64,000 bases of DNA from an uncultured Bacteroidales bacterium (GTDB lineage Bacteria > Bacteroidota > Bacteroidia > Bacteroidales > UBA932): the NCBI GenBank assembly GCA_905233655.1, contig CAJOCS010000001.1:1004-65003 (forward strand), given 5' to 3'. A program made the translations under genes and the position numbers. Of this stretch, positions 1 through 64,000 are shown piece by piece. Every line of letters starts with the position of its first letter. The first letter of the stretch is position 1. The notes under the pieces were generated by a model. The model saw only the letters and a list, made by a program, of their open reading frames with translations, was not told the DNA's origin and searched no databases.

Positions 1-166
1 GTCCAGGACGCAGAGCACCACCTATAGGGAGGGCTCTGCTCCGAGGAGAGATTGACTTAACAAGGGCTTAACCCTGTCCAACCAGAGGAGGCCACTATAG
101 GCAACCGTCTCCTCCCTTCGCGAAAAAGGTTTAATACTACCCCCAACGGACTAAATTCATACGAAA
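1..166. other. Noncoding start of window with three hairpins
   Basis: No convincing ORF. Three inverted repeats are visible: a 7-bp perfect stem 10-16/33-39 (GCAGAGC/GCTCTGC) whose loop holds the palindrome CCTATAGG; a short AGGG/CCCT stem at 63-66/72-75; and a 6-bp stem GAGGAG/CTCCTC at 85-90/109-114. The near-repeats CCACCTATAGG and CCACTATAGG lie in the first and third loops. This could be the tail of a structured RNA or an upstream transcript end. I could not match it to tmRNA, RNase P RNA, 6S or SRP RNA. Confidence 0.3.
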
Positions 167-1093
167 ATGGCAAAAGAACTCTTACTCAGGCTTATCGACG
201 GCGACTACAAGGAAAATGAAGTCACCGGAAACGATATGGGCGAGCAGAATGTCTACCTTATTCTCACATCGCTTCTGAAACCGGGCAAACTGGTGGACTG
301 GCCGCTGAACAGCGAGCGTCCGAATCACGGAATTGTCCCGGATGAGATTGGTGAAGACTATGTGAAACTCACTGTCTGGAACGTAGGAAGCTCTTCAAAT
401 TCCATTACGCTTCACCTTGGCGAATCCTATTCCGACACTTACTGCTTCGGGGAATGGAGCTACTCCTACCGCATTTCCCTGGAAGAGGCCAGCGAAGAAA
501 CAATCGCCGCCTTCGGCCCGGGACGGATTCTTGCCGAGGCGGAGGCCTGCGACGACTACATCAAAAGGATAGAGCTATATGAGTCGGCCGCAAAGCTCAA
601 CAGCCCCGAGGCCTATGCCTGGCTGGTGAATCACGAACTCACGAAAACCGGCGGCTACGGTCCGGAACTCTACAAAGCACAGGATTGGCTGAAAGAGGCC
701 GTGGATAAAGGCGTCGGCGAAAAAGCCAAGGAAGTGTTTGACGCCCGTCCGGCTTTCTATGTCGTGGACGGAGTTCTCCTGGGCGTTTACCGCGGCGGGA
801 AACTGCTCACCGTGCCGGAAGACGTGGTGACCATAGCCACATACAGTTTCTCCCGCTGCCGCTACATGATTGAAAAACTGATTGTCCCCTCCTCGGTGAA
901 GGAAATCCAGGACCAGGCATTCACCGACTGCAAATTCATCCGGGAAGTGGAAATCCAGGGGCCGGCAAACATCGGCAAATACGTTTTCCACGGCTGCTCC
1001 GCCCTGAAAAAGATTACCCTCGACCGCAATGCGCAAATCGACGGCGAGTTTCTCGCCTGGAACATGAAGAATGTAGAAGTGATCTATAAATAG
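167..1093 (+). CDS. Sel1-like / leucine-rich repeat (LRR_5, BspA-like) protein
   Basis: A 308-residue protein of unknown function. Residues about 125-185 look like Sel1/TPR helices (YESAAKLNSPEAYAWLV, then AQDWLKEAVDKGV). Residues about 205-300 are LRR_5 (BspA-like) repeats with the period x-VP-x-x-V-x-x-I-x-x-x-x-F-x-x-C. There is no signal peptide or lipobox, so it is probably cytoplasmic, unlike typical secreted BspA proteins. The first 120 residues match nothing I recognise. It lies 33 bp before a second LRR_5 protein whose repeats are clearly similar, so the two look like tandem paralogues. ATG at 167 is the only sensible start. LRR call confident; function unknown. Confidence 0.75.
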   Translation: MAKELLLRLIDGDYKENEVTGNDMGEQNVYLILTSLLKPGKLVDWPLNSERPNHGIVPDEIGEDYVKLTVWNVGSSSNSITLHLGESYSDTYCFGEWSYSYRISLEEASEETIAAFGPGRILAEAEACDDYIKRIELYESAAKLNSPEAYAWLVNHELTKTGGYGPELYKAQDWLKEAVDKGVGEKAKEVFDARPAFYVVDGVLLGVYRGGKLLTVPEDVVTIATYSFSRCRYMIEKLIVPSSVKEIQDQAFTDCKFIREVEIQGPANIGKYVFHGCSALKKITLDRNAQIDGEFLAWNMKNVEVIYK

Positions 1094-1126
1094 CCCCTGT
1101 CTCATCCCCGATAAACGAAAAGCCTT

Positions 1127-3139
1127 ATGAAAAAAGAACGCTTCCAGGAAATAATGCAGGAAATCCGCCGCGCCCGCTGGCAGGACGTCGTGGACATGAA
1201 AGAAGGCCCCGCCGGATTCGAGCTCAACCTCAGGTTCTGCTGGAACAGGGAAGCCCGCACCGTCCTGCTCATGGCCGACGAGATTGTCCCTTACATGGAA
1301 AAACTCTCCGACGAAGACGTCTTCAGCCTGAATTATATGTACATTACTCCCGATGTCCCGGTCAAGGAGAGAAGCCTGGCGAACGACTACTTGTACGACG
1401 TATTTATCCGCTATTCCGGAGACATCCAGCCACACTGGAAGCAGCTTCGAGTCCGCACCGGAGGTAAAGAACAGACTCTTCAGAGGAGCAGCCTGTATCC
1501 CGGGCTCGCCATCCAGGGAACTCCGCTTCGCGTCTACGCTATGGACGACGGAAGCATCACCCTCATGAATGCCGACGGAGACCTCCTCGGGATGGGAGAG
1601 AACCATGAGGTTTTCCAGGAAATCTTCCCCGGTGTGGAAGCCATACTGGAGTACGACCACGACGAGTTCCCGGCCCTGTGGGAATGGCTGTACATAGACC
1701 ACGACATCGAGGGCGAAAGCACGCCGTGGTACAGGAAGGAGCACCAGAAAAGGGAAAGCATCGAGGAAGGGATGGTATATCTTGACAGTTCCGACATTTA
1801 CAAGGAGCTTCCTGTGGTGACGGTAAAGAAAATGGAAGACCGCAGCATTACGCTTGAACTTTCCGGAAAGAAGGTCAAGAAGCAGGAGGTGGTCCTGAAC
1901 GAGCCGAACGCCACGGTAACCATCTGGGAAAAGGACGGACATTCTCTCAAAGCCCGAATCTACACCCCCGAGCCCCGGAAGGAGACTGCAGAGTCCTTCT
2001 TCGGCGAAGGCCCTGTCCCCTCCGGCTGCCAGCTTACGATGGTGCTTTCTCACAACGGAAAAGAATTCATGTGCGTCAAGGATGTCAGGGAAAGCAATCT
2101 GCGTCTGAAACCGGACGAATATAAAGAAGACATCTTCTGGAACTGGCCGTCAGTATGGGGTTTCACAGACGGAAAGATGGTGGTTGGACGAAATGACCGG
2201 AATTGGCGGAAGACCTTCATCGGCCTTCTCCCGGCCGGAGAGACGCTGTCTTTCAAAATAGACGACTACGACGAGTTCGACGACGACGATAACGATACCC
2301 ATTACGGAGAAATCGGCCTCCGGTGGGAGAACGTGAAGAAGGATTTCGAGATTCAGGACGGCATCCTGAAAAGCGTCCCGGACCAGGAGGAAATAGTTGT
2401 TCCCGAAGATGCCGCCGAAATTGAATACGACGCCCTTCTCACGGCTCCTTCGCTCCGCAGAATCACCATCCATAAAGGTGTAAAGCGCTTCTCGGGCGCG
2501 CTGAGCGAGTTCCACAGCAAGCGCGGCAACAAACTGGACGTCACTTTCCTCGGCTCTCTCCAGCAGTGGTTCGACCTTGCCCTCAGCCTTTCCGGGCACA
2601 TCGGCAGGCTTGTCATCGGCGGCAAGGAGCAGACTTTCTATCACGAAGGGGCTCTTGAGATTCCTGAAGGAATCACCAGCATAGGCAATTATATGTTCGA
2701 GTACTGCGACACCCTTGAAAGCGTCGTGCTCCCGAAGGAGGTCGTCTCTGTCGGCGACCACGCCTTCGCCTATTGCCGGAACCTTCGGAGCGTAAAGGTG
2801 CTTGGGCCCGCCGACGTCGGCCCGTCGGCCTTCACATCCTGCAAAAGCCTCGAAGAGTTGTATCTTGCCGACGGAGTAAAGTCGCTCGGCAGCGGTTGTC
2901 TGGACTTTGTAACTTCGCTAAAGAGCGTATTCATTCCCAAAAGCGTAAAAAAAGCCCAGATTCTCAGCAGCCAGAACGACGGCCGCTCGTGGGCGCCAAT
3001 CTTCCTGTGCGAGGCGCCTGAACGCCCCAAAGGCTGGGTGAAGACCTGGAACCTCTCCTATTTCGACCCGCGCTTCGGCCTGGGCCACGGGTACGACTAC
3101 TATCACGAGGCCGTTTGGGGCTGCGAACGGGAAAAATAG
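1127..3139 (+). CDS. Large protein with C-terminal LRR_5 (BspA-like) repeats
   Basis: A 670-residue protein without a signal peptide. Residues 1-400 are mixed alpha/beta with no family I recognise, including a very acidic stretch near residue 385 (DDYDEFDDDDND). From about residue 420 there are LRR_5 repeats (IPEGITSIGNYMFEYC, LPKEVVSVGDHAFAYC, GPADVGPSAFTSCKSL) that match those of the upstream gene almost position for position. The C-terminal 60 residues are rich in Trp, Tyr and His. It is probably co-transcribed with the previous gene. LRR_5 repeats usually mediate protein-protein contacts; the partner is unknown. Confidence 0.75.
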   Translation: MKKERFQEIMQEIRRARWQDVVDMKEGPAGFELNLRFCWNREARTVLLMADEIVPYMEKLSDEDVFSLNYMYITPDVPVKERSLANDYLYDVFIRYSGDIQPHWKQLRVRTGGKEQTLQRSSLYPGLAIQGTPLRVYAMDDGSITLMNADGDLLGMGENHEVFQEIFPGVEAILEYDHDEFPALWEWLYIDHDIEGESTPWYRKEHQKRESIEEGMVYLDSSDIYKELPVVTVKKMEDRSITLELSGKKVKKQEVVLNEPNATVTIWEKDGHSLKARIYTPEPRKETAESFFGEGPVPSGCQLTMVLSHNGKEFMCVKDVRESNLRLKPDEYKEDIFWNWPSVWGFTDGKMVVGRNDRNWRKTFIGLLPAGETLSFKIDDYDEFDDDDNDTHYGEIGLRWENVKKDFEIQDGILKSVPDQEEIVVPEDAAEIEYDALLTAPSLRRITIHKGVKRFSGALSEFHSKRGNKLDVTFLGSLQQWFDLALSLSGHIGRLVIGGKEQTFYHEGALEIPEGITSIGNYMFEYCDTLESVVLPKEVVSVGDHAFAYCRNLRSVKVLGPADVGPSAFTSCKSLEELYLADGVKSLGSGCLDFVTSLKSVFIPKSVKKAQILSSQNDGRSWAPIFLCEAPERPKGWVKTWNLSYFDPRFGLGHGYDYYHEAVWGCEREK

Positions 3140-3194
3140 CATCCCCCCATGCAAGGTTTCGCACACCACGGGATTATAATGTAAAGATATTAGT

Positions 3195-3202
3195 TACCTT
3201 TG
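3195..3202 (+). promoter_or_regulatory. Bacteroidota -7 element (TACCTTTG)
   Basis: TACCTTTG fits TAnnTTTG and ends only 4 nt before the ATG at 3207, which would put transcription start at or next to the start codon. No clear -33 TTTG is seen at the expected spacing. Confidence 0.6.
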
Positions 3203-3206
3203 CAGT

Positions 3207-3773
3207 ATGAAGACTAAATACTTCTTCGTTTATGTATTTGTGGGAATCGCTTTCCTGGCGGTTTCACTGTGGGTGTGGCTCTCCGGCGGCAGGAACGCCC
3301 GCGCTGTCAACGCCAAGTACCGCCTGGGCGGAGTGATGCTCACTGCATGGTCTTTCCTTTCCATGGTTTCCTGCGACATTCCCGGCCTGCCGCCCTTACC
3401 CGGCGGCGACAACGGGGATGACGGCATGATTATGTGCTACGACCCGGTGATGCCGGAAGAAGACTATACGCTGATAGAAATCCGGCATGCCGACCAGTCC
3501 CGGAATTTTGAAGCCAACGAAATCGTTCCCGGCGACACCATTGTCGTGAGAATCATCAAGCCCGCCAATACGGAATACACCCTTGAAGTCACTTCGATGG
3601 CAAGCGAAGAAAACCCTGAAGAGATGGTGCTGCAGCACACCGATTTCACGGTGGAGCAGGCCGACGACGTCTCCGCCGAGATCCTTCTTTCGGAAGATAT
3701 CACCTATAAGGGACAGGGCGCCATTTGGGTGGAGAGCCAGTGGAGCGGATACAGGTCTGTCATCATCCTCTGA
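3207..3773 (+). CDS. Membrane/lipoprotein-like protein beside a SPASM fragment
   Basis: 188 residues. Residues 5-25 form a hydrophobic helix; a second hydrophobic stretch (about 40-55) ends in LSMVSC, a plausible lipobox, followed by a Pro/Gly-rich linker (PGLPPLPGG). The rest is predicted beta-rich and acidic. The lipobox followed by Pro-rich sequence recalls the small lipoprotein at 21141, which sits by a radical SAM enzyme, and this gene directly abuts a SPASM fragment. I infer it belongs to the rSAM-associated putative lipoprotein group. Promoter placement supports ATG 3207. The order hydrophobic helix then internal lipobox is odd; a start near residue 40 would give a normal lipoprotein, but no Met is placed for it. 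Confidence 0.6.
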   Translation: MKTKYFFVYVFVGIAFLAVSLWVWLSGGRNARAVNAKYRLGGVMLTAWSFLSMVSCDIPGLPPLPGGDNGDDGMIMCYDPVMPEEDYTLIEIRHADQSRNFEANEIVPGDTIVVRIIKPANTEYTLEVTSMASEENPEEMVLQHTDFTVEQADDVSAEILLSEDITYKGQGAIWVESQWSGYRSVIIL

Positions 3774-3819
3774 TGCCGCATTCCTCGCCGTAGAAGATTT
3801 TGCGGGCAAAAACGCCGAC

Positions 3820-4044
3820 ATGCGCTTTTGCAATCACTCTCCAAAGGTTCTGGGTAACATTTTTGAAAGGCCGATAGAGGACATTCTCAACGACGGGAGC
3901 GTCCGGGAGTGGTACTCGGCAGTCCCGGAAAATTGTGCCGACTGCCCGCTTCTTGCCCGTTGCGCCGGCGGCTGCCGCGCGGCCTCTGAACAGGTCTTCG
4001 GCACTTTCGCCCACGAAGACCCCATCCTTTCCGCAAGCCTATAG
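3820..4044 (+). pseudogene. SPASM-domain fragment of a radical SAM maturase
   Basis: Reading in the +1 frame after the upstream stop gives an open frame of about 90 codons that looks exactly like the C-terminal SPASM half of a radical SAM peptide maturase: MRFCNHSPKVLGNI, then CADCPLLARCAGGCRAA, so the auxiliary-cluster cysteines are kept. The radical SAM barrel with its CxxxCxxC motif is absent from this region in every frame. The first Met in frame is at 3820, giving 74 residues. Recognisable homology begins near 3775, right after the stop of the neighbouring lipoprotein gene. Most likely a deletion remnant. The frame has no stops and all cysteines are present, so a functional stand-alone SPASM protein is possible. 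Its stop overlaps the convergent regulator by 6 bp. Confidence 0.6.
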
Positions 4045-5232
4045 AAGACCTTCTTCGCCGGCGCGGAAAATGAGTTCGGCGGTGTTTGCAACGTCGAATT
4101 TCACCAGCAGGCGCTTGCGGTACCACTTGATGGTTTCCGGGCTCAGGCACAAGGCGTCGGCAATCTGGCCTGCGGTGTAACCCTTCGAAAGAAGGTCCAG
4201 AATCTCCTTCTCACGGCCGGTAATCTTCACTCCGGAGGCCGATTTAATCTCGGACGGCGGCTCCGAAGCCACCTGCATCGTAACGCGGCGGCGCCGGACT
4301 AACCATACGGCAAGCACTACTACGAGCAAAAGCAGGACCACGCAGAAGAGTATAACCCAGGTGAGTACCCGTTTCTGGGCGCTAAGCACCTCTTTCATAT
4401 AATTCAGATTCTCCGTACGGAAACCGGGGCTGTAGTCCGGATGGGCGGCGTAGTAGGCATCGGCCCTACGAAGGAAAGGAAGGCTCTTCCAGGGCTTACC
4501 CTGCTCCATATACAGGCGGCCGTAGCCCTTCCAGACGTCCACTATCATCAGCGAATCGGCCGAGGCCACAGCATATTCCATGGCCTTGTCGTAAGCGGCC
4601 TCGGCCTTTCGCATATCGCCTTCATCTATCCAGGTCTCGCCGATATTGTACCACAGCACGGAATTGCTCTCGTTCCAGCCATAGCGCTCGAAAATCTCTC
4701 CAGCCTTTTCATACCACCGCATGGCCTCCGGAATGGAGTCCATCATATTGTAAAGGTTGCCGATGGAACCGTAAAGGGCCGAATAGGCATCGTCTATCTC
4801 GCGCTGCGGATAACCTTCTGGATTGGTAGGAGAGGTGGCGCCTGCGGCCATCGAATCCACGCACACGAGCGAGAGTTTGTAATAGAACATGGCGCTGTCG
4901 TACTGCTCCCGGCCGTAGAAAAGCTGCCCGATGTAGCGGAGAGCGTCGCTGTCGGCATCATTCCATCCCCGGGGATGGCTTATGCCTATGGCCTTGCGCG
5001 CATAGAACATGCTCTTCTCTGTGTTGACGTGGCTGTAACCCCGCATCAGCGACCTGTAGGCATTGTTCAGGTCCACCAGCTGCCGCGTCGAGGCATTGTC
5101 AATCGCATCGGGCGTCCACGCAGCGACAACCCTCTCCAGGGAGTCCAGATTCTGCACCCTCTGGTCGTTGTACGCAAACCCGTGAACAGGCCACAAGGCA
5201 AGCGCCAAAGCTATCACCGCTCTTCTTTTCAC
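4039..5232 (-). CDS. Membrane-anchored TPR / LuxR-type HTH regulator
   Basis: About 397 residues: a signal-like N terminus (VIALALALWPVHGFA), TPR-type helices over roughly 40-280 (for example YGSIGNLYNMMDSIPEAMRWYEKAG), one strong transmembrane helix (WVILFCVVLLLLVVVLAVWLV) followed by RRRR, and a C-terminal LuxR/GerE helix-turn-helix (ITGREKEILDLLSKGYTAGQ). This places the TPR sensor in the periplasm and the DNA-binding domain in the cytoplasm, a known Bacteroidota layout. A longer frame opens with TTG at 5241, but that TTG lies inside the promoter element TATATTTG, so I chose the in-frame GTG at 5232. It is divergent from the peptide/SusCD locus and is a candidate regulator of it (inference). 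Confidence 0.8.
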   Translation of the reverse strand: MKRRAVIALALALWPVHGFAYNDQRVQNLDSLERVVAAWTPDAIDNASTRQLVDLNNAYRSLMRGYSHVNTEKSMFYARKAIGISHPRGWNDADSDALRYIGQLFYGREQYDSAMFYYKLSLVCVDSMAAGATSPTNPEGYPQREIDDAYSALYGSIGNLYNMMDSIPEAMRWYEKAGEIFERYGWNESNSVLWYNIGETWIDEGDMRKAEAAYDKAMEYAVASADSLMIVDVWKGYGRLYMEQGKPWKSLPFLRRADAYYAAHPDYSPGFRTENLNYMKEVLSAQKRVLTWVILFCVVLLLLVVVLAVWLVRRRRVTMQVASEPPSEIKSASGVKITGREKEILDLLSKGYTAGQIADALCLSPETIKWYRKRLLVKFDVANTAELIFRAGEEGLL

Positions 5233-5238
5233 AAGAAA

Positions 5239-5246
5239 CAAATATA
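5239..5246 (-). promoter_or_regulatory. Bacteroidota -7 element (TATATTTG) of the LuxR-TPR gene
   Basis: On the minus strand TATATTTG ends 6 nt before GTG 5232. It fits TAnnTTTG exactly and rules out the upstream TTG as the start, because that codon lies within the promoter. The mRNA is probably leaderless or nearly so. No good -33 TTTG is visible. Confidence 0.5.
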
Positions 5247-5333
5247 CGCAAAAAGTCCCGTTTCACACATTATAGTGGCGTATTTCCCCTATATTCCCCA
5301 CTTTAGGGTGGTGTTTTCCACGCGCGTGTTACC

Positions 5334-5341
5334 GAACTTTG
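5334..5341 (+). promoter_or_regulatory. Possible -7 element (GAACTTTG) for the peptide/PUL operon
   Basis: GAACTTTG differs from TAnnTTTG only in its first base and lies 52 nt before the peptide ATG. The leader after it is very AT-rich. No -33 TTTG is seen, so this is a weak candidate. Confidence 0.3.
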
Positions 5342-5393
5342 CGGGCCGTTATTTCGGGCTGTAGATTAAAATATAATTTTTAACACATAAAAT

Positions 5394-5525
5394 ATGAAAA
5401 AGTATTACGAAAGCCCCGCTGCAGAAACAGTGGACGTTACGCTGGAATTCAACATCCTTTCCGGCGAGAATCAGTTGTCAAGTCCCAACAATTACTCCGA
5501 CGGAGGAGAAGGATTCGACTGGTAG
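5394..5525 (+). CDS. Short peptide, MKK-x-Y-x-x-P family (43 aa)
   Basis: A 43-residue ORF beginning MKKYYESPAAETVDVTLEF and ending SDGGEGFDW. The peptide at 13664 shares the pattern MKKxYxxPxAxxVxxxLExxxLS and an acidic, Gly-containing end with Trp (YDGDWE). The N terminus lacks a long hydrophobic core, so it is not a classical signal peptide. It lies 29 bp before a fimbrillin-like lipoprotein gene and divergent from the LuxR-TPR gene. Conserved N terminus plus variable Gly/acidic/aromatic tail resembles a leader/core layout, but no modification enzyme adjoins it other than the SPASM fragment 1.4 kb away. Coding status is supported by the second family member and by the operon position. Confidence 0.65.
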   Translation: MKKYYESPAAETVDVTLEFNILSGENQLSSPNNYSDGGEGFDW

Positions 5526-5554
5526 CATGTATAACCTCTAAAAGTGAAATCGAA

Positions 5555-7006
5555 ATGAAAAAATACATGTTCATCGCAGTTTCGGCCATTATAGCTATCG
5601 CCGCCTGCACCAAAGAAGCTTACACTCCTGCAGAAGAACCCACAGGAATTCCCTTCACCGCTACCATCCAGAACGACGCCGACGTCCGCGCCATCACCGA
5701 CAATGGAACAAGCCTCAACGTAAACTGGGCCGAGAACGAAACCCTTGCCCTCATCTACACCGCCGGCGGCTCCGCCCGCAATACCACCGCAACCATCACC
5801 GATGTGGACGGAACTGGTAAGGCAACCATCAGTGCAACACTTGACGCAGCCGTCACCGACGGAACAAGCGTGACCATTATCTATCCCGCATCCGCAGCCG
5901 ACGGCACCACCGGCAACGTCCTTGCAAGCGTAATCGCCACTCAGGACGGCACGCTCAGCGCTTCCCGCGACGTTCACAAGGGCAGCGGAACCATCAAGGT
6001 AGAGTCTGCCACGGCTTCACTTTCAAATGGCGCCACACTCACAGCACAGTATGCAATCTGCAAATTCGAGATTGAAGATGCCGACGGCTCCAACAGCCTT
6101 TACGTCAGCAGTTTCGTAGTGAAGGACAACTCCGACAATATCATCACCACCGTTACCCCCGGTTCCTCCACAAGCACTCTCTATGTGGTGCTTCCCGCCA
6201 CCTCCGGTCTGCTCTGGTTCGAGGCTGTCTCTTCCGGCGCTCCTTACGTAGCCAAGGGCACTGCAAGCCTTTCCGCCGGCTCGGTCTACCGCCCCACAGT
6301 GAAGATGGCAACCATCTTCAACATCATCGGCGCCAACGGCAAATTCTATAAAGACAAGGCCGATGCAGTCGCTGCAGGCACCACCGCCGCCGCCATTATC
6401 GCCTACCTGGGCGATGACACCGCGGAAAGCGGATATCAGCACGGACTTGCAATTTCGATGAGAAACTGCGGAACCAGTTCATACAGATGGAGAAGCACCG
6501 AACTCTCCGGCATCGACAACGGAACCGGGCATCAGTTCACCACTTATTCAGACGTACTGGCGGCAAAAGAATCAGGTCTGGAATTGTCTGCCGGTAAGGA
6601 CGATGCGGACAATTACCCTGCTTTCTATGCGGCGATTCATAATGATATCAGCCTTACCGGCGAAACCGGTATGACGGCAAGTCTTCCCTCAAGCGGCACC
6701 AGCACATGGTTTCTGCCTTCGGCTTTCCAATGGAACCAGATTATGTGTGGCCTAATGGGAAACTATTCAGGTCTGACTAATATGCCTAACAGTGTATATA
6801 ATGTCCTTGCCAATTCTACTTCTGATAAGTTTTCTGCCGCAACCGGGTCTACAAATTGCTGGTTCAAGACAGCCACACCCTCTATTCACACCAGTTCTGA
6901 ATATGATGCGGACAATAACTGGAACTTTAGATCCTCTGCAAGCGGTGGAGAATTGTCGACAGCAGGAAAGAATTTCTGTTTTGTCCGCGCTGCGCTGGCA
7001 TTCTAA
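5555..7006 (+). CDS. Fimbrillin-like lipoprotein with C-terminal DUF1566/FISUMP-like domain
   Basis: 483 residues. The N terminus MKKYMFIAVSAIIAIAAC gives a lipobox with Cys at 18. Residues 30-250 have the fimbrillin-family (Mfa-like) pattern: IPFTATIQ, an aspartate/threonine-rich beta region, IIYPASA, then GSVYRPTVKM near 250. The C-terminal part (about 255-483) resembles Fib_succ_major/DUF1566-type domains, with WFLPSAFQWNQIMCGL and CFVRAALAF at the end. Probably anchored in the outer membrane facing out and acting as an adhesin or glycan-binding component. It follows the 43-aa peptide and ends before a large hairpin that separates it from susC. Confidence 0.7.
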   Translation: MKKYMFIAVSAIIAIAACTKEAYTPAEEPTGIPFTATIQNDADVRAITDNGTSLNVNWAENETLALIYTAGGSARNTTATITDVDGTGKATISATLDAAVTDGTSVTIIYPASAADGTTGNVLASVIATQDGTLSASRDVHKGSGTIKVESATASLSNGATLTAQYAICKFEIEDADGSNSLYVSSFVVKDNSDNIITTVTPGSSTSTLYVVLPATSGLLWFEAVSSGAPYVAKGTASLSAGSVYRPTVKMATIFNIIGANGKFYKDKADAVAAGTTAAAIIAYLGDDTAESGYQHGLAISMRNCGTSSYRWRSTELSGIDNGTGHQFTTYSDVLAAKESGLELSAGKDDADNYPAFYAAIHNDISLTGETGMTASLPSSGTSTWFLPSAFQWNQIMCGLMGNYSGLTNMPNSVYNVLANSTSDKFSAATGSTNCWFKTATPSIHTSSEYDADNNWNFRSSASGGELSTAGKNFCFVRAALAF

Positions 7007-7042
7007 ATCATAGATAACAGCGCGAAAGCGTTGTGGAGAAAA

Positions 7043-7107
7043 GGGATGGGGATGATGCGACGTGGGCGTCGGCCTTGAATTCGCCCGCGGAGCATTATCC
7101 CCATCCC
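7043..7107 (+). repeat. Long inverted repeat between lipoprotein gene and susC
   Basis: 16-bp outer stem 7043-7058/7092-7107 (GGGATGGGGATGATGC with GCATTATCCCCATCCC, one G-U pair), continued inside by 7062-7068/7082-7088 (GTGGGCG/CGCCCGC, one G-U pair). Just upstream is a second small stem with a GAAA loop (CAGCGC/GCGTTG, about 7019-7034). There is no U tract after it, so it is not a standard intrinsic terminator. It could end or protect the upstream mRNA. Confidence 0.6.
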
Positions 7108-7167
7108 GTATTATATCCGCGCGAGCACAGATTGCGCGTGCGCATACGCATTAAGGATATTTTTTCT

Positions 7168-7175
7168 TACCTTTG
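7168..7175 (+). promoter_or_regulatory. Bacteroidota -7 element (TACCTTTG) before susC
   Basis: TACCTTTG matches TAnnTTTG. Start of transcription would be near 7180, leaving a 25-nt leader before ATG 7205. No -33 TTTG at the usual spacing. This suggests susC starts its own transcript after the hairpin at 7043-7107. Confidence 0.5.
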
Positions 7176-7204
7176 TATGATTGAGTCCCGTAACACTAAA
7201 ACGG

Positions 7205-10192
7205 ATGCGCACGAAATACCGAATTCTTTTGCAGATACTTCTGCTCCTGATGCCGCTGACAGCGCTGGCACAGGGCGGAAGGACACACCGATACACCATT
7301 TCAGTGGTGGACAGCGACGGGCAGCCCCTTCCGGGAGCCGTAGCCCTGAACGTAGCCACGAACCAGGGATATACCGCCGCAGAGGACGGCGTAATCGGCC
7401 TGGAGGAGAGAGAAGGGAGCGTCCTGAACATAATGTTCCTCGGTTTTGACGACGCCACCATCACCCTGGGCCGCGAGCTTGCCCTTACGGTAACGATGCA
7501 GCCCACCCAGTCCATGATGGAAGAGGCCGTGGTGATAGGCTATGGCTCGGTGAAACGCAAGGATATCACAACAGCCGTGTCGGTGGTTTCCACCGAAGAC
7601 GTGGACATGAGGCCAATAACGTCGGCCGGTTCAATACTGCAGGGAAAGGCGGCGGGCGTGCAGGTGGTGCAGCCTTCGGGAATGCCCGGAGCGGCACTGT
7701 CAATCAGAGTGAGGGGCGCAACCTCGGTTCAGGCATCCAACGAACCACTGTACGTCGTGGACGGTACTCCCACCGACGACATCTCTCATCTGGCCCCGGA
7801 AGACATCGCGTCGATGCAGGTTCTCAAGGACGCCTCGTCGTCGGCCATATACGGCGCCAGGGCGGCGAACGGCGTGGTGCTCATTAACACCAAGGGAGGC
7901 CAGACGGGAAGGACGGACCTTCATTTCAATGCATACGCCGGCGTGTCGCGCCTCGGAAAGACAATGCAGGCGCTCAACACACAGCAGTACAAGGATCTGA
8001 TGGCCGAACTGGCCGGCAAAACCGTCACCGTTCCCACCATTCCGGAAAGCGAAAACCGGTACACGGACTGGAACGACATCCTCTTCGGCACCGGTGTTAC
8101 GCAGAACTATCAGCTTTCACTCTCAAGCGGGAGCGAGCGGCTGCGTTACTACGTTTCCGCCGGCCACAGCGAGGAAAAGGGCATCGTGAACAAAGCCTAT
8201 TTCCGGAGGACGAATTTCCGCGCCAACGTGGACAACGAACTCTTCCCCTGGCTGAACGTGAAACTCAATGCGGGCTATTCCCACAATGCCGGCCGCAGCG
8301 TATATGAAAGCCGCAGCTCCATGAGGGCCGGTTCCATACTTTCGGCCATAAACACCCCGCCATTCATGCAAGTCTGGGCCGACGAAGCCCACACCACCTA
8401 CGACGAAGACGCCTACGGCTCCAGGATCCTGAACCCGATGGCGGCGAACGCTGCCGACATGACAAATTCCGCCGACCGCCTTACCGGCGGCCTCACGCTG
8501 GAGCTGAAGCCGCTTCCGGGCCTCACTTTCCGCAGCGCAGGCTCAATTGACCTTTCAAATTCCCGCAACGACTACTATCTGGACCCGGTTTCCACCTCCG
8601 ACGGACGCTCCACCAAAGGATATGTTTCGGAAGGAGTGTCCCGCAACTTCGAATGGCTGTGGGAGAATATCCTCACCTATGCACTCAGCATAGGAGGAGT
8701 ACACAACCTGAACGTAATGGCCGGTTCAACCCTTCAGCATGCACAGTGGGACGGCAACAGCCTCGCGGGCTATGACCTTCCCGCAGCCTACCCCGACATC
8801 CATTCGGTGGGCGTGGCGAACCAGCTGGACGAAGACGCCACATGGTCGAGCTCCAGCGCCTGGGCCCTGGCTTCCTTCCTGGGAAGGGTAAATTACGATT
8901 TCGGCGGACGATATCTCTTCTCGGCCAACATCAGGGCCGACGGTTCGTCGCGCTTCGCTCCCGGCCACCGCTGGGGCGTGTTCCCTTCGGTGTCGGCGGC
9001 ATGGAGAATCTCGAACGAAGATTTCATGGCCGGCAGCCGCGAATGGCTCGACGACCTTAAGCTCCGCGCCGGATGGGGCCGAAACGGCAACCAGGGCGGA
9101 ATAGGCAATTACGCCTACCTCGCCTCCATGAGGGGCGTCAAAGTGGTTCCCACCGAGGAGAATGCATATCCCGGTCTGGCAATCACCCAGAACACCGCGG
9201 CAAACCCGGAACTCACCTGGGAAAAGACCACGCAGCTGAATGTGGGACTCGATGTTTCGATGTTCAGATCCAGGCTCATGCTTAGCGCCGACGCCTACGT
9301 AAAGCGCACCACCGACCTGCTGCTTACAGTAGCCCTGCCGGACAACGTGAACCTCCCCGGAGGCATTACCCGCAACGACGGCGAAATGCTCAACCGGGGC
9401 ATGGAATTCACCCTTTCGAGCAAGAACTTCACCGGTGAATTCAAATGGGACACCGACCTCAACCTTTCGCTGAACCGCAACAAAGTGCTGGAGCTGGGCC
9501 TTAACAAAGTCTACTACTACGCCTCCATGTACACCACTGGAGAACCTGCGGTTATTCTCCGGGAAGGCCTGCCGCTCGGCAGCTTCTTCGGCTACAAATC
9601 CCTTGGCGTTAACCCGGAAACCGGCGACATCGACTATGAGGACATCTCCGGGAACGGCAGCATCGGCCCGGAAGACAGGACCGTGATTGGCTGCGCGCAG
9701 CCGGATTTCATCTTCGGCATCACCAACGACTTTTCCTGGAAGGGCCTCCACCTGGAAGTTTTCCTGCAGGGAAGCTATGGAAACGACATTTTCAATGCGT
9801 CGCGAATCGACACGGAAGGCATGTTCGACTTCCGCAACCAGAGCGTGGCGGTCCTGCGCCGGTGGATGCGTCCGGGCATGGAGACCGACATTCCCCGCTC
9901 GGGAAACACGGAGAACATCCGGAACTCTTCCCGTTTCGTGGAGGACGGCTCATACCTGAGGCTCAAGAGCGTTACTCTCTCGTATTCGCTGCCACGGCGC
10001 CTTCTCGGGCGTAGCGGAGTGAAAGAGCTCCTGGTATATGTGACCGGGCAGAACCTTCTCACCCTCACCAGTTATTCCGGCTTCGACCCGGAAGTGAACG
10101 CCTACGGAGCAAGTTCCGTGGCTATGGGAGTGGACTACGGCACCTACCCCCAGAGCCGCACCTGCATTGCCGGAGTAAAAATAGGATTTTAA
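7205..10192 (+). CDS. susC: SusC-type TonB-dependent outer-membrane transporter
   Basis: 995 residues. Signal peptide MRTKYRILLQILLLLMPLTALAQ, a carboxypeptidase-regulatory-like domain (VVDSDGQPLPGAVALNV), a TonB-box-like EEAVVIGYG, a plug domain with the SusC signature (LQGKAAGVQV, LYVVDGTP, LKDASSSAIYGARAANGVV) and a long beta-barrel ending in a C-terminal Phe (CIAGVKIGF). The frame can open at TTG 7181, but that start adds residues before a clean signal peptide, so I chose ATG 7205. It forms the import pore for oligosaccharides with the SusD encoded 15 bp downstream. The substrate is not certain; the GH20 gene in the same locus points to an N-acetylhexosamine-containing glycan. Confidence 0.95.
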   Translation: MRTKYRILLQILLLLMPLTALAQGGRTHRYTISVVDSDGQPLPGAVALNVATNQGYTAAEDGVIGLEEREGSVLNIMFLGFDDATITLGRELALTVTMQPTQSMMEEAVVIGYGSVKRKDITTAVSVVSTEDVDMRPITSAGSILQGKAAGVQVVQPSGMPGAALSIRVRGATSVQASNEPLYVVDGTPTDDISHLAPEDIASMQVLKDASSSAIYGARAANGVVLINTKGGQTGRTDLHFNAYAGVSRLGKTMQALNTQQYKDLMAELAGKTVTVPTIPESENRYTDWNDILFGTGVTQNYQLSLSSGSERLRYYVSAGHSEEKGIVNKAYFRRTNFRANVDNELFPWLNVKLNAGYSHNAGRSVYESRSSMRAGSILSAINTPPFMQVWADEAHTTYDEDAYGSRILNPMAANAADMTNSADRLTGGLTLELKPLPGLTFRSAGSIDLSNSRNDYYLDPVSTSDGRSTKGYVSEGVSRNFEWLWENILTYALSIGGVHNLNVMAGSTLQHAQWDGNSLAGYDLPAAYPDIHSVGVANQLDEDATWSSSSAWALASFLGRVNYDFGGRYLFSANIRADGSSRFAPGHRWGVFPSVSAAWRISNEDFMAGSREWLDDLKLRAGWGRNGNQGGIGNYAYLASMRGVKVVPTEENAYPGLAITQNTAANPELTWEKTTQLNVGLDVSMFRSRLMLSADAYVKRTTDLLLTVALPDNVNLPGGITRNDGEMLNRGMEFTLSSKNFTGEFKWDTDLNLSLNRNKVLELGLNKVYYYASMYTTGEPAVILREGLPLGSFFGYKSLGVNPETGDIDYEDISGNGSIGPEDRTVIGCAQPDFIFGITNDFSWKGLHLEVFLQGSYGNDIFNASRIDTEGMFDFRNQSVAVLRRWMRPGMETDIPRSGNTENIRNSSRFVEDGSYLRLKSVTLSYSLPRRLLGRSGVKELLVYVTGQNLLTLTSYSGFDPEVNAYGASSVAMGVDYGTYPQSRTCIAGVKIGF

Positions 10193-10193
10193 C

Positions 10194-10200
10194 AAGGAGG
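10194..10200 (+). promoter_or_regulatory. Strong Shine-Dalgarno (AAGGAGG) before susD
   Basis: AAGGAGG lies 7 nt before ATG 10208. Bacteroidota genes usually lack such sequences, so this is unusual and firmly supports the start of susD. Confidence 0.75.
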
Positions 10201-10207
10201 AGCAATC

Positions 10208-11653
10208 ATGAAGAAACTGATTTCAATACTGTCTCTGACAATCCTCCTTGCAGGATGCGAAAAATTCCTGGACGTCAAACCCACGGCCGACCTCACCCGC
10301 CCCGCCGAACCTGAGACCGAAAACGACGCCATTGTGCCGAAATATGCCAGCGAGGCCGAAGCCCAGGCAGAACTGAACGGCGTCTACGCCATTTTCAAGG
10401 CCGACATCTACGAGATGGAGAGCTTCCTTGTGGGCGACGTTATGACCGACAACTGCTACGTGGGCGGCGACGGAGTGAACGAAGAACAGTTCGACAACGT
10501 GGCCCTTACCGCCACCAACAACCTCGTGGACGTGATGTGGCAGCAGTACTACGCCATCATAGGCTCCGCGACCACCGTAATCGAGAACGTGAGGCTTATG
10601 GACGCAGAGGCAATCGCCACCGACGCCGCCGCAAAGATAATCGCCGAGGCCCGTTTCCTGCGCGCCTGGGTCCTCTTTGACGTGGTACGCCTCTGGGGCG
10701 CCGCTCCGCTTACCCTGGAGCTCCTGCCGCCCATAACCGCCGCCAACCTGGACCGCCTCTATCCCCTGATGTATCCGGAAAGGACCGGCGTCGAAGAGCT
10801 CTACGACCAGATTCTCGCCGACCTTGACGACGACGACGTGATATCGCTTCTGGACTCCTACTCCCACGGAGCCTTCCGCGCCAGCAAAGGAGCCGCCTAC
10901 GGCCTCAAGGCCAAGGTTCTCGCCACCCGCGGAAGCGTAGCCACAAGGGATTACAGCCAGGTAATCCTCTACTGCGACAAAGCCATCGCCGAGGGCTACA
11001 AGCTCGTGGACGACTTCGATTCGCTCTGGACCGTGGCCGGAAAATTCTCCACCGAGGGCATGTTAGAACTCCTGTTCACCACCGAGGCCGAGCAGCACAA
11101 CTGGGCCTACTGGGTGCTCCTCTCGGACATTTCCGGCGAAGTCTCCGTAAGCTGGAGACGCTACTGCACGCCCACTAAGGAGCTGCTTGCGAAATTCGAC
11201 ACGGAGCACGACGTCCGCTACGCCTCCAGCTTCTACTGGGCGAAGGTTCCGTACAACACCTGGTACCCCGCCGGCAATTACCCGCTGGCCTACAAGATAA
11301 GGCAGAAAGACAATAACATTATACTGCTCCGGCTTGCCGACATCCTCCTTCTCAAGGCCGAAGCCCTCGTTGAAAACGGCGACGCGAAGGGCGCCGTCGA
11401 GATTGTGAACACCATCCGAACCAGAGCGCATATCGGCGCCCTGGACGTGAAGATGTCGAAGGAGCAGGCGCGCCTTGCCGTGGAGAACGAGCGTCAGCTT
11501 GAACTTGTGCTGGAAGGCCAGCGCTGGTACGACCTCGTGCGAAACGAAAGGGCCGTGGAGGTGCTTGGAATTGAGCCTTTCCGCCAGCTTCTCCCCATAC
11601 CGCAGAGCCAGATGGACATCAACACCAGGCTCACCCAGAACGAAGGATATTGA
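10208..11653 (+). CDS. susD: SusD/RagB-type glycan-binding lipoprotein
   Basis: 481 residues. Lipobox in MKKLISILSLTILLAGC, then the SusD-typical EKFLDVKPTAD. TPR-like helices carry hallmark sequences ARFLRAWVLFDVVRLWG and, near the C terminus, ENERQLELVLEGQRWYDLVR and LLPIPQSQMDINT. It caps the SusC barrel from outside and captures the glycan. It lies 15 bp after susC, with a strong Shine-Dalgarno. A run of Asp residues (LDDDDV) near 205 is unremarkable. Identity is certain at family level; ligand unknown. Confidence 0.95.
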   Translation: MKKLISILSLTILLAGCEKFLDVKPTADLTRPAEPETENDAIVPKYASEAEAQAELNGVYAIFKADIYEMESFLVGDVMTDNCYVGGDGVNEEQFDNVALTATNNLVDVMWQQYYAIIGSATTVIENVRLMDAEAIATDAAAKIIAEARFLRAWVLFDVVRLWGAAPLTLELLPPITAANLDRLYPLMYPERTGVEELYDQILADLDDDDVISLLDSYSHGAFRASKGAAYGLKAKVLATRGSVATRDYSQVILYCDKAIAEGYKLVDDFDSLWTVAGKFSTEGMLELLFTTEAEQHNWAYWVLLSDISGEVSVSWRRYCTPTKELLAKFDTEHDVRYASSFYWAKVPYNTWYPAGNYPLAYKIRQKDNNIILLRLADILLLKAEALVENGDAKGAVEIVNTIRTRAHIGALDVKMSKEQARLAVENERQLELVLEGQRWYDLVRNERAVEVLGIEPFRQLLPIPQSQMDINTRLTQNEGY

Positions 11654-11665
11654 ATAATATAAGCC

Positions 11666-13662
11666 ATGAAAAAAGTACTTGCACTTATTGCACTGGCTCT
11701 TTCCCTGATGGTTTCATGCGGGAAGGAAAAACCCGAAAATAACGGAGGCGACGGCACCCTGGCCATCACCTCCCTTGCAATAACCTCGGGCGAGACGGTC
11801 CAGATTCCCGGCACCGTCACTTTCCAGGTGATAATTGAGGACGAAAAAGTCAATCTGTCCACCCTGGAAGTGTCCGCAGCCCTTTCCGACGGCACCGTAA
11901 TCGCATCGGCCTCCATCCGTACCCCCGGTCACAAGGCCGACATCCCCGACGGCTCCATCGAACTTCCGTTCGCCGCCGGCATGGTGGATGGAGAGAGCAT
12001 CGGCCTCAGTTTCAAGGCCATCAACGTGGAAGGCGCCGAGGTGCGTCAGAACCGGATAGTAACGCTCAAGAGGCCCGTCCTCCCGAAGACGCTCTACATG
12101 ACCATCGGCAAGGATGTCTATCCCATGACGCAGAACCTTCAGAACCCGAATCTGTATGAAACCGCATCGGGTGCCTTCGAGAACATCGCCACGGCGGTTA
12201 TCGCCACTTCCGAGGAGCCCGGAGCCAATGATTTCGTATGGGTTGGAAGCGACAAGCCCTGCACCGGACGCCTGGGCACGCTCGGAGAAGCTGGAATAGA
12301 GCTCAGCTTTCCCTCCTGGCTGGTGGACAAGTGGGCCTTCGACACCGAGAGCTTTGAAGTGTCGCCGAAGGGCGAGGAGCTAAACATAAGCATAGCCGGA
12401 ACCAAACTGACTCCTTCCGGCGGCATCCTCTATGCCAGCGTACAGTTCCAGCAGGGTGCCACCGTTGAGATTAAAGGCATCTCCGACCTCCAGGGCGCAT
12501 GGAACCGCGACTTCTTCTCCTACGAAGGCGGCAAGCTCACTTTCCTTCGCGAAAGCGGCACCTACGACGTTTACTACAGTCCCAAATACAATTACATCTG
12601 GATTGCAAAGATGACTTCCGTCGCTCCGGAGAACTACTGGGTAATAGGCCACGGATTCACCTGCGCAACAGAATGGCACAACGACTACTTCTACGGCGGC
12701 TGGTCCGAGACCGACATCACCCGCATGGGCTACGCCGTGAAGGTTGGGGCCGACTCCTGGCAGTGCTCCATGTACCTGAACAACGCCCACGAGTGGGCCA
12801 CGGTCGAATTCGAAATCTATTCCGACCTCGAATGGGGCAAGGGCCAGGGAATTGAGCTCAGCACCATAAGCGGCGACACCAAGGGACTCACCATCGGCAA
12901 CGGAAAGGGCATAACCAGCACCTCCGGCTTCCAGAGCGGCTATTATACCTTCACCTTCCATGCCTCCACCCATACCGCTGAAATCCAGCGAATCTCAGAG
13001 TGGCAGGGAAGCAGCGATTCCGGAATCAGCATCAACGGCGTCTCTCTCGAAAACGACGCCTCAGGCTATGCCTTCGCCTCCATCAACTTCACCAAGGGAC
13101 AGAGTGTGAGCGTAAGCGGCATCTCAGACCTTGAAGGCGCCTACAACCGCGACTTCTTCTTCCAGTACGCCTCCTCCGCGAAAGCGGCCAGTGGAGCGTC
13201 CGTTACTACCCGGCATGGAACTACATCTGGGTGTTCAACGAGAGCCTCACCTACCCCGACTGCCTCTACGTCCTCGGAAACGGCAAGATGTCCTGCCCGG
13301 TGTGGTACAACGCCCTCGGCGCCCCCACCGACAACTTCTACCTGCGTTCGGTGCCATATTGCTGCATAGCCCCGAAGATAGCCGACAATGAATTCCAGGC
13401 CACCATGTACCTCTCCACCGACAACGACTGGAAGGACGTACGCCTCGAGTTCTACAGCGACCTCGCCTGGGGCAAGGCCGAGCCCGTGAAACTCGCCGAC
13501 GCGGCCATCACCGGCAACGCCGCAGCCATGTTCGAGATTGTGAACCCCGGTCTTGACGGCTGCAACATCCACAGCCTGGATTCCTTCGAGGACGGTTACT
13601 ACCGCGTAATCTTCCGCACGTCGGCCTCCGGCGCCACCGTTGAAATCAATAAAGTTCAATAA
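11666..13662 (+). CDS. SusE/SusF-like surface lipoprotein, single-base frameshift near 13169
   Basis: Lipobox in MKKVLALIALALSLMVSC. An N-terminal Ig-like region is followed by repeated modules with the pattern NRDFF-S-Y-x-G-x-L-T-F-L-R-E-S-G and YYSPKYNYIWIAKM, then a domain around NYWVIGHGF and WATVEFEIYSDLEWGKGQG. The second copy starts in frame (YNRDFFFQY) but continues one frame over (LLRESGQWSV, WNYIWVFNESLTYPDC, VRLEFYSDLAWGKAEP). Restoring one missing base at about 13169 (GC to GGC) would join the halves to about 665 residues, ending at 13662. Predicted cell-surface glycan-binding protein of the GH20 locus. The break may be an assembly error, a mutation or a switch. Confidence 0.75.
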
Positions 13663-13663
13663 T

Positions 13664-13798
13664 ATGAAAAAAGAGTATCTGACTCCGCAGGCCGATAGCG
13701 TCCTGCTTAAGCTGGAGAGTGTTTTCCTGCTCAGCACGGCAAGCGGAAACACCACTGAAAACATCACCGAACAGGCCTATGACGGCGACTGGGAATAA
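13664..13798 (+). CDS. Short peptide, MKK-x-Y-x-x-P family (44 aa)
   Basis: 44 residues starting MKKEYLTPQADSVLLKLES and ending YDGDWE. Same pattern as the 43-aa peptide at 5394: MKK, aromatic at 5, Pro at 8, alternating hydrophobics, Glu, LS, then a polar variable part and an acidic Trp-containing end. The ATG follows the previous stop by 1 bp and the next lipoprotein gene starts 13 bp after the TAA, so it is translated within the operon. No function is known to me. The two copies, each before a fimbrillin-type lipoprotein, suggest a role tied to those surface proteins. Confidence 0.65.
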   Translation: MKKEYLTPQADSVLLKLESVFLLSTASGNTTENITEQAYDGDWE

Positions 13799-13811
13799 AA
13801 CTGCATGCCTT

Positions 13812-15276
13812 ATGAAAAAGATTTTGATTCTGGCTCTGGGCATGGTATTCGCCCTTTTTGCCTGCAACAAGGAAAACTCTACCGTTATTGGTGCAATTGA
13901 AATGACCTTCACGGGAAGTCTCGAACAGCTTCCCGAAACCAAGACATACCTCGAGTGGGATGGCGGAATCCCCGGCTATAAGGTTGGCTGGTGGGCCGGC
14001 AATGAAATCCGTGTATTCGACGGCACCGCTACCGCCCGCAAGTTCACCGCTTCCACAAAGGGTGAATCTTCCGATTTCACCGGCTCCCGCCACATACTAT
14101 GCCCTGTATCCATATCAGGCCGACGCCAAGTGCACCGCCGGCGGAGTATTCACCGCCGAGCTGCCTGCAACCCAGCCCCTCGTGGCCGGAGAACTGGCCG
14201 ACAACCTGAACCTCACCGTAGCGATGACCACCGGCACCAGCTTCGCCTTCAAGAATGTTGGAACCATCCTTGCATTCAGGCTCACTAATGTGGTTACGAA
14301 CTGCAGCTATGTCACCATCGAGGGAAACAACAGCGAAACCCTCGCCGGCACGCTCACGATCGATTACAACGGCGGAGACCCTTCGGTTACCTCCGTCGCA
14401 AGCCCTTCAACCGTGGTCACCCTTACGAATTCCAACCCCACCCTTGACAGCGGCACCTACTTCTGCGTGGTAAATCCCGTAAACATTACCGGCGGTTTCA
14501 CAATCACCTTCTACGACGGTTCCGACAACGAGATTACCCATGTCTCCAGCACCAAGCCCGTGAACATGACACGCGGGAAGCTCCTTAACCTCGGAACCCT
14601 GCCTCTCAAGCCCACCATCAACGGCACCGCCCTCACCTACGATTCGGTGAACAAGCGCTATTATGGAGACTTCACCTTCGACGGATCCGCAATCTCCATG
14701 TCCGGAATCGACATCGCCCACGCAGTCAATCCCGACTTCTTCTCCTACAGCGCCGGCGTTCTCACCTTCCTGCGCAGCACTTCCATTACCTGGACCGTAG
14801 AGTACTTCACCGACTACAACTTCATCTGGGTGTCGAACACCATGCTTGGCTTCCCGGATGTACTCTATGTAGTGGGCAACGGCAAATCGGCTTGTCCTTC
14901 CTATGAACACGCAACCGGCGAACCCGGCGTCATGTGGAATCTGAGCGCACCTTATTTCTGTGTGGCACCGCTCATTGAAACAACGGCCGAAGCCCACACG
15001 CTTCAGGTAACCATGTCCGTCTCCACCGGCAATTCATGGGGAGACGTGCGCGTCTACTTTGGCAAGGGCGGCGGCAACTGGGCCACGCTTTCCTCCAGCG
15101 CCACGGTAATCAGCGGAGACAATGCTTCTTCGTTCGAAATTGCCGACGACGGCGGCGGAACCATGACCCTGCACAGCAAGGCCGGATTTGACAAAGACGG
15201 TTACTACCGCATGGTCCTCACCTACGACCGCACGGAAAACATCATTACCGGAATAGCACTTACAAAACTCGACTAA
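13812..15276 (+). CDS. Fimbrillin-like / SusF-like fusion lipoprotein, frameshift at 14086-14088
   Basis: Lipobox in MKKILILALGMVFALFAC. The N-terminal part is fimbrillin-like (GWWAGNEIRVFDG; after correction TYYALYPYQADAKC; later GTYFCVVNPVNITGG and MTRGKLLNLGTLPL). The C-terminal part (from about 14640) carries the glycan-binding-type module of the upstream gene (PDFFSYSAGVLTFLRS, YNFIWVSNTMLGFPDVLYVV). The first frame runs to 14088 and the rest is in the +1 frame. Removing one C from the CCC run at 14086-14088 gives DFTGSATYYALYPY, the family's usual pattern. Total about 487 residues. Next gene starts right after its stop. Surface-exposed adhesin/binding protein by inference. Confidence 0.75.
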
Positions 15277-17055
15277 ATGCGCAGAATCCTTCCACTGGCC
15301 ATACTGCTGGCGTTGTTCTCCTGCACCGACAAGGGGCCGGAGAACAACACTGTGCCGGCTGAAAAACCGGATGTCCGCGGCACCCTGGTCTGCGAGGAAG
15401 CCGGAGCCCTTGTGGCCCGCACCGTCCCCGGCGGAGCTCCCGTCAAACTAAGCCAGCTCTGGAAGATGGCCAGGCCCTCGGCCCCGGCCCTTTCTCCGGA
15501 CGGGAAAACCCTGGTGTTTCAGGGCATGGAAAAGGGCAAGTGGCAGCTGTATTCCTATGAGCTCACCACAGGTGAAGAGCCTGAGCTTCTTGTAGAAGGT
15601 TCGGCTCCCAGTTTCAGCGCCGACGGAAAACGTCTCGCCTTCTCCAAAAACGGCCAGCTGGCCATAATGAACATGGAGACAAAAACTGTCCGCGCACTTA
15701 CCTTTGAGGCCGACGCCCCCTACCAGCAGGCGTCCTTCTCCCCCGACGGGACGGCTCTTCTGTACTCATTCATGCAGGGGAACCGGATCCAGATAGGGCG
15801 CATGGACATCGAAAGCATGTCTTCCCAGACCCTGTTCCGCAACCCCGACGTGGGCCATTCCTCCCCCGTGTACTACAGCGAGGGCAAGTTCTGCTTCGTA
15901 AGCCGTGACGGAGGCAATTACTCCATCTGCAGCGCCTCCGACGGAAGTTCATCCTTCAAAACCGTATTCAAGGGGGCCGACTGTCCCGCACCGGCCATCC
16001 CGGGCTGGATTGTTTTCAGCAAGGCGGGCTCACTCTGCCTCGGCCATCCCGAGAGCGGAGCGGAGTATCCGCTGGAAATCAGCGGCGACGCATCGGCCTT
16101 CAGCAGTGCGGTGGTGAGCATCGCGGAACCCGTGAACAGCGGTCCCGTGACGCCGGAAAACGGCGACGACACCTCCTCCGACCAGCAGCAGCCCGTCCTC
16201 AAAGGCCGCATGGTATATCACAGCTACTCCTCCTACAACGCCCGTGACTCCAGGATGTTCGTCTACGACTTCAGCACCGGCGAGAATACGGAAATAAGCC
16301 GGGGATGGACCGCCCTCGTGAATCCCATGAACGGACACTTCTCGCCCGACGGGAAACTCATCACCTTCATGGCCGAGGGAAGCGATACCGGAAGCTGGGA
16401 CATCTACCTGTACGACGTCACCACCGGAGCCCAGCCTGTGAACCTCACCCCGTCCGGAAGCTACCGTGACGAAGACCCGAAATTCTCCTTCGACGGAAGG
16501 AAGATAGTGTTCAAGCGGGAGGACCATCTGGCGGAAATCGGCGTGGAAGGCGGCTCGGTGAGAATTCTCACTCCGGACCAGAGCGGCCTCAGCATGCCGT
16601 TCTATTCCACCGACGGCAACAAAGTGGTGTTCGGAGGAGGCGACGGGGCCAACTCATACATCGGCCTGCTGGATTTGACGACTTCCCGGATAACCCGGCT
16701 CTACGACCGCACCGGCGTGGTGGAGTACTATCCCGTAACCATTGACGCCACATCCTTCTATTATACCGCGCACGTCTCAGCCGACGACAATCACGACCAG
16801 CTTTTCAAAGGCTTCTTCGACGGCTCCAACTGCATCGCCATGGCCTTCAACAATGCCAGGGCCGACTATTCCGACGCCTGCCCCGTGAGCGGCGGATGGC
16901 TCATTTTCTGCTCCACCCGCTCCGGAAGCCAGGGCGGATATGACCTTTACATCGGCCATGAGATTTCCGGTGTGATATATTCCCTGAACAATTATTCTTC
17001 AACCATAAACTCCAGTTTAAATGAATTGGGTGCGTCTTATTGCGCTGTCCGTTAG
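15277..17055 (+). CDS. TolB-like beta-propeller lipoprotein
   Basis: 592 residues. Lipobox in MRRILPLAILLALFSC. Two sets of TolB/PD40-type blades: residues about 65-270 (LSPDGKTLVFQGMEKGKWQL, FSADGKRLAFSKNG, FSPDGTALLYSF) and about 310-585 (FSPDGKLITFMAEGSDTGSW, FSFDGRKIVFKRED), joined by a Pro/Gln-rich linker (NGDDTSSDQQQPV). Probably an extracytoplasmic scaffold or ligand-binding propeller; no catalytic motif seen. The ATG abuts the previous stop and the 3' end overlaps the GH20 gene by 35 bp, so translation is coupled. An unusual partner for a SusCD locus. Confidence 0.8.
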   Translation: MRRILPLAILLALFSCTDKGPENNTVPAEKPDVRGTLVCEEAGALVARTVPGGAPVKLSQLWKMARPSAPALSPDGKTLVFQGMEKGKWQLYSYELTTGEEPELLVEGSAPSFSADGKRLAFSKNGQLAIMNMETKTVRALTFEADAPYQQASFSPDGTALLYSFMQGNRIQIGRMDIESMSSQTLFRNPDVGHSSPVYYSEGKFCFVSRDGGNYSICSASDGSSSFKTVFKGADCPAPAIPGWIVFSKAGSLCLGHPESGAEYPLEISGDASAFSSAVVSIAEPVNSGPVTPENGDDTSSDQQQPVLKGRMVYHSYSSYNARDSRMFVYDFSTGENTEISRGWTALVNPMNGHFSPDGKLITFMAEGSDTGSWDIYLYDVTTGAQPVNLTPSGSYRDEDPKFSFDGRKIVFKREDHLAEIGVEGGSVRILTPDQSGLSMPFYSTDGNKVVFGGGDGANSYIGLLDLTTSRITRLYDRTGVVEYYPVTIDATSFYYTAHVSADDNHDQLFKGFFDGSNCIAMAFNNARADYSDACPVSGGWLIFCSTRSGSQGGYDLYIGHEISGVIYSLNNYSSTINSSLNELGASYCAVR

Positions 17056-18637
17056 CGCATCGCTGTTTTTCTCCTGTGGGCAGAAACTGCCCGTCGTAAC
17101 CTGGACCGAAGGTGAGCCCGACGGCGGCAACACCGTGCATTGTTTCACTATAAGTCCCGCCTCGGCCCTCGGCGAAGACTGGGAAATATGGTTCTCCCAG
17201 ATTACCGGAAACACCGACGCCCTGGAAGGTTCCGGCGCTCTTATCGAGCAGGTCCAGGGCAACGCCTACCGTATTTATCCCAATCCGGAAGCCACACCTG
17301 GCGACACCGTAAAGATTCTCTACCGCAGCATTCCCCTGAAGCGCAACTGCTGGGCCCCTGAAGGCTTCGTACTCCGCAATTCCAAGGGACAGTATCCCCT
17401 CGAGGCCAGGTACAATTTCCTGGTCACGGAAGAGCAGCTTCCGGAAAAAACCTGGCGCAAGCCCGATTTCAGCACCCCGGGGCATCCGCTCGCCTACCGT
17501 GGATACATGCTGGACGTATCCCGCAATTTCACGCCGAAGGATGAGGTGATTCGCCTGCTCGACACCCTCGCCGCCTACCGCGTGAACTATTTCCAGTTTC
17601 ATTTCGCCGACGACGAAGGCTGGCGGCTGGAAGTGGAAGGCATCCCCGAGCTCACCTCCGTGGGCGCATTCCACGCCCTTCCCACCATGGGCCCGGACGG
17701 CAAGTGGCAGGAACTCACGGCCCTGCAGCCCTCATACGACGGCTGCGCCGACCGCAACGACACCCGCTCCCTCGCAAACGGATACTACACTAAGGCCGAG
17801 TTCATAGAGATTATCCAGCACGCCAAGGAGCTCGGAATCACGGTGATTCCGGAAATTGACACTCCCGGCCATTCCAGGGCCGCCATCATTTCCATGGAGG
17901 CCTACTGCCGCCGCACCGGAGACGACTCGATGCGGCTTCGCATAGACGACGACCCTTCGGTCTACGTAACGGCCCAGGGCTACAACGACAACATTCTCCC
18001 CGTGGACAGGGAATCCGTCTATACCTTCCTCTACAGGGTTTGGGACTACGTAATCGATATCTACCGCGAGGCCGACGTCCCGCTTCCGGTAATCCATATC
18101 GGCGGAGATGAAGTGCCCCGCGGCGTATGGGCATGGAGCGACAATCCCACAGCAATGCGCAGCTACTACATCGGCCGCATGGCCGACTATGCCGCGAGCC
18201 GCGGCGTAAAGATTGCCGGCTGGCAGGAAATCGTCCAGGGACTTGACGAAGAGTCGTTCGCAAAGCTGAAGGAGGTCCTTTTCGGCATCAACTGCTGGAA
18301 GAGAGTCTCCACCGAAATGATTGCCGACATGCGCGAGCGCGGAATTCCAATCATCATTTCCGACGCGAAATATACCTATGCCGACCAGGCCTACTCCTCC
18401 GCAAAAACCGAACTGGGCCACTCCTGGGCCGGATACATCAGTCCGGAACTCACCTACGAGTACACCCCCGACCTCGGCGAAGGCGTCCTTGGCATCCAGG
18501 TACAGTTCTTTGCCGAGACGCTGCGCAACACCTCTGAAATCTACTACCACACCTTCCCGAAAATGCTCGGAATCTTCGACCTTGCCTGGAACGGGCGCTA
18601 CTACTATTACGACACCGACGGCAACCAGCGCGACTGA
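17021..18637 (+). CDS. GH20 beta-N-acetylhexosaminidase lipoprotein
   Basis: 538 residues. Lipobox in MNWVRLIALSVSASLFFSC. A GH20b-type N-terminal domain (to about 150) is followed by the GH20 barrel: YRGYMLDVSRNFTPKDEV, FHFADDEGWRLEVEGIPELT, ITVIPEIDTPGHSRAA and the catalytic pair D363-E364 in HIGGDEVP. The family uses substrate-assisted catalysis to release terminal beta-GlcNAc/GalNAc. The lipid anchor suggests periplasmic or surface action within the same locus. It overlaps the propeller gene by 35 bp and is followed 2 bp later by an unrelated housekeeping gene. Confidence 0.93.
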   Translation: MNWVRLIALSVSASLFFSCGQKLPVVTWTEGEPDGGNTVHCFTISPASALGEDWEIWFSQITGNTDALEGSGALIEQVQGNAYRIYPNPEATPGDTVKILYRSIPLKRNCWAPEGFVLRNSKGQYPLEARYNFLVTEEQLPEKTWRKPDFSTPGHPLAYRGYMLDVSRNFTPKDEVIRLLDTLAAYRVNYFQFHFADDEGWRLEVEGIPELTSVGAFHALPTMGPDGKWQELTALQPSYDGCADRNDTRSLANGYYTKAEFIEIIQHAKELGITVIPEIDTPGHSRAAIISMEAYCRRTGDDSMRLRIDDDPSVYVTAQGYNDNILPVDRESVYTFLYRVWDYVIDIYREADVPLPVIHIGGDEVPRGVWAWSDNPTAMRSYYIGRMADYAASRGVKIAGWQEIVQGLDEESFAKLKEVLFGINCWKRVSTEMIADMRERGIPIIISDAKYTYADQAYSSAKTELGHSWAGYISPELTYEYTPDLGEGVLGIQVQFFAETLRNTSEIYYHTFPKMLGIFDLAWNGRYYYYDTDGNQRD

Positions 18638-18639
18638 GC

Positions 18640-19389
18640 ATGGACAAGAGCGTAGCAAGCATTCTCAGAGACTATGCCCGCAAGTATGAAACGGCGGATT
18701 TCCTGCAGGGAGATCCGTCGTGGTTTATGCATCGGGTGAGCGGCAGCGCGAACCGGGAAATGATGGCCTTCATGGCCGCCGGGCTCAGCTATGGCAGCCG
18801 CGCCCAGTTCCTTCCGCGCATCCAGTGGCTGCTGGACAGCGCTGAAGGAGAGCCGGACGCCTGGGTGCGTGAAGGAGCATTCTGCTCCTGCCTGAGCCCC
18901 TCCGACAGAAGCTGCTACTACCGCCTCTACACAAAGGCCGACATGTATGCCTTCCTGGAGCGCTGCCGGAAGATTCTCAATGAATACGGCTCTCTCGGAG
19001 AATATGTTGAAACCTCTTCCGGAGACGCCCTCGGGGCGGTGAAAGCCCTGTGCTCGGCCTTCGGAGACACGGCGGTGGTGCCGAAGGATGCGACGTCGGC
19101 CTGCAAGAGATTATGCATGTTCCTGAGGTGGATGGTGCGCGACGGCTCGCCAGTGGACCTGGGGCTGTGGAGCGGCTTTCTCAACAAGCGCAGCCTGATT
19201 ATGCCCCTGGATACCCATGTGCTCACCGAGGCGGGCCGGCTCGGCCTCGTAAAGAGCAGGAATGCGTCCATGAACGCCGCCCTCGGGCTCACCCGGGCAA
19301 TGGCGGAAATATTCCCCGACGACCCGCTGAAAGGAGATTTCGCCCTCTTCGGATATGGAGTTAACCAAAATTTGACTATCTTCGCATAA
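18640..19389 (+). CDS. TIGR02757 (DUF2400) family protein
   Basis: 249 residues, typical for this family of conserved Bacteroidota proteins of unknown function. Recognisable stretches include [13 protein letters not shown] near the N terminus, [13 protein letters not shown], the strongly conserved [18 protein letters not shown], and [10 protein letters not shown] at the end. The pattern hints at a helix-hairpin-helix DNA-glycosylase-like fold, but the biochemical role is not established. It starts 2 bp after the GH20 gene and ends 16 bp before upp. Confidence 0.9.
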
Positions 19390-19405
19390 CAAAACACACA
19401 ATTAT

Positions 19406-20035
19406 ATGAGTCAGCTTCACGTAATAGATCACCCCATGATTCAGCACAAGCTCACAATCATGAGGAAAAAGGAAACGGGTTCCAAGGACTTCCGCGTACT
19501 GCTTAAGGAAATCTCCCTTCTGATGGGCTATGAAGTCACCCGCGACCTCCCGCTTGAAGACATCGAGATAGAAACTCCAATCTGCCCCATGACCGCCAAA
19601 GAGGTGTCTGGCCGCAAAATGGCCATCGTGCCCATCCTGAGGGCCGGTCTCGGCATGGTGGACGGCCTCCAGAGCCTGGTGCCGGTGGCGAAGGTAGGCC
19701 ACATCGGCCTTTACAGGAACGAGGAGACTCACAAGCCCGTGGTCTATTACTGCAAGCTTCCCGAAGACATCGACCGCCGTCTGGTAATTGTCACGGATCC
19801 CATGCTCGCAACCGGCGGAAGCGCCTGCGACGCAATTGCCATGCTTAAGGAGAGAAACTGCAGGAACATCCGTCTGATGTGCCTCGTGGCTGTTCCCGAG
19901 GGTATCGAGAGGGTTCAGAGGGAGCACCCCGACGTGGACATCTACGTTGCCGCGGTGGACGACCATCTTAACGAAAACGCCTACATCGTCCCTGGCCTCG
20001 GAGACGCCGGCGACCGCATTTTCGGCACCAAGTAA
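19406..20035 (+). CDS. upp: Uracil phosphoribosyltransferase
   Basis: 209 residues, the usual length. It converts uracil and PRPP to UMP in pyrimidine salvage. Visible motifs: N-terminal [30 protein letters not shown], the PRPP-binding loop [14 protein letters not shown] and the uracil-binding end [19 protein letters not shown] weak -7-like TATCTTCG at 19377-19384 lies 21 nt upstream. Convergent with the radical SAM gene, with 6 bp between stops and no obvious terminator. Confidence 0.97.
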
Positions 20036-20041
20036 TCCGCT

Positions 20042-21091
20042 TTAAAGAATTTTGGAATAATGGCACTGGAGCAGCTGAGGAGGCTGCCCGTGCCAGTTGT
20101 GCATTCCGTTGCCAAGGCAGTTCTTCCATTCCCTGCAGCCCTCGCACTCTCCGGTGCGGGCCCAGCTGCGGTCCCGGAAGGGCTGGAAACGGGTGTCCCA
20201 GACCTCGAAGAAATTGTCCTTGTAGATACTGCCCTGGGAGAATGCATCCCGGTCGATATTCGGGCAGGCGCAGATGCGTCCGTCTATCAGAACGGATGCG
20301 ATGTTCACTCCCGCGCGGCAGAAATACCGTATGTCACGGACTGCTTCTTCATAACGGCCCAGATAGCCCTCGCAGCTGAAAGTGACCTTCATGGGGCCTC
20401 CTTCCTCCCGCTTTTCGCGGATAAATTCCATAAGGGAGGTGAACTGGGCGTTGTCCAGATGCATGTCCGGGTCGGAGGCCGCCCTGCCTATGGGAATGAT
20501 GGTGAAAAGCCTCCACTGCTTCACTCCCTGGCCGCGCAGGACCTCGTAAAGTTCCTGAAGCTCCCCTATATTGCGTTTGTTTACGCAGGTCACAACGTCG
20601 GAATTCAGCCTCGGCTCCGCGGCAATGAGGCCGATGGCTTTCAGCGCCCGGGCGTAGCTGCCGGGCCTTCCGCGCATCCAGTCGTGCGATGCCTCAAGGC
20701 CGTCGAGGCTTACCGTTATGGCGCCCATTCCGGCCCCCACGAGCTTTGCGTGCATGGCTTCGTCGTAGAACCAGCCGTTTGAAACCATTCCCCATCCGAT
20801 TCTCCGGCGGCGGAGTTCCGCGCCGACGGTGGCGATGTCCGGCCTCAGCAAAGGCTCTCCGCCGGTGAGCACCACGCAGAGGTCCTTCGCCCTCTCCTTC
20901 TCCGGAATGGTGTCAATCGCTGCGAGGAAATCCTCGAGGGGCATATCCTTTTCGCGGCAGAGCTGCGAGCAGTCGCTTCCGCAGTGGCGGCAGTGAAGGT
21001 TGCAGCGGGTGGTGCACTCCCAGAAAAGATAACTGAGTTCATGCACTTTTATCTCATTGTCTCGGAAAAGTCTGAAGAAAAACGGATTCAC
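20042..21091 (-). CDS. Radical SAM enzyme of the rSAM/lipoprotein system
   Basis: 349 residues. Starts with MNPFFFRLFRDNEIKVHEL; the radical SAM cluster is C30-x3-C34-x2-C37 in CTTRCNLHCRHCG. LTGGEPLLRPD and ITVSLDGLEASHDWMRG follow. The C terminus has SPASM-like cysteines (FCRAG, RICACPNI, GECEGCREWKNCLGN). The pattern matches TIGR04133 (rSAM/lipoprotein system) as I know it. Start is GTG at 21091, 17 nt after a TATATTTG -7 element. It is divergent from a 71-residue lipoprotein gene, the expected partner; the reaction is unknown. It probably modifies or assists that lipoprotein (inference). Confidence 0.88.
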   Translation of the reverse strand: MNPFFFRLFRDNEIKVHELSYLFWECTTRCNLHCRHCGSDCSQLCREKDMPLEDFLAAIDTIPEKERAKDLCVVLTGGEPLLRPDIATVGAELRRRRIGWGMVSNGWFYDEAMHAKLVGAGMGAITVSLDGLEASHDWMRGRPGSYARALKAIGLIAAEPRLNSDVVTCVNKRNIGELQELYEVLRGQGVKQWRLFTIIPIGRAASDPDMHLDNAQFTSLMEFIREKREEGGPMKVTFSCEGYLGRYEEAVRDIRYFCRAGVNIASVLIDGRICACPNIDRDAFSQGSIYKDNFFEVWDTRFQPFRDRSWARTGECEGCREWKNCLGNGMHNWHGQPPQLLQCHYSKIL

Positions 21092-21104
21092 TACGGTATG
21101 TTTT

Positions 21105-21135
21105 TTTGCAAATATAATGATAATTGCTATTTTTG
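21105..21135 (+). promoter_or_regulatory. Promoter TTTG-N19-TATTTTTG of the small lipoprotein gene
   Basis: -33 TTTG at 21105-21108 and -7 TATTTTTG at 21128-21135 are separated by exactly 19 bp, matching the Bacteroidota consensus. The -7 ends 5 nt before ATG 21141, implying a leaderless mRNA. Confidence 0.7.
21109..21116 (-). promoter_or_regulatory. Bacteroidota -7 element (TATATTTG) for the radical SAM gene
   Basis: Minus-strand TATATTTG, 17 nt before GTG 21091. It overlaps the divergent lipoprotein promoter, so the pair is likely expressed together or in competition. Confidence 0.55.
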
Positions 21136-21140
21136 CAATT

Positions 21141-21356
21141 ATGAAATGGCTTCACAACTTCCTTAAAGGAGCCTCCCTCACAGGGGCGCTCTTTGTGTTC
21201 CAGGCCTGCTACGGCATGCCTCAGCCTCCCGAGTTCGAAGACGCGGAAGAGGCGCCTGTAACTGCCTCGGCAGAGACGAAGGCCGGAGACGAAGGTGAGG
21301 ACATTGTTCCTCTCGGCGAAGCGGAAAATGCCACCGATGTCTCCGAAGTGGAGTAA
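21141..21356 (+). CDS. Small lipoprotein of the rSAM/lipoprotein system
   Basis: 71 residues: MKWLHNFLKGASLTGALFVF then QAC, a lipobox with Cys at 23, directly followed by YGMPQPP, and then a strongly acidic tail (FEDAEEAPV, DEGEDIVPLGEAENATDV). A longer reading from 21057 is possible but the promoter and lipobox fix the start at 21141. It is divergent from the radical SAM gene, and lipoproteins with a Cys-Tyr-Gly-x-Pro start are the usual neighbour of that enzyme family. Likely the substrate or partner; the modified residue is unknown. A terminator follows within 4 bp. Confidence 0.78.
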   Translation: MKWLHNFLKGASLTGALFVFQACYGMPQPPEFEDAEEAPVTASAETKAGDEGEDIVPLGEAENATDVSEVE

Positions 21357-21359
21357 TCT

Positions 21360-21390
21360 AAGGCCCGACCGTTAAACGTTGGGCCTTTGT
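21360..21390 (+). terminator. Rho-independent terminator after the small lipoprotein gene
   Basis: 10-bp stem AAGGCCCGAC (21360-21369) with GTTGGGCCTT (21378-21387), one G-U pair, 8-nt loop, followed by a T-rich run (TTTGTTTT). Confidence 0.85.
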
Positions 21391-21406
21391 TTTAACTGCG
21401 TTTGTT

Positions 21407-22657
21407 ATGAAAAAGACTTTTATGCTGAGCCTTGCGGCGGCTGTTGCAATCGGCTGCTGCTCTCCGAAGCTTGAAACGCCCACGGGGCAGTCGGTACCGG
21501 ACCTGGGATGGCTTATGACCGGAGCGGGACCTTATACTTTACGCACACACGTGGACGCGGCGCCGGGGCCGGCTACGCTTCAGCTCGTAACCGACCTGTC
21601 CCTTATGGCCAGCGAAGCGGACGTGGTATTCTCGGCCGACGTCGAGGTGGCTCAGGACAGCACGCTGGAAGTATCTCTTGGGCAGCTGGAGCCCGGATTC
21701 TATGAGGTGAGGCTGCGCGATTCGGTGCGATGGAATATCGGCATACGGCCGGACGCCGTTGTGAGCGCTCCGGATTTCGGCCCTGACGACGATGCCTTCA
21801 GCGGCTTCTGGCAGCAGACGCTCGCACAGCTCTCCGAAGTGCCTCTGGAGCCCGAATACACCCTGATGCCGGAATATTCTAACGACAGCAGGACCTGCTA
21901 CGAGGTGCGCTACAAATCCTTCGGCGGAGAAATTGCCGGAGGAATACTCTCGGTGCCGGTTGCGGAGGGAAAATATCCCGTTTACATCCAGTATATGGGC
22001 TACGGAGCCTATCCCTTCTACTTCGACCCGGATGCAAATCCGGACAGGATCGATTTCCTTGTGAGCGTACGCGGGCAGGGCATTTTCAGGGAGGCGAAAG
22101 AGCGCTGGATAGACCGTGGGCTCGACTCCAGGGAGAATTTCTACTACCGCGGGGCGTTCTGCGACGTCAAGAGGGCCGTGGATTTCGCCGCTTCGCTCGA
22201 TAAGGCCGACACCACCAACATGGTGGCTTTCGGCGAGAGCCAGGGCGGTGCATTCACATTCATAGCCGCAGCGCTTGACAGCCGCATAAAGGCAATAGCC
22301 CCCGCCGTTCCTTTCCTCGGCGACTATTCCGACTACTGCCGTATTGTCTGGTGGCCCGTGCACGAAGTATTCGAAGCGGCCGACGCCGAGGGAATCTCCC
22401 GCGACGCCGTTCTGGACATGCTCCGCTGGTTCGACGTGCGCAATTTCGCCCCCATGATTAACTGCCCGGTATATATGGCATTCGGCCTTCAGGACCCCAC
22501 CTGCCCTCCCCATACCAACTTCGCAATCTATAACAATCTGGGCAGCACGGAGAAAAAATTCCTCTGCGTGCCCACCTGCGGCCATGCCATGTGGCTTGAA
22601 CCGTACTGGAGCGGGGAAAGGGACGAATTTCTTGCCTCCCAGCTGGAAACGAAATAG
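21407..22657 (+). CDS. CE7-type acetyl xylan esterase (AXE1 family) lipoprotein
   Basis: 416 residues. Lipobox region AAAVAIGCCSPK. An N-terminal beta domain (to about 115) precedes an alpha/beta hydrolase of the AXE1/CE7 family: IQYMGYGAYPF, VSVRGQGIF, nucleophile S278 in GESQGG, D363 in GLQDPTCPP and H392 in CGHAMW. It removes acetyl groups from hemicellulose or its oligosaccharides. It stands alone between a terminator and the AraC gene, just upstream of the hemicellulose locus, so it probably works with it. I found no clear promoter. Confidence 0.88.
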   Translation: MKKTFMLSLAAAVAIGCCSPKLETPTGQSVPDLGWLMTGAGPYTLRTHVDAAPGPATLQLVTDLSLMASEADVVFSADVEVAQDSTLEVSLGQLEPGFYEVRLRDSVRWNIGIRPDAVVSAPDFGPDDDAFSGFWQQTLAQLSEVPLEPEYTLMPEYSNDSRTCYEVRYKSFGGEIAGGILSVPVAEGKYPVYIQYMGYGAYPFYFDPDANPDRIDFLVSVRGQGIFREAKERWIDRGLDSRENFYYRGAFCDVKRAVDFAASLDKADTTNMVAFGESQGGAFTFIAAALDSRIKAIAPAVPFLGDYSDYCRIVWWPVHEVFEAADAEGISRDAVLDMLRWFDVRNFAPMINCPVYMAFGLQDPTCPPHTNFAIYNNLGSTEKKFLCVPTCGHAMWLEPYWSGERDEFLASQLETK

Positions 22658-22721
22658 GGCGAAACATGTATAAAAAGTACAGGTTTTTGCAATAATAGTA
22701 TAATTCTTTGCAAATATTGCC

Positions 22722-22729
22722 TATCTTTG
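22722..22729 (+). promoter_or_regulatory. Bacteroidota -7 element (TATCTTTG) before the AraC gene
   Basis: TATCTTTG ends 4 nt before ATG 22734, so the mRNA is probably leaderless. The upstream region has three direct TTTGCAA repeats (22686-22692, 22707-22713, 22726-22732; the last overlaps the -7 element), possible operator sites. No -33 TTTG at the standard distance. Confidence 0.6.
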
Positions 22730-22733
22730 CAAT

Positions 22734-23612
22734 ATGAAGAACGTATTGCAGGAGATTACCCCGCTTTCCCAGAAGGACTGCTTCTATATAGCCGAACGCC
22801 ACAAGAGCGAATTCCTTTTCCCGCTGCACTCCCACGAGGAATGCGAACTCAACTTCATAGAGCACGGAAAAGGCGTCCGGAGAGTGGTGGGAGACAGTAT
22901 TGAGTATATCGGAGAATACGAACTCACCCTCATTGCAGGTAAGGGCCTTGAGCACGCCTGGGAGCAGGGTGAATGCACCGCCGGCGACGTGCGGGAGATC
23001 ACCATCCAGTTCTCCCCCGCCCTGTTCGAGGGCGAGCTTCTGAGCCGGAACCAGTTCGCCAGCATCCACCATATGCTCCAGAGGGCCGAACACGGCCTTA
23101 ATTTTTCGATGGAGGCAATAATGAAAGTATATTCCATACTCGATATCATTTCCTCCATGCAGGAACGTTTCGAGCAGTTCCTAAGCTTCCTCAGGCTGCT
23201 CTACGTACTGTCCCAGGACCAGCACGCAAGAACCCTGGCGTCCAGTTCGTACGCCAATGTGGAGCACGACGAGGAAAGCCGCCGGGTGAGAAAAGTAAAG
23301 GACTATATAGCAGAGCATTACCACGAGCCCATAAAGCTGGAGCAGCTGTCCGAGCTCACGGGAATGACGCCTTCCGCCCTGAGCCGGTTCTTCCGTCAGC
23401 ACACGGGGCGCACCATAATGGATTACATCATCGACATCAGGCTCGGGAACGCCGCCAGGCTGCTTGTGGACACCACCATCGGCATAGCTGAAATCTGCTA
23501 CGAATGCGGCTTTAACAACCTGAGCAATTTCAACCGTACTTTCAAGGCGAGAAGGGGTTATACCCCCAGGGATTTCCGCGCACTTTTCAAAAAAAGCAGG
23601 GTCCTCGTCTGA
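22734..23612 (+). CDS. AraC-family transcriptional regulator
   Basis: 292 residues. A cupin-like N-terminal sensing domain (FLFPLHSHEECELNFIEHG) is followed by a C-terminal double helix-turn-helix: LEQLSELTGMTPSALSRFFR and ICYECGFNNLSNFNRTFK, ending GYTPRDFRALF. It sits immediately before the GH5_7/SusCD locus on the same strand, so it is probably its regulator; other Bacteroidota mannan loci are also controlled by AraC-type proteins or hybrid two-component systems. The gene is followed by a promoter for the PUL. Confidence 0.92.
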   Translation: MKNVLQEITPLSQKDCFYIAERHKSEFLFPLHSHEECELNFIEHGKGVRRVVGDSIEYIGEYELTLIAGKGLEHAWEQGECTAGDVREITIQFSPALFEGELLSRNQFASIHHMLQRAEHGLNFSMEAIMKVYSILDIISSMQERFEQFLSFLRLLYVLSQDQHARTLASSSYANVEHDEESRRVRKVKDYIAEHYHEPIKLEQLSELTGMTPSALSRFFRQHTGRTIMDYIIDIRLGNAARLLVDTTIGIAEICYECGFNNLSNFNRTFKARRGYTPRDFRALFKKSRVLV

Positions 23613-23650
23613 GCTAAATCAAAAAAGTATCATTTTTTGACAAAAAGCCG

Positions 23651-23682
23651 TTTGTTTGCGCGCGCTTAAAGGTTTAAATTTG
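23651..23682 (+). promoter_or_regulatory. Promoter TTTG-N20-TAAATTTG of the hemicellulose locus
   Basis: -33 TTTG at 23651-23654 and -7 TAAATTTG at 23675-23682 with 20 bp between, a full consensus match. Transcription would start near 23688, about 37 nt before ATG 23725. As later genes are closely spaced, this may drive the whole locus. Confidence 0.75.
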
Positions 23683-23724
23683 CATCGTGTCCCGAAAGAC
23701 ACGGTATTTATGTCGGCCAACATA

Positions 23725-24981
23725 ATGAAAATAACACTCAGAACCGCTGTATGGGCCCTTGTGCTCATCTGCGCCGTCAATTGCACAAAATCTCCGTTCA
23801 CCACCGTGAAGGACGGGCAGTTCTACCGTTACGGAAAGCCCATCACCTTCATAGGAACCAATTTCTGGTACGGACCCATCCTCGCCTCGGAAGGCAGGGG
23901 TGCGGATTTGCAGCGCCTTGAAATGGAGCTGGACACTCTTCACGCCCTTGGAATCGACAACCTCAGGGTGCTGGTGGGCGGCGACGGCCCGGACGGAGTG
24001 TTCTCCCGCGTGGACCCTTCCCTGCAGACAGCCCCCGGCGTCTACAACGACACCCTTCTCCGCGGCCTGGACCGCTTCCTGGTGGAACTCGGGAAGAGAG
24101 ACATGCAGGCGGTCCTGTATGTGAACAATTCCTGGGAATGGAGCGGCGGATACGGCCAGTATCTGGAATGGGCCACCGGCGAAAAGGCCCTCATCCCGCT
24201 CATCGACGGCTACTGGCCCTTCATGCAGCAGATGCGGAAGTTCCAGACATCGGCCCCGGCCCAGGAGCTGTATTTCCAGCACCTGCGCAACATCGTGGGC
24301 CGCACCAACAGCATTACCGGCAAACCCTACCGTGACGACCCTGCCATTTTCGCATGGCAGCTGGGCAACGAGCCGCGCTGCTTCTCGGACGAGGAGGAGA
24401 TACGCGACGGCTTCATCGGCTGGATGACCGAAGCCGCCCGAATTGTCAAGGAACTGGACCCCAATCATCTTCTTTCCACCGGGAACGAGGGCCTGATGGG
24501 CTGTGAGCAGGATTCCACCCTTCTCGAGAGGGTGAACACCATCCCGGGAATAGACTACATGACAATTCATATCTGGCCCTACAACTGGGGCTGGGTGAGT
24601 GCCGGTTCCCTTCGCGAGGACCTCGAAAGCGCCATGCACAACACCGGAGAATACATCCGCTTCCATGCCGCCCTGGGCCGCCGGCTCGGCCTTCCGGTGG
24701 TTGCCGAAGAATTCGGCTTCCCGCGCGACGGCTTCCAGAGCTCCCAGGACAGCTCCACCTCCGCACGCGATACTTACTATGCCTTTGTGTTCGACAAGGT
24801 GGGCTCCGAACTCCAGGGTGCCAATTTCTGGGGCTGGAGCGGCTTTGCCGAACCCCTGCACGAACAGTGGCAGGAAGGCGACCCCTACACCGGAGACCCG
24901 GCCCAGGAGGCCCAGGGCCTCAACGGCGTCTATATCTGGGACACTACCGTGGATATTATCAAAGAATCAATAATCAACTAA
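23725..24981 (+). CDS. GH5 (subfamily 7-like) endo-beta-1,4-mannanase lipoprotein
   Basis: About 418 residues. Start taken at ATG 23725 for a clean signal MKITLRTAVWALVLICAVNC with the Cys as lipid anchor; ATG 23710 is also possible. The barrel has subfamily-7 features: FIGTNFWYGP at the start, acid/base E216 in WQLGNEPRCF and nucleophile E329 in VVAEEFGFPRDG. It hydrolyses internal beta-1,4-mannosidic bonds, probably at the cell surface. First gene after the promoter and 22 bp before susC. Confidence 0.9.
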   Translation: MKITLRTAVWALVLICAVNCTKSPFTTVKDGQFYRYGKPITFIGTNFWYGPILASEGRGADLQRLEMELDTLHALGIDNLRVLVGGDGPDGVFSRVDPSLQTAPGVYNDTLLRGLDRFLVELGKRDMQAVLYVNNSWEWSGGYGQYLEWATGEKALIPLIDGYWPFMQQMRKFQTSAPAQELYFQHLRNIVGRTNSITGKPYRDDPAIFAWQLGNEPRCFSDEEEIRDGFIGWMTEAARIVKELDPNHLLSTGNEGLMGCEQDSTLLERVNTIPGIDYMTIHIWPYNWGWVSAGSLREDLESAMHNTGEYIRFHAALGRRLGLPVVAEEFGFPRDGFQSSQDSSTSARDTYYAFVFDKVGSELQGANFWGWSGFAEPLHEQWQEGDPYTGDPAQEAQGLNGVYIWDTTVDIIKESIIN

Positions 24982-25003
24982 CCATTAACCAAAAACAAGT
25001 AGC

Positions 25004-28000
25004 ATGAAACAAAAATTTGTGACCTTCATGCTTGCGCTCCTTTGCGCAGGTGCCCTGTTCGCCCAGAACAGGGTCACCGGTACTGTCACGGACGACACCG
25101 GACAGGGCGTAATCGGAGCCTCAGTCATGGAGAAGGGCACCAGCAACGGTGCCATCACAGACCTTGATGGAAACTACACGATTACCGTCCGCAACGGCGC
25201 GGTGCTCGTGTTCTCCTCCATCGGCTATGCAACTCAGGAGATTGCGTACAGTGGCCAGCCGGTCATCAACGTAACTCTGGCCGAAGATACCGAATTCCTC
25301 GACGAAGTAGTCGTCGTGGGTTACGGTACCATGAAGAAGAGCGACCTTGCGGGCGCCTCCGTCTCCATGAGGGAGGAAGACATCCGCGGCTCTATCATCA
25401 CCAACATCGACCAGTCCCTGCAGGGCCGCGCCGCCGGTGTCACCGCAGTGCAGACCTCGGGTGCTCCGGGTTCATCCTCGTCAATCCGCGTCCGCGGCCA
25501 GGCGACCATCAACGCCAACGCGGAACCCCTGTACGTCATTGACGGCGTAATCATGCAGGGCGGCGGCCAGTCGGGTGCCGACTTCGGACTTGGCGACGCA
25601 CTGGGCAACGGTGCAGTTTCCACAATCTCCCCTCTCTCCACCATCAACCCTGCCGACATCGTGTCCATGGAAATCCTCAAGGATGCTTCCGCAACGGCCA
25701 TCTACGGTGCCCAGGGTGCAAACGGTGTGGTTCTCATCACCACCAAGCGCGGCCGTGCCGGTGACGCCAAGTTCACCTACGACGGCATGGTGGCCATCCA
25801 GCGCCAGACAAAGCGCATCGACCTCCTTAACCTCCGCGAGTTCGCCGAGTACTACAACGACCTCGCCTCGGTGGCAATGGTCACTGCGAACGACTACTAC
25901 AGCGATCCTTCCATCCTCGGAAAGGGTACCAACTGGCAGGATGCAATCTTCCGCACCGCTCTCCAGCAGCAGCATCAAATCAGCGCCCAGGGCGGTACCG
26001 ACAAGGTCCAGTACTACATTTCCGGTTCCTGGATGGACCAGCAGGGTACCATCATCGGCTCCGACTTCAAGCGTTTCAGCGTGCGCGCCAACCTCGACGC
26101 CCAGCTGAAAGACTGGTGGAGAATCGGCCTCAGCACCGCTTATTCCTCCACCAACGAGAACATGAAGCTGGCCGACTCCGACGAAGGTATCATCGGCTAC
26201 TCCCTCACCTCGCTGCCTTCCGCTCCTATCTACGACCAGGACGGCAACTACTACAACATCTCCATGAAGAACTACTCCATCATCAACCCCGTTGCAATGG
26301 CAATGCTGGAGCAGATTCTCCTCAAGAGACAGAAAATCAACGGAAACATCTATTCCGAGATTTCCTTCCTCCCGAACCTCGTATGGCATGCCGAGCTTGA
26401 CTACGACCTCTCCTATTCCGCAGGTCAGACCTTCAATCCTTCGGTGAGCCTCGGTTCCTACCAGAGAGCCGCCAACGAGGCACGCAACCAGAAGAACAAC
26501 TCCATCTACTGGGCCGTGAAGAACTACCTCACCTGGAACAAGACCCTTGGCAAGCACAACATCACCGCCATGGTCGGTCAGGAAGCCTGGGAGAGCACCT
26601 GGGACTATATGTCCGTATTCAACACCGCGCTCCCGTCCAACGATGTGATGAACCCCTACCTCGGTACGGGTACTCCCACCATCGGCTACGGCTTCGGTTC
26701 CTCCGCAATGGCTTCATTCTTCACCCGTGAGACCTGGAATTTCGACAACCGCTACATCGCAACCTATACTTTCCGTTACGATGGCAGCTCGAACTTCGGC
26801 CCCAACAAGAGATGGGCTCCCTTCCACTCCTTCGCACTGGCATGGCGCTTCACCAACGAGCCTTTCTTCCCCGACGGACTCAAGAGCGTCATGAACGACG
26901 GTAAGCTCCGTTTCGGCTGGGGACAGACCGGTAACTCCGGTATCGGCTCCTACAAGTGGGGCACCTCGATGACCAAGGTCGCAACCGGCCTGGGCACCGG
27001 CTACCGCCAGAGCAACCTCCCGAACCCCAACATCATGTGGGAAAAGCAGGAACAGATCAACGTCGGTCTCGACCTCAACTTCTTCAACAACCGCCTCAAC
27101 CTCACCGCAGAATGGTATAACAAGCGTTCCGACAACATGCTCATGCCTCTGCAGCTGCCCTCCTACATGGGCACCATGGGTAACGGCTCTTCCGCTCTCG
27201 CAGCGCCCTGGGGCAACTATGGCAACATCCTGAACACCGGTTTCGAGTTCACGCTGAGCGCCCACCCCATTGAGACCCGCAACTTCCACTGGACAACCGA
27301 AGGTCAGATTTCCTTCAACCGCAACAAGCTCGTCGCCCTCGCCGGCACCGCTTCCGCAGCCATCGTGGGCTACGGCCAGTGGAACGACATCGTGTCCGTC
27401 TCCAACGTGGGCGAGGCCCTCTACGGCTTCTACGGCTACGTGACCGACGGCATCTACCAGAGCATCGAAGAGGTTATGGCCGGCCCCGTCCAGGGCGACG
27501 CCATGCCTCACACCGTGGATGCGGAAGGCGTCTGGCACGCTTCCCAGGATCCCGCCGACTACAACCAGTACAACACCACCTGGGTTGGTGATATCCGCTT
27601 CAAGGATCTGAACGGCGACGGTCACATCACCGAGGCCGACCGCCAGAACATCGGCTCCCCGATGCCCAAGTTCACCTTCGGTTGGACCAACACCTTCGTG
27701 TACAAGAACTGGGATCTGAGCGTGTTCATCAACGGCACATATGGCAACAAGGTTCTGAACTACCTCAACATGCGAATCGGCAACATGAAGAGCGCATGGG
27801 CCAACCAGCCTGCAAGCGTTCTCGACCGCACCCGCCTCGAGGCCATCGACCCTGCCAAGACCTATGACGGCACCGGCGGCGTATGGAACTGGTTCGAGGA
27901 TCCCACCAATGTGCAGGTTGCCAATCCCGGCGCCACGATTCCCCGTGCCACCACCGGCGACCCCAACGACAACGACCGCCTGAGCAACCGTTACATTGAG

Positions 28001-28249
28001 GACGGCTCCTATCTCCGCGTCAAGAACATCACCCTGGGTTACACCTTCCCGAAATCTCTCCTGCAGAACGCACACATCGAGAGCGTAAGGGTACAGGTGA
28101 ACATCCAGAACCTGCTCACCTTCACCAAGTACACCGGATATGATCCGGAAATCGGTGCAAGTACCGCTTCCGTGAATGTCATGGGCCTGGATAACGGCCG
28201 TTATCCTTCCCCGACTGCATATTCCCTCGGCGTTAACATCACATTCTAA
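25004..28249 (+). CDS. susC: SusC-type TonB-dependent transporter of the hemicellulose locus
   Basis: 1081 residues. Signal peptide MKQKFVTFMLALLCAGALFAQ, carboxypeptidase-regulatory-like domain (VTDDTGQGVIGASVMEKGTS), TonB-box-like LDEVVVVGYGT, plug with LQGRAAGVTAVQ, LYVIDGVIM and LKDASATAIYGAQGANGVV, then the barrel ending in TPTAYSLGVNITF style (C-terminal Phe). Codons are strongly biased (GGT, ACC, AAC, CTC), more than in neighbouring enzyme genes, suggesting high expression. Imports manno/gluco-oligosaccharides by context. Confidence 0.96.
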   Translation: MKQKFVTFMLALLCAGALFAQNRVTGTVTDDTGQGVIGASVMEKGTSNGAITDLDGNYTITVRNGAVLVFSSIGYATQEIAYSGQPVINVTLAEDTEFLDEVVVVGYGTMKKSDLAGASVSMREEDIRGSIITNIDQSLQGRAAGVTAVQTSGAPGSSSSIRVRGQATINANAEPLYVIDGVIMQGGGQSGADFGLGDALGNGAVSTISPLSTINPADIVSMEILKDASATAIYGAQGANGVVLITTKRGRAGDAKFTYDGMVAIQRQTKRIDLLNLREFAEYYNDLASVAMVTANDYYSDPSILGKGTNWQDAIFRTALQQQHQISAQGGTDKVQYYISGSWMDQQGTIIGSDFKRFSVRANLDAQLKDWWRIGLSTAYSSTNENMKLADSDEGIIGYSLTSLPSAPIYDQDGNYYNISMKNYSIINPVAMAMLEQILLKRQKINGNIYSEISFLPNLVWHAELDYDLSYSAGQTFNPSVSLGSYQRAANEARNQKNNSIYWAVKNYLTWNKTLGKHNITAMVGQEAWESTWDYMSVFNTALPSNDVMNPYLGTGTPTIGYGFGSSAMASFFTRETWNFDNRYIATYTFRYDGSSNFGPNKRWAPFHSFALAWRFTNEPFFPDGLKSVMNDGKLRFGWGQTGNSGIGSYKWGTSMTKVATGLGTGYRQSNLPNPNIMWEKQEQINVGLDLNFFNNRLNLTAEWYNKRSDNMLMPLQLPSYMGTMGNGSSALAAPWGNYGNILNTGFEFTLSAHPIETRNFHWTTEGQISFNRNKLVALAGTASAAIVGYGQWNDIVSVSNVGEALYGFYGYVTDGIYQSIEEVMAGPVQGDAMPHTVDAEGVWHASQDPADYNQYNTTWVGDIRFKDLNGDGHITEADRQNIGSPMPKFTFGWTNTFVYKNWDLSVFINGTYGNKVLNYLNMRIGNMKSAWANQPASVLDRTRLEAIDPAKTYDGTGGVWNWFEDPTNVQVANPGATIPRATTGDPNDNDRLSNRYIEDGSYLRVKNITLGYTFPKSLLQNAHIESVRVQVNIQNLLTFTKYTGYDPEIGASTASVNVMGLDNGRYPSPTAYSLGVNITF

Positions 28250-28253
28250 TAAA

Positions 28254-28260
28254 GGGAGGA
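28254..28260 (+). promoter_or_regulatory. Shine-Dalgarno (GGGAGGA) choosing the susD start
   Basis: GGGAGGA lies 7 nt before ATG 28268 but only 1 nt before the upstream ATG 28262, so it favours 28268 as the real start. Confidence 0.6.
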
Positions 28261-28267
28261 TATGACA

Positions 28268-30022
28268 ATGAAAAATACCATCAAATATATTGCTCTCTGC
28301 CTGGTCGCCGTTCTGTTCGCATCTTCCTGCGAAAAGTTCCTGGACCGCCCTTCCGAGGACTCCTACAACTCTTCCAACTTCTATCAGGACGAGACTCAGT
28401 GCATCCAGGGTGTGAATTACCTTTACAACTCTCCCTGGTACGACGTTATCCGCGGTTTCTACCGTGTTGGCGAATGCTTCTCCGGTAACTACTACATGGG
28501 TTCCAGCCCGTATCTGCAGTTCACCGTGAACGGTTCCGACAAGGAGCTCAGCGACATGTCCTCGTCCCTGTGGGCAGTGAACGCCAACGCCATCACCGTT
28601 TACAACCGTCTCAAGGAAACCACCGGCGTGAACCCCGACGTGGTGAAGATGTGCGAGGGCGAGGCCCTCACCTGGAAGGCTTTCGCCTACTTCTTCCTCG
28701 TCCGCAGCTTCGGTGACGTTCCCATTATCCACGACATGTCGGCAATGATTGCCGCCAACAACTACAACGAGGTATACAAAGCCCCCAGGGCCCAGGTCTA
28801 CGAGTACATCGTGATGCTGCTCGAGAAAGCCATGACCCTGCTGCCAAAGAAGGTTGCCAACAAGGACGGCCGAATCGACTACTACAGCGCCGAGGCCCTG
28901 CTTGCTAAGGTTTACCTCCAGAAGGCCGGCGTGAGCGGCACCCTCAACCAGGAAGACCTGGACAAGGCTGCCATGTATGCCAAGGACGTGATCGAGAATT
29001 CCGGCCGCCAGCTGCTGCCTGAGTATTCCGACATCTTCCGCATGCAGAACAACAAGAACCTCGAGGCCCTCATCTCCTGGCACTGGGATGCATCCGCACA
29101 GCCCTGGACCGCTCAGAACTCCTTCCAGAGCGACCTCGGCATGAACGGCATGGATGAATTCGGTGACGTATGGGGCCAGTGGAACGGTCCTTCCATCGCA
29201 CTGCAGGACCAGTTTGGCGTGAGCGCCATCCAGGATCCCAGCACCCGCAGCGATGTGGACACCCGCCGCAAGGCTACCATGATGCTCGCAGGCGACACCT
29301 ACGACTACTTCTGGACCACCAATGGCGGTTTCGACTACCTCCGCTTCTTCTATGACGACGACTACGGCCCGTCCGGCACTGCAAATGCCTCCGACAAGAG
29401 CATGAACAGCCCCACCGGCGCCGCCTGCGTCAAGTTCCTCTATGGCGACGGCAACGACCACATGGCAGCCCTCGGCGTATCCGCCGGACGTATGGCCTAT
29501 GGTCTTTCCACCCATATTCTCCGCCTTGCCGATGTCTATCTTATCTACTGCGAAGCCAAGCTCCACGGTCCCGGTTCTTCCACCACCGACGCTTTCGCCC
29601 TGCAGTGCTACAACGACATCCGCAACCGTGCAATTCCCGGCTCGGTGAGCGCCAAGACCTCCATCACCTTCGAAGAGGTGTTCAAGGAGCGCAACCTGGA
29701 GCTCGCCCTCGAAGGCGACCGCTGGTACGACTACGTGAGGGTAGGATACTACAATCCCACTTTCTGCGTGAACGACATCCAGGCCCAGAGGCGCAACTCC
29801 TGGCAGGGTACCCTCAACGACGTTTACAAGGCCTACTATGAGAGCGGCAAGACCGCATGGGATGCCTCCTCAATCAGCTACAACGCCGGTGAGTTCACTC
29901 CCACTGCCGATGCCATCCTCGCAAAACTCGCGGCACTGCCCTTCCCCGCAGAGGATGTGGTTTACAACCCTCACCTGGAAGACGAGCCTCAGGAGTTTGA
30001 CCTCAGCACCATCAAGTTCTAA
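28268..30022 (+). CDS. susD: SusD/RagB-type glycan-binding lipoprotein
   Basis: 584 residues from ATG 28268 (ATG 28262 adds two residues). Lipobox in KYIALCLVAVLFASSC, then EKFLDRPSEDSYNSSNF. Hallmarks: ALTWKAFAYFFLVRSFGDVP, LRLADVYLIYCEAKL and ERNLELALEGDRWYDYVRVG. Surface lid for the upstream SusC, binding the polysaccharide. Codon bias matches SusC, in line with high expression. Family identity certain; ligand by context beta-mannan or related hemicellulose. Confidence 0.95.
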   Translation: MKNTIKYIALCLVAVLFASSCEKFLDRPSEDSYNSSNFYQDETQCIQGVNYLYNSPWYDVIRGFYRVGECFSGNYYMGSSPYLQFTVNGSDKELSDMSSSLWAVNANAITVYNRLKETTGVNPDVVKMCEGEALTWKAFAYFFLVRSFGDVPIIHDMSAMIAANNYNEVYKAPRAQVYEYIVMLLEKAMTLLPKKVANKDGRIDYYSAEALLAKVYLQKAGVSGTLNQEDLDKAAMYAKDVIENSGRQLLPEYSDIFRMQNNKNLEALISWHWDASAQPWTAQNSFQSDLGMNGMDEFGDVWGQWNGPSIALQDQFGVSAIQDPSTRSDVDTRRKATMMLAGDTYDYFWTTNGGFDYLRFFYDDDYGPSGTANASDKSMNSPTGAACVKFLYGDGNDHMAALGVSAGRMAYGLSTHILRLADVYLIYCEAKLHGPGSSTTDAFALQCYNDIRNRAIPGSVSAKTSITFEEVFKERNLELALEGDRWYDYVRVGYYNPTFCVNDIQAQRRNSWQGTLNDVYKAYYESGKTAWDASSISYNAGEFTPTADAILAKLAALPFPAEDVVYNPHLEDEPQEFDLSTIKF

Positions 30023-30041
30023 TCCTTAGCACACCGAAGAA

Positions 30042-31370
30042 ATGAAAAATATAATTGCCAAATTTGGTCTTTATACCGTAGCCTTCGCAGCGTTGGCTCT
30101 CGGTTTCACAGCGTGTGAGGATGAACCCGACCGTTTCGAACTCGCAGACGGCAAGCCTACGATCTACTATGTACGTCCCGTCGCAGCCGCGGCGAAGGAT
30201 TCCCTCCTCACCGGCGCCTACATGGGCAACAGCATCTGCATCGTGGGTGAAAACCTCCGCAGTGTCTACCAGCTGGACTTCAACGACATCACAGCCACGC
30301 TGAACAACAGCTACATGACGGACAACACCATTCTCGTGGACGTTCCCAACGAGATTCCCGGTGAGGTCTCGAACATGATGTATTTCATTACCAAGAACCG
30401 CGATACCGTGCGCTTCGACTTCAACGTCCTGGTGCCCGGTCCGTCACTGCTCTCCATGAAGAACGAGCACGTTCCCGCCGGCGGTACCGGCATCCTCTAC
30501 GGCGACTATTTCGTAGACGATCCCAACGTCCCCATCCAGGTCTTCGTAGGCGACAAGCAGGCCACCATCACCGACTTCACCAAGACCGCCATCACCTTCA
30601 AGGTCCCCGACGACGCCGTGGTGAATTCCCCGGTTAAGGTGAAGACCATCTACGGTGAAGTGAAATCCACCTTCAACTGGATGGACACCCGCGGAATGCT
30701 CTTCAATTTCGACTCCGACCCCCATCCCGGCAACCACGGCTGGCACGCTCAGGTCATCGAGACCGACGAAACTGCCCTCGAAGGCAATTTCCTCCGTTTC
30801 GGCGGCGCAGACGTAACCTTCAGTGAGGACGGCGGCTGGGACGACGGCCACTTCTGCTTCGAGTACTGGCCCGGCGACTGGGACGACCCTGTCACCTATT
30901 CCGCCAGTCCCCGCCTGACCGACTTTGTGGACTTCTCCAAGTGGGAAAGCATGGCTCTCAAGTTCGAGATGTACATTCCTTCTTCCAATCCCTGGATGGC
31001 AGGTTCCATGCAGCTCATCGTGGGTGGTGTCGACAAGATTACCGGCGGTGCCGCAGGCGCAACCGATATCGATGGCAACACTCTTGCGGGAGCAAACAAC
31101 ACCTGGTTCAACGGCACGTCACTCCCCCGCGGACTTTACACTCCCTGGGTGTCTACCGGTTCCTATGACACCGGCAACGAGTGGCTCACCGTCACCGTTC
31201 CTTATGCCAACTTCATCTACGGCTCCGACGGTTCCATCGCGACGGGACCCGCACTCACCGCCAGTGATTTCACCTCTCTCACCATCTTTGTGTGGAGCGG
31301 CGGAAACAAGGGTACCGAGTGCCATCCCATCATCAAGATCGACAACATCCGTGCTGTTCCCGTTAAATAA
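30042..31370 (+). CDS. Surface glycan-binding lipoprotein, IPT plus SGBP-B-like C-terminal domain
   Basis: 442 residues. Lipobox region LALGFTAC. IPT/TIG Ig-like segments (IVGENLRSVYQLDFND; GGTGILYGDYFVDDP) are followed by a C-terminal beta-sandwich from about 220 (GMLFNFDSDPHPGNHGW, FDFSKWESMALKFEMYIPSS-type pattern, PYANFIYGSDG, IIKIDNIRAVPVK) that resembles the binding domain of SGBP-B from xyloglucan loci. Predicted to bind polysaccharide on the cell surface and pass it to SusCD. It follows susD by 19 bp. Confidence 0.85.
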   Translation: MKNIIAKFGLYTVAFAALALGFTACEDEPDRFELADGKPTIYYVRPVAAAAKDSLLTGAYMGNSICIVGENLRSVYQLDFNDITATLNNSYMTDNTILVDVPNEIPGEVSNMMYFITKNRDTVRFDFNVLVPGPSLLSMKNEHVPAGGTGILYGDYFVDDPNVPIQVFVGDKQATITDFTKTAITFKVPDDAVVNSPVKVKTIYGEVKSTFNWMDTRGMLFNFDSDPHPGNHGWHAQVIETDETALEGNFLRFGGADVTFSEDGGWDDGHFCFEYWPGDWDDPVTYSASPRLTDFVDFSKWESMALKFEMYIPSSNPWMAGSMQLIVGGVDKITGGAAGATDIDGNTLAGANNTWFNGTSLPRGLYTPWVSTGSYDTGNEWLTVTVPYANFIYGSDGSIATGPALTASDFTSLTIFVWSGGNKGTECHPIIKIDNIRAVPVK

Positions 31371-31371
31371 T

Positions 31372-31378
31372 AAGGAGA
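31372..31378 (+). promoter_or_regulatory. Shine-Dalgarno (AAGGAGA)
   Basis: AAGGAGA is 7 nt before ATG 31386, an unusual strong site for this phylum. Confidence 0.6.
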
Positions 31379-31385
31379 TACGATT

Positions 31386-33755
31386 ATGAAAAAGATATTC
31401 AAATTTGCATCCCTCATCCTTGCTGCAGCAGCCCTCGTGGCAGTATCCTGCACCCAGGAGGAACTGAGCACAGACCAGTACGAGAACGAGGATGTCATCC
31501 TCCAGGCCTACGGCCCCCAGCCGGTAGTCCGCGGCGGTGAACTCCGCTTCATCGGCTCCCACCTCGAGAAGGTGGTCTCCGTGACCATTCCCGAGAACAA
31601 CGTGATTGAAGACATCACCGTGGTTTCCTCCGGCAAGCACTCCGAAATCCGCGTGACCGTCCCCAAGGAGACGTCTGCACCCGGATATCCGGTCCTTACC
31701 CTTGCCGACGGCACCACCCTCACCGGCAAGACCCAGCTCAGCTACAGCGAGCCCATCAGCATCACCATGGTGAACCCTGCATCGGCCTTCCCCGGCGAGA
31801 AGATCACCATTACCGGTGAATACCTCAACCTCATCCACGAAGTCGTTTTCGAGAAGGATGTCATCGTGAGCGAAGACGCTTTCTCGAAGCACACCCGCTA
31901 CGAGATCGAGCTCACCGTGCCCGCAACGGCACGCACCGGCGCCCTCACCCTGGGCACCGTAGACCAGAGCAAGGAACCCGGCGAGGACCTTCTCAAGACT
32001 CTGAACCTCATTGTCTACGAGAATGAGTTCAACGTGGGAACCGCTTCCGGCCAGGTACGTCCTGCAACGGTCAAGGCAGGAGCCACCTTCTCCATCGAAG
32101 GCGCTCACCTCGACCTCGTGAAGAGCGTCAAGCTCGAGGGCGTGACCGTGACCGAATTCAGCGGCAACGCTTCCAAGATAAGCTTCACCCTTCCGGCCGA
32201 GGCCAAGGACGGCGAAGTGTTCATGGTAATGGAGTCCGGCGTCGAGGTCTCCGCAGGTGACCTCACCACCGTCGCTCCCAGCAACCTCTCGGTCGCTCCG
32301 GCACCCGTGAAGAACGGCGCTGCAATCACCATCAGCGGTAACGACCTCGACCTTGTCGCGGCCGTGAACCTTCCCAACGCCGACGGTGTTGAATTCGCCC
32401 TCGCAGGCGGAAGCATCACCCTCACCGTTCCGGAGGAGGCACGTGAAGGCGCCATCTCCCTGGTGATGGTTAACGGCAAGTCCGCTACCGTGAATTACAC
32501 TCTGGTGAAACCCACGGTGACCGGTTTCAGCGCTAACCCGGCTTCTGCCGGTTCTGACATTACCGTCAGCGGTACCGACCTCGACCTCGTCGCGGCCGTG
32601 ACCTTCGGCGGCGGCATCAAGGTCGATGTCACGGCCTCCGAGGATGCCATCACCGTCGCCGTTCCGACGGCGGCCGAGACCGGTGTCTTCGTGCTGAACC
32701 TCAAGAACGGCGTGGACCTCGAAACCATCGACCTCAATATCGACAAGCCCGCAGGTGCCTATATCCCTGTCTTCCCTGAAGACATGTACGCTCCCGGTTC
32801 CATGTTTATCGTGGATATCGAGAACGGCGAGCACCTCACCGGCGTTCAAGTCGACGGTGCCAATGTCAATTACATCCTCAGCGGCAGCACGCTCTACCTG
32901 CAGATTCCCGACACGGCCCGTCGCGGCAGCGAGCTCACCCTCGTTTCCGACAACGGCAGCGTCACCTACACGATGAACATCGATCCGGGTGACATCATCG
33001 AGACCGTCCTGTTCCAGGGCCCCGTCGACAACGGCAACTGGCAGAACTGGGAGGTTCCCGCCGACACCTACACCAAGGTCGAACTCAAGGCCGGACAGAC
33101 CATCCGCTACTATGTAACCCTCAAGGACAGCTGGTGGCAGATGCAGTTCTTCGATGGTCACTGGGGCCAGATGGACGTCGGTTTCGGTAACGGCTACAAC
33201 GTCAACGCCGGCATCTATGATGCTTCCGAAGGCTTCATCGCCGTGACCCTGACGGACGAGCTGATCACCCTGCTGACCACCTACACCGACTGGGGCAACT
33301 CCGGTATCCTCCAGTGGGAGAACCTCGCCCTCGAAAAGATTACCTACTATGAGGACAATTCCGACGGTACGGAAATCTGGAGCGGTCCGGTGGAAATCAC
33401 CTGGAGCGACGGCGGCCGCGTGGCCCTGCCGACAGCTGCCTTCCAGGTCGCCAAGGCCGGTCAGAAACTCCGTCTCTTCTATACCCAGAAGCAGGATGTG
33501 TGGGCCCAGGCCCAGGTCAATGACGCCAACTGGACGACCATCGACCTTTCCGCCGACGGCCTCGCGAACCCGATTGTTCCGACGGACATCTACGGCTGGT
33601 TCTCCGACGGCATCCTCGACCGCTGCACGGAGATCTCCCTCACCCAGGATCTGCTGGACCACCTGACCACCGCTACCACTGAGTATGAAGATGTCGTCTG
33701 TTCCATCATCATCCAGGGAAGCGACCTGATCTTCAACAAGGTTACCATCAAGTAA
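31386..33755 (+). CDS. Multi-IPT-domain surface glycan-binding lipoprotein
   Basis: 789 residues. Lipobox in LAAAALVAVSC. Five or so IPT/Ig-like repeats between about 35 and 540; two adjacent repeats share SGNDLDLVAAVNLP and SGTDLDLVAAVTFG, and the DNA is nearly identical over 27 bp (32341-32367 and 32575-32601). The C-terminal 250 residues hold two related CBM-like domains rich in Trp (WWQMQFFDGHWGQMDVG; VWAQAQVNDANWTTIDLS). Probably a long, flexible surface protein that presents binding domains away from the membrane. Last gene of the highly codon-biased block; a hairpin follows. Confidence 0.82.
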   Translation: MKKIFKFASLILAAAALVAVSCTQEELSTDQYENEDVILQAYGPQPVVRGGELRFIGSHLEKVVSVTIPENNVIEDITVVSSGKHSEIRVTVPKETSAPGYPVLTLADGTTLTGKTQLSYSEPISITMVNPASAFPGEKITITGEYLNLIHEVVFEKDVIVSEDAFSKHTRYEIELTVPATARTGALTLGTVDQSKEPGEDLLKTLNLIVYENEFNVGTASGQVRPATVKAGATFSIEGAHLDLVKSVKLEGVTVTEFSGNASKISFTLPAEAKDGEVFMVMESGVEVSAGDLTTVAPSNLSVAPAPVKNGAAITISGNDLDLVAAVNLPNADGVEFALAGGSITLTVPEEAREGAISLVMVNGKSATVNYTLVKPTVTGFSANPASAGSDITVSGTDLDLVAAVTFGGGIKVDVTASEDAITVAVPTAAETGVFVLNLKNGVDLETIDLNIDKPAGAYIPVFPEDMYAPGSMFIVDIENGEHLTGVQVDGANVNYILSGSTLYLQIPDTARRGSELTLVSDNGSVTYTMNIDPGDIIETVLFQGPVDNGNWQNWEVPADTYTKVELKAGQTIRYYVTLKDSWWQMQFFDGHWGQMDVGFGNGYNVNAGIYDASEGFIAVTLTDELITLLTTYTDWGNSGILQWENLALEKITYYEDNSDGTEIWSGPVEITWSDGGRVALPTAAFQVAKAGQKLRLFYTQKQDVWAQAQVNDANWTTIDLSADGLANPIVPTDIYGWFSDGILDRCTEISLTQDLLDHLTTATTEYEDVVCSIIIQGSDLIFNKVTIK

Positions 33756-33766
33756 ACCCTACTATC

Positions 33767-33798
33767 AATCCGGAGGGGCCTGACCGTCCCTCCGGGTT
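33767..33798 (+). repeat. Intercistronic hairpin between binding proteins and enzymes
   Basis: Stem CCGGAGGG (33770-33777) with CCCTCCGG (33788-33795), extendable to 11 bp by AAT/GTT including one G-U pair, 10-nt loop, 2 nt before ATG 33801. No T run follows, so it is more likely an mRNA stabiliser or attenuator than a full terminator. Confidence 0.65.
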
Positions 33799-33800
33799 CC

Positions 33801-35198
33801 ATGAGAAGTATTAGACATATCTTCGCTCTGGCAGCCGTTGCCATGAGCATCTGGGCCTGCTCCAAAGACAATCCCGCATTATCGGAAGAGCAGCCAAAGG
33901 TTCCCTCAGATATTACTCTCAGTTCCGCGAACTTCGAAATCGGCCATGGCGGGGAAACCCTCACCCTTACCGTGACGGCTCCTGAGCGGCCGAAAGCCAC
34001 CACCGACGCCTCCTGGATCAAGATTAGCGACGGCATCTTCAAAAACTATCGGCTCGAATTCACCCTCACGGTGGAAGCCAACGGCGCTTTCGAGAGGCGG
34101 GAAGCCACGGTTACGGTTTCAAGCGGCAGAGTGTCGAAAAGCGTAACGGTGAGCCAGCGGGGGCGGGAAAAGCCCGAAATCAACGACCTGGACATAGCCA
34201 GAAACCTCGTTACGCCGAACCCCACAGCCGAAGCGAAAGCCCTGTACGACTACCTTCTCGGCATTTACGGCAGCAAGACAGTTTCCTCTGTGATGGCCGA
34301 TGTCAACTGGAACACTAGCATTGCACAGAAAGTGTATCAGCAGACCGGGAAGTACCCGGCAATGAACTGCTACGACTTCATCCATATCTACGTACCTTCC
34401 GGCAACGGCTGGATAAATTATCAGGATCTCAATCCCGTCACCTCCTGGCACGACGCCGGAGGTATAGTTTCCCTGATGTGGCATTTCAACGTGCCTCTTA
34501 CTGAAACCACGACTCCCGGCAGCAACGGCTCCGGAGTCACCTGCAGCCCGGACCAAACCACGTTCAAGGCCTCCAACGCCCTGAAAGAAGGCACCTGGGA
34601 GAATGCATGGTATGTTCAACAGATGAATAAAGTGGCCGATATAATCCTTCAGCTGCAGGGAAAGGGAATCGCCGCCATCTGGCGCCCCTATCACGAGGCC
34701 GCCGGCAACTATCACGCCCTTAAATGGAACGGCAGCGCCTGGTTCTGGTGGGGCGCGGAAGGCCCGGACGTGTTCAAAGCCCTTTGGAACGACATGTACG
34801 ACCGATTTGCGGCAAAGGGCATCCGGAACCTCATCTGGGTATGGACGGCCCAGAATTACAATGGCGACAGCTCCTCCTACGACAGCGACGCTCCCTGGTA
34901 TCCGGGCGACGGAAGGGTTGACGTCGTGGCCCGCGACATCTACGGCTCCACTGCAAGCGGTGTAGCCCTCGATTTCGTGACTCTCCAGAACACCTACAAC
35001 CACAAGATGGTCACCCTCGGCGAATGCGGCCACGGCAACGACGCATTCCCCGCCCTCGCCGCCATATGGGCCGAGGGCGGCAGTTACAGCTGGTTCATGC
35101 CCTGGTATGAAAACGGCGGAACCATGGTCAGCTGGGACTGGTGGAAGGCAGCTTTCGCCTGCGAATATGTATTAACACGTGAAGATATAAGCTTATGA
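33801..35198 (+). CDS. BACON-GH26 endo-beta-1,4-mannanase lipoprotein
   Basis: 465 residues. Lipobox in FALAAVAMSIWAC. A BACON domain (about 37-120; DASWIKISDG, ATVTVSSGRVSKSVTVSQRG) precedes the GH26 barrel. Acid/base E299 lies in AIWRPYHEAAGN and nucleophile E408 in VTLGECGHG, with the aromatic stretch AWFWWGAEG typical of GH26 mannanases. Probably a surface or periplasmic enzyme releasing manno-oligosaccharides. It overlaps the next gene by 4 bp (ATGA). The ATG directly after a hairpin is the only good start. Confidence 0.93.
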   Translation: MRSIRHIFALAAVAMSIWACSKDNPALSEEQPKVPSDITLSSANFEIGHGGETLTLTVTAPERPKATTDASWIKISDGIFKNYRLEFTLTVEANGAFERREATVTVSSGRVSKSVTVSQRGREKPEINDLDIARNLVTPNPTAEAKALYDYLLGIYGSKTVSSVMADVNWNTSIAQKVYQQTGKYPAMNCYDFIHIYVPSGNGWINYQDLNPVTSWHDAGGIVSLMWHFNVPLTETTTPGSNGSGVTCSPDQTTFKASNALKEGTWENAWYVQQMNKVADIILQLQGKGIAAIWRPYHEAAGNYHALKWNGSAWFWWGAEGPDVFKALWNDMYDRFAAKGIRNLIWVWTAQNYNGDSSSYDSDAPWYPGDGRVDVVARDIYGSTASGVALDFVTLQNTYNHKMVTLGECGHGNDAFPALAAIWAEGGSYSWFMPWYENGGTMVSWDWWKAAFACEYVLTREDISL

Positions 35199-36724
35199 GA
35201 AGACTTGCTATTTGGCTGCTCTCGGCCGCAGCGCTTGCTCTTGCCGCCTGTGGCGGAGATGAAAAGCCGGGAAATGACGACTCGACGCCGTCCGTCCCGA
35301 CTGCCATTACGGTGGATCAGGCGACGATAGCCACTTCGGTGGACGGAGGAAGCTATCCGGTGAAGATTACCTCACCGGCCCGTCCCAGCCTCAGTGGCCT
35401 GCCCGACTGGATTACCCTCACCGACGGCACTTTCAACGCCAAGACCTATAAGATTACCATGACCCTTAACGTGGCCGCCAACAGGGACTACGAAGAGCGC
35501 AGCGCAACGCTCACCGTTTCCGCGGCGGGTGTCCAGGATGTCACGATTATGGTTTCCCAGCCGGCAAAAGAACTGGTGAAGGACCCTGTACTCCCGAATA
35601 ACGCCGCCGTGGCAAGGACCATGGAACTCGGCCTTGGCTGGAACATGGGTAACCATTTCGACGCATACAGCAACGGAGTTGCAAACGAAACCGCCTGGGG
35701 CGGAACACCGGCTACTCAGGCCACCTTCACGGGTGTAAAGGCCGCCGGTTTCACCACCGTACGCATCCCGGTAACCTGGCTCGGCCACATCGGCGAGGCT
35801 CCGGACTACACACTGGACGAAACGTGGCTGAACCGCGTTTATGAGGTTGTGGGCTTTGCCGAGAATGCCGGACTGAACGTGATTCTGAACACGCATCACG
35901 ACGAAGACCACGGCGACGGCCACTGGCTGAACCTCGGCGCCGCCCTGAACAGCGAAGACACCAACGCTCAGATTAAAGCGGAAATCGCAGCCGTATGGCG
36001 CCAGATTGCCGAAAAGTTCAAGGACAAGGGGGATTTCCTGATGCTTGAATCCTTCAACGAGCTCATCTGCGGAAGTGAATGGAGCATAGGCTCGAATCCC
36101 GAAAAGAAGGGACAGATAATCAACGAGTGGAACCAGGTGTTCGTGGACGCCGTTCGCGCTACTGGAGGAAACAACGCCACCCGCTGGCTAGGCGTTCCCG
36201 GTTACGCCGCCAACCCCCATTACCTGAGGTATTTCACCATGCCAAGCGACCCCGCGTCGAAGACCATGGTGGCCTTCCACTGCTATGACCCCTACGATTA
36301 CACTATCGGCGAGAGGCAGCTGCCCGACTGGGGCCATACCGGAAAATCCTATCCGAGGGGCGAAGACGAGCTGAAAGACCTGTTCAACGGCCTGTACAAC
36401 ACGTACATCCTAAACAACATTCCCATCTACATGGGAGAATTCGGCTGCTCGATGCGCAATCATGCCGACGCCAAGTCCTGGGCCTATTACCTTTACTATC
36501 TGGAGTATTTCGTAAAAGTCTCAAGGGCTTTCGGCATCCCTGCAGTACTGTGGGACAACGAAAACGAAGGCTACGGCCAGGAACATCACCCCTACCTGAA
36601 CCACGGCACCGGAGCATACATCGACTACTCCAAGGAAGCGGTGGACGTTATGGTTAAGGCCTGGTCCACAAGCGACGAAAGCTATACTCTCGACTACGTC
36701 TACAACAACGCTCCGCAGTTTTAA
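35195..36724 (+). CDS. BACON-GH5 endoglucanase/xyloglucanase-type lipoprotein
   Basis: 509 residues. Lipobox in SAAALALAAC. BACON domain (about 36-125; LPDWITLTDG, ATLTVSAAGVQDVTIMVSQ), then a GH5 barrel: LGLGWNMGNHFDAY, FTTVRIPVTW, NTHHDE, acid/base E289 in LESFNEL and nucleophile E415 in IYMGEFGCS. The barrel resembles subfamilies 2/4, which act on beta-1,4-glucan, glucomannan or xyloglucan. BACON plus GH5_4 is the arrangement of the main xyloglucanase in known Bacteroides xyloglucan loci. Subfamily assignment is tentative. Confidence 0.88.
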   Translation: MRRLAIWLLSAAALALAACGGDEKPGNDDSTPSVPTAITVDQATIATSVDGGSYPVKITSPARPSLSGLPDWITLTDGTFNAKTYKITMTLNVAANRDYEERSATLTVSAAGVQDVTIMVSQPAKELVKDPVLPNNAAVARTMELGLGWNMGNHFDAYSNGVANETAWGGTPATQATFTGVKAAGFTTVRIPVTWLGHIGEAPDYTLDETWLNRVYEVVGFAENAGLNVILNTHHDEDHGDGHWLNLGAALNSEDTNAQIKAEIAAVWRQIAEKFKDKGDFLMLESFNELICGSEWSIGSNPEKKGQIINEWNQVFVDAVRATGGNNATRWLGVPGYAANPHYLRYFTMPSDPASKTMVAFHCYDPYDYTIGERQLPDWGHTGKSYPRGEDELKDLFNGLYNTYILNNIPIYMGEFGCSMRNHADAKSWAYYLYYLEYFVKVSRAFGIPAVLWDNENEGYGQEHHPYLNHGTGAYIDYSKEAVDVMVKAWSTSDESYTLDYVYNNAPQF

Positions 36725-37992
36725 TGGCCAGGAAACTTCTCATCTGTACCGCATTGGCGTTTTTTGCTCTCTGGGCCTGCGACAAGGATAACGAAGTCGC
36801 CGCTCCGGAGCCGGACGACCATACCGCCGTCACACCGGGAGGACAGAAGGAGGAACAGACTCCGCCCCAGTCTGCAGGTGAAGAATGGGAAAGCGCCGCT
36901 TCCGCCGTACGGAACATGGGCGCGGGCTGGAACCTCGGCAACACCTTGGATTCCAACAGCGGAGACGTGGACAACATGTGGATAGAAGCCTACACCAGCC
37001 GCACTCCTTCCGACTACGAGACGGCCTGGGGCCAGCCGGTCACCACCAGGGAACTGATTCACATGTTCAAAGAGGCCGGTTTCGGTGCAATCCGGGTGCC
37101 GGTAACCTGGTATCCTCACATGGGTACCATTACGGTTTCAGGGAAAAGCTGGGATATGAGCTCCTGGACCGGGAACGAAGTGGACCCTGCATGGATGGCC
37201 CGCGTAAAAGAAGTGGTGGATTACGTGATTGACGAAGGCATGTACTGCATTCTCAACGTCCATCACGATACGGGCTCCGCAAGCACCGCCTGGCTGGTCG
37301 CAGGAGGAGAAGAATTCAAGGCCTCCAAAACGCGTTACCAGGCCCTTTGGGAGCAGATTGCAAACACTTTCAAGGACTACGGCGAAAGGCTCCTCTTCGA
37401 GTCCTACAACGAGATGCTGGACCCGCTGGATTCCTGGTGCTTCGCCTCTTTCGCCGCCCCCGGAGGCTATGATGCGAGCATGGCGACAGAGGCCTACGCG
37501 GTCATCAACTACTATGCGGCGCTGTTTGCCGAAACGGTCCGCGCAACGGGTGGAAACAACGCTCTCCGCAATTTGATTGTGAATACCTATGCTGCCTGCA
37601 GCGGCGACGGAACATGGAGTTCCCATCTGAAGGAGCCTCTCACAAAGATGCAGATTCCCGAAGAACCGGGGCACATCGCCATTGAAGTCCACAGCTATTG
37701 GGAGGCCGACAAATTCGATTCCCAGAAGGCCGACATAGACCAGTTGTTCATAAATCTGTACGAGAATATCGCCCTACGACTCAGTGTACCTGTGATAATC
37801 GGGGAATGGGGCGGAGGAAGCGACTCCGACAGCGAAGCAAACGTTCGTTTCGCCTCGTATTTCTCGCAGAAAGCCAAAGATGCGGAAATCGCCGCATTCT
37901 GGTGGATGGGCCTTTCGAACGGGAGCGACCGTTCCATCCCGGCCTGGAGCATTCCACAGACCAAAGACGCCATACTTGAAGCCTATAAATAA
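36724..37992 (+). CDS. GH5 endo-glucanase/glucomannanase-type lipoprotein
   Basis: 422 residues. Lipobox in CTALAFFALWAC, a Pro/Glu-rich linker to about 55, then the GH5 barrel without BACON: MGAGWNLGNTLDSN, FGAIRVPVTWYPHMG, LNVHHDTG, acid/base E230 in FESYNEML and nucleophile E361 in VIIGEWGGG. GWNLGNTLD fits subfamily 4-like enzymes that cut beta-1,4-glucan backbones, including glucomannan and xyloglucan. Its ATG shares one base with the previous stop codon. Confidence 0.88.
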   Translation: MARKLLICTALAFFALWACDKDNEVAAPEPDDHTAVTPGGQKEEQTPPQSAGEEWESAASAVRNMGAGWNLGNTLDSNSGDVDNMWIEAYTSRTPSDYETAWGQPVTTRELIHMFKEAGFGAIRVPVTWYPHMGTITVSGKSWDMSSWTGNEVDPAWMARVKEVVDYVIDEGMYCILNVHHDTGSASTAWLVAGGEEFKASKTRYQALWEQIANTFKDYGERLLFESYNEMLDPLDSWCFASFAAPGGYDASMATEAYAVINYYAALFAETVRATGGNNALRNLIVNTYAACSGDGTWSSHLKEPLTKMQIPEEPGHIAIEVHSYWEADKFDSQKADIDQLFINLYENIALRLSVPVIIGEWGGGSDSDSEANVRFASYFSQKAKDAEIAAFWWMGLSNGSDRSIPAWSIPQTKDAILEAYK

Positions 37993-38007
37993 TTGAAACA
38001 TACCATT

Positions 38008-39099
38008 ATGCGCCACAGTTTCATATTCGCATCACTTGCCCTTTTGGCGGCCGTTTCCTGTTCCACGGGAAAGCCCATGAACACGCCGAAGGAGTTGCTT
38101 GCCCACCGCCTGTTCGCCGCAGTCGAAAACAACCATATCCTCTATGGCCATCAGGACGACCTTGTCTACGGCCATGACTGGCTGGTGACTGACACCGGGG
38201 GCGACACCCTCGGGCGTTCCGACGTCAGGGCCGTCTCGGGGCATTTCCCCGCAATCGTGGGTTTCGACCTCGGCGGAATAGAGTTCGGCGACAGCGCCAA
38301 CCTGGACGGCGTGGACTTCGGCCTTATGAGACGGGCGGCGCTGAAACATATCGAGCGGGGCGGAATCGTGACCTTCTCCTGGCATCCGCGCAATCCGCTC
38401 ACCGGAGGCGACGCCTGGGACGTTTCCTCCGACCAGGTGGTTTCTTCGGTGCTTGAAGGCGGGCAGCTGCACCCCCTGTTCATGCAGTGGCTGGACCGCA
38501 CGGCGGATTTCCTTGAGAGTCTCGGAAAGGACACGCCTATAATTTTCCGTCCCTGGCACGAGAATGTGGGAAGCTGGTTCTGGTGGGGTGGCGGACTCTG
38601 TTCCGAAAACGATTACAGGGAGCTCTACCGGCTCACCTGGGTGCACTTCACCAAGGCCCGCGGCCTGGAAAACATCCTCTGGTGCTACTCCCCCAACGGT
38701 AATGCAACGGTACAGGAATATATGGCCCGATATCCCGGCGACGAATTCGTGAACATACTCGGCGTTGACACATATATGTATGTAGGTGACGGGAGCGTAG
38801 AAGTCGCACGCGTACGCTATATGGAAGAACTTCGTGGAATTCTGGTGCCACTGAACGCGATTGCCACCGAACACCACAAACTGATGTGCCTCTCCGAAAC
38901 CGGCCTGGAGGGCCTCACAGACCCTTCCTGGTGGACGGAAACCCTTTATCCCATGCTGAGGGAATTCCCCGTCGCCTATGTGCTTACATGGCGTAACGCC
39001 CACGACAAACCCGGACATTTCTATGCCCCCTGGCCCGGATTCAGCGGTGAAAACGACTTCATCGAGTTCTGCAACAAAGAAGAAATTGAACTACTATAG
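38008..39099 (+). CDS. GH26 beta-mannanase/mannobiohydrolase-type lipoprotein
   Basis: 363 residues. ATG 38008 gives the signal MRHSFIFASLALLAAVSC; the frame can also open at TTG 37993. GH26 barrel with the family start HILYGHQDDLVYGHDW, TFSWHPRNP, acid/base E185 in IIFRPWHENVGSW and nucleophile E296 in LMCLSETGL. It is shorter than the other GH26 and has no BACON domain. The short form and the YGHQDDLVYGHDW start resemble periplasmic mannobiose-releasing enzymes (inference). It lies 3 bp before the GH130 gene. Confidence 0.9.
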   Translation: MRHSFIFASLALLAAVSCSTGKPMNTPKELLAHRLFAAVENNHILYGHQDDLVYGHDWLVTDTGGDTLGRSDVRAVSGHFPAIVGFDLGGIEFGDSANLDGVDFGLMRRAALKHIERGGIVTFSWHPRNPLTGGDAWDVSSDQVVSSVLEGGQLHPLFMQWLDRTADFLESLGKDTPIIFRPWHENVGSWFWWGGGLCSENDYRELYRLTWVHFTKARGLENILWCYSPNGNATVQEYMARYPGDEFVNILGVDTYMYVGDGSVEVARVRYMEELRGILVPLNAIATEHHKLMCLSETGLEGLTDPSWWTETLYPMLREFPVAYVLTWRNAHDKPGHFYAPWPGFSGENDFIEFCNKEEIELL

Positions 39100-39102
39100 A
39101 CT

Positions 39103-40263
39103 ATGACTTTCAACGAAAGGCTTGCCCAGATAAGCTGGGAACACGAGCAGCTGCTCGAAAGAGAGAACAAGCCCATTGAGGGCAACGGCGTCTATGAGCG
39201 CTGGCTGTATCCCGTACTCACGGCGGCACACGCCCCGCTTGAATGGCGTTACGACCTCGACCCCGAGACCAATCCCTACCTGATGGAACGCTTCGGCATC
39301 CACGCGGTATTCAATGCCGGCGCCATAAAATGGCAGGGCCGATACCTGCTTGTGGCCCGTGTCGAGGGCGCCGACCGCAAATCCTTCTTCGCCGTGGCCG
39401 AGAGCCCGAACGGAGTGGATCACTTCCGCTTCTGGGACCGGCCCATAACCATGCCCGAGTGGGGAGAACCCGCAACCAACGTCTACGACATGCGCCTCAC
39501 CGCCCATGAGGACGGCTGGGTCTACGGCATCTTCTGCGTGGAGCGCAAGGACCCGTCGGCCCCGGAAGGAGACCTCTCTTCGGCCGTGGCCTGCGCCGGT
39601 GTTGCAAGGACGAAGGACTTCGTGAACTGGGAGAGGCTTCCGGACATCGTGTCAAAGAGCCAGCAGCGCAATGTGGTCCTGCATCCCGATTTCGTGGACG
39701 GCAAATATGCCCTCTACACCCGTCCGCAGGACGGTTTTATTGACGCCGGAAACGGCGGCGGAATCGGCTGGACCCTGGTGGACAGCATGGAGAAAGCCGT
39801 CATCGGCGAAGAGAAAATCATCAACCGCCGCTTCTACCACACCATAAAGGAAAGCAAGAACGGAGAGGGACCGCACCCTATAAAGACTCCCCGCGGCTGG
39901 CTGCATCTGGCACATGGAGTGAGGGGTTGCGCCAGCGGACTGCGCTATGTATTATATATGTATATGACATCCCTCGAGGACCCCACCCGCCTAATTGCCG
40001 AACCGGCCGGTTTCTTCATGGTCCCCGAAGACGACGAATATGTGGGCGACGTGATGAACGTCCTCTTCTCCAACGGCTGGATATGCGACCCCGACGGCCG
40101 CGTGTTCATCTACTACGCCTCCTGCGACACCCGGCTTCACGTTGCTACCTCCACGGTCGACCGCCTGGTGGACTACTGCATGAACACCGCCCCTGACGGT
40201 CTGCGCACGGGAAAATCCGTGGAAACCCTCAACGCCCTCATAGACAAAAACACTGTAAAATGA
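39103..40263 (+). CDS. GH130 4-O-beta-mannosyl-glucose phosphorylase
   Basis: 386 residues, close to the Bacteroides fragilis enzyme in length. No signal peptide, so cytoplasmic. Phosphorolyses beta-mannosyl-1,4-glucose to mannose-1-phosphate and glucose. Motifs of subfamily 1: [75 protein letters not shown] and [19 protein letters not shown]. It pairs with the epimerase at 41692, which makes its substrate from mannobiose. Overlaps the next gene by 4 bp. Confidence 0.94.
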
Positions 40264-41708
40264 GAAGATTTCTCTGTTTTCTCTGCGCGCTGCTGCTTTC
40301 GGCGGCAATAAGCGATGCACGCCCCCTGGAGCTCGCCCATGTGTTCTCCGACCATGCAGTGCTTCAGCGCGAAAGCAGCGTGGCCGTGTGGGGCTGGGGC
40401 GAAGCCGGAAAAACGGTGACCATCTCCGCTTCCTGGCTCAAAAAGTCCGTCCGCACCAAAGTGAATGACGACGGTTCCTGGCGCGTCACGCTACTTACCC
40501 TCAAGGCCGGCGGCCCCTATTCGCTCACCGTAAAATCTGGGAAAGAGAAGATTCAGATAAATGATATCCTCCTTGGGGAAGTGTGGCTCTGCAGCGGCCA
40601 GTCCAACATGCAGATGCCCCTCTCCGGCTTCGGCTTCCAGGAAGTGGAAGGCGCCACAGAGACTATTATGGACGCGCCCCGTTTCCAGGACAGAATCCGC
40701 GTCCTGAACGTAATGTCCGACACCACCCATGTTCTTCAGGCCGATATCGCCGAAACCTGGGAGAAAGCATCGCCCGGCACCGCGTCCCGCACGTCGGCGG
40801 TGGCATACTTCTTTGCAAAGAGGCTCACAGAGTCGCTCGGGGTTCCGGTGGGCATTATAGTGAACGCCTGGGGCGGCAGCAGAATCGAGCCCTGGATGAG
40901 CCGGGATGCCGTTCTTGACGCCGGAGTGAGCGACGGAGAGCTGCGTGAAATAGACGCCCTCCGCGAAATTGCGGGCCGGTGGCCGAACTCCGTTGGCAGC
41001 TGCTGGAACGGCCGCATGGCACCCCTCGCCGGTTACGGTATAAAAGGCTTCCTCTGGTATCAGGGATGCTCCAACATAGGACAGAACTGCTATGACAAGC
41101 TTCAGGCGGCCATGGTCCGGCTCTGGAGAGAGAGCTGGGGGCTGGGAGAACTGCCCTTCATCTACGCCCTTCTCGCACCTTATGAGCACGGCGACGCCGA
41201 CGGCCGCTGGAGGCCCTTCTTCGTGGAAACACAGCTTCGCACCCAGGAGCTCGTGAACTCCGTATGGGCCGTTTCCACCGAAACGCTCGGCAACAAGGTC
41301 ACCGTCCACCCGGCAAAGAAAAAAGAGGTTGCCGACATGATGGTCCTTCGCGCCCTGCAGAACGTCTACGGCATGGACTGCGGCGTCTCAATCGAGCTCC
41401 CGCGCCTGCAGGAGGCCGATTTCTCCTCCGACGGAAGCGTCCGCGTGCGCCTTACCGAAGTGTGGTCCAACCTGGGTTCCATCTCCAGCCGCGAAGTCAC
41501 AGGCTTCGAACTTGCAGGCGAAGACCGCCAGTTCCACCTTGCGAATGCAAGCATCGACTGGGACGGGGAGACCATCATTGTCTCCTGCCCCGAAGTGCCC
41601 CATCCCGTGGCCGTGCGCTATGGCTGGCGGAACTGGATGGGAGCGAACCTCCAAAAATCCAACGGCATACCCGTGCCACCTTTCAGAAGCGATGACTGGG
41701 ACTATTGA
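40260..41708 (+). CDS. SGNH sialate-O-acetylesterase-family acetyl esterase
   Basis: 482 residues with signal peptide [20 protein letters not shown]. The SGNH block I carries S114 in [12 protein letters not shown]; later [13 protein letters not shown] and [11 protein letters not shown]. Proteins in this family more often have a Glu where this one has Cys in WYQG-x-SN. In a mannan locus the likely job is removal of acetyl groups from acetylated glucomannan oligosaccharides, not sialic acid. Probably periplasmic. It overlaps both the GH130 (4 bp) and epimerase (17 bp) genes. Confidence 0.87.
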
Positions 41709-42840
41709 CAATATACTCGGCTACTGGCTCACCCTCAAGGACCCCCGCGGGGGCTTTTACGGCGAGGCCGACTCCGCCGGCAGAATCCACTACGACGCCC
41801 CCCGCGGCGAGATTCTCAACGCCCGTATAATCTGGGCGTTCTCGGCGGCATATTCGGCACTGAAGAAAACGGAATACCTTGAAGCGGCCGTCCACGCCGC
41901 CGACTACTTCCTCCGGCATTTCTGCGACCACAAATGGGGCGGAGTATATTGGAGCATGGACTCCACGGGCGAACGGCTCGACACGAAAAAGCAGCTCTAC
42001 GCCCAGGGCTTTGCCATCTATGGCCTGAGCGAGCTTTATGCCGCCACCCACGACGACGCAGCCCTGAAGGAAGCCTGCAATCTCTTCCACGTTGTGGAAA
42101 GCAAATTCCGCGACCGCGAAAACGGGGGCTACACCGAAGCTCTCGCGAGGGACTTCAGCCCGCTCGAAGACATGTCCCTCTCGGCCCACGACATCAATGC
42201 CGAGAAGACCATGAACTCCCACCTCCACATCCTTGAGGCCTATGCCAATCTTTATAAGGTGTGGCCGGACGAGGAGCTGAAAGGGGCCGTGAAGGAGCTT
42301 CTGGACATCATCGGCACAAAAGTGAAGGGGCCGGACGGGCATTTGCAGCTCTACTTTACCCGCGACTGGAAAGTCATTCCCGGCGCCGTCTCGTACGGCC
42401 ACGACATTGAGACTTCCTGGCTCATGCTGGAGTGCGCTGCGGCCCTTAAGGACTTCGACGTTGTGAACCGCGTGCGTCCCGTGGCGCTAGAGCTCGGAAA
42501 AGCCGGAAACGAAGGCCTTCTTCCCGACGGCTCCATGCTCTACGAAAAACTCCCCGACGGCAGCATCGACGCATCCCGCCAGTGGTGGGTGCAGGCCGAG
42601 GCCGTGGTGGGCAATCTGTGGCTCTGGAAATATCACGCATGCCCGGAGGGCTACACTAATGCTAAAGCCGCGTGGGATTATATCCGGGAGCATCTGATTG
42701 ACACGGAGCTCGGGGAATGGTACTGGGCAATCCTTCCCGACGGCTCCCCCGACCTCTCCCAGCCGAAAGCCGGCTTCTGGAAGTGCCCCTATCACAACAC
42801 CAGAATGTGCCTTGAGGCGCTTCAAATCCTCGATTTTTAA
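41692..42840 (+). CDS. Mannobiose/cellobiose 2-epimerase (AGE family)
   Basis: 382 residues from ATG 41692; the frame extends upstream to 41512 but that part lies inside the esterase gene. No signal peptide. (alpha/alpha)6-barrel epimerase with conserved histidines in NSHLHILEAYA (H177, H179), YGHDIETSW (H237) and CPYHNTRM (near 368), plus WWVQAEAVVGN. It converts mannobiose to mannosyl-glucose for the GH130 phosphorylase. Cellobiose epimerisation is also possible given the GH5 enzymes here. Confidence 0.92.
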   Translation: MTGTIDNILGYWLTLKDPRGGFYGEADSAGRIHYDAPRGEILNARIIWAFSAAYSALKKTEYLEAAVHAADYFLRHFCDHKWGGVYWSMDSTGERLDTKKQLYAQGFAIYGLSELYAATHDDAALKEACNLFHVVESKFRDRENGGYTEALARDFSPLEDMSLSAHDINAEKTMNSHLHILEAYANLYKVWPDEELKGAVKELLDIIGTKVKGPDGHLQLYFTRDWKVIPGAVSYGHDIETSWLMLECAAALKDFDVVNRVRPVALELGKAGNEGLLPDGSMLYEKLPDGSIDASRQWWVQAEAVVGNLWLWKYHACPEGYTNAKAAWDYIREHLIDTELGEWYWAILPDGSPDLSQPKAGFWKCPYHNTRMCLEALQILDF

Positions 42841-42859
42841 TTAAAACCACTATAAGCAT

Positions 42860-44203
42860 ATGGCTAAACTCTCTGAAAAGATAGGATATGCGCTGGGTGA
42901 CGCCGCAGCCGGCGGCATTACCTGGAAAGTGATGTCCATCGCCTTTCCCTTCTTCTTTACCAATGTCTTCGGCCTTACGGTGGCCGATGCCGCCGCCCTT
43001 ATGCTGGTGGCGCGTCTTTTCGACGTCGTTACCGACCCCATGATGGGCGCCATCGCCGACCGCACCCAGTCGCGCTGGGGGACCTATCGGCCCTGGCTCA
43101 TCTTCGGAGCCATTCCGCTGGGCCTGGTATTCGCCCTGCTGCTCTACACACCGGACCTCGGGCCCGCCGGCAAGCGCATCTATGCCTACACGCTGTATCT
43201 TCTTATGATGGTAGTCTACACAGCCGTCAACGTGCCTTACGGCTCACTGCTGGGCGTGATGACCGACGACGACAACGAGAAGAACCAGTTCTCGTCGTAC
43301 CGCATGGTGGGAGCTTATGCCATGGGCTTCGTGATGCTCTTCTCCTTCCCCTATCTGCAGAGGATGGTGGGCGGAGAGCCCAAGCACCAGTATGCAGTGC
43401 TGGGAGTCATCCTTGGAGCCATTGCGGCCCTGGGAACCCTTGCCTGCGGCCTGCTTACCAAAGAGCGCCTGAAACCGGTCCGCGCCGAGAAATTCTCCTT
43501 CAAGCCCTTTGCCGACCTGTTCCGTAACAAGCCGTGGATTTATCTTACACTGATAGGAATCTGCACCAACTTCTTCAACGGTTTCCGTTACGCAGTTGCA
43601 GCATACCTTATGGAATACTGCCTCCACGGAGATGTAACCGTAATGGGCCTCGTAATCAACTACACCGTGTTCATGATGTTCGGGGAGGCCACCTGCATGG
43701 TCTTCGGAGGCCTCAGCCCGTGGTTTACCAAGAAGGTGGGCTCCAAGAGGAAAGCGTTTGCATGGGCGGCGGTAATCTGCGCAGTCTCGTCCATACTGTT
43801 CTTCTTCATCCCGATGGATCCCGCATGGATCTGGGTTATGGTCGCGAACGTGATTGTGACTTCCATCGGCATCGGCTTCTATTCCCCGCTGCTGTGGAGC
43901 ATGTATGCCGACGTTGCCGACTATGCCACCGAAAAGAACGGCACCTCCTCCACCGGACTCATCTTCTCGTCCGGTACCATGGCTCAGAAGTTCGGTTCGG
44001 CCATCTCCGGCGCCCTCGTAGCCATGTTCCTGGGTTTGGCCGGCTTTATCTCCAAGACCGACCCCGCCACCGGGGAGACCGTCGTGGAGATTCTCAATGA
44101 GGGCTCTGTCCAGACCATGATCTGGTCGCTGTTCTCGCTGTTCCCGGCTGCAATAGCGGCACTTATCCTTTTACTGATTCGCCTTTATCCCATCAAGAAA
44201 TGA
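42860..44203 (+). CDS. GPH-family sugar:cation symporter (MFS)
   Basis: 447 residues with about 12 transmembrane helices. GPH features: KIGYALGDAAAGGITW at the start, LVARLFDVVTDPMMGAIADRTQSRWGTYRPWL between helices 2 and 3, and YADVADYATEKNG in the second half. An inner-membrane importer for the disaccharides produced in the periplasm, most likely mannobiose or mannosyl-glucose, matching the cytoplasmic epimerase and phosphorylase. It follows the epimerase by 19 bp and overlaps the GH43 gene by 4 bp. Confidence 0.93.
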   Translation: MAKLSEKIGYALGDAAAGGITWKVMSIAFPFFFTNVFGLTVADAAALMLVARLFDVVTDPMMGAIADRTQSRWGTYRPWLIFGAIPLGLVFALLLYTPDLGPAGKRIYAYTLYLLMMVVYTAVNVPYGSLLGVMTDDDNEKNQFSSYRMVGAYAMGFVMLFSFPYLQRMVGGEPKHQYAVLGVILGAIAALGTLACGLLTKERLKPVRAEKFSFKPFADLFRNKPWIYLTLIGICTNFFNGFRYAVAAYLMEYCLHGDVTVMGLVINYTVFMMFGEATCMVFGGLSPWFTKKVGSKRKAFAWAAVICAVSSILFFFIPMDPAWIWVMVANVIVTSIGIGFYSPLLWSMYADVADYATEKNGTSSTGLIFSSGTMAQKFGSAISGALVAMFLGLAGFISKTDPATGETVVEILNEGSVQTMIWSLFSLFPAAIAALILLLIRLYPIKK

Positions 44204-45759
44204 GGTATCTGAAATGTTTGGCCGCGGCCCTCGCCATAATTGCCGCCTTCTCCTGCAAAAACGGCGGCAACACGTCGCAGAGCAATGATTTCCAGACCGT
44301 AGCGGTCACCCTTCACAACCCCATCATTCCGGGCTTCCATCCGGACCCTTCATGCGTGGCGGTCGGGGGAGACTTCTACCTTGTGAACTCCACCTTCCAC
44401 TATTTCCCGGGCGTGCCGGTATATCACAGCACCGACCTCCAGAACTGGGAGCAGATTGGAAACGTGCTGGACAGGCCTTCGCAGCTGCCCCTTGCCGAGC
44501 CGAGCTCCTGGCTGGGCATCTACGCCCCCACCATCCGCTACCACGACGGCACCTTTTACATGATTACCACCAATGTGGGCAACGGCGGAAACTTCATGGT
44601 CACAGCCACCGACCCGGCAGGCCCCTGGAGCGAGCCCATCTGGCTCGAGCAGCAGGGAATAGACCCGTCGCTGCTCTTTGAAGACGGCAAGTGCTACATG
44701 GTCTCCAACCCCGATGCAACCATAACCCTCTGCGAGATAGACCCCGTGACCGGAGCTACCCTCAGCCCTTCAAAACCCCTCTGGAAGGGCACCGGAGGCC
44801 GATTCCCGGAGGGCCCGCACATCTATCACAAGGACGGATGGTACTACCTCCTCATTTCCGAAGGGGGCATCGAGATGGCCCACTGCCTCACAGTGGCCCG
44901 TAGCCGTGACATCTACGGCCCCTACGAAAGTTCTCCCCGCAATCCCATCTTCACCCACTGCTCGCTCAAGGGCCAGGAAAGCAATATCCAGGCTACCGGC
45001 CACGGCGACATTTTCCAGAGCCCGGACGGAAGGTGGTGGATAACGATGCTGGCCTTCAGGCGCTACGGCGGAGACTACCATCACATAGGCCGCGAAACAT
45101 TCCTCTGTCCCGTCACCTGGGAGGACGGCTGGCCGGTTATCAACGGCGGAGAGCCCCTTGCCGAAACGATGACCGTGGAAATGGGCTGGACGCCCGCAGC
45201 GCCCGTCTCGCGCGACAGGCAGTACGGCTGGGACAGCATCGGCCCGGAATGGATGCACATCCAGAGCCCCGTGGAAGAGAATTACAGCGTTTCCGGCGGC
45301 AAACTCGTACTTCGCGGGAGCGGTAAAGGCCTTGGCTTCGACAGCCAGCATCCCACCGCCCTTCTGCGCCGTCAGCAGAGCGCCGAGGCTTTCTTCGAGA
45401 GTAAAGTCAGGGTTGCCGCCAACTCCGAAGGCGGAATTGCCATCTATCAGATTTTCAACGGCTATGCCGAGTTCTTCCTGCGCCGCGGGCTGCTCCGCAC
45501 CCAGGCTGTGGTACGCTATCAGGTCAAAGGCCTGCAGCACGAGGACACCGTGGTGGATATCTTTGGAAGCGACGCCACCCTTGGCATAATTGCCCACGGC
45601 GACCACTACGAGTTCCTTCTCAATGGACGGGAGATTGCCCGTCTGGACACGGCCCTGCTCTCCTCCGAAGTGGTGGGCGGATTCACCGGCGTAACCGTGG
45701 GTCCTTACTGCATTGAGGGGACGGCCTCATTCGACTACTTTACATACCAAGAAAGATGA
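44200..45759 (+). CDS. GH43 arabinofuranosidase/xylosidase-type lipoprotein
   Basis: 519 residues. Lipobox in LAAALAIIAAFSC. Five-bladed GH43 propeller with general base D49 in PGFHPDPSC, D155 in GIDPSLLF and general acid E204 in RFPEGPHIYHK; YAPTIRYHDGTFYMITTN recalls subfamily 12. A C-terminal beta-sandwich (from about 345) is the usual accessory domain. Enzymes of this type remove arabinose or xylose side groups and occur in xyloglucan loci. The exact specificity cannot be read from sequence. Overlaps neighbours by 4 bp each. Confidence 0.87.
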   Translation: MRYLKCLAAALAIIAAFSCKNGGNTSQSNDFQTVAVTLHNPIIPGFHPDPSCVAVGGDFYLVNSTFHYFPGVPVYHSTDLQNWEQIGNVLDRPSQLPLAEPSSWLGIYAPTIRYHDGTFYMITTNVGNGGNFMVTATDPAGPWSEPIWLEQQGIDPSLLFEDGKCYMVSNPDATITLCEIDPVTGATLSPSKPLWKGTGGRFPEGPHIYHKDGWYYLLISEGGIEMAHCLTVARSRDIYGPYESSPRNPIFTHCSLKGQESNIQATGHGDIFQSPDGRWWITMLAFRRYGGDYHHIGRETFLCPVTWEDGWPVINGGEPLAETMTVEMGWTPAAPVSRDRQYGWDSIGPEWMHIQSPVEENYSVSGGKLVLRGSGKGLGFDSQHPTALLRRQQSAEAFFESKVRVAANSEGGIAIYQIFNGYAEFFLRRGLLRTQAVVRYQVKGLQHEDTVVDIFGSDATLGIIAHGDHYEFLLNGREIARLDTALLSSEVVGGFTGVTVGPYCIEGTASFDYFTYQER

Positions 45760-48506
45760 AAAAACTCCTTCCAGTCCTGTCGGCGGTCGTTTTAGTGGCC
45801 GCCTGCACCTCCCGCAACGAGGTCCGGATAGACCTTGATAACGCCCCTGCGGAATCCATCCGCATAGAAGTGCTGGGGCCGCAGATTTTCCGTGTCTGCG
45901 CAGCTCCGGAAGGAAAAGTCCGCAGCCGGGAAAGCCTTGCGATAGTGCCTCAGAAACGCTATACCAACTTTACGGTGACGCGCGACTCCCTGGTGAGGAT
46001 AGTCACTCCGGAAGCCAGCGTAACGGTTAATCCAAGCGGAGGGGACATCTGCTTCTACGACGCCGAAGGAAATCTGCTCCTCGGCCACGGAAGCATGGAT
46101 TTCACTCCCGTCGAGGTGGAGGGCAGGAAAGCCTGGAGCACCCATGTGAGCTTCCCCGCAGCGCAGTTCGAGGCCTTTTACGGGCTCGGCCAGCAGCAGA
46201 GCGGAGAGCTCGACCACCGCGGCCACAACGAAGAACTCTTCCAGTACAACACCAAGATTTCCATCCCCTTCGTCCTTTCCAACCGCGGATACGGGCTTCT
46301 CTTCGACCATTATTCCCTGAGCCGATGGGGCAATCCGGCCCCCTATCGCCAGATGGGCGAGGTATTTGATATGCATCTGACCGGCTCTTACACCACCGCC
46401 GACGGAGTGGTGCTCATACAGAGCGAAGACAGCCTCTACTACGAAAACGAGCGCGCCGTCCGTAACCTTCCGGGCCTGCCCCTTAATGGTGCGATAGTGG
46501 TTTATGAAGGCAGCATAACCGCCAGGGAGACAGGCGATTATCATTTCATTCAATACTATGCCGGTTTCCAGCGGACCATGCTTGGCGGCGAGGAAGTGAT
46601 GTCCCGTCGCTGGAGACCCGCCTGGAACCCCAACAGCTTCAAGTTCACGGCCCATCTGGAGGCCGGAGTGCCCACCCCGATACGAATCGAATGGGAGCCC
46701 GATGGAGATGTCTCCTACATCGGCCTGAGGGTGGCTCCGCTGATGGACGCGGCAGAGCAGGAAGCCCTTTCTTTCTGGAGTGAATTCGAGCCTCAGATGG
46801 ACTTCTATTTCATTGGAGGAGGCAGTGCCGACAAGGTGATTTCCGGGTATCGCAGGCTCAGCGGCAAAAGCCCGGTGGTGCCCCGCTGGGCTCTTGGATT
46901 CTGGCAGAGCCGGGAGCGCTATTCCTCTCAGGATGAATTGCTTGCGGCCCTAACGGAACTTCGCGCGAGGGGTATTCCGGTGGACAATATAGTCCAGGAC
47001 TGGCAGTACTGGGAAAGCGACCAGTGGGGCAGTCATGAGTTCGACCCCGCCCGCTTCCCCGACCCCGAAGCCATGCTCGACAGCGTGCACGCCCTCCACG
47101 GCCGCTTCATGATAAGCGTATGGCCGAAATTCTACACCAATACGGAGCATTACAAGGAGCTCCGGGCCGCGGGCTTCGCCTACACCCATGCCGAAGATTC
47201 CGCACTGGTAGACTGGCTGGGGCATAGGGAGTCGTTCTACGACGCCTATTCCCGGAAAGGCCGGGAGATGTTCTGGAGGCAGATAGACGAGAGCCTTTAC
47301 ACCCGTTACGGCCGCAAGATAGACGCCTGGTGGATGGACGCCTCGGAGCCCAACCTGCGCGACTGTCTCCCCATGGACTACCAGAAATGGCTCACCACTC
47401 CCACGGCGCTCGGCCCCTCCACCGAATACCTCAACGCCTACGCTCTGGTAAATGCCGACGCCATCTACAACGGGCAGCGTTACCCGGACAAGCGTGTCTT
47501 CCTGCTCACCCGCAACGGCTTTGCCGGCCTGCAGCGCTACAGCACGGCTTCCTGGAGCGGCGACATCGGCACATCCTGGACCGACATGCGCACCCAGATG
47601 GCTGCAGGACTGAATTACTGCATGAGCGGCATTCCCGTCTGGGGAATGGACATAGGAGGTTTCTCCGTAATGGGCAAGTTCTACGACAGCGCCAACCTCG
47701 ACGAATGGCGGGAGCTTCAGACCCGCTGGCACCAGATGGGAGCATTTGTGCCGCTGTTCCGCACCCACGGCCAGTGGCCGCAGAGGGAGCTCTGGAACAT
47801 TGCACCGGAAGGCAGCCCTGCCTACGAGAGCATACTGTGGTACATGCAGCTGCGCTACCGCCTCATGCCCTATATCTATTCCCTCGCCGGCGCCGTCCAT
47901 TTCGACGACTACACCATTATGAGGGCGCTGCCGATGGATTATCCCTCCGACCCCGAGGTTCGCGACCTTTCCGACCAGTGGATGTTCGGCCCGGCCTTCA
48001 TGGCCTGCCCGGTGTATGAATACGGTGAGCGGAGCCGCAGCGTCTACTTCCCCATGGGCCTTTGGTACGACTTCTACACTGGCTCTTCCATGGCTGGCGG
48101 AAAACGCTTCGACGTTAACGCGCCCTTCGACAGGATGCCCCTCTGGGTAAGGGCCGGGGCGATTGTTCCCGTCGGCCCTGCAATGCAGTGGAGCGACGAA
48201 AAACAGGCCGACGACATCCTTCTCATGGTATACGCCGGGGCCGACGGCAGCTTCACCCTCTACGAGGACGACGGCGTGAGTTACGGCTACGAAAGGGGCG
48301 AATTCGCCCGCATCCGGATAGAGTGGGACGACGCGGAGGGCACGCTCCGGATAGGAGAAAGGGAAGGCTCCTTCCCGGGAATGCTCGCAGAGCGCAGCTT
48401 CCGAGTTGTGCTTTGCAGCCCCGATTCCCCCGCCGGATATGACCCCGATGCGGCCGGAAACGTGGTTTTACACTATGACGGAAGCCCTGTGGAGGCAAAG
48501 TTTTAA
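45756..48506 (+). CDS. GH31 alpha-xylosidase-type enzyme with PA14-like insert
   Basis: 916 residues. Lipobox in LSAVVLVAAC. GH31 N-terminal beta domain, a PA14-like insertion at about 225-330 (YEGSITARETGDYHFIQYYAG), then the barrel with nucleophile D528 in AWWMDASEP and acid/base D603 in SWSGDIGTSW, and C-terminal beta domains (LYEDDGVSYGYERGEF). A GH31 with a PA14 insert is the layout of the alpha-xylosidase of Bacteroides xyloglucan loci. An alpha-galactosidase or glucosidase role cannot be excluded. Last gene of the locus. Confidence 0.9.
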   Translation: MKKLLPVLSAVVLVAACTSRNEVRIDLDNAPAESIRIEVLGPQIFRVCAAPEGKVRSRESLAIVPQKRYTNFTVTRDSLVRIVTPEASVTVNPSGGDICFYDAEGNLLLGHGSMDFTPVEVEGRKAWSTHVSFPAAQFEAFYGLGQQQSGELDHRGHNEELFQYNTKISIPFVLSNRGYGLLFDHYSLSRWGNPAPYRQMGEVFDMHLTGSYTTADGVVLIQSEDSLYYENERAVRNLPGLPLNGAIVVYEGSITARETGDYHFIQYYAGFQRTMLGGEEVMSRRWRPAWNPNSFKFTAHLEAGVPTPIRIEWEPDGDVSYIGLRVAPLMDAAEQEALSFWSEFEPQMDFYFIGGGSADKVISGYRRLSGKSPVVPRWALGFWQSRERYSSQDELLAALTELRARGIPVDNIVQDWQYWESDQWGSHEFDPARFPDPEAMLDSVHALHGRFMISVWPKFYTNTEHYKELRAAGFAYTHAEDSALVDWLGHRESFYDAYSRKGREMFWRQIDESLYTRYGRKIDAWWMDASEPNLRDCLPMDYQKWLTTPTALGPSTEYLNAYALVNADAIYNGQRYPDKRVFLLTRNGFAGLQRYSTASWSGDIGTSWTDMRTQMAAGLNYCMSGIPVWGMDIGGFSVMGKFYDSANLDEWRELQTRWHQMGAFVPLFRTHGQWPQRELWNIAPEGSPAYESILWYMQLRYRLMPYIYSLAGAVHFDDYTIMRALPMDYPSDPEVRDLSDQWMFGPAFMACPVYEYGERSRSVYFPMGLWYDFYTGSSMAGGKRFDVNAPFDRMPLWVRAGAIVPVGPAMQWSDEKQADDILLMVYAGADGSFTLYEDDGVSYGYERGEFARIRIEWDDAEGTLRIGEREGSFPGMLAERSFRVVLCSPDSPAGYDPDAAGNVVLHYDGSPVEAKF

Positions 48507-48512
48507 AAAATA

Positions 48513-48544
48513 TTTGGCGGTTTCCAAAGGAATTGCTACCTTTG
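48513..48544 (+). promoter_or_regulatory. Promoter TTTG-N20-TACCTTTG of rpmH
   Basis: -33 TTTG at 48513-48516 and -7 TACCTTTG at 48537-48544, 20 bp apart: full consensus. It starts 7 bp after the GH31 stop and leaves a leader of about 32 nt. Confidence 0.8.
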
Positions 48545-48581
48545 CAGCCCATTACGCAAAAAATATAAAAAACGATATACC

Positions 48582-48734
48582 ATGAAAAGAACATTTCAAC
48601 CTTCCCGCCGCAAGCGTGTCAACAAGCACGGCTTCCGCGCAAGAATGGCTTCCGCCAACGGCCGTCGCGTGCTGAGCGCACGTCGTCGTCACGCCCGCAA
48701 GAAGCTCAGCGTCTCCGACGAAGACCGCTGGTAG
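48582..48734 (+). CDS. rpmH: 50S ribosomal protein L34
   Basis: 50 residues: [19 protein letters not shown] then [14 protein letters not shown] and the end [10 protein letters not shown]. Unmistakable L34, extremely basic, binding 23S rRNA. It has its own consensus promoter and intrinsic terminator, forming a one-gene unit between a hemicellulose locus and a fimbrillin cluster. rnpA and dnaA, common neighbours in other phyla, are not here. Confidence 0.97.
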
Positions 48735-48757
48735 AGTTCAACCCCCATGCATCCCTT

Positions 48758-48788
48758 AAAGGCTGGCCAGAATTGGCCGGCCTTTTTT
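48758..48788 (+). terminator. Rho-independent terminator after rpmH
   Basis: 9-bp stem GGCTGGCCA (48761-48769) with TGGCCGGCC (48774-48782), one G-U pair, GAAT loop, then TTTTTT at 48783-48788, with AAA on the 5' side. Confidence 0.93.
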
Positions 48789-48906
48789 GTGTGTAGTCTG
48801 ATCCGCCACATGCCTGTCTATTTTTGTTAAAAAATAGCGGAGTTTTAACAGATTATTCTTATATTGTAGCGTCAAACCACGCTAAAACGTTATTATTCCA
48901 ATAATT

Positions 48907-49872
48907 ATGCTTAAAGTCAGACCTAAAATCAGCCTGGGAATTCTGGTGGTCATCATGGCCACAGCCCTCTCTTCCTGTGAAGACGGAGGGCTTCCCGAAG
49001 GTTTCTCCTTCAGCTTCGCGCCCAAAGGAGTGACCATCCCTGCTACTGGCGGAAGCGCCACCGTGACCTTCTCTTCTCCGGCCACGTGGGTTGCCGAAGT
49101 TTCGGAGGACTGGGTCCAGATTTCCCCCAAACAGGGAAGCGGAGGCGAGTGCACCGTAACTGTCAGCATCGGCGCCAATCCAGCCAAAGATGCCCGCAGC
49201 GCAATGGTTAAAGTCTCATTGCCGGACTTCGACTACAGCGAAGAACTCTCCGTAACGCAGCTGGCGTACGACGCTTCGCTCAAACTGTCGGAGTCTTCGC
49301 TGCAGCTCTCATCTGAAGCCGGAACCGGCAAAATCACGGTGAGCTCCACCGTGAACTGGACTGCCGCGGCCACCGACGACTGGTTCAGCTTTTCTCCCGC
49401 CCAGGGCGGCTTCGGCGACACCGAAGTTACCGTCACCGTTACCGAGAACACCGTCGCGGTAGCCCGTGAAGGAAGCATTACCTTCACCGGAGAAGGAGAA
49501 ACCGCAACCTACACGGTAAGCCAGAGCGCCGCTCCCGCATGGCTCAGGCTCTCTGCCTCTGAGGCGGAATTCTCCTCCAAGGGCGGCAGCCTTGTCCTTA
49601 CTCTCACCTCCAACTCCGCATGGAGCCTCAGTTTCGACGCAGACTGGGCCACCGTGTCGGCAAGCGAAGGCCCCGCAGGCGAAACGCAGATTACCATCGC
49701 CGTGGACGTCAACGAGTCTGTGGAAGCACGCAGCGCCGCTCTCACCTTCAATGCCGTGAACGAGAACGTTGTCTTCACCCTCAGGCAGAAAGGCCTTAAC
49801 GAGGTTGGCGGTATCACCGGCGACATCGGCCCCTGGGAGGATGGCGGCGAAGGAGAATACGGAAGAAAATAA
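48907..49872 (+). CDS. Triple-BACON lipoprotein
   Basis: 321 residues. Lipobox in LVVIMATALSSC. Three BACON-type Ig repeats at about 35-120, 122-210 and 210-298, each with the W-x-x-x-x-x-x-D-W pattern (WVAEVSEDWVQISP, WTAAATDDWFSFSP, WSLSFDADWATVSA) and ending in VTQ, VSQ or LRQ. The C-terminal tail GPWEDGGEGEYGRK is free of structure. BACON modules bind carbohydrate or act as spacers. It begins the fimbrillin cluster and lies 16 bp before the next gene. The 172-bp gap upstream has a poor -7 match (TTATATTG, near 48859). Confidence 0.8.
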   Translation: MLKVRPKISLGILVVIMATALSSCEDGGLPEGFSFSFAPKGVTIPATGGSATVTFSSPATWVAEVSEDWVQISPKQGSGGECTVTVSIGANPAKDARSAMVKVSLPDFDYSEELSVTQLAYDASLKLSESSLQLSSEAGTGKITVSSTVNWTAAATDDWFSFSPAQGGFGDTEVTVTVTENTVAVAREGSITFTGEGETATYTVSQSAAPAWLRLSASEAEFSSKGGSLVLTLTSNSAWSLSFDADWATVSASEGPAGETQITIAVDVNESVEARSAALTFNAVNENVVFTLRQKGLNEVGGITGDIGPWEDGGEGEYGRK

Positions 49873-49888
49873 CTAAAATCAACACTAT

Positions 49889-52387
49889 ATGACCAAACGT
49901 TCAGCCCTGATGCTGGTTCCGCTCGCAGCGCTCTTGCTGGGAGCGTGCAACCAGTTGTCCGAGGATCCGTCCATCGGCCCCGGACAATCACGGGAGATTG
50001 TTCTCTCGGGGTCCATCGGCGCGTACACCAGAGTCTCGGAGCAGGCCTTTGACGCCGGCGACGAGGCGGGGCTCTTCATAGGCAGCCCGGTGAACGTGGC
50101 CAATGTCAAGATCACCAGCGACGGGAAAGGCGGTTTCTCCCCTTCCGAGAAGCTGTACTGGGACGCTGAGCAGGAAGACGACCAGGCTTCCTCCTTCATC
50201 GCCTATTATCCCTTCGCCGACGTTCAGGACGCAGCCTCCAACTTCACGTTCAGCATGAACGCGGACCAGTCGGTGGCGGCGAACTACGCCTCCGCGGACT
50301 TCCTCTATGCAAAAACAGAGGCGGCTCCCGGCGACGGAACCATCTACCTTCCCTTCAACCATGTGATGTCGCGCTTTATCATCAGTGTGGACTGCAATGT
50401 GGAAGGCCACTCAATCAATGCCGTCACCGTTGACGGCGTGAAAATGCAGGCCATCGTCAACCTTGCCGAGGGCAGCTTCACCGCAGATGGAGAAGCCGTA
50501 AGCGCCAAGGCGGCCGATTTCAACGGCGTGTTCGTGCTCATCCTGGCACCTCAGACCGCCGCTCCCGAGATTACCCTTTCCGTGTCCAACGGAGAAGAGG
50601 TGAGCTTCACCCCCAAGGCTTCCATGGACTTCGCGTCCGGCAAGCAGATCCGTGCCAATCTCGTGCTTGAAATGAGCGGCATCGAAAGCTTTGAAGCCGA
50701 GATTGAAGACTGGGTTGGAGACAGCTTGATTATCCAGGAAGAAAGGCCCGGCGACAGCGGTGAAGAGCACACATGGAGCATCTACAACTGCGCCAGCGGG
50801 GAAACCATAGCTCTCGAAGCGAACGAAGACGGCATCCTCGAAGCCCGCATGTACGGCTATGAAAGCAATTCTCCTTTCCTCTTTGTCAAAGACGGCGCCG
50901 AGTACTTCGGCCAGGTCTACCGGGACTACGTCATTGACAACGAAGAGGAAGTGAGGCTCATCCGGGTGGAAACGGCCGACGGCGTCTCGCCCTACGCCCT
51001 GTATCTCAGTTCCGAGGACGAGCTCGATTTCACCGTATGCTTCGATCCTGCAGGCCTTACCGCAACATTCGCTGAGATTCCCTACGACTGGGAGTCCGTG
51101 GGCACCGGCATGTTCATCGACGGCTTCATCGCCGGACTGTTCAGCCTCCCCGCCCAGGAAGTGGAAGTGGAAATCATGAGCTCTCCCAACTACGAGAACA
51201 CCTACGGCCTTGACGACCCGTACTCCAGATTCCTGTTCGTCAGTGACTACCAATTCAATCATGAGCCTTCCGTGCTTGTATTCGTAATCAAGGAAGACGA
51301 CACCGTCTACTTCAAGACAAGCAAGACCGGCCTCTCCTACGGCCAGTACGGGATGTTCTACGCCGCTTCCGCCGTTCCGGAAAATGGCTGGACGAGTTTC
51401 AACTACTACGGAACCCTGGACACGGAGAACAATTACATCTCCTTCTACGATATTAGCGTGACGCCCTGCGACGTGGGAGCATACTCTTCCAACCGCCAGG
51501 GTATGATGGCCATCACCCTTCCCGGAGGCACCCGCCCCGTGAGATACTACAGTCTCGACTACCTCGGCATTAACGTCCCCACCCTCAAATATGGCAATAC
51601 AGCTACGGTATCCATCTCCGGAGAGCCCCAGCTCGACGTGGCTGGAGTTGCCTACATGGTTGTCGCCGGTTCGCCCGAGGAAGAGGAGATAAATCGTATC
51701 ATTGCCGATATCGCGGCTGGAAACGGCTATGAGGCAGAGAACTTCGTGCGTTACGGTTCCTTCGGAATACAGTGGGAATGCAGCGAAGCCGGCGCTTACA
51801 CCGCCGTGCTGGTCACATACGACTCCGAATACACCTATCGGTGGTCCACCACCGTCAGTTTCGAAGTCGAAGTTTCCAATTACGATTACGACCGCTGGCT
51901 CGGCGAATGGGAAATCAACGGCAGGACCTATACCATTTCCCAGGACGTCTACGGCCTGAGCTACCTCATCGAAGGCTTTGATGGAGCCTACTCGGTTCCT
52001 CTGAACTTCGACGCCGAAACAGGAGACATCCTCTTCTACACCGGAGCACAGGATTCTCCCTATAACGGAGACAGCTGGCAGATCTACCGTGTCGGTTACG
52101 GCACCGACCTCTATATCGACGGTGAGGAAGTCGTCGCACGCTTTATACAGTACGAAGACAACTACGCCAAAATCGAACCCGAAATAGACGACATCAAGTA
52201 CTTTGGCCTCCTTGCCTACAACGCGGAAAGCGAGCGTCTGGCCTATATTTCGGAGGACGATCTCATCCTCATCCCTCTCGAGATATACAAGATATCCGAA
52301 CCCGTAGCCGGAGCGCCCGCAATGCATCAGGCAAGGGCACGTTCCCTCTCCTTACCCTCCGATGCCAACACAATTTCCAAGAAATAA
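49889..52387 (+). CDS. Fimbrillin-like surface lipoprotein 1
   Basis: 832 residues. Lipobox in LVPLAALLLGAC. Residues about 30-275 are fimbrillin-family (Mfa-like): REIVLSGSIGAYTRV, AGLFIGSPVNVANV, SSFIAYYPF and LPFNHVMSRFIISV. The remaining 550 residues are beta-rich and acidic, with a module (PYDWESVGTGMFIDGFIAGL to ITLPGGTRPVRYY) that recurs in the next gene. Probably surface-exposed adhesin; no catalytic motif. First of four paralogues sharing the N-terminal domain, spaced 7-20 bp. Confidence 0.75.
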   Translation: MTKRSALMLVPLAALLLGACNQLSEDPSIGPGQSREIVLSGSIGAYTRVSEQAFDAGDEAGLFIGSPVNVANVKITSDGKGGFSPSEKLYWDAEQEDDQASSFIAYYPFADVQDAASNFTFSMNADQSVAANYASADFLYAKTEAAPGDGTIYLPFNHVMSRFIISVDCNVEGHSINAVTVDGVKMQAIVNLAEGSFTADGEAVSAKAADFNGVFVLILAPQTAAPEITLSVSNGEEVSFTPKASMDFASGKQIRANLVLEMSGIESFEAEIEDWVGDSLIIQEERPGDSGEEHTWSIYNCASGETIALEANEDGILEARMYGYESNSPFLFVKDGAEYFGQVYRDYVIDNEEEVRLIRVETADGVSPYALYLSSEDELDFTVCFDPAGLTATFAEIPYDWESVGTGMFIDGFIAGLFSLPAQEVEVEIMSSPNYENTYGLDDPYSRFLFVSDYQFNHEPSVLVFVIKEDDTVYFKTSKTGLSYGQYGMFYAASAVPENGWTSFNYYGTLDTENNYISFYDISVTPCDVGAYSSNRQGMMAITLPGGTRPVRYYSLDYLGINVPTLKYGNTATVSISGEPQLDVAGVAYMVVAGSPEEEEINRIIADIAAGNGYEAENFVRYGSFGIQWECSEAGAYTAVLVTYDSEYTYRWSTTVSFEVEVSNYDYDRWLGEWEINGRTYTISQDVYGLSYLIEGFDGAYSVPLNFDAETGDILFYTGAQDSPYNGDSWQIYRVGYGTDLYIDGEEVVARFIQYEDNYAKIEPEIDDIKYFGLLAYNAESERLAYISEDDLILIPLEIYKISEPVAGAPAMHQARARSLSLPSDANTISKK

Positions 52388-52394
52388 CTGACCT

Positions 52395-55292
52395 ATGAAA
52401 AGATATTTACAATTCCTGACTGTGATGCTTTCCGCCGGCGCACTTTTCGTCGCCTGTAACAGTGAAAGCAATCCCGAATTGGCCGGAGGAAAGGAAATCC
52501 GCTTCTCCGCCGCCATCGGCCAGTACCAGTCCAAGGCGGGCGACACCGCTTTCGACGAAGGCGACGCCATCGGCCTCTTTGCCGAAGAGCCCGTCTCCGC
52601 CGAGAACGCCCGTCTCGAATGGACCGGCAACGCCCTTACTCCCGAAAGCCCCATCCTCTGGGGTAAGTACCAGCTGCTGGACGAGGACGTCCGGTTCTTT
52701 GCATACTATCCTTATGCCGCAGACGCCGCGAAGCAGTTCGTCTTCTCCGTCCCGGCAGACCAGTCTTCGGAAGAAGCATTCACGGCAGCAGACCTGATGC
52801 TCGCCTCCACGGTGGCATCGCCCATGGATGAAAGCGTAATGCTCCATTTCGCGCACAGGATGGTACGCCTGGTGATGGTTCCCGACAACCGTATGGATGC
52901 GGAAATTGTCGAGGCCACCTTCTCCGGCGCAGTCCTTTCCGCCGACGTTGATATCACCGTTCCTTCCGTGGCGCTTCAGGCCAATGCCCAGGCCCAGCCC
53001 GTCAAGGCCGCTCCCGTGGCCGACTCCGACGGCAACAAGGCATGGTCGGTTATTATCCCCGCCCAGACTATCCCCACCCTTTCCATCAGCGTTCTCATGA
53101 GCGACGGAAAGGAATATGTCCTGGAAGCCAATAACGTTGTCCTCCAGGAAGGCCGCAGCTACACCGCCAACGTCATCTTCGACGCCGCCATGAGCCCGCT
53201 CGAGTTCACCGCCGACATCGCCGACTGGATTGACGACTGGGGCTACATCGGCAAGGATCACGATCCCGGCAAGCTGCCCGTCACCTGGACAATCTCTTTC
53301 TACGGCAACGAATATCCGATGGAAGAACTCGAGAACGGCCTCTGGCACGTGCTCGTTCCCGAATTCTACGGCCAGGGCGAATTCCAGGTAATCAAGGAGA
53401 ACAACTACTCCAACAACAGCATTCCCTGGCGCCAGTACTACGGCGTGAACGTTCCCGACTACAACATGTTCACCGTCGCGGACGACGAGAATCTTGAACT
53501 CGCACTCTCTCCCGACGCCATCATCTATCTCGCATCCGAAGCGCCCGTCCTCGAGTTCTGGCTCGACCCGAAGGCGCGCAAGCTCACAGTGGGCACACAT
53601 GAGTATAATTGGGAGTCCATCGGCTACGGCAAGATGGTCGAAACCGCACTCGCCGGATACTTCGAAGTGCCCAAGCAGGAACTCGACGTGGAATTTTTCA
53701 AGGATCCCGCTCTCCCCAACGTCTACCGTATTGCACAGCCTTACCGCAACTGGGTTTGCCCCGAGGGCTTCACCTACTCACGCGGCGACGACCTCCTGCT
53801 CTTTATCCGTGACGATTATTACGTCCACTTCAACTACACCCGCACTGGTGTCAGCACCAGTGACACCGGAATGCTCTCCATTTCCTCCTCGAACGGATAC
53901 CTGTATCCGGAAGACGGCTTCATGTACTTCTGGTCTGTCGACGTGATGTACGCCGACCAGTGGAACACCGTTTCCGGTTCCCGCCTGTACATGTATGTCA
54001 CCCTGCCCGGCGGTACCCGTCCGCTCGACACCAGCTTACAGGTCTCATTCGAAGGCATCAAAGACGTCGCCGGCGCAGACGGTGTTCTCACAAAGGCCGC
54101 ACAGCTCGGCCTCTATGCCGGTATGGATATCGAAGAAGTACGCGGCGGTCTCTATTCCGGCCACTACTCCGCAACCGATATCCGCTCTCTTGCAGGTGAA
54201 CTCATCACCGCAGGCGATGTGATCGACTTCGAGAATCAGTGCTGGGTTGAACTCAGAATTCCCGTAACCCAGACCGGCACCTACACTTATGTAATTGTCG
54301 GCAAGGGCTCCGACGGAAAGTGGACCTATGCTTCCGCCTACTACAGCGCACTTCTCGATGAAGAAGCACCCGCGGCAAGCATCACCGTAAGCGCCGCCGC
54401 AGGACTGTTCGCCGAGCAGGAAATCGTCGCCCATGTGAACTTCGAGAATCCCCAGTCCCTGTGGGCCCTCGCAGTAGAGAAATCCCTCTGGGACGGCTCC
54501 GAATACACCGACGACGACATCTACGACCTCGTTCTCTCCTACGGCACCGCACAGAGCATCGCTTACCTTGGCGCCGACGGCATGGACATTACCTTCCGCA
54601 ACCTCAAGAGCGCAACGCCCTACTACATTTTCGTAGCCGGCATCAGCGCGTTTGACATGTCGGCATGGGCAAAGTGCGAAGCCAGCACCGGCACCGCCCC
54701 CAACTTCACTTCGTTCGGCACCGGTCACTATCACGACAACTGGATGAACGCCTTCGGCGAAGACGGATGGCACACTGAGGTTGAAATCATGAAGGCCGAC
54801 ACCGAGCCCGTCCGCTACCGCGCCATGGCTCCTTACGACGCTTTCTGGGAGAAACATGCGAACGCCGAGTACTGCAACGGCGAATCCGCTCCCTGGATTG
54901 ATTTCTGCATCGTGGATAATGACATCCACTACCTGCCTTACCTGAACGGCTATCTCGAGCCGGAACTCGGCCCCGTCCAGTACAGCTGCACCAACTCCCG
55001 TTCCGGATACTTCTATCCTTACAACACCATGCTTCAGGAAGGAGTGTACAACATTGCTCCGGGCGCATACATCCTCGGAACCAATTACTGGTACGACCTC
55101 ACCAACACCGAGGCAGTCATCTATCTTGAGATGCCCGGCTACACCCTCACGCTCGAAGGGGAGGAGCCCGCTCACGCACCTCGCATGAGCAGAAGCTCCG
55201 GCGAAGCCGCCGCACCTCTCACTGAGCTGCGCCCTCTGACCCGTCACATGCTCCACACCGGAGAAATCAAAGTAACCGTCCGTGAACAATAA
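52395..55292 (+). CDS. Fimbrillin-like surface lipoprotein 2
   Basis: 965 residues. Lipobox in VMLSAGALFVAC. N-terminal fimbrillin-type domain (KEIRFSAAIGQYQSKAGDTA, AIGLFAEEPVSAENARLEW, VRFFAYYPYAAD, MLHFAHRMVRLVMV). Then the module shared with the previous protein (WESIGYGKMVETALAGYFEV, YVTLPGGTRPLDTS), two fibronectin-like segments around 640-760 and a Tyr-rich end. Stop lies 19 bp before ATG 55312 of the next gene. Surface protein of unknown ligand. Confidence 0.75.
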   Translation: MKRYLQFLTVMLSAGALFVACNSESNPELAGGKEIRFSAAIGQYQSKAGDTAFDEGDAIGLFAEEPVSAENARLEWTGNALTPESPILWGKYQLLDEDVRFFAYYPYAADAAKQFVFSVPADQSSEEAFTAADLMLASTVASPMDESVMLHFAHRMVRLVMVPDNRMDAEIVEATFSGAVLSADVDITVPSVALQANAQAQPVKAAPVADSDGNKAWSVIIPAQTIPTLSISVLMSDGKEYVLEANNVVLQEGRSYTANVIFDAAMSPLEFTADIADWIDDWGYIGKDHDPGKLPVTWTISFYGNEYPMEELENGLWHVLVPEFYGQGEFQVIKENNYSNNSIPWRQYYGVNVPDYNMFTVADDENLELALSPDAIIYLASEAPVLEFWLDPKARKLTVGTHEYNWESIGYGKMVETALAGYFEVPKQELDVEFFKDPALPNVYRIAQPYRNWVCPEGFTYSRGDDLLLFIRDDYYVHFNYTRTGVSTSDTGMLSISSSNGYLYPEDGFMYFWSVDVMYADQWNTVSGSRLYMYVTLPGGTRPLDTSLQVSFEGIKDVAGADGVLTKAAQLGLYAGMDIEEVRGGLYSGHYSATDIRSLAGELITAGDVIDFENQCWVELRIPVTQTGTYTYVIVGKGSDGKWTYASAYYSALLDEEAPAASITVSAAAGLFAEQEIVAHVNFENPQSLWALAVEKSLWDGSEYTDDDIYDLVLSYGTAQSIAYLGADGMDITFRNLKSATPYYIFVAGISAFDMSAWAKCEASTGTAPNFTSFGTGHYHDNWMNAFGEDGWHTEVEIMKADTEPVRYRAMAPYDAFWEKHANAEYCNGESAPWIDFCIVDNDIHYLPYLNGYLEPELGPVQYSCTNSRSGYFYPYNTMLQEGVYNIAPGAYILGTNYWYDLTNTEAVIYLEMPGYTLTLEGEEPAHAPRMSRSSGEAAAPLTELRPLTRHMLHTGEIKVTVREQ

Positions 55293-55311
55293 ATACCAGA
55301 ACGAACGTATC

Positions 55312-57801
55312 ATGAAAAAACTCATTAACATATTAGCCATTGCCACCGTTTTCGGTGCCGCACTCACCGGCTGCGACAAGTTCGCAGAGGAAAACGGCGC
55401 TACCGGAAAGAACGAGATCAAGTTCTCGGCTTCGGTGGGATCATTCCAGGTAAAGGCCACCGACACCGCCTTTGAAGACGGTGACATGATTGGCCTGTTT
55501 GCGGACGATCCGGTCTATGTGGAGAATGTAAAACTCACCTTCTCCAACGGCAATCTGACGCCCGAAGAGCCCGTTTTCTGGGGCGACCAGCAGCTGCTCG
55601 AGCAGCCCACATATTTCTACGCATACTATCCCTATTCCGCGGAACTGCTCGACGAGGGGATGCAGGGTGACCAACGCCACTTCCACTTCTCGGTAAATGC
55701 CGACCAGTCCACCCACGCAGCCCTCACCGCCTCCGACCTCATGATGGCGAAGGCCCAGAGCTCTCCTGCCGACGGCACCGTCCAGCTGAACTTCGCCCAC
55801 GCCCTCTCGAAGATTGTCTTCACCGTGGAAAACCGCATTGACGAGGTTGCCGTAAAGAGCATTCTCCTCGGCAACGTTTGCACCGGCGGATGGGCGAACA
55901 TCGGCGAAATCGGCTCCGCATGGACCGACTGGGACGAGCCCGTAACGGTTGTTCCCGAAGCTTTCCAGCTGAACGGCGAAGCCGCATGGGCGGCAATCGT
56001 TCCGCCCCAGTATGCACGTCCCGCCATCCTCGTAGAGATGGCCGACGGCCGCCAGTTCACCTTCAACACCGAGCAGGACGTGTGCTTCGAGCCTTCACGC
56101 CGCTACAACGCCAAAGTCGTTATCGATGCGACCTGCATCTCCACCGACTTCACCGCCAGCGTTTCCGACTGGATTGACAACGACGACATCACCTTCGGCC
56201 AGTGGAAAGACTACGGCGACTGGATTCTTGTGGTTAACAACGACTACAGCTACTGGATGGACCGCTACACCAACGCCGAGCGTACCACCTACATCGAGGC
56301 TCACCAGGGCGACAATGTCATGTTCTACAGCCAGGACGGCTCTGTAATGGGTATCTCAGCCACTACAAGCACCATCGAAAGCGGCGTCCTCTATGACCTG
56401 GTGGCCGGCGGTGCGGCTCTCGTGATCCCCGAAGACGGCGTCTGGTTCGTCAACATCAACCTTGCCAATAACTACGTGTATGCAATCCGCACGGGAGACC
56501 TTCCTGTGTACGAGGATCCCGTATGGTCGCTTATCGGCACCATCAACGGCACCAACTGGGATTACGACTTCGACATGACCATGGACGAAAGCGGTGTCTA
56601 CTACGCAGAGTTCGAGTACCACGAAGGCGAGGAATTCAAATTCCGCCGGGACCATGACTGGAGTGTGAATTTCGGCGTGGCTTATGGTACCGAAGCCCTT
56701 CAGGCCGACAATGCCTACGAAGTGTACCAGGACGGCCAGAACATCATGCTTTCCCAGAGCGGTGTGTGGAGGGTACGTCTTGAAACCCAGTACAACATGA
56801 TTACCATGTGGCGCATCGGCGACATCGAGGAGCCCGGCATTGAACTGGACCAGATTCAGCCCATCGTGGACTGCGAGGACGGCACCGAGGGTGAATTCAC
56901 CCAGGTTGTCTATGCAGTCTCCACCAACGGTTTTGTGGTATACGACGGCAAGTACTCCATCTTCTGCTACACCAGGACCGACCCTCAGGTGTATCCCGGC
57001 TATGTCGTACACGTAAGCGGCACCAAGACCACCTACAACGGGGTTCCGGAAGTGACGGACGTGACCTTTGAGGTGTTGGCTCAGGAGTATGAGGACATGA
57101 TTGACCTCACCTACATGTATAACGACGTGAGCGCTTATCTCGACCAGGGCTTTGCCGACATCGCGATTCCCATCAGCATCGAGGGCGCTCTCGGTAGCGA
57201 CGCCCGTACTATCTCCGTGGAAGGCCAGACCATGCAGGGCAGCATCTACTATGCACCCGATTGCTGGGGCCTCCAGGAACTTGCGAACCACAACGTAATC
57301 GCCAGCGGCTTCTACAACGGCCGAAGCGAGAGCAGAGTCTACATCATTATTACCAATATCGCCGACCTTGGCGAAATCGAGGTAGAAGAACCGGAGGAGC
57401 CCGAGGTTCCCGAGGGCACGACCTTTATCGCCTTTGAAAAGGCCACCCTTGCCGGTTTTGCAGCAAGCGGTGCGATCGTTGAGCTTGATGAAGTTATCTC
57501 CATGAGCAACAGCTCAAATTACGGCACCACAACAGTGACCGAACTGCGTGTCTATAAGAATCAGACTCTTACCCTCGCCGCAGCAGAAGGATTTGAGATT
57601 GTGCTCGTTGAGTTCGCCTGCCAGGCAAACGGAGCCACCAAGTACGGCCCCGGCTGCTTCGCGGAAGTCGAAGGATACACCTATGAATCCAACAGCAGCA
57701 ACGGTCTCTGGACCGGCAACGCCACCGAACTTGTATTTACAGCATCCACCAACCAGGTCCGCATCGAAGGCCTGAAGGTTGGTTATGTAGCCGTTCAGTA
57801 A
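55312..57801 (+). CDS. Fimbrillin-like lipoprotein 3 with SusE/F-like and OB-fold-like modules
   Basis: 829 residues from ATG 55312, giving MKKLINILAIATVFGAALTGC with a lipobox; an earlier ATG at 55282 overlaps the previous gene. Fimbrillin-type domain (NEIKFSASVGSFQVKATDTA, MIGLFADDPVYVENVKL), then a SusE/SusF-like binding module at about 405-510 (WSLIGTINGTNWDYDFDM, EEFKFRRDHDWSVNFG), an OB-fold-like part (QVYPGYVVHVSGTKT), an acidic linker (EVEEPEEPEVPEG) and a C-terminal beta domain (VEFACQANGATKYGPGCF). Joins adhesin and glycan-binding parts. Confidence 0.75.
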   Translation: MKKLINILAIATVFGAALTGCDKFAEENGATGKNEIKFSASVGSFQVKATDTAFEDGDMIGLFADDPVYVENVKLTFSNGNLTPEEPVFWGDQQLLEQPTYFYAYYPYSAELLDEGMQGDQRHFHFSVNADQSTHAALTASDLMMAKAQSSPADGTVQLNFAHALSKIVFTVENRIDEVAVKSILLGNVCTGGWANIGEIGSAWTDWDEPVTVVPEAFQLNGEAAWAAIVPPQYARPAILVEMADGRQFTFNTEQDVCFEPSRRYNAKVVIDATCISTDFTASVSDWIDNDDITFGQWKDYGDWILVVNNDYSYWMDRYTNAERTTYIEAHQGDNVMFYSQDGSVMGISATTSTIESGVLYDLVAGGAALVIPEDGVWFVNINLANNYVYAIRTGDLPVYEDPVWSLIGTINGTNWDYDFDMTMDESGVYYAEFEYHEGEEFKFRRDHDWSVNFGVAYGTEALQADNAYEVYQDGQNIMLSQSGVWRVRLETQYNMITMWRIGDIEEPGIELDQIQPIVDCEDGTEGEFTQVVYAVSTNGFVVYDGKYSIFCYTRTDPQVYPGYVVHVSGTKTTYNGVPEVTDVTFEVLAQEYEDMIDLTYMYNDVSAYLDQGFADIAIPISIEGALGSDARTISVEGQTMQGSIYYAPDCWGLQELANHNVIASGFYNGRSESRVYIIITNIADLGEIEVEEPEEPEVPEGTTFIAFEKATLAGFAASGAIVELDEVISMSNSSNYGTTTVTELRVYKNQTLTLAAAEGFEIVLVEFACQANGATKYGPGCFAEVEGYTYESNSSNGLWTGNATELVFTASTNQVRIEGLKVGYVAVQ

Positions 57802-57813
57802 TTCGAATGAGTT

Positions 57814-58983
57814 ATGATTAAGAGAACAATTATACTATTGATAACGGCCCTGTCGCTGGGCGCTGTCCTCGCCGGATGTTCAGTCCGGGAGGACAACAGC
57901 CCGGACGCAGGACGGGAAATCCGCTTCACGGCAAGCGTTGGAACCTTCCAGGTGAAGGCCACCGACACTGCGCTGGAAACGGGTGACGCGGTGGGCCTGT
58001 TTGCCTACGAACCGGTGAGTGCGGCCAACGTGCGCATGAACTGGAACGGGCAGCAGCTCATCCCCGAGCAGCCGCTGTTCTGGGGCCCTTATGAGACCCA
58101 GACCAACTTCCGCGCCTACTATCCGTATAAGGAGGACATGAGAGAACGCTCCGTGCTCTGCGTCAACGCCGACCAGACCACCCATGCGCTTTTCACCGAG
58201 TCCGACCTTATGCTTGCCGACACCTTCGCTTCACCCCAGGACGGCGTGGTGAACTTCCAGTTCCGCCACATGCTCTCCAAAGTCATCCTCAACATCGAGA
58301 ATCTCACCGATGCCGAGCAGATAGCCGAGGTTTATCTCTCCAACGTCCGCGGACGCTACAGTGTGAGCCTGGATTGGACCGACGCCTATGCCATGGACAC
58401 CTCCGGCCTTGGCACCATCAAGGCCGGCAAGGTCACCGTCAACGGCGCCGAAGCCTGGGCCGTGATTGTGCCTCCCCAGTGGTGCAACCCCTGTCTCATA
58501 ATCACCACCGTTAGCGGACGCCAGTACGACTTCACACTGGGTAGTGAAATCTACTTTGAGTCCGGACACCGCTACAACGCACACGTCACCATCGACGGCG
58601 ATACCGTAAGCACCGACTTCACTTCCGACGTTACCGAGTGGACCGACAACAACGACGTCATGTTCGCCGAGGTTCACGAATGGTGCCTCATCGGCTCCTT
58701 CACGAACTGGGGCGAAGACCTCTATTTCACCAATGAGGGCAATGGCATCTATACCATCGAGTTCAATTACTTCACCGGTGACGAGTTCAAGTTCCGCAGG
58801 GATGCCGACTGGGAGTTCAACTACGGTATCGGCGAATACGGCGAAGCGTTTGTGGCCAAAGACGGCACATACGCCCTCACTCAGGGCGGAGCCAACATCT
58901 CCCTGAACGCCGACGGTCTCTGGTCGATGACTCTGGATACCGTGGCCGAAACCGTCACCTTCGAGTTTATCAGTGAATTCTAG
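57814..58983 (+). CDS. Fimbrillin-like lipoprotein 4 with SusE/F-like module
   Basis: 389 residues. Lipobox in LSLGAVLAGC. Residues 30-280: fimbrillin-type domain almost parallel to the previous protein (REIRFTASVGTFQVKATDTA, AVGLFAYEPVSAANVRMNW, NFQFRHMLSKVILNIENL). Residues about 285-389: a SusE/SusF-like module (WCLIGSFTNWGEDLYFTNEG, DEFKFRRDADWEFNYGIG) that matches the one in the neighbour. The shortest member and last gene of the cluster; a terminator follows 83 bp later. Confidence 0.78.
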   Translation: MIKRTIILLITALSLGAVLAGCSVREDNSPDAGREIRFTASVGTFQVKATDTALETGDAVGLFAYEPVSAANVRMNWNGQQLIPEQPLFWGPYETQTNFRAYYPYKEDMRERSVLCVNADQTTHALFTESDLMLADTFASPQDGVVNFQFRHMLSKVILNIENLTDAEQIAEVYLSNVRGRYSVSLDWTDAYAMDTSGLGTIKAGKVTVNGAEAWAVIVPPQWCNPCLIITTVSGRQYDFTLGSEIYFESGHRYNAHVTIDGDTVSTDFTSDVTEWTDNNDVMFAEVHEWCLIGSFTNWGEDLYFTNEGNGIYTIEFNYFTGDEFKFRRDADWEFNYGIGEYGEAFVAKDGTYALTQGGANISLNADGLWSMTLDTVAETVTFEFISEF

Positions 58984-59066
58984 TGGAACTAGGAATACAT
59001 GCTTGAAGGGAATGTCTGGAAGGCCGTGGACGAGGAACCATAGCCCGCAGACGCATATCTCAGCTC

Positions 59067-59095
59067 AAAGAGGCCCGCGATGCGGACCTCTTTTT
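59067..59095 (+). terminator. Rho-independent terminator after the fimbrillin cluster
   Basis: AGAGGCCCGC pairs with GCGGACCTCT (one C-A mismatch) around a GAT loop, followed by TTTTT, with AAA on the 5' side. Confidence 0.8.
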
Positions 59096-59096
59096 G

Positions 59097-59127
59097 CTTG
59101 CTTATTCTGCAAAAAAGTGTAACTTTG
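59097..59127 (+). promoter_or_regulatory. Promoter CTTG-N19-TAACTTTG of the aspartate/fumarate operon
   Basis: -7 TAACTTTG at 59120-59127 matches TAnnTTTG. CTTG at 59097-59100 sits 19 bp upstream (a TTTG at 59093 is 23 bp away). Leader of about 22 nt to ATG 59155. Confidence 0.65.
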
Positions 59128-59154
59128 TAAAGCTAAGCACAAACACTGGAATCG

Positions 59155-60474
59155 ATGTCAACAGCACTGATACTTTTACAGCTTGCCGTAGTTCTGGCGA
59201 TGATTTTCATCGGTGCCCGGGTGGGCTCCATCGGCCTTGGAATGTACGGCATGGTGGGCGTGTTCATCCTGGTCTTCGTCTTCGGACTCGAGCCGGGGAA
59301 CATCCCCATCGACGTGATGCTCATCATTGTGGCGGTGATTACGGCTTCGTCGGCCCTGCAGGCGGCCGGAGGCCTGGATTACATGGTGGATGTGGCGGCT
59401 CGCTTCCTCCGGAAACACCCCAACCATATAACCTTCTACGGTCCGCTCACGACCTGGCTGTTCTGCATCCTGGCGGGCACGGCGCACACCTGCTATGCAC
59501 TGCTGCCCATTATTTCCGAGATATCCCTCAAGGCGAAAATCCGTCCGGAAAGGCCGCTGAGCGTTGCCACGATTTCGGCCTCACTGGGCATTACCGGTTC
59601 GCCTGTGAGCGCCGCCACGGCCGCGGTTCTGTCACAGAGCCTTCTCGGCGCCGAGGGTATTGGTATGGGAGAGATTCTTCTGGTTACCATTCCGTCTTCG
59701 CTGGTGGCAATTCTGCTAGCATCTTTCGTGCAGAACTTCGTCGGGAAACCCCTGGAGGAGGACCCCGAATATCAGCGCAGGGTAAAGGAAGGCCTGCTTG
59801 AAGAGCAGAAAGCCGAAGAACCCGGGAAAGAGATAAACCCGCGCGCCAAATGGGCCGTGCTGGTGTTCCTTCTGGGAGTGCTTCTGGTGGTGCTTTTCGG
59901 CAGTTTCCCTTCCCTGAGGCCGAGCTTCAACGGCACTGCGGTGAGCATGAATTCCACCATCGAGATGATTATGATGTCCATCGCCGCGCTCATCCTCCTG
60001 GTTGGCAAGGCCGACGTGAAGGTGGCCGTGAAGGGCAACGTGTTCGCAGCCGGAATGACGGCCATGGTGTCCATCTTCGGCGTGGCATGGATGGGCAGCA
60101 CCTTCTTTGAGGGCAACAAGGAAGCCATCCTCGGAAGCGTCGCGGGAGTTTTCACCCAGTATCCCATACTCTTTGCCATTCCGCTCTTCCTTATGAGCAT
60201 AATGCTCTTCTCCCAGGCGGCGACGGTCAAGACCCTCTATCCCGTGGGCATTGCAATGGGCATTTCGCCCCTTATGATGCTGGCCCTCTTCCCTGCCGTG
60301 AACGGCTACTTCTTCCTTCCGAACTATCCCACCGAGGTGGCGGCCATCGGCTTTGACCGCACCGGAACCACAAAGATAGGCAAGTACGTGGTGAACCATT
60401 CCTTCCAGCTCGCAGGTTTCATAACCACCTTTGTCTCGATAGGGCTGGGATGCCTGATAATACAATTTCTATAA
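59155..60474 (+). CDS. dcuB: Anaerobic C4-dicarboxylate transporter (DcuA/DcuB family)
   Basis: 439 residues with about 10-12 transmembrane helices. Dcu signatures: LGMYGMVGVFILVFVFGLEPG near the start, GGLDYMVDVAARFLRKHPNHI, GTAHTCYALLPIISEIS and SLGITGSPVSAATAA, and FFLPNYPTEVAAIGFDRTGTT near the end. It exchanges aspartate, fumarate, malate or succinate across the inner membrane during anaerobic growth. First gene of an operon with asparaginase, porin and aspartase. DcuA and DcuB cannot be separated by eye. Confidence 0.92.
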   Translation: MSTALILLQLAVVLAMIFIGARVGSIGLGMYGMVGVFILVFVFGLEPGNIPIDVMLIIVAVITASSALQAAGGLDYMVDVAARFLRKHPNHITFYGPLTTWLFCILAGTAHTCYALLPIISEISLKAKIRPERPLSVATISASLGITGSPVSAATAAVLSQSLLGAEGIGMGEILLVTIPSSLVAILLASFVQNFVGKPLEEDPEYQRRVKEGLLEEQKAEEPGKEINPRAKWAVLVFLLGVLLVVLFGSFPSLRPSFNGTAVSMNSTIEMIMMSIAALILLVGKADVKVAVKGNVFAAGMTAMVSIFGVAWMGSTFFEGNKEAILGSVAGVFTQYPILFAIPLFLMSIMLFSQAATVKTLYPVGIAMGISPLMMLALFPAVNGYFFLPNYPTEVAAIGFDRTGTTKIGKYVVNHSFQLAGFITTFVSIGLGCLIIQFL

Positions 60475-60491
60475 CTGATAACCAACCAATT

Positions 60492-61544
60492 ATGAACACA
60501 TTCCGCAAACTCATCCTCGTCACTGCAGCACTCCTTGCCGCCGTCACCCTGAGCGCAAAACCACGTGTGAGAATCATCGCCACCGGCGGCACCATCGCCG
60601 GCGTGAGCGCCACCTCGGCATCGTCGGCCTATACCGCCGGCCAGGTGGGTATCCAGACCCTTATCGACGCTGTGCCCCAGATGCTGTATCTGGCCGACGT
60701 GAGCGGCGAACAGCTCGTGAACATCGGCTCGCAGGACATGAACGACGAAGTCTGGCTCCAGCTTGCAAAACGCATCAATGTCCTTCTGAATGAAGAAGGC
60801 TACGACGCCGTTGTCGTGACCCACGGAACCGACACCATGGAAGAGACCGCATACTTCCTCAACCTTACGGTGAAGAGCGAAAAGCCCGTCATCCTGGTGG
60901 GTTCCATGCGTCCTTCCACCGCCATCAGCGCCGACGGTCCCGCCAACCTCTACAATGCGGTTGCGGCCGCCGCCTCGCCCGAATGCGTGGGCCTGGGCGT
61001 GCTCTGCTGCATGAACAACCAGCTTCTCGACGCCAAGAGCGTTATCAAGACCCACACCATCGACTGCGACACCTTCGAAGGCGGAAAAGTGGGCTGCATA
61101 GGCTATGTCTACAATGGCGAAGCCCACATCCTTCAGAGAGTCACCAACAAGCACACCGTGAATTCCGAATTCGACATAACCCGTCTGGACCGTCTCCCGA
61201 GGGTTGGCATCGTATACGGCTATGCGAACTGCTCTCCCCTGCCGATGCAGGCATTCGTGGACGCACATTTCGACGGAATTGTGCTCGCAGGCGTAGGTGA
61301 CGGCAACTTCTACAAGGATGTATTCGACGTGGCCGTCGCAGCCCAGCAGAGGGGCATCCAGATTGTGCGCTCCTCCCGCTGCCCCACCGGTCCCACCTGC
61401 CTGAACAGCGAGGTCGACGACGCCCGCTACCACTTTGTGGCGGCCCTGGACCTCAACCCCCAGAAAGCCCGCATCCTTCTGATGCTCGCCCTCACGAAGA
61501 CTCATGACTGGCAGGAAATCCAGCAGTATTTTATGGAGTATTAG
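60492..61544 (+). CDS. ansB: Type II (periplasmic) L-asparaginase
   Basis: 350 residues from ATG 60492, which gives the signal peptide MNTFRKLILVTAALLAAVTLSA; the frame runs upstream into dcuB. Active-site motifs: IIATGGTIAGVSA (first catalytic Thr) and VVVTHGTDTMEETAYFL (second Thr, Asp), with VGSMRPSTAISADGPANLYNA. Hydrolyses L-asparagine to aspartate and ammonia in the periplasm. It lies between dcuB and the porin and feeds aspartate to AspA through Dcu. Confidence 0.94.
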   Translation: MNTFRKLILVTAALLAAVTLSAKPRVRIIATGGTIAGVSATSASSAYTAGQVGIQTLIDAVPQMLYLADVSGEQLVNIGSQDMNDEVWLQLAKRINVLLNEEGYDAVVVTHGTDTMEETAYFLNLTVKSEKPVILVGSMRPSTAISADGPANLYNAVAAAASPECVGLGVLCCMNNQLLDAKSVIKTHTIDCDTFEGGKVGCIGYVYNGEAHILQRVTNKHTVNSEFDITRLDRLPRVGIVYGYANCSPLPMQAFVDAHFDGIVLAGVGDGNFYKDVFDVAVAAQQRGIQIVRSSRCPTGPTCLNSEVDDARYHFVAALDLNPQKARILLMLALTKTHDWQEIQQYFMEY

Positions 61545-61547
61545 GCT

Positions 61548-62699
61548 ATGAAAAAACTATTATTGAGCCTTGCAGCGGCCCTTCTGGCCGTTTCGGCATT
61601 CGCCCAGGGCGGCAACACCGGCGACGGCGGTCCCGACGGGGACTTCGCCTCCCTTTCCGAGCGTCTCCTGAACCTTGAAAAGAAAGGCGACGGTTTCAAT
61701 CTCTTCCTGAATTACTCCTCCTCGTTCCAGCTGGACGACAGCTGGCACGGCGCCTTCCGTGCAAAGCAGCTGAGGGTTGAGATGAAAGGCAACCTCGGCG
61801 AACATCTGAGTTACCGCATCCGTCACCGTCTGAACAAGAGCACCGTGGCTATGAGCGAAGAGAACTTCGCGAAGGCCACCGACGTAATGTCCGTAACCTG
61901 GCGTTTCAATGACAAATTCTCCATCATGGGCGGCAAGATGTGCCAGTTCTGGGGCGGATTCGAGTTCGACGAGAACCCCATGTACATCTACGAATTCTCC
62001 GAAATGGTGAACAACATGGACAACTTCCTCGCAGGCGCCGCCCTGCTGTGGTATCCCATGCCCGGACACGAATTCGTACTGAACATTACCAATTCCTACA
62101 GCGGCCGCTTTGCCGATGAATACGGCTGGGCACCCGCCACGGTGGACGGAACCCTTCTGCAGGAAGCCACCCTTCCGCTTAGCTATATCCTCAACTGGAA
62201 CGGCAATATGTTCGGCGGCCTTCTGGAGACCCGCTGGAGCGTGGGCCTCTACAACCAGGCGAAGGGTTATCAGGACTACATGGCCTTCCTCGGCCAGAAG
62301 CTGGTCCTGCCCCGTTTCCAGTGCTATCTGGACTGGATGAGTGCCTGGGAAGGGCTCGACCGTCTGAGGCTCGCCACCGCTGAAATCGGCGGCGCCGGTT
62401 TCCAGACCAACGTACACTACAATTCCTTCGTCCTCAAGGCCAACTGGCAGTTCATGCCCGGCTGGAACCTCATGGTCAAGGGCATGTACGACACGGCATC
62501 GGCCCCCGGTTTCGACAATTACCGTCAGGTCACGAGCGGAGTCTGCTCCCTGGAGTACTATCCCGTCCAGGATCAGGACTTCCGCGTGTTCCTCGCATAC
62601 ATCGGCCACAATTATAACTTCGACGCGGCAGTCGGTATCCCGAACGCCTTTACCAACCGCATCGAGCTCGGTTTCATGTACAGAATCAAAGCTTATTAA
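61548..62699 (+). CDS. Outer-membrane porin (OprO/OprP-like)
   Basis: 383 residues. Signal peptide MKKLLLSLAAALLAVSAFAQ, a Gly/Asp linker, then an outer-membrane beta-barrel with alternating aromatic strands (LFLNYSSSFQLDD, HLSYRIRHRLNKS, FSIMGGKMCQFWGGFEFDE) and a C-terminal strand NRIELGFMYRIKAY. Resembles the phosphate-selective porin family in general form. Its place between asparaginase and aspartase suggests it admits asparagine, aspartate or dicarboxylates (inference). It starts 3 bp after the asparaginase stop. Confidence 0.82.
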   Translation: MKKLLLSLAAALLAVSAFAQGGNTGDGGPDGDFASLSERLLNLEKKGDGFNLFLNYSSSFQLDDSWHGAFRAKQLRVEMKGNLGEHLSYRIRHRLNKSTVAMSEENFAKATDVMSVTWRFNDKFSIMGGKMCQFWGGFEFDENPMYIYEFSEMVNNMDNFLAGAALLWYPMPGHEFVLNITNSYSGRFADEYGWAPATVDGTLLQEATLPLSYILNWNGNMFGGLLETRWSVGLYNQAKGYQDYMAFLGQKLVLPRFQCYLDWMSAWEGLDRLRLATAEIGGAGFQTNVHYNSFVLKANWQFMPGWNLMVKGMYDTASAPGFDNYRQVTSGVCSLEYYPVQDQDFRVFLAYIGHNYNFDAAVGIPNAFTNRIELGFMYRIKAY

Positions 62700-62711
62700 T
62701 CAGATATAACC

Positions 62712-64000
62712 ATGTCAGAACAGAAATTCAGAATTGAGAGCGACCTTCTGGGCGAACTCCAGGTTCCGGCCGACGCCTACTACGGCGTACAGACCCAGCG
62801 CGCAATCAACAATTACAAGATCTCCAACACCAGGATGTGCGACTATCCGGAGTACATCGTCGCAATGGCCTATGTCAAGATGGCCGCCGCCGAGGCAAAT
62901 GCCAGGCTGGGCGTGATGGACCGCAAGATCGGTGACGCCATCGTGGCCGCATGCCGCGAGATTGTGGACGGCAAGCTCCACGACCAGTTCCCTGTGGATA
63001 TGATGCAGGGCGGCGCCGGCACTTCCGTGAACATGAACGCCAACGAGGTCATCGCCAACCGCGCCCTTGAAATCATGGGCCACAAGAAAGGTGAATACCA
63101 GTTCTGCTCCCCCAACGACCACGTGAACTGCGCACAGAGCACCAACGACGCATATCCCACCGCTTTCCGTTACACCTTCTACAGGATGAACAAGCAGGTG
63201 ATAGCCGCCCTTGAGAGGCTCATAGCCGCCTTCCGCGCCAAGGGTGAGGAATTCAAGGACATCATCAAGATGGGCCGCACCCAGCTGCAGGACGCAGTTC
63301 CCATGACCTCCGGCCAGGAATTCAACGCCTTCGCCAACAACCTTGAGGAAGAAATCGCCAACCTCAACCGCAACGCCGTTCTCCTGAAGGAAATCAACAT
63401 GGGCGGAACCGCTATCGGAACCGGCCTCAACGCAGTTCCCGGTTTTGCCGAGCTCTGCACCTCCCTTTTGAGCGAATTCAGCGGCGACTCTTTCGAGAAG
63501 GCTCCCGACCTCGTTGAGGCTACGCCCGACACCGGCGCCTACGTGAGCTACAGCGCAGCCCTGAAGCGTCTCGCCGTGAAACTCTCCAAGACCTGCAACG
63601 ACCTCCGCCTCATGGCTTCCGGTCCCCGTTGCGGCCTGCACGAGATCAATCTTCCTCCCATGGCTCCCGGTTCTTCCATCATGCCCGGCAAGGTGAACCC
63701 CGTCATTCCCGAGGTAACCAACCAGGTTTGCTTCAAGGTAATCGGCAACGACACCGCAGTGGCATTCGCAGCCGAGGCCGGCCAGCTTCAGCTCAATGTG
63801 ATGGAGCCCGTAATCGTGGAGTGCATCCTCGAAAGCCAGACCTGGCCCGTGAATGTGATGGACACCCTGCGCACCAAGGGCGTCGAGGGCATCACCGTGA
63901 ATGCCGAGCACTGCTACGACATGGTGAAGAATTCCATCGGCATTGTGACTGCCCTGAACCCCTACATCGGCTACAAGGCCTCCACAAAGGTTGCGAAGGA
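62712..64000 (+). CDS. aspA: Aspartate ammonia-lyase (partial, runs off the window)
   Basis: The first 429 codons are present and the frame is open at the window end. Converts aspartate to fumarate and ammonia in the cytoplasm. Class II fumarase/aspartase motifs: [64 protein letters not shown] and the signature [16 protein letters not shown]. Start [20 protein letters not shown] is typical. Usual length is about 470 residues, so some 40 are missing. Last visible member of the dcuB operon. Confidence 0.96.

Follow-up and report, generated by a model that had tools for sequence, protein, structure and literature searches.

Small precursor peptides with a lasso-type leader motif precede surface lipoprotein genes in gut Bacteroidales

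The locus

The DNA analysed here, referred to as the window, is a 64,000-nucleotide stretch from an uncultured, Cryptobacteroides-like member of the Bacteroidales, whose genome is available as a 1.73 Mb draft in 96 contigs (83% complete). It carries two short reading frames, each directly followed by a lipoprotein gene. The features are as follows.

4039..5241, minus strand: TPR/LuxR-type regulator, divergent from peptide 1
5297..5316, plus strand: element CCCACTTTAGGGTGGTGTTT, between the regulator and peptide 1
5394..5525, plus strand: precursor peptide 1, 43 aa, MKKYYESPAAETVDVTLEFNILSGENQLSSPNNYSDGGEGFDW
5394-5462, plus strand: leader of peptide 1, aa 1-23, MKKYYESPAAETVDVTLEFNILS (predicted boundary)
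aa 24-43 of the same frame: core of peptide 1, GENQLSSPNNYSDGGEGFDW (predicted boundary)
5555..7006, plus strand: paired lipoprotein 1, length 483 aa with lipobox AIAAC; N-terminal domain fimbrillin-like according to a profile of its kind
7043..7107, plus strand: hairpin after lipoprotein 1, 26-nt arms, -65.9 kcal/mol, z -7.3
13664..13798, plus strand: precursor peptide 2, 44 aa, MKKEYLTPQADSVLLKLESVFLLSTASGNTTENITEQAYDGDWE, divided as MKKEYLTPQADSVLLKLESVFLL / STASGNTTENITEQAYDGDWE
13812..15276, plus strand: paired lipoprotein 2, frame broken in the assembly

The boundary between leader and core of peptide 1 was placed at the point where conservation across 61 family members is lost. The two peptides are 30% identical over a full-length alignment, and neither has a match in scans with Pfam and NCBIfam models. 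Since the relative of lipoprotein 2 at locus L117 is one intact frame of 495 aa, the broken frame in the window is either a pseudogene or an assembly error.

The hairpin at 7043-7107 probably marks the end of the peptide-lipoprotein transcript, ahead of susC. The first-pass annotation had placed the peptide at the head of an operon containing SusCD. This link is rejected, given the intervening hairpin and the absence of SusCD beside orthologous peptide-lipoprotein pairs.

The divergent TPR/LuxR-type regulator is also found near the orthologous pair in two related genomes (G316 and G370) and is thus a candidate regulator of the pair. The core of the upstream element, AGGGTGGTGTTT, recurs at three further loci (L301, L302 and L303), either at orthologous peptide loci or near a TPR/LuxR-type regulator, and is possibly the operator of that regulator. 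It is not a family-wide signal, with the core present in one of 74 upstream regions. The Bacteroidetes -7 motif TAnnTTTG occurs in the window about as often as chance would predict (16 times against 15.7 expected) and was left unused for that reason.

A radical SAM association was also rejected: the enzyme 6 kb from copy 2 belongs to a separate known system. It is a radical SAM/SPASM protein (20042-21091, minus strand) that matches TIGR04133, rSAM_w_lipo, at 457 bits against a cut-off of 425. Opposite it lies a short Cys-containing frame (21057-21356, plus strand) with no NCBIfam match. Elsewhere in the window, behind an unassigned frame at 3207-3773, there is a SPASM C-terminal piece (3583-4044, plus strand; TIGR04085, above cut-off) that lacks the radical SAM core and resembles a maturase remnant.

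A large family of small precursor proteins

The frame at 5394-5525 is genuine and is one member of a large family of small precursor proteins that has been overlooked in gut Bacteroidales. Searching the draft genome at the DNA level for the pattern MKKx[YF]xxP gives three matches, all of them family members, while the backwards control gives none. Profiles built from the pattern matches extend this to at least seven loci (window 5394 and 13664, C5:66850, C8:29762, C8:59716, C48:4833 and C2:226), with a weaker match at C29:17058, and find nothing among reversed reading frames. The window frame and its second copy are thus more than chance. Across 61 related genomes, most of those of the same genus hold members, with up to 12 copies each. 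The named sources of the related loci include rumen and gut Bacteroidales bins, one of which is named Candidatus Cryptobacteroides. The limits of this family of short peptides are soft, and the genomes are mostly drafts. In the literature searched, which excluded most subscription papers, no description of the family or of its pairing with lipoproteins was found.

Peptide 1 has orthologues in G316 (reading MKKTTREYLAPEVEVMEVGLETSLLTGSENQIPKPTDYTGSGEGFDW), G374 and G309, and a looser one in G370. All four frames are open, their cores are conserved, the GEGFDW end is kept in three of them, and each precedes an orthologous lipoprotein. The pN/pS ratio is 0.23-0.41 for this set and 0.15-0.57 across all pairs, with synonymous sites saturated for distant pairs, including those with the window copy. 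The peptide frame, core included, is under purifying selection. An orthologue of peptide 2, at L117 in genome G009, likewise keeps both its core (GNITESVTEVQYDGDWS) and its paired lipoprotein. The first-pass annotation had allowed for the frame being confined to its two copies or broken in close relatives; neither holds, because a wider family exists and the orthologues are intact.

The leader followed by a variable tail, which had been suggested from two copies, is borne out by the conservation across the 61 members. When these are aligned on YxxP, Tyr at position 0 and Pro at +3 are invariant (the members having themselves been anchored on this motif) and Lys or Arg precedes the Tyr. Glu occupies +6 in 52% and +13 in 59% of members, and Val or Ile is found at +7. 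Positions +8, +10 and +12 are hydrophobic, Leu, Ile or Phe is found at +16, Leu or Cys at +17, and Ser or Gly at +19/+20. The tail is 25% Asp plus Glu, with a mean net charge of the core of -4.7, and in 53 of the 61 members at least one of the five C-terminal residues is aromatic. All 82 collected cores contain Ser or Thr. In one branch, from genome G147 (L198, L199, L206, L207 and L208), the tail reads SYRNSLWGDDE or is W(S)DYEN-like, and a lipoprotein gene is mostly absent behind the peptide.

The leader motif

No known leader class had seemed to fit these peptides. This view has to be revised, since the leader contains the lasso-type YxxP motif. The conserved stretch, [K/R]xxYxxPxxE(V/I)xxLxxE, is the leader pattern bound by lasso-type PqqD-like recognition elements, and binding of the family leader by such an element is predicted from this resemblance. 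In lasso systems, YxxP is the leader motif bound by RREs (PMC12710340), and protein B1 delivers the leader to B2 (PMC5067487). Ruminal lasso leaders such as MKKDWTIPTLEVLDINMTMA share their register with the family leader (PMC7533575).

Lasso-type precursors also occur within the genus. Genome G013 encodes two at locus L064 (2470-2598 and 6632-6760), with leaders of the form KKQxWxTPEIIDLDV. The locus has a lasso-like row of PqqD, HprK-like, asparagine-synthetase-like and B2 genes.

The paired lipoproteins

For most family members in the genus, a frame with a lipoprotein signal starts between -38 and +51 bases from the peptide. A lipobox is present in 54 of 66 genes downstream of a peptide, whereas the rate among 834 background genes is 16% (p=1e-28). 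The lipoproteins share an N-terminal consensus (F.A......TKT......W..GD.I.V ... F ... AxYPA ... P..Q), and a profile that combines 17 such N-termini finds a putative cell adhesion protein, PDB 4k4k, at E=2.5e-5. Fimbrillin-like lipoproteins had been raised as possible neighbours, and by profile the N-terminal domain of the partners does appear fimbrillin-like. Mfa_like_1 matches two of the 17, the lipoprotein from Proteiniphilum weakly matches the Mfa1 family (E=2.7e-4), and a phmmer search with the window lipoprotein retrieves few relatives among the loci collected. The AlphaFold model of lipoprotein 1 failed, with a pLDDT of 34. The C-terminal parts of the partners vary, including, for example, a weak FISUMP match and an alginate-lyase-like match.

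Peptides with similar cores tend to have similar lipoproteins (Mantel r=0.146, p=0.0005), a small correlation for which shared descent could account in part, and leader similarity shows no such correlation (p=0.66). Examples of co-tracking are L034/L128 (core SxETMRTVxGSWxE), L040/L115 and L035/L041/L043.

Association with a PqqD locus

The PqqD loci of the genus have a conserved row of genes: an HprK-like protein, an S24/S26-like protein, PqqD, sometimes NTP_transf_5, and an ABC exporter that has no C39 domain. The motifs SGTGKSTH and NDD.P are conserved among the HprK-like proteins, as are SM.PF and HR among the S24/S26-like proteins. Both kinds of protein match curated families weakly, and the structure model of the HprK-like protein (pLDDT 91) matches known structures of PEPCK and of HPr kinase. 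In the genome of the window, the S26, PqqD and ABC genes lie together at L061, and the HprK-like gene is apart on contig C22 (E=3e-75). The only PqqD of this type in that genome is frameshifted in the draft (L061, about 7660-7405, minus strand); therefore, either this strain possibly has an inactive machinery, or the assembly has introduced the indel in error.

Peptide and PqqD co-occur across the order. The peptide is present in 24 of the 393 Bacteroidales genomes sampled, and this PqqD type in 28 genomes plus one more (G000) with a split match. PqqD was found in 19 of the 24 peptide-positive genomes and in 10 of the 369 negative ones (Fisher p=7e-21), and the 19 genomes with both span 11 family-level groups. 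An earlier, smaller draw gave PqqD in 6/6 peptide-positive genomes against 4/143 (p=1.5e-8). The mismatches are five genomes with the peptide and without this PqqD type, and ten with the reverse; one of these ten, G647, has a peptide beside PqqD when the locus is read.

Physical linkage is seen as well. In six of the 19 genomes with both, the two genes are no more than about 6 kb apart, where 0.33 are expected (p=1.4e-6). In the genus of the window, peptides are mostly not beside the machinery, with seven matches near 80 PqqD loci. A complete one-strand row of peptide, lipoprotein, HprK, S26, PqqD, NTP and ABC genes, in this order, is present at two loci, L281, from the cultured Proteiniphilum acetatigenes DSM 18083, and L351. 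Rearranged or shorter rows are found at L353, L354, L357, L190, L077 and L062, the last with the peptide as the first gene of the machinery. Radical SAM genes had been raised as possible neighbours, but the linked enzymes are instead PqqD, HprK-like, S24/S26, NTP_transf_5 and ABC proteins; no radical SAM enzyme was found in the cassette rows read.

A proposed maturation pathway

We consider it likely that the peptide is a ribosomal precursor guided by a lasso-type leader, which is bound by PqqD, cut, modified, exported, and acts with its paired lipoprotein. The individual steps are proposed from gene anatomy and known relatives. The free-standing PqqD-like recognition element would bind the leader at KKxYxxPxxE(V/I)xxLxxE and present the peptide to the S24/S26 protease, a signal-peptidase-like enzyme of the Ser/His type, which may cut off the leader close to the stretch conserved as [LIF][LC]x[SGA][SGT]. 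The HPr-kinase-like enzyme would then modify the core, most likely by phosphorylating Ser or Thr, and in many genomes the NTP_transf_5 protein may assist it. The ABC exporter would move the acidic, Trp/Phe-ended core of roughly 20 residues out of the cytoplasm. Once exported, the core is predicted to act with the lipoprotein encoded directly behind it, as a ligand or subunit reserved for that lipoprotein. A single central machinery could in this way serve many scattered precursor-lipoprotein pairs. A broader reading, that this is a new Bacteroidales class in which central machinery matures scattered, private phosphopeptide partners of pilin-like lipoproteins, is put forward tentatively, and we regard it as slightly more apt to fail than to hold.

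Other explanations can be set against this pathway. One is a lasso precursor that is cleaved by B2, after which an asparagine-synthetase-like enzyme threads its core and closes the ring. The leader motif fits, as do the PqqD, HprK, NTP_transf_5 and ABC genes, which match those of lasso clusters (cf. PMC7533575). However, B2 (PF13471) is absent from the genome of the window and from all but one of 36 other genomes of the genus, the cassette rows read have no asparagine-synthetase-like gene, and, in the lasso register, Thr is found at the leader position in only two of 82 sequences and Gly at the core start in none. Membership of the lasso peptides is rejected because B2, the leader Thr and the core Gly, features of lasso cyclisation, are lacking, and we hold this explanation to be very improbable. 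It is also quite unlikely that the peptide is a cytoplasmic leader peptide, an attenuator or translational coupler, whose part ends with setting lipoprotein expression. Its position, 0-50 bases ahead of the lipoprotein and often with overlapping frames, would suit such a role. Yet it is the amino acids that are under purifying selection, those of the core among them, and across families the peptide is found together with a PqqD locus that lies far from it. In addition, peptides of the G147 branch mostly have no lipoprotein behind them, and the peptide at L062 heads the machinery itself.

A further explanation keeps recognition by PqqD, cleavage and export but leaves the peptide unmodified; it would contribute a strand to a type V-like lipoprotein pilus or help in its assembly, with the kinase and nucleotidyltransferase acting on another substrate. 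The fimbrillin-like pairing and the correlation between core and lipoprotein are consistent with this, as is the location of the HprK-like gene of the window's genome away from S26-PqqD-ABC. We think it unlikely, since the HprK-like gene is in the same row at most linked loci and many partners carry other C-terminal domains, such as those with weak FISUMP or alginate-lyase-like matches. The precursor pathway outlined above is preferred.

This pathway would give a functional frame to many unannotated small reading frames of common gut and rumen Bacteroidales, and would link surface lipoproteins, presumed to be adhesins, with lasso-like processing of peptides. The complete cassette in the cultured P. 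acetatigenes makes both ideas testable. The peptides are also a candidate substrate for many orphan PqqD-HprK-ABC loci in Bacteroidales. If the reading of central machinery and private phosphopeptides is true, it would represent a modular diversification of surface adhesins or peptide signals.

Comparison with known systems

Like the fimbrillins of type V pili (FimA/Mfa1-like), the partners described here carry a lipobox and, judged by profile, appear fimbrillin-like at the N-terminus; unlike them, they differ strongly in their C-terminal parts. Neither processing by PqqD nor a small precursor peptide is known to us from type V pili.

In the HPr-rel-A system, an HprK-related kinase (TIGR04352) likewise adjoins a PqqD-like protein, but the kinase here scores 14.7-19 bits, far under the TIGR04352 cut-off of 200. 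The GG-leader RiPPs of Bacteroidales, which utilise C39 exporters or radical SAM enzymes (PMC10352776), also have a small precursor and ABC export. They differ from the present family in that here GG is found in the cleavage region of only four of 82 sequences, the exporter is without C39, and the cassette rows read are without a radical SAM enzyme.

There is also a likeness to split B1/B2 lasso systems with HPr-kinase tailoring, of the paeninodin and pseudomycoidin type. These also have a YxxP/WxxP leader, a free-standing PqqD-like RRE, an HprK-like kinase, NTP_transf_5 and an ABC exporter without C39. In contrast to them, the cyclase is absent from the rows read here, as are the leader Thr and the core Gly; an S24/S26-like protease is found in place of the B2 transglutaminase-like protease; and the precursors are scattered and paired with surface lipoproteins.
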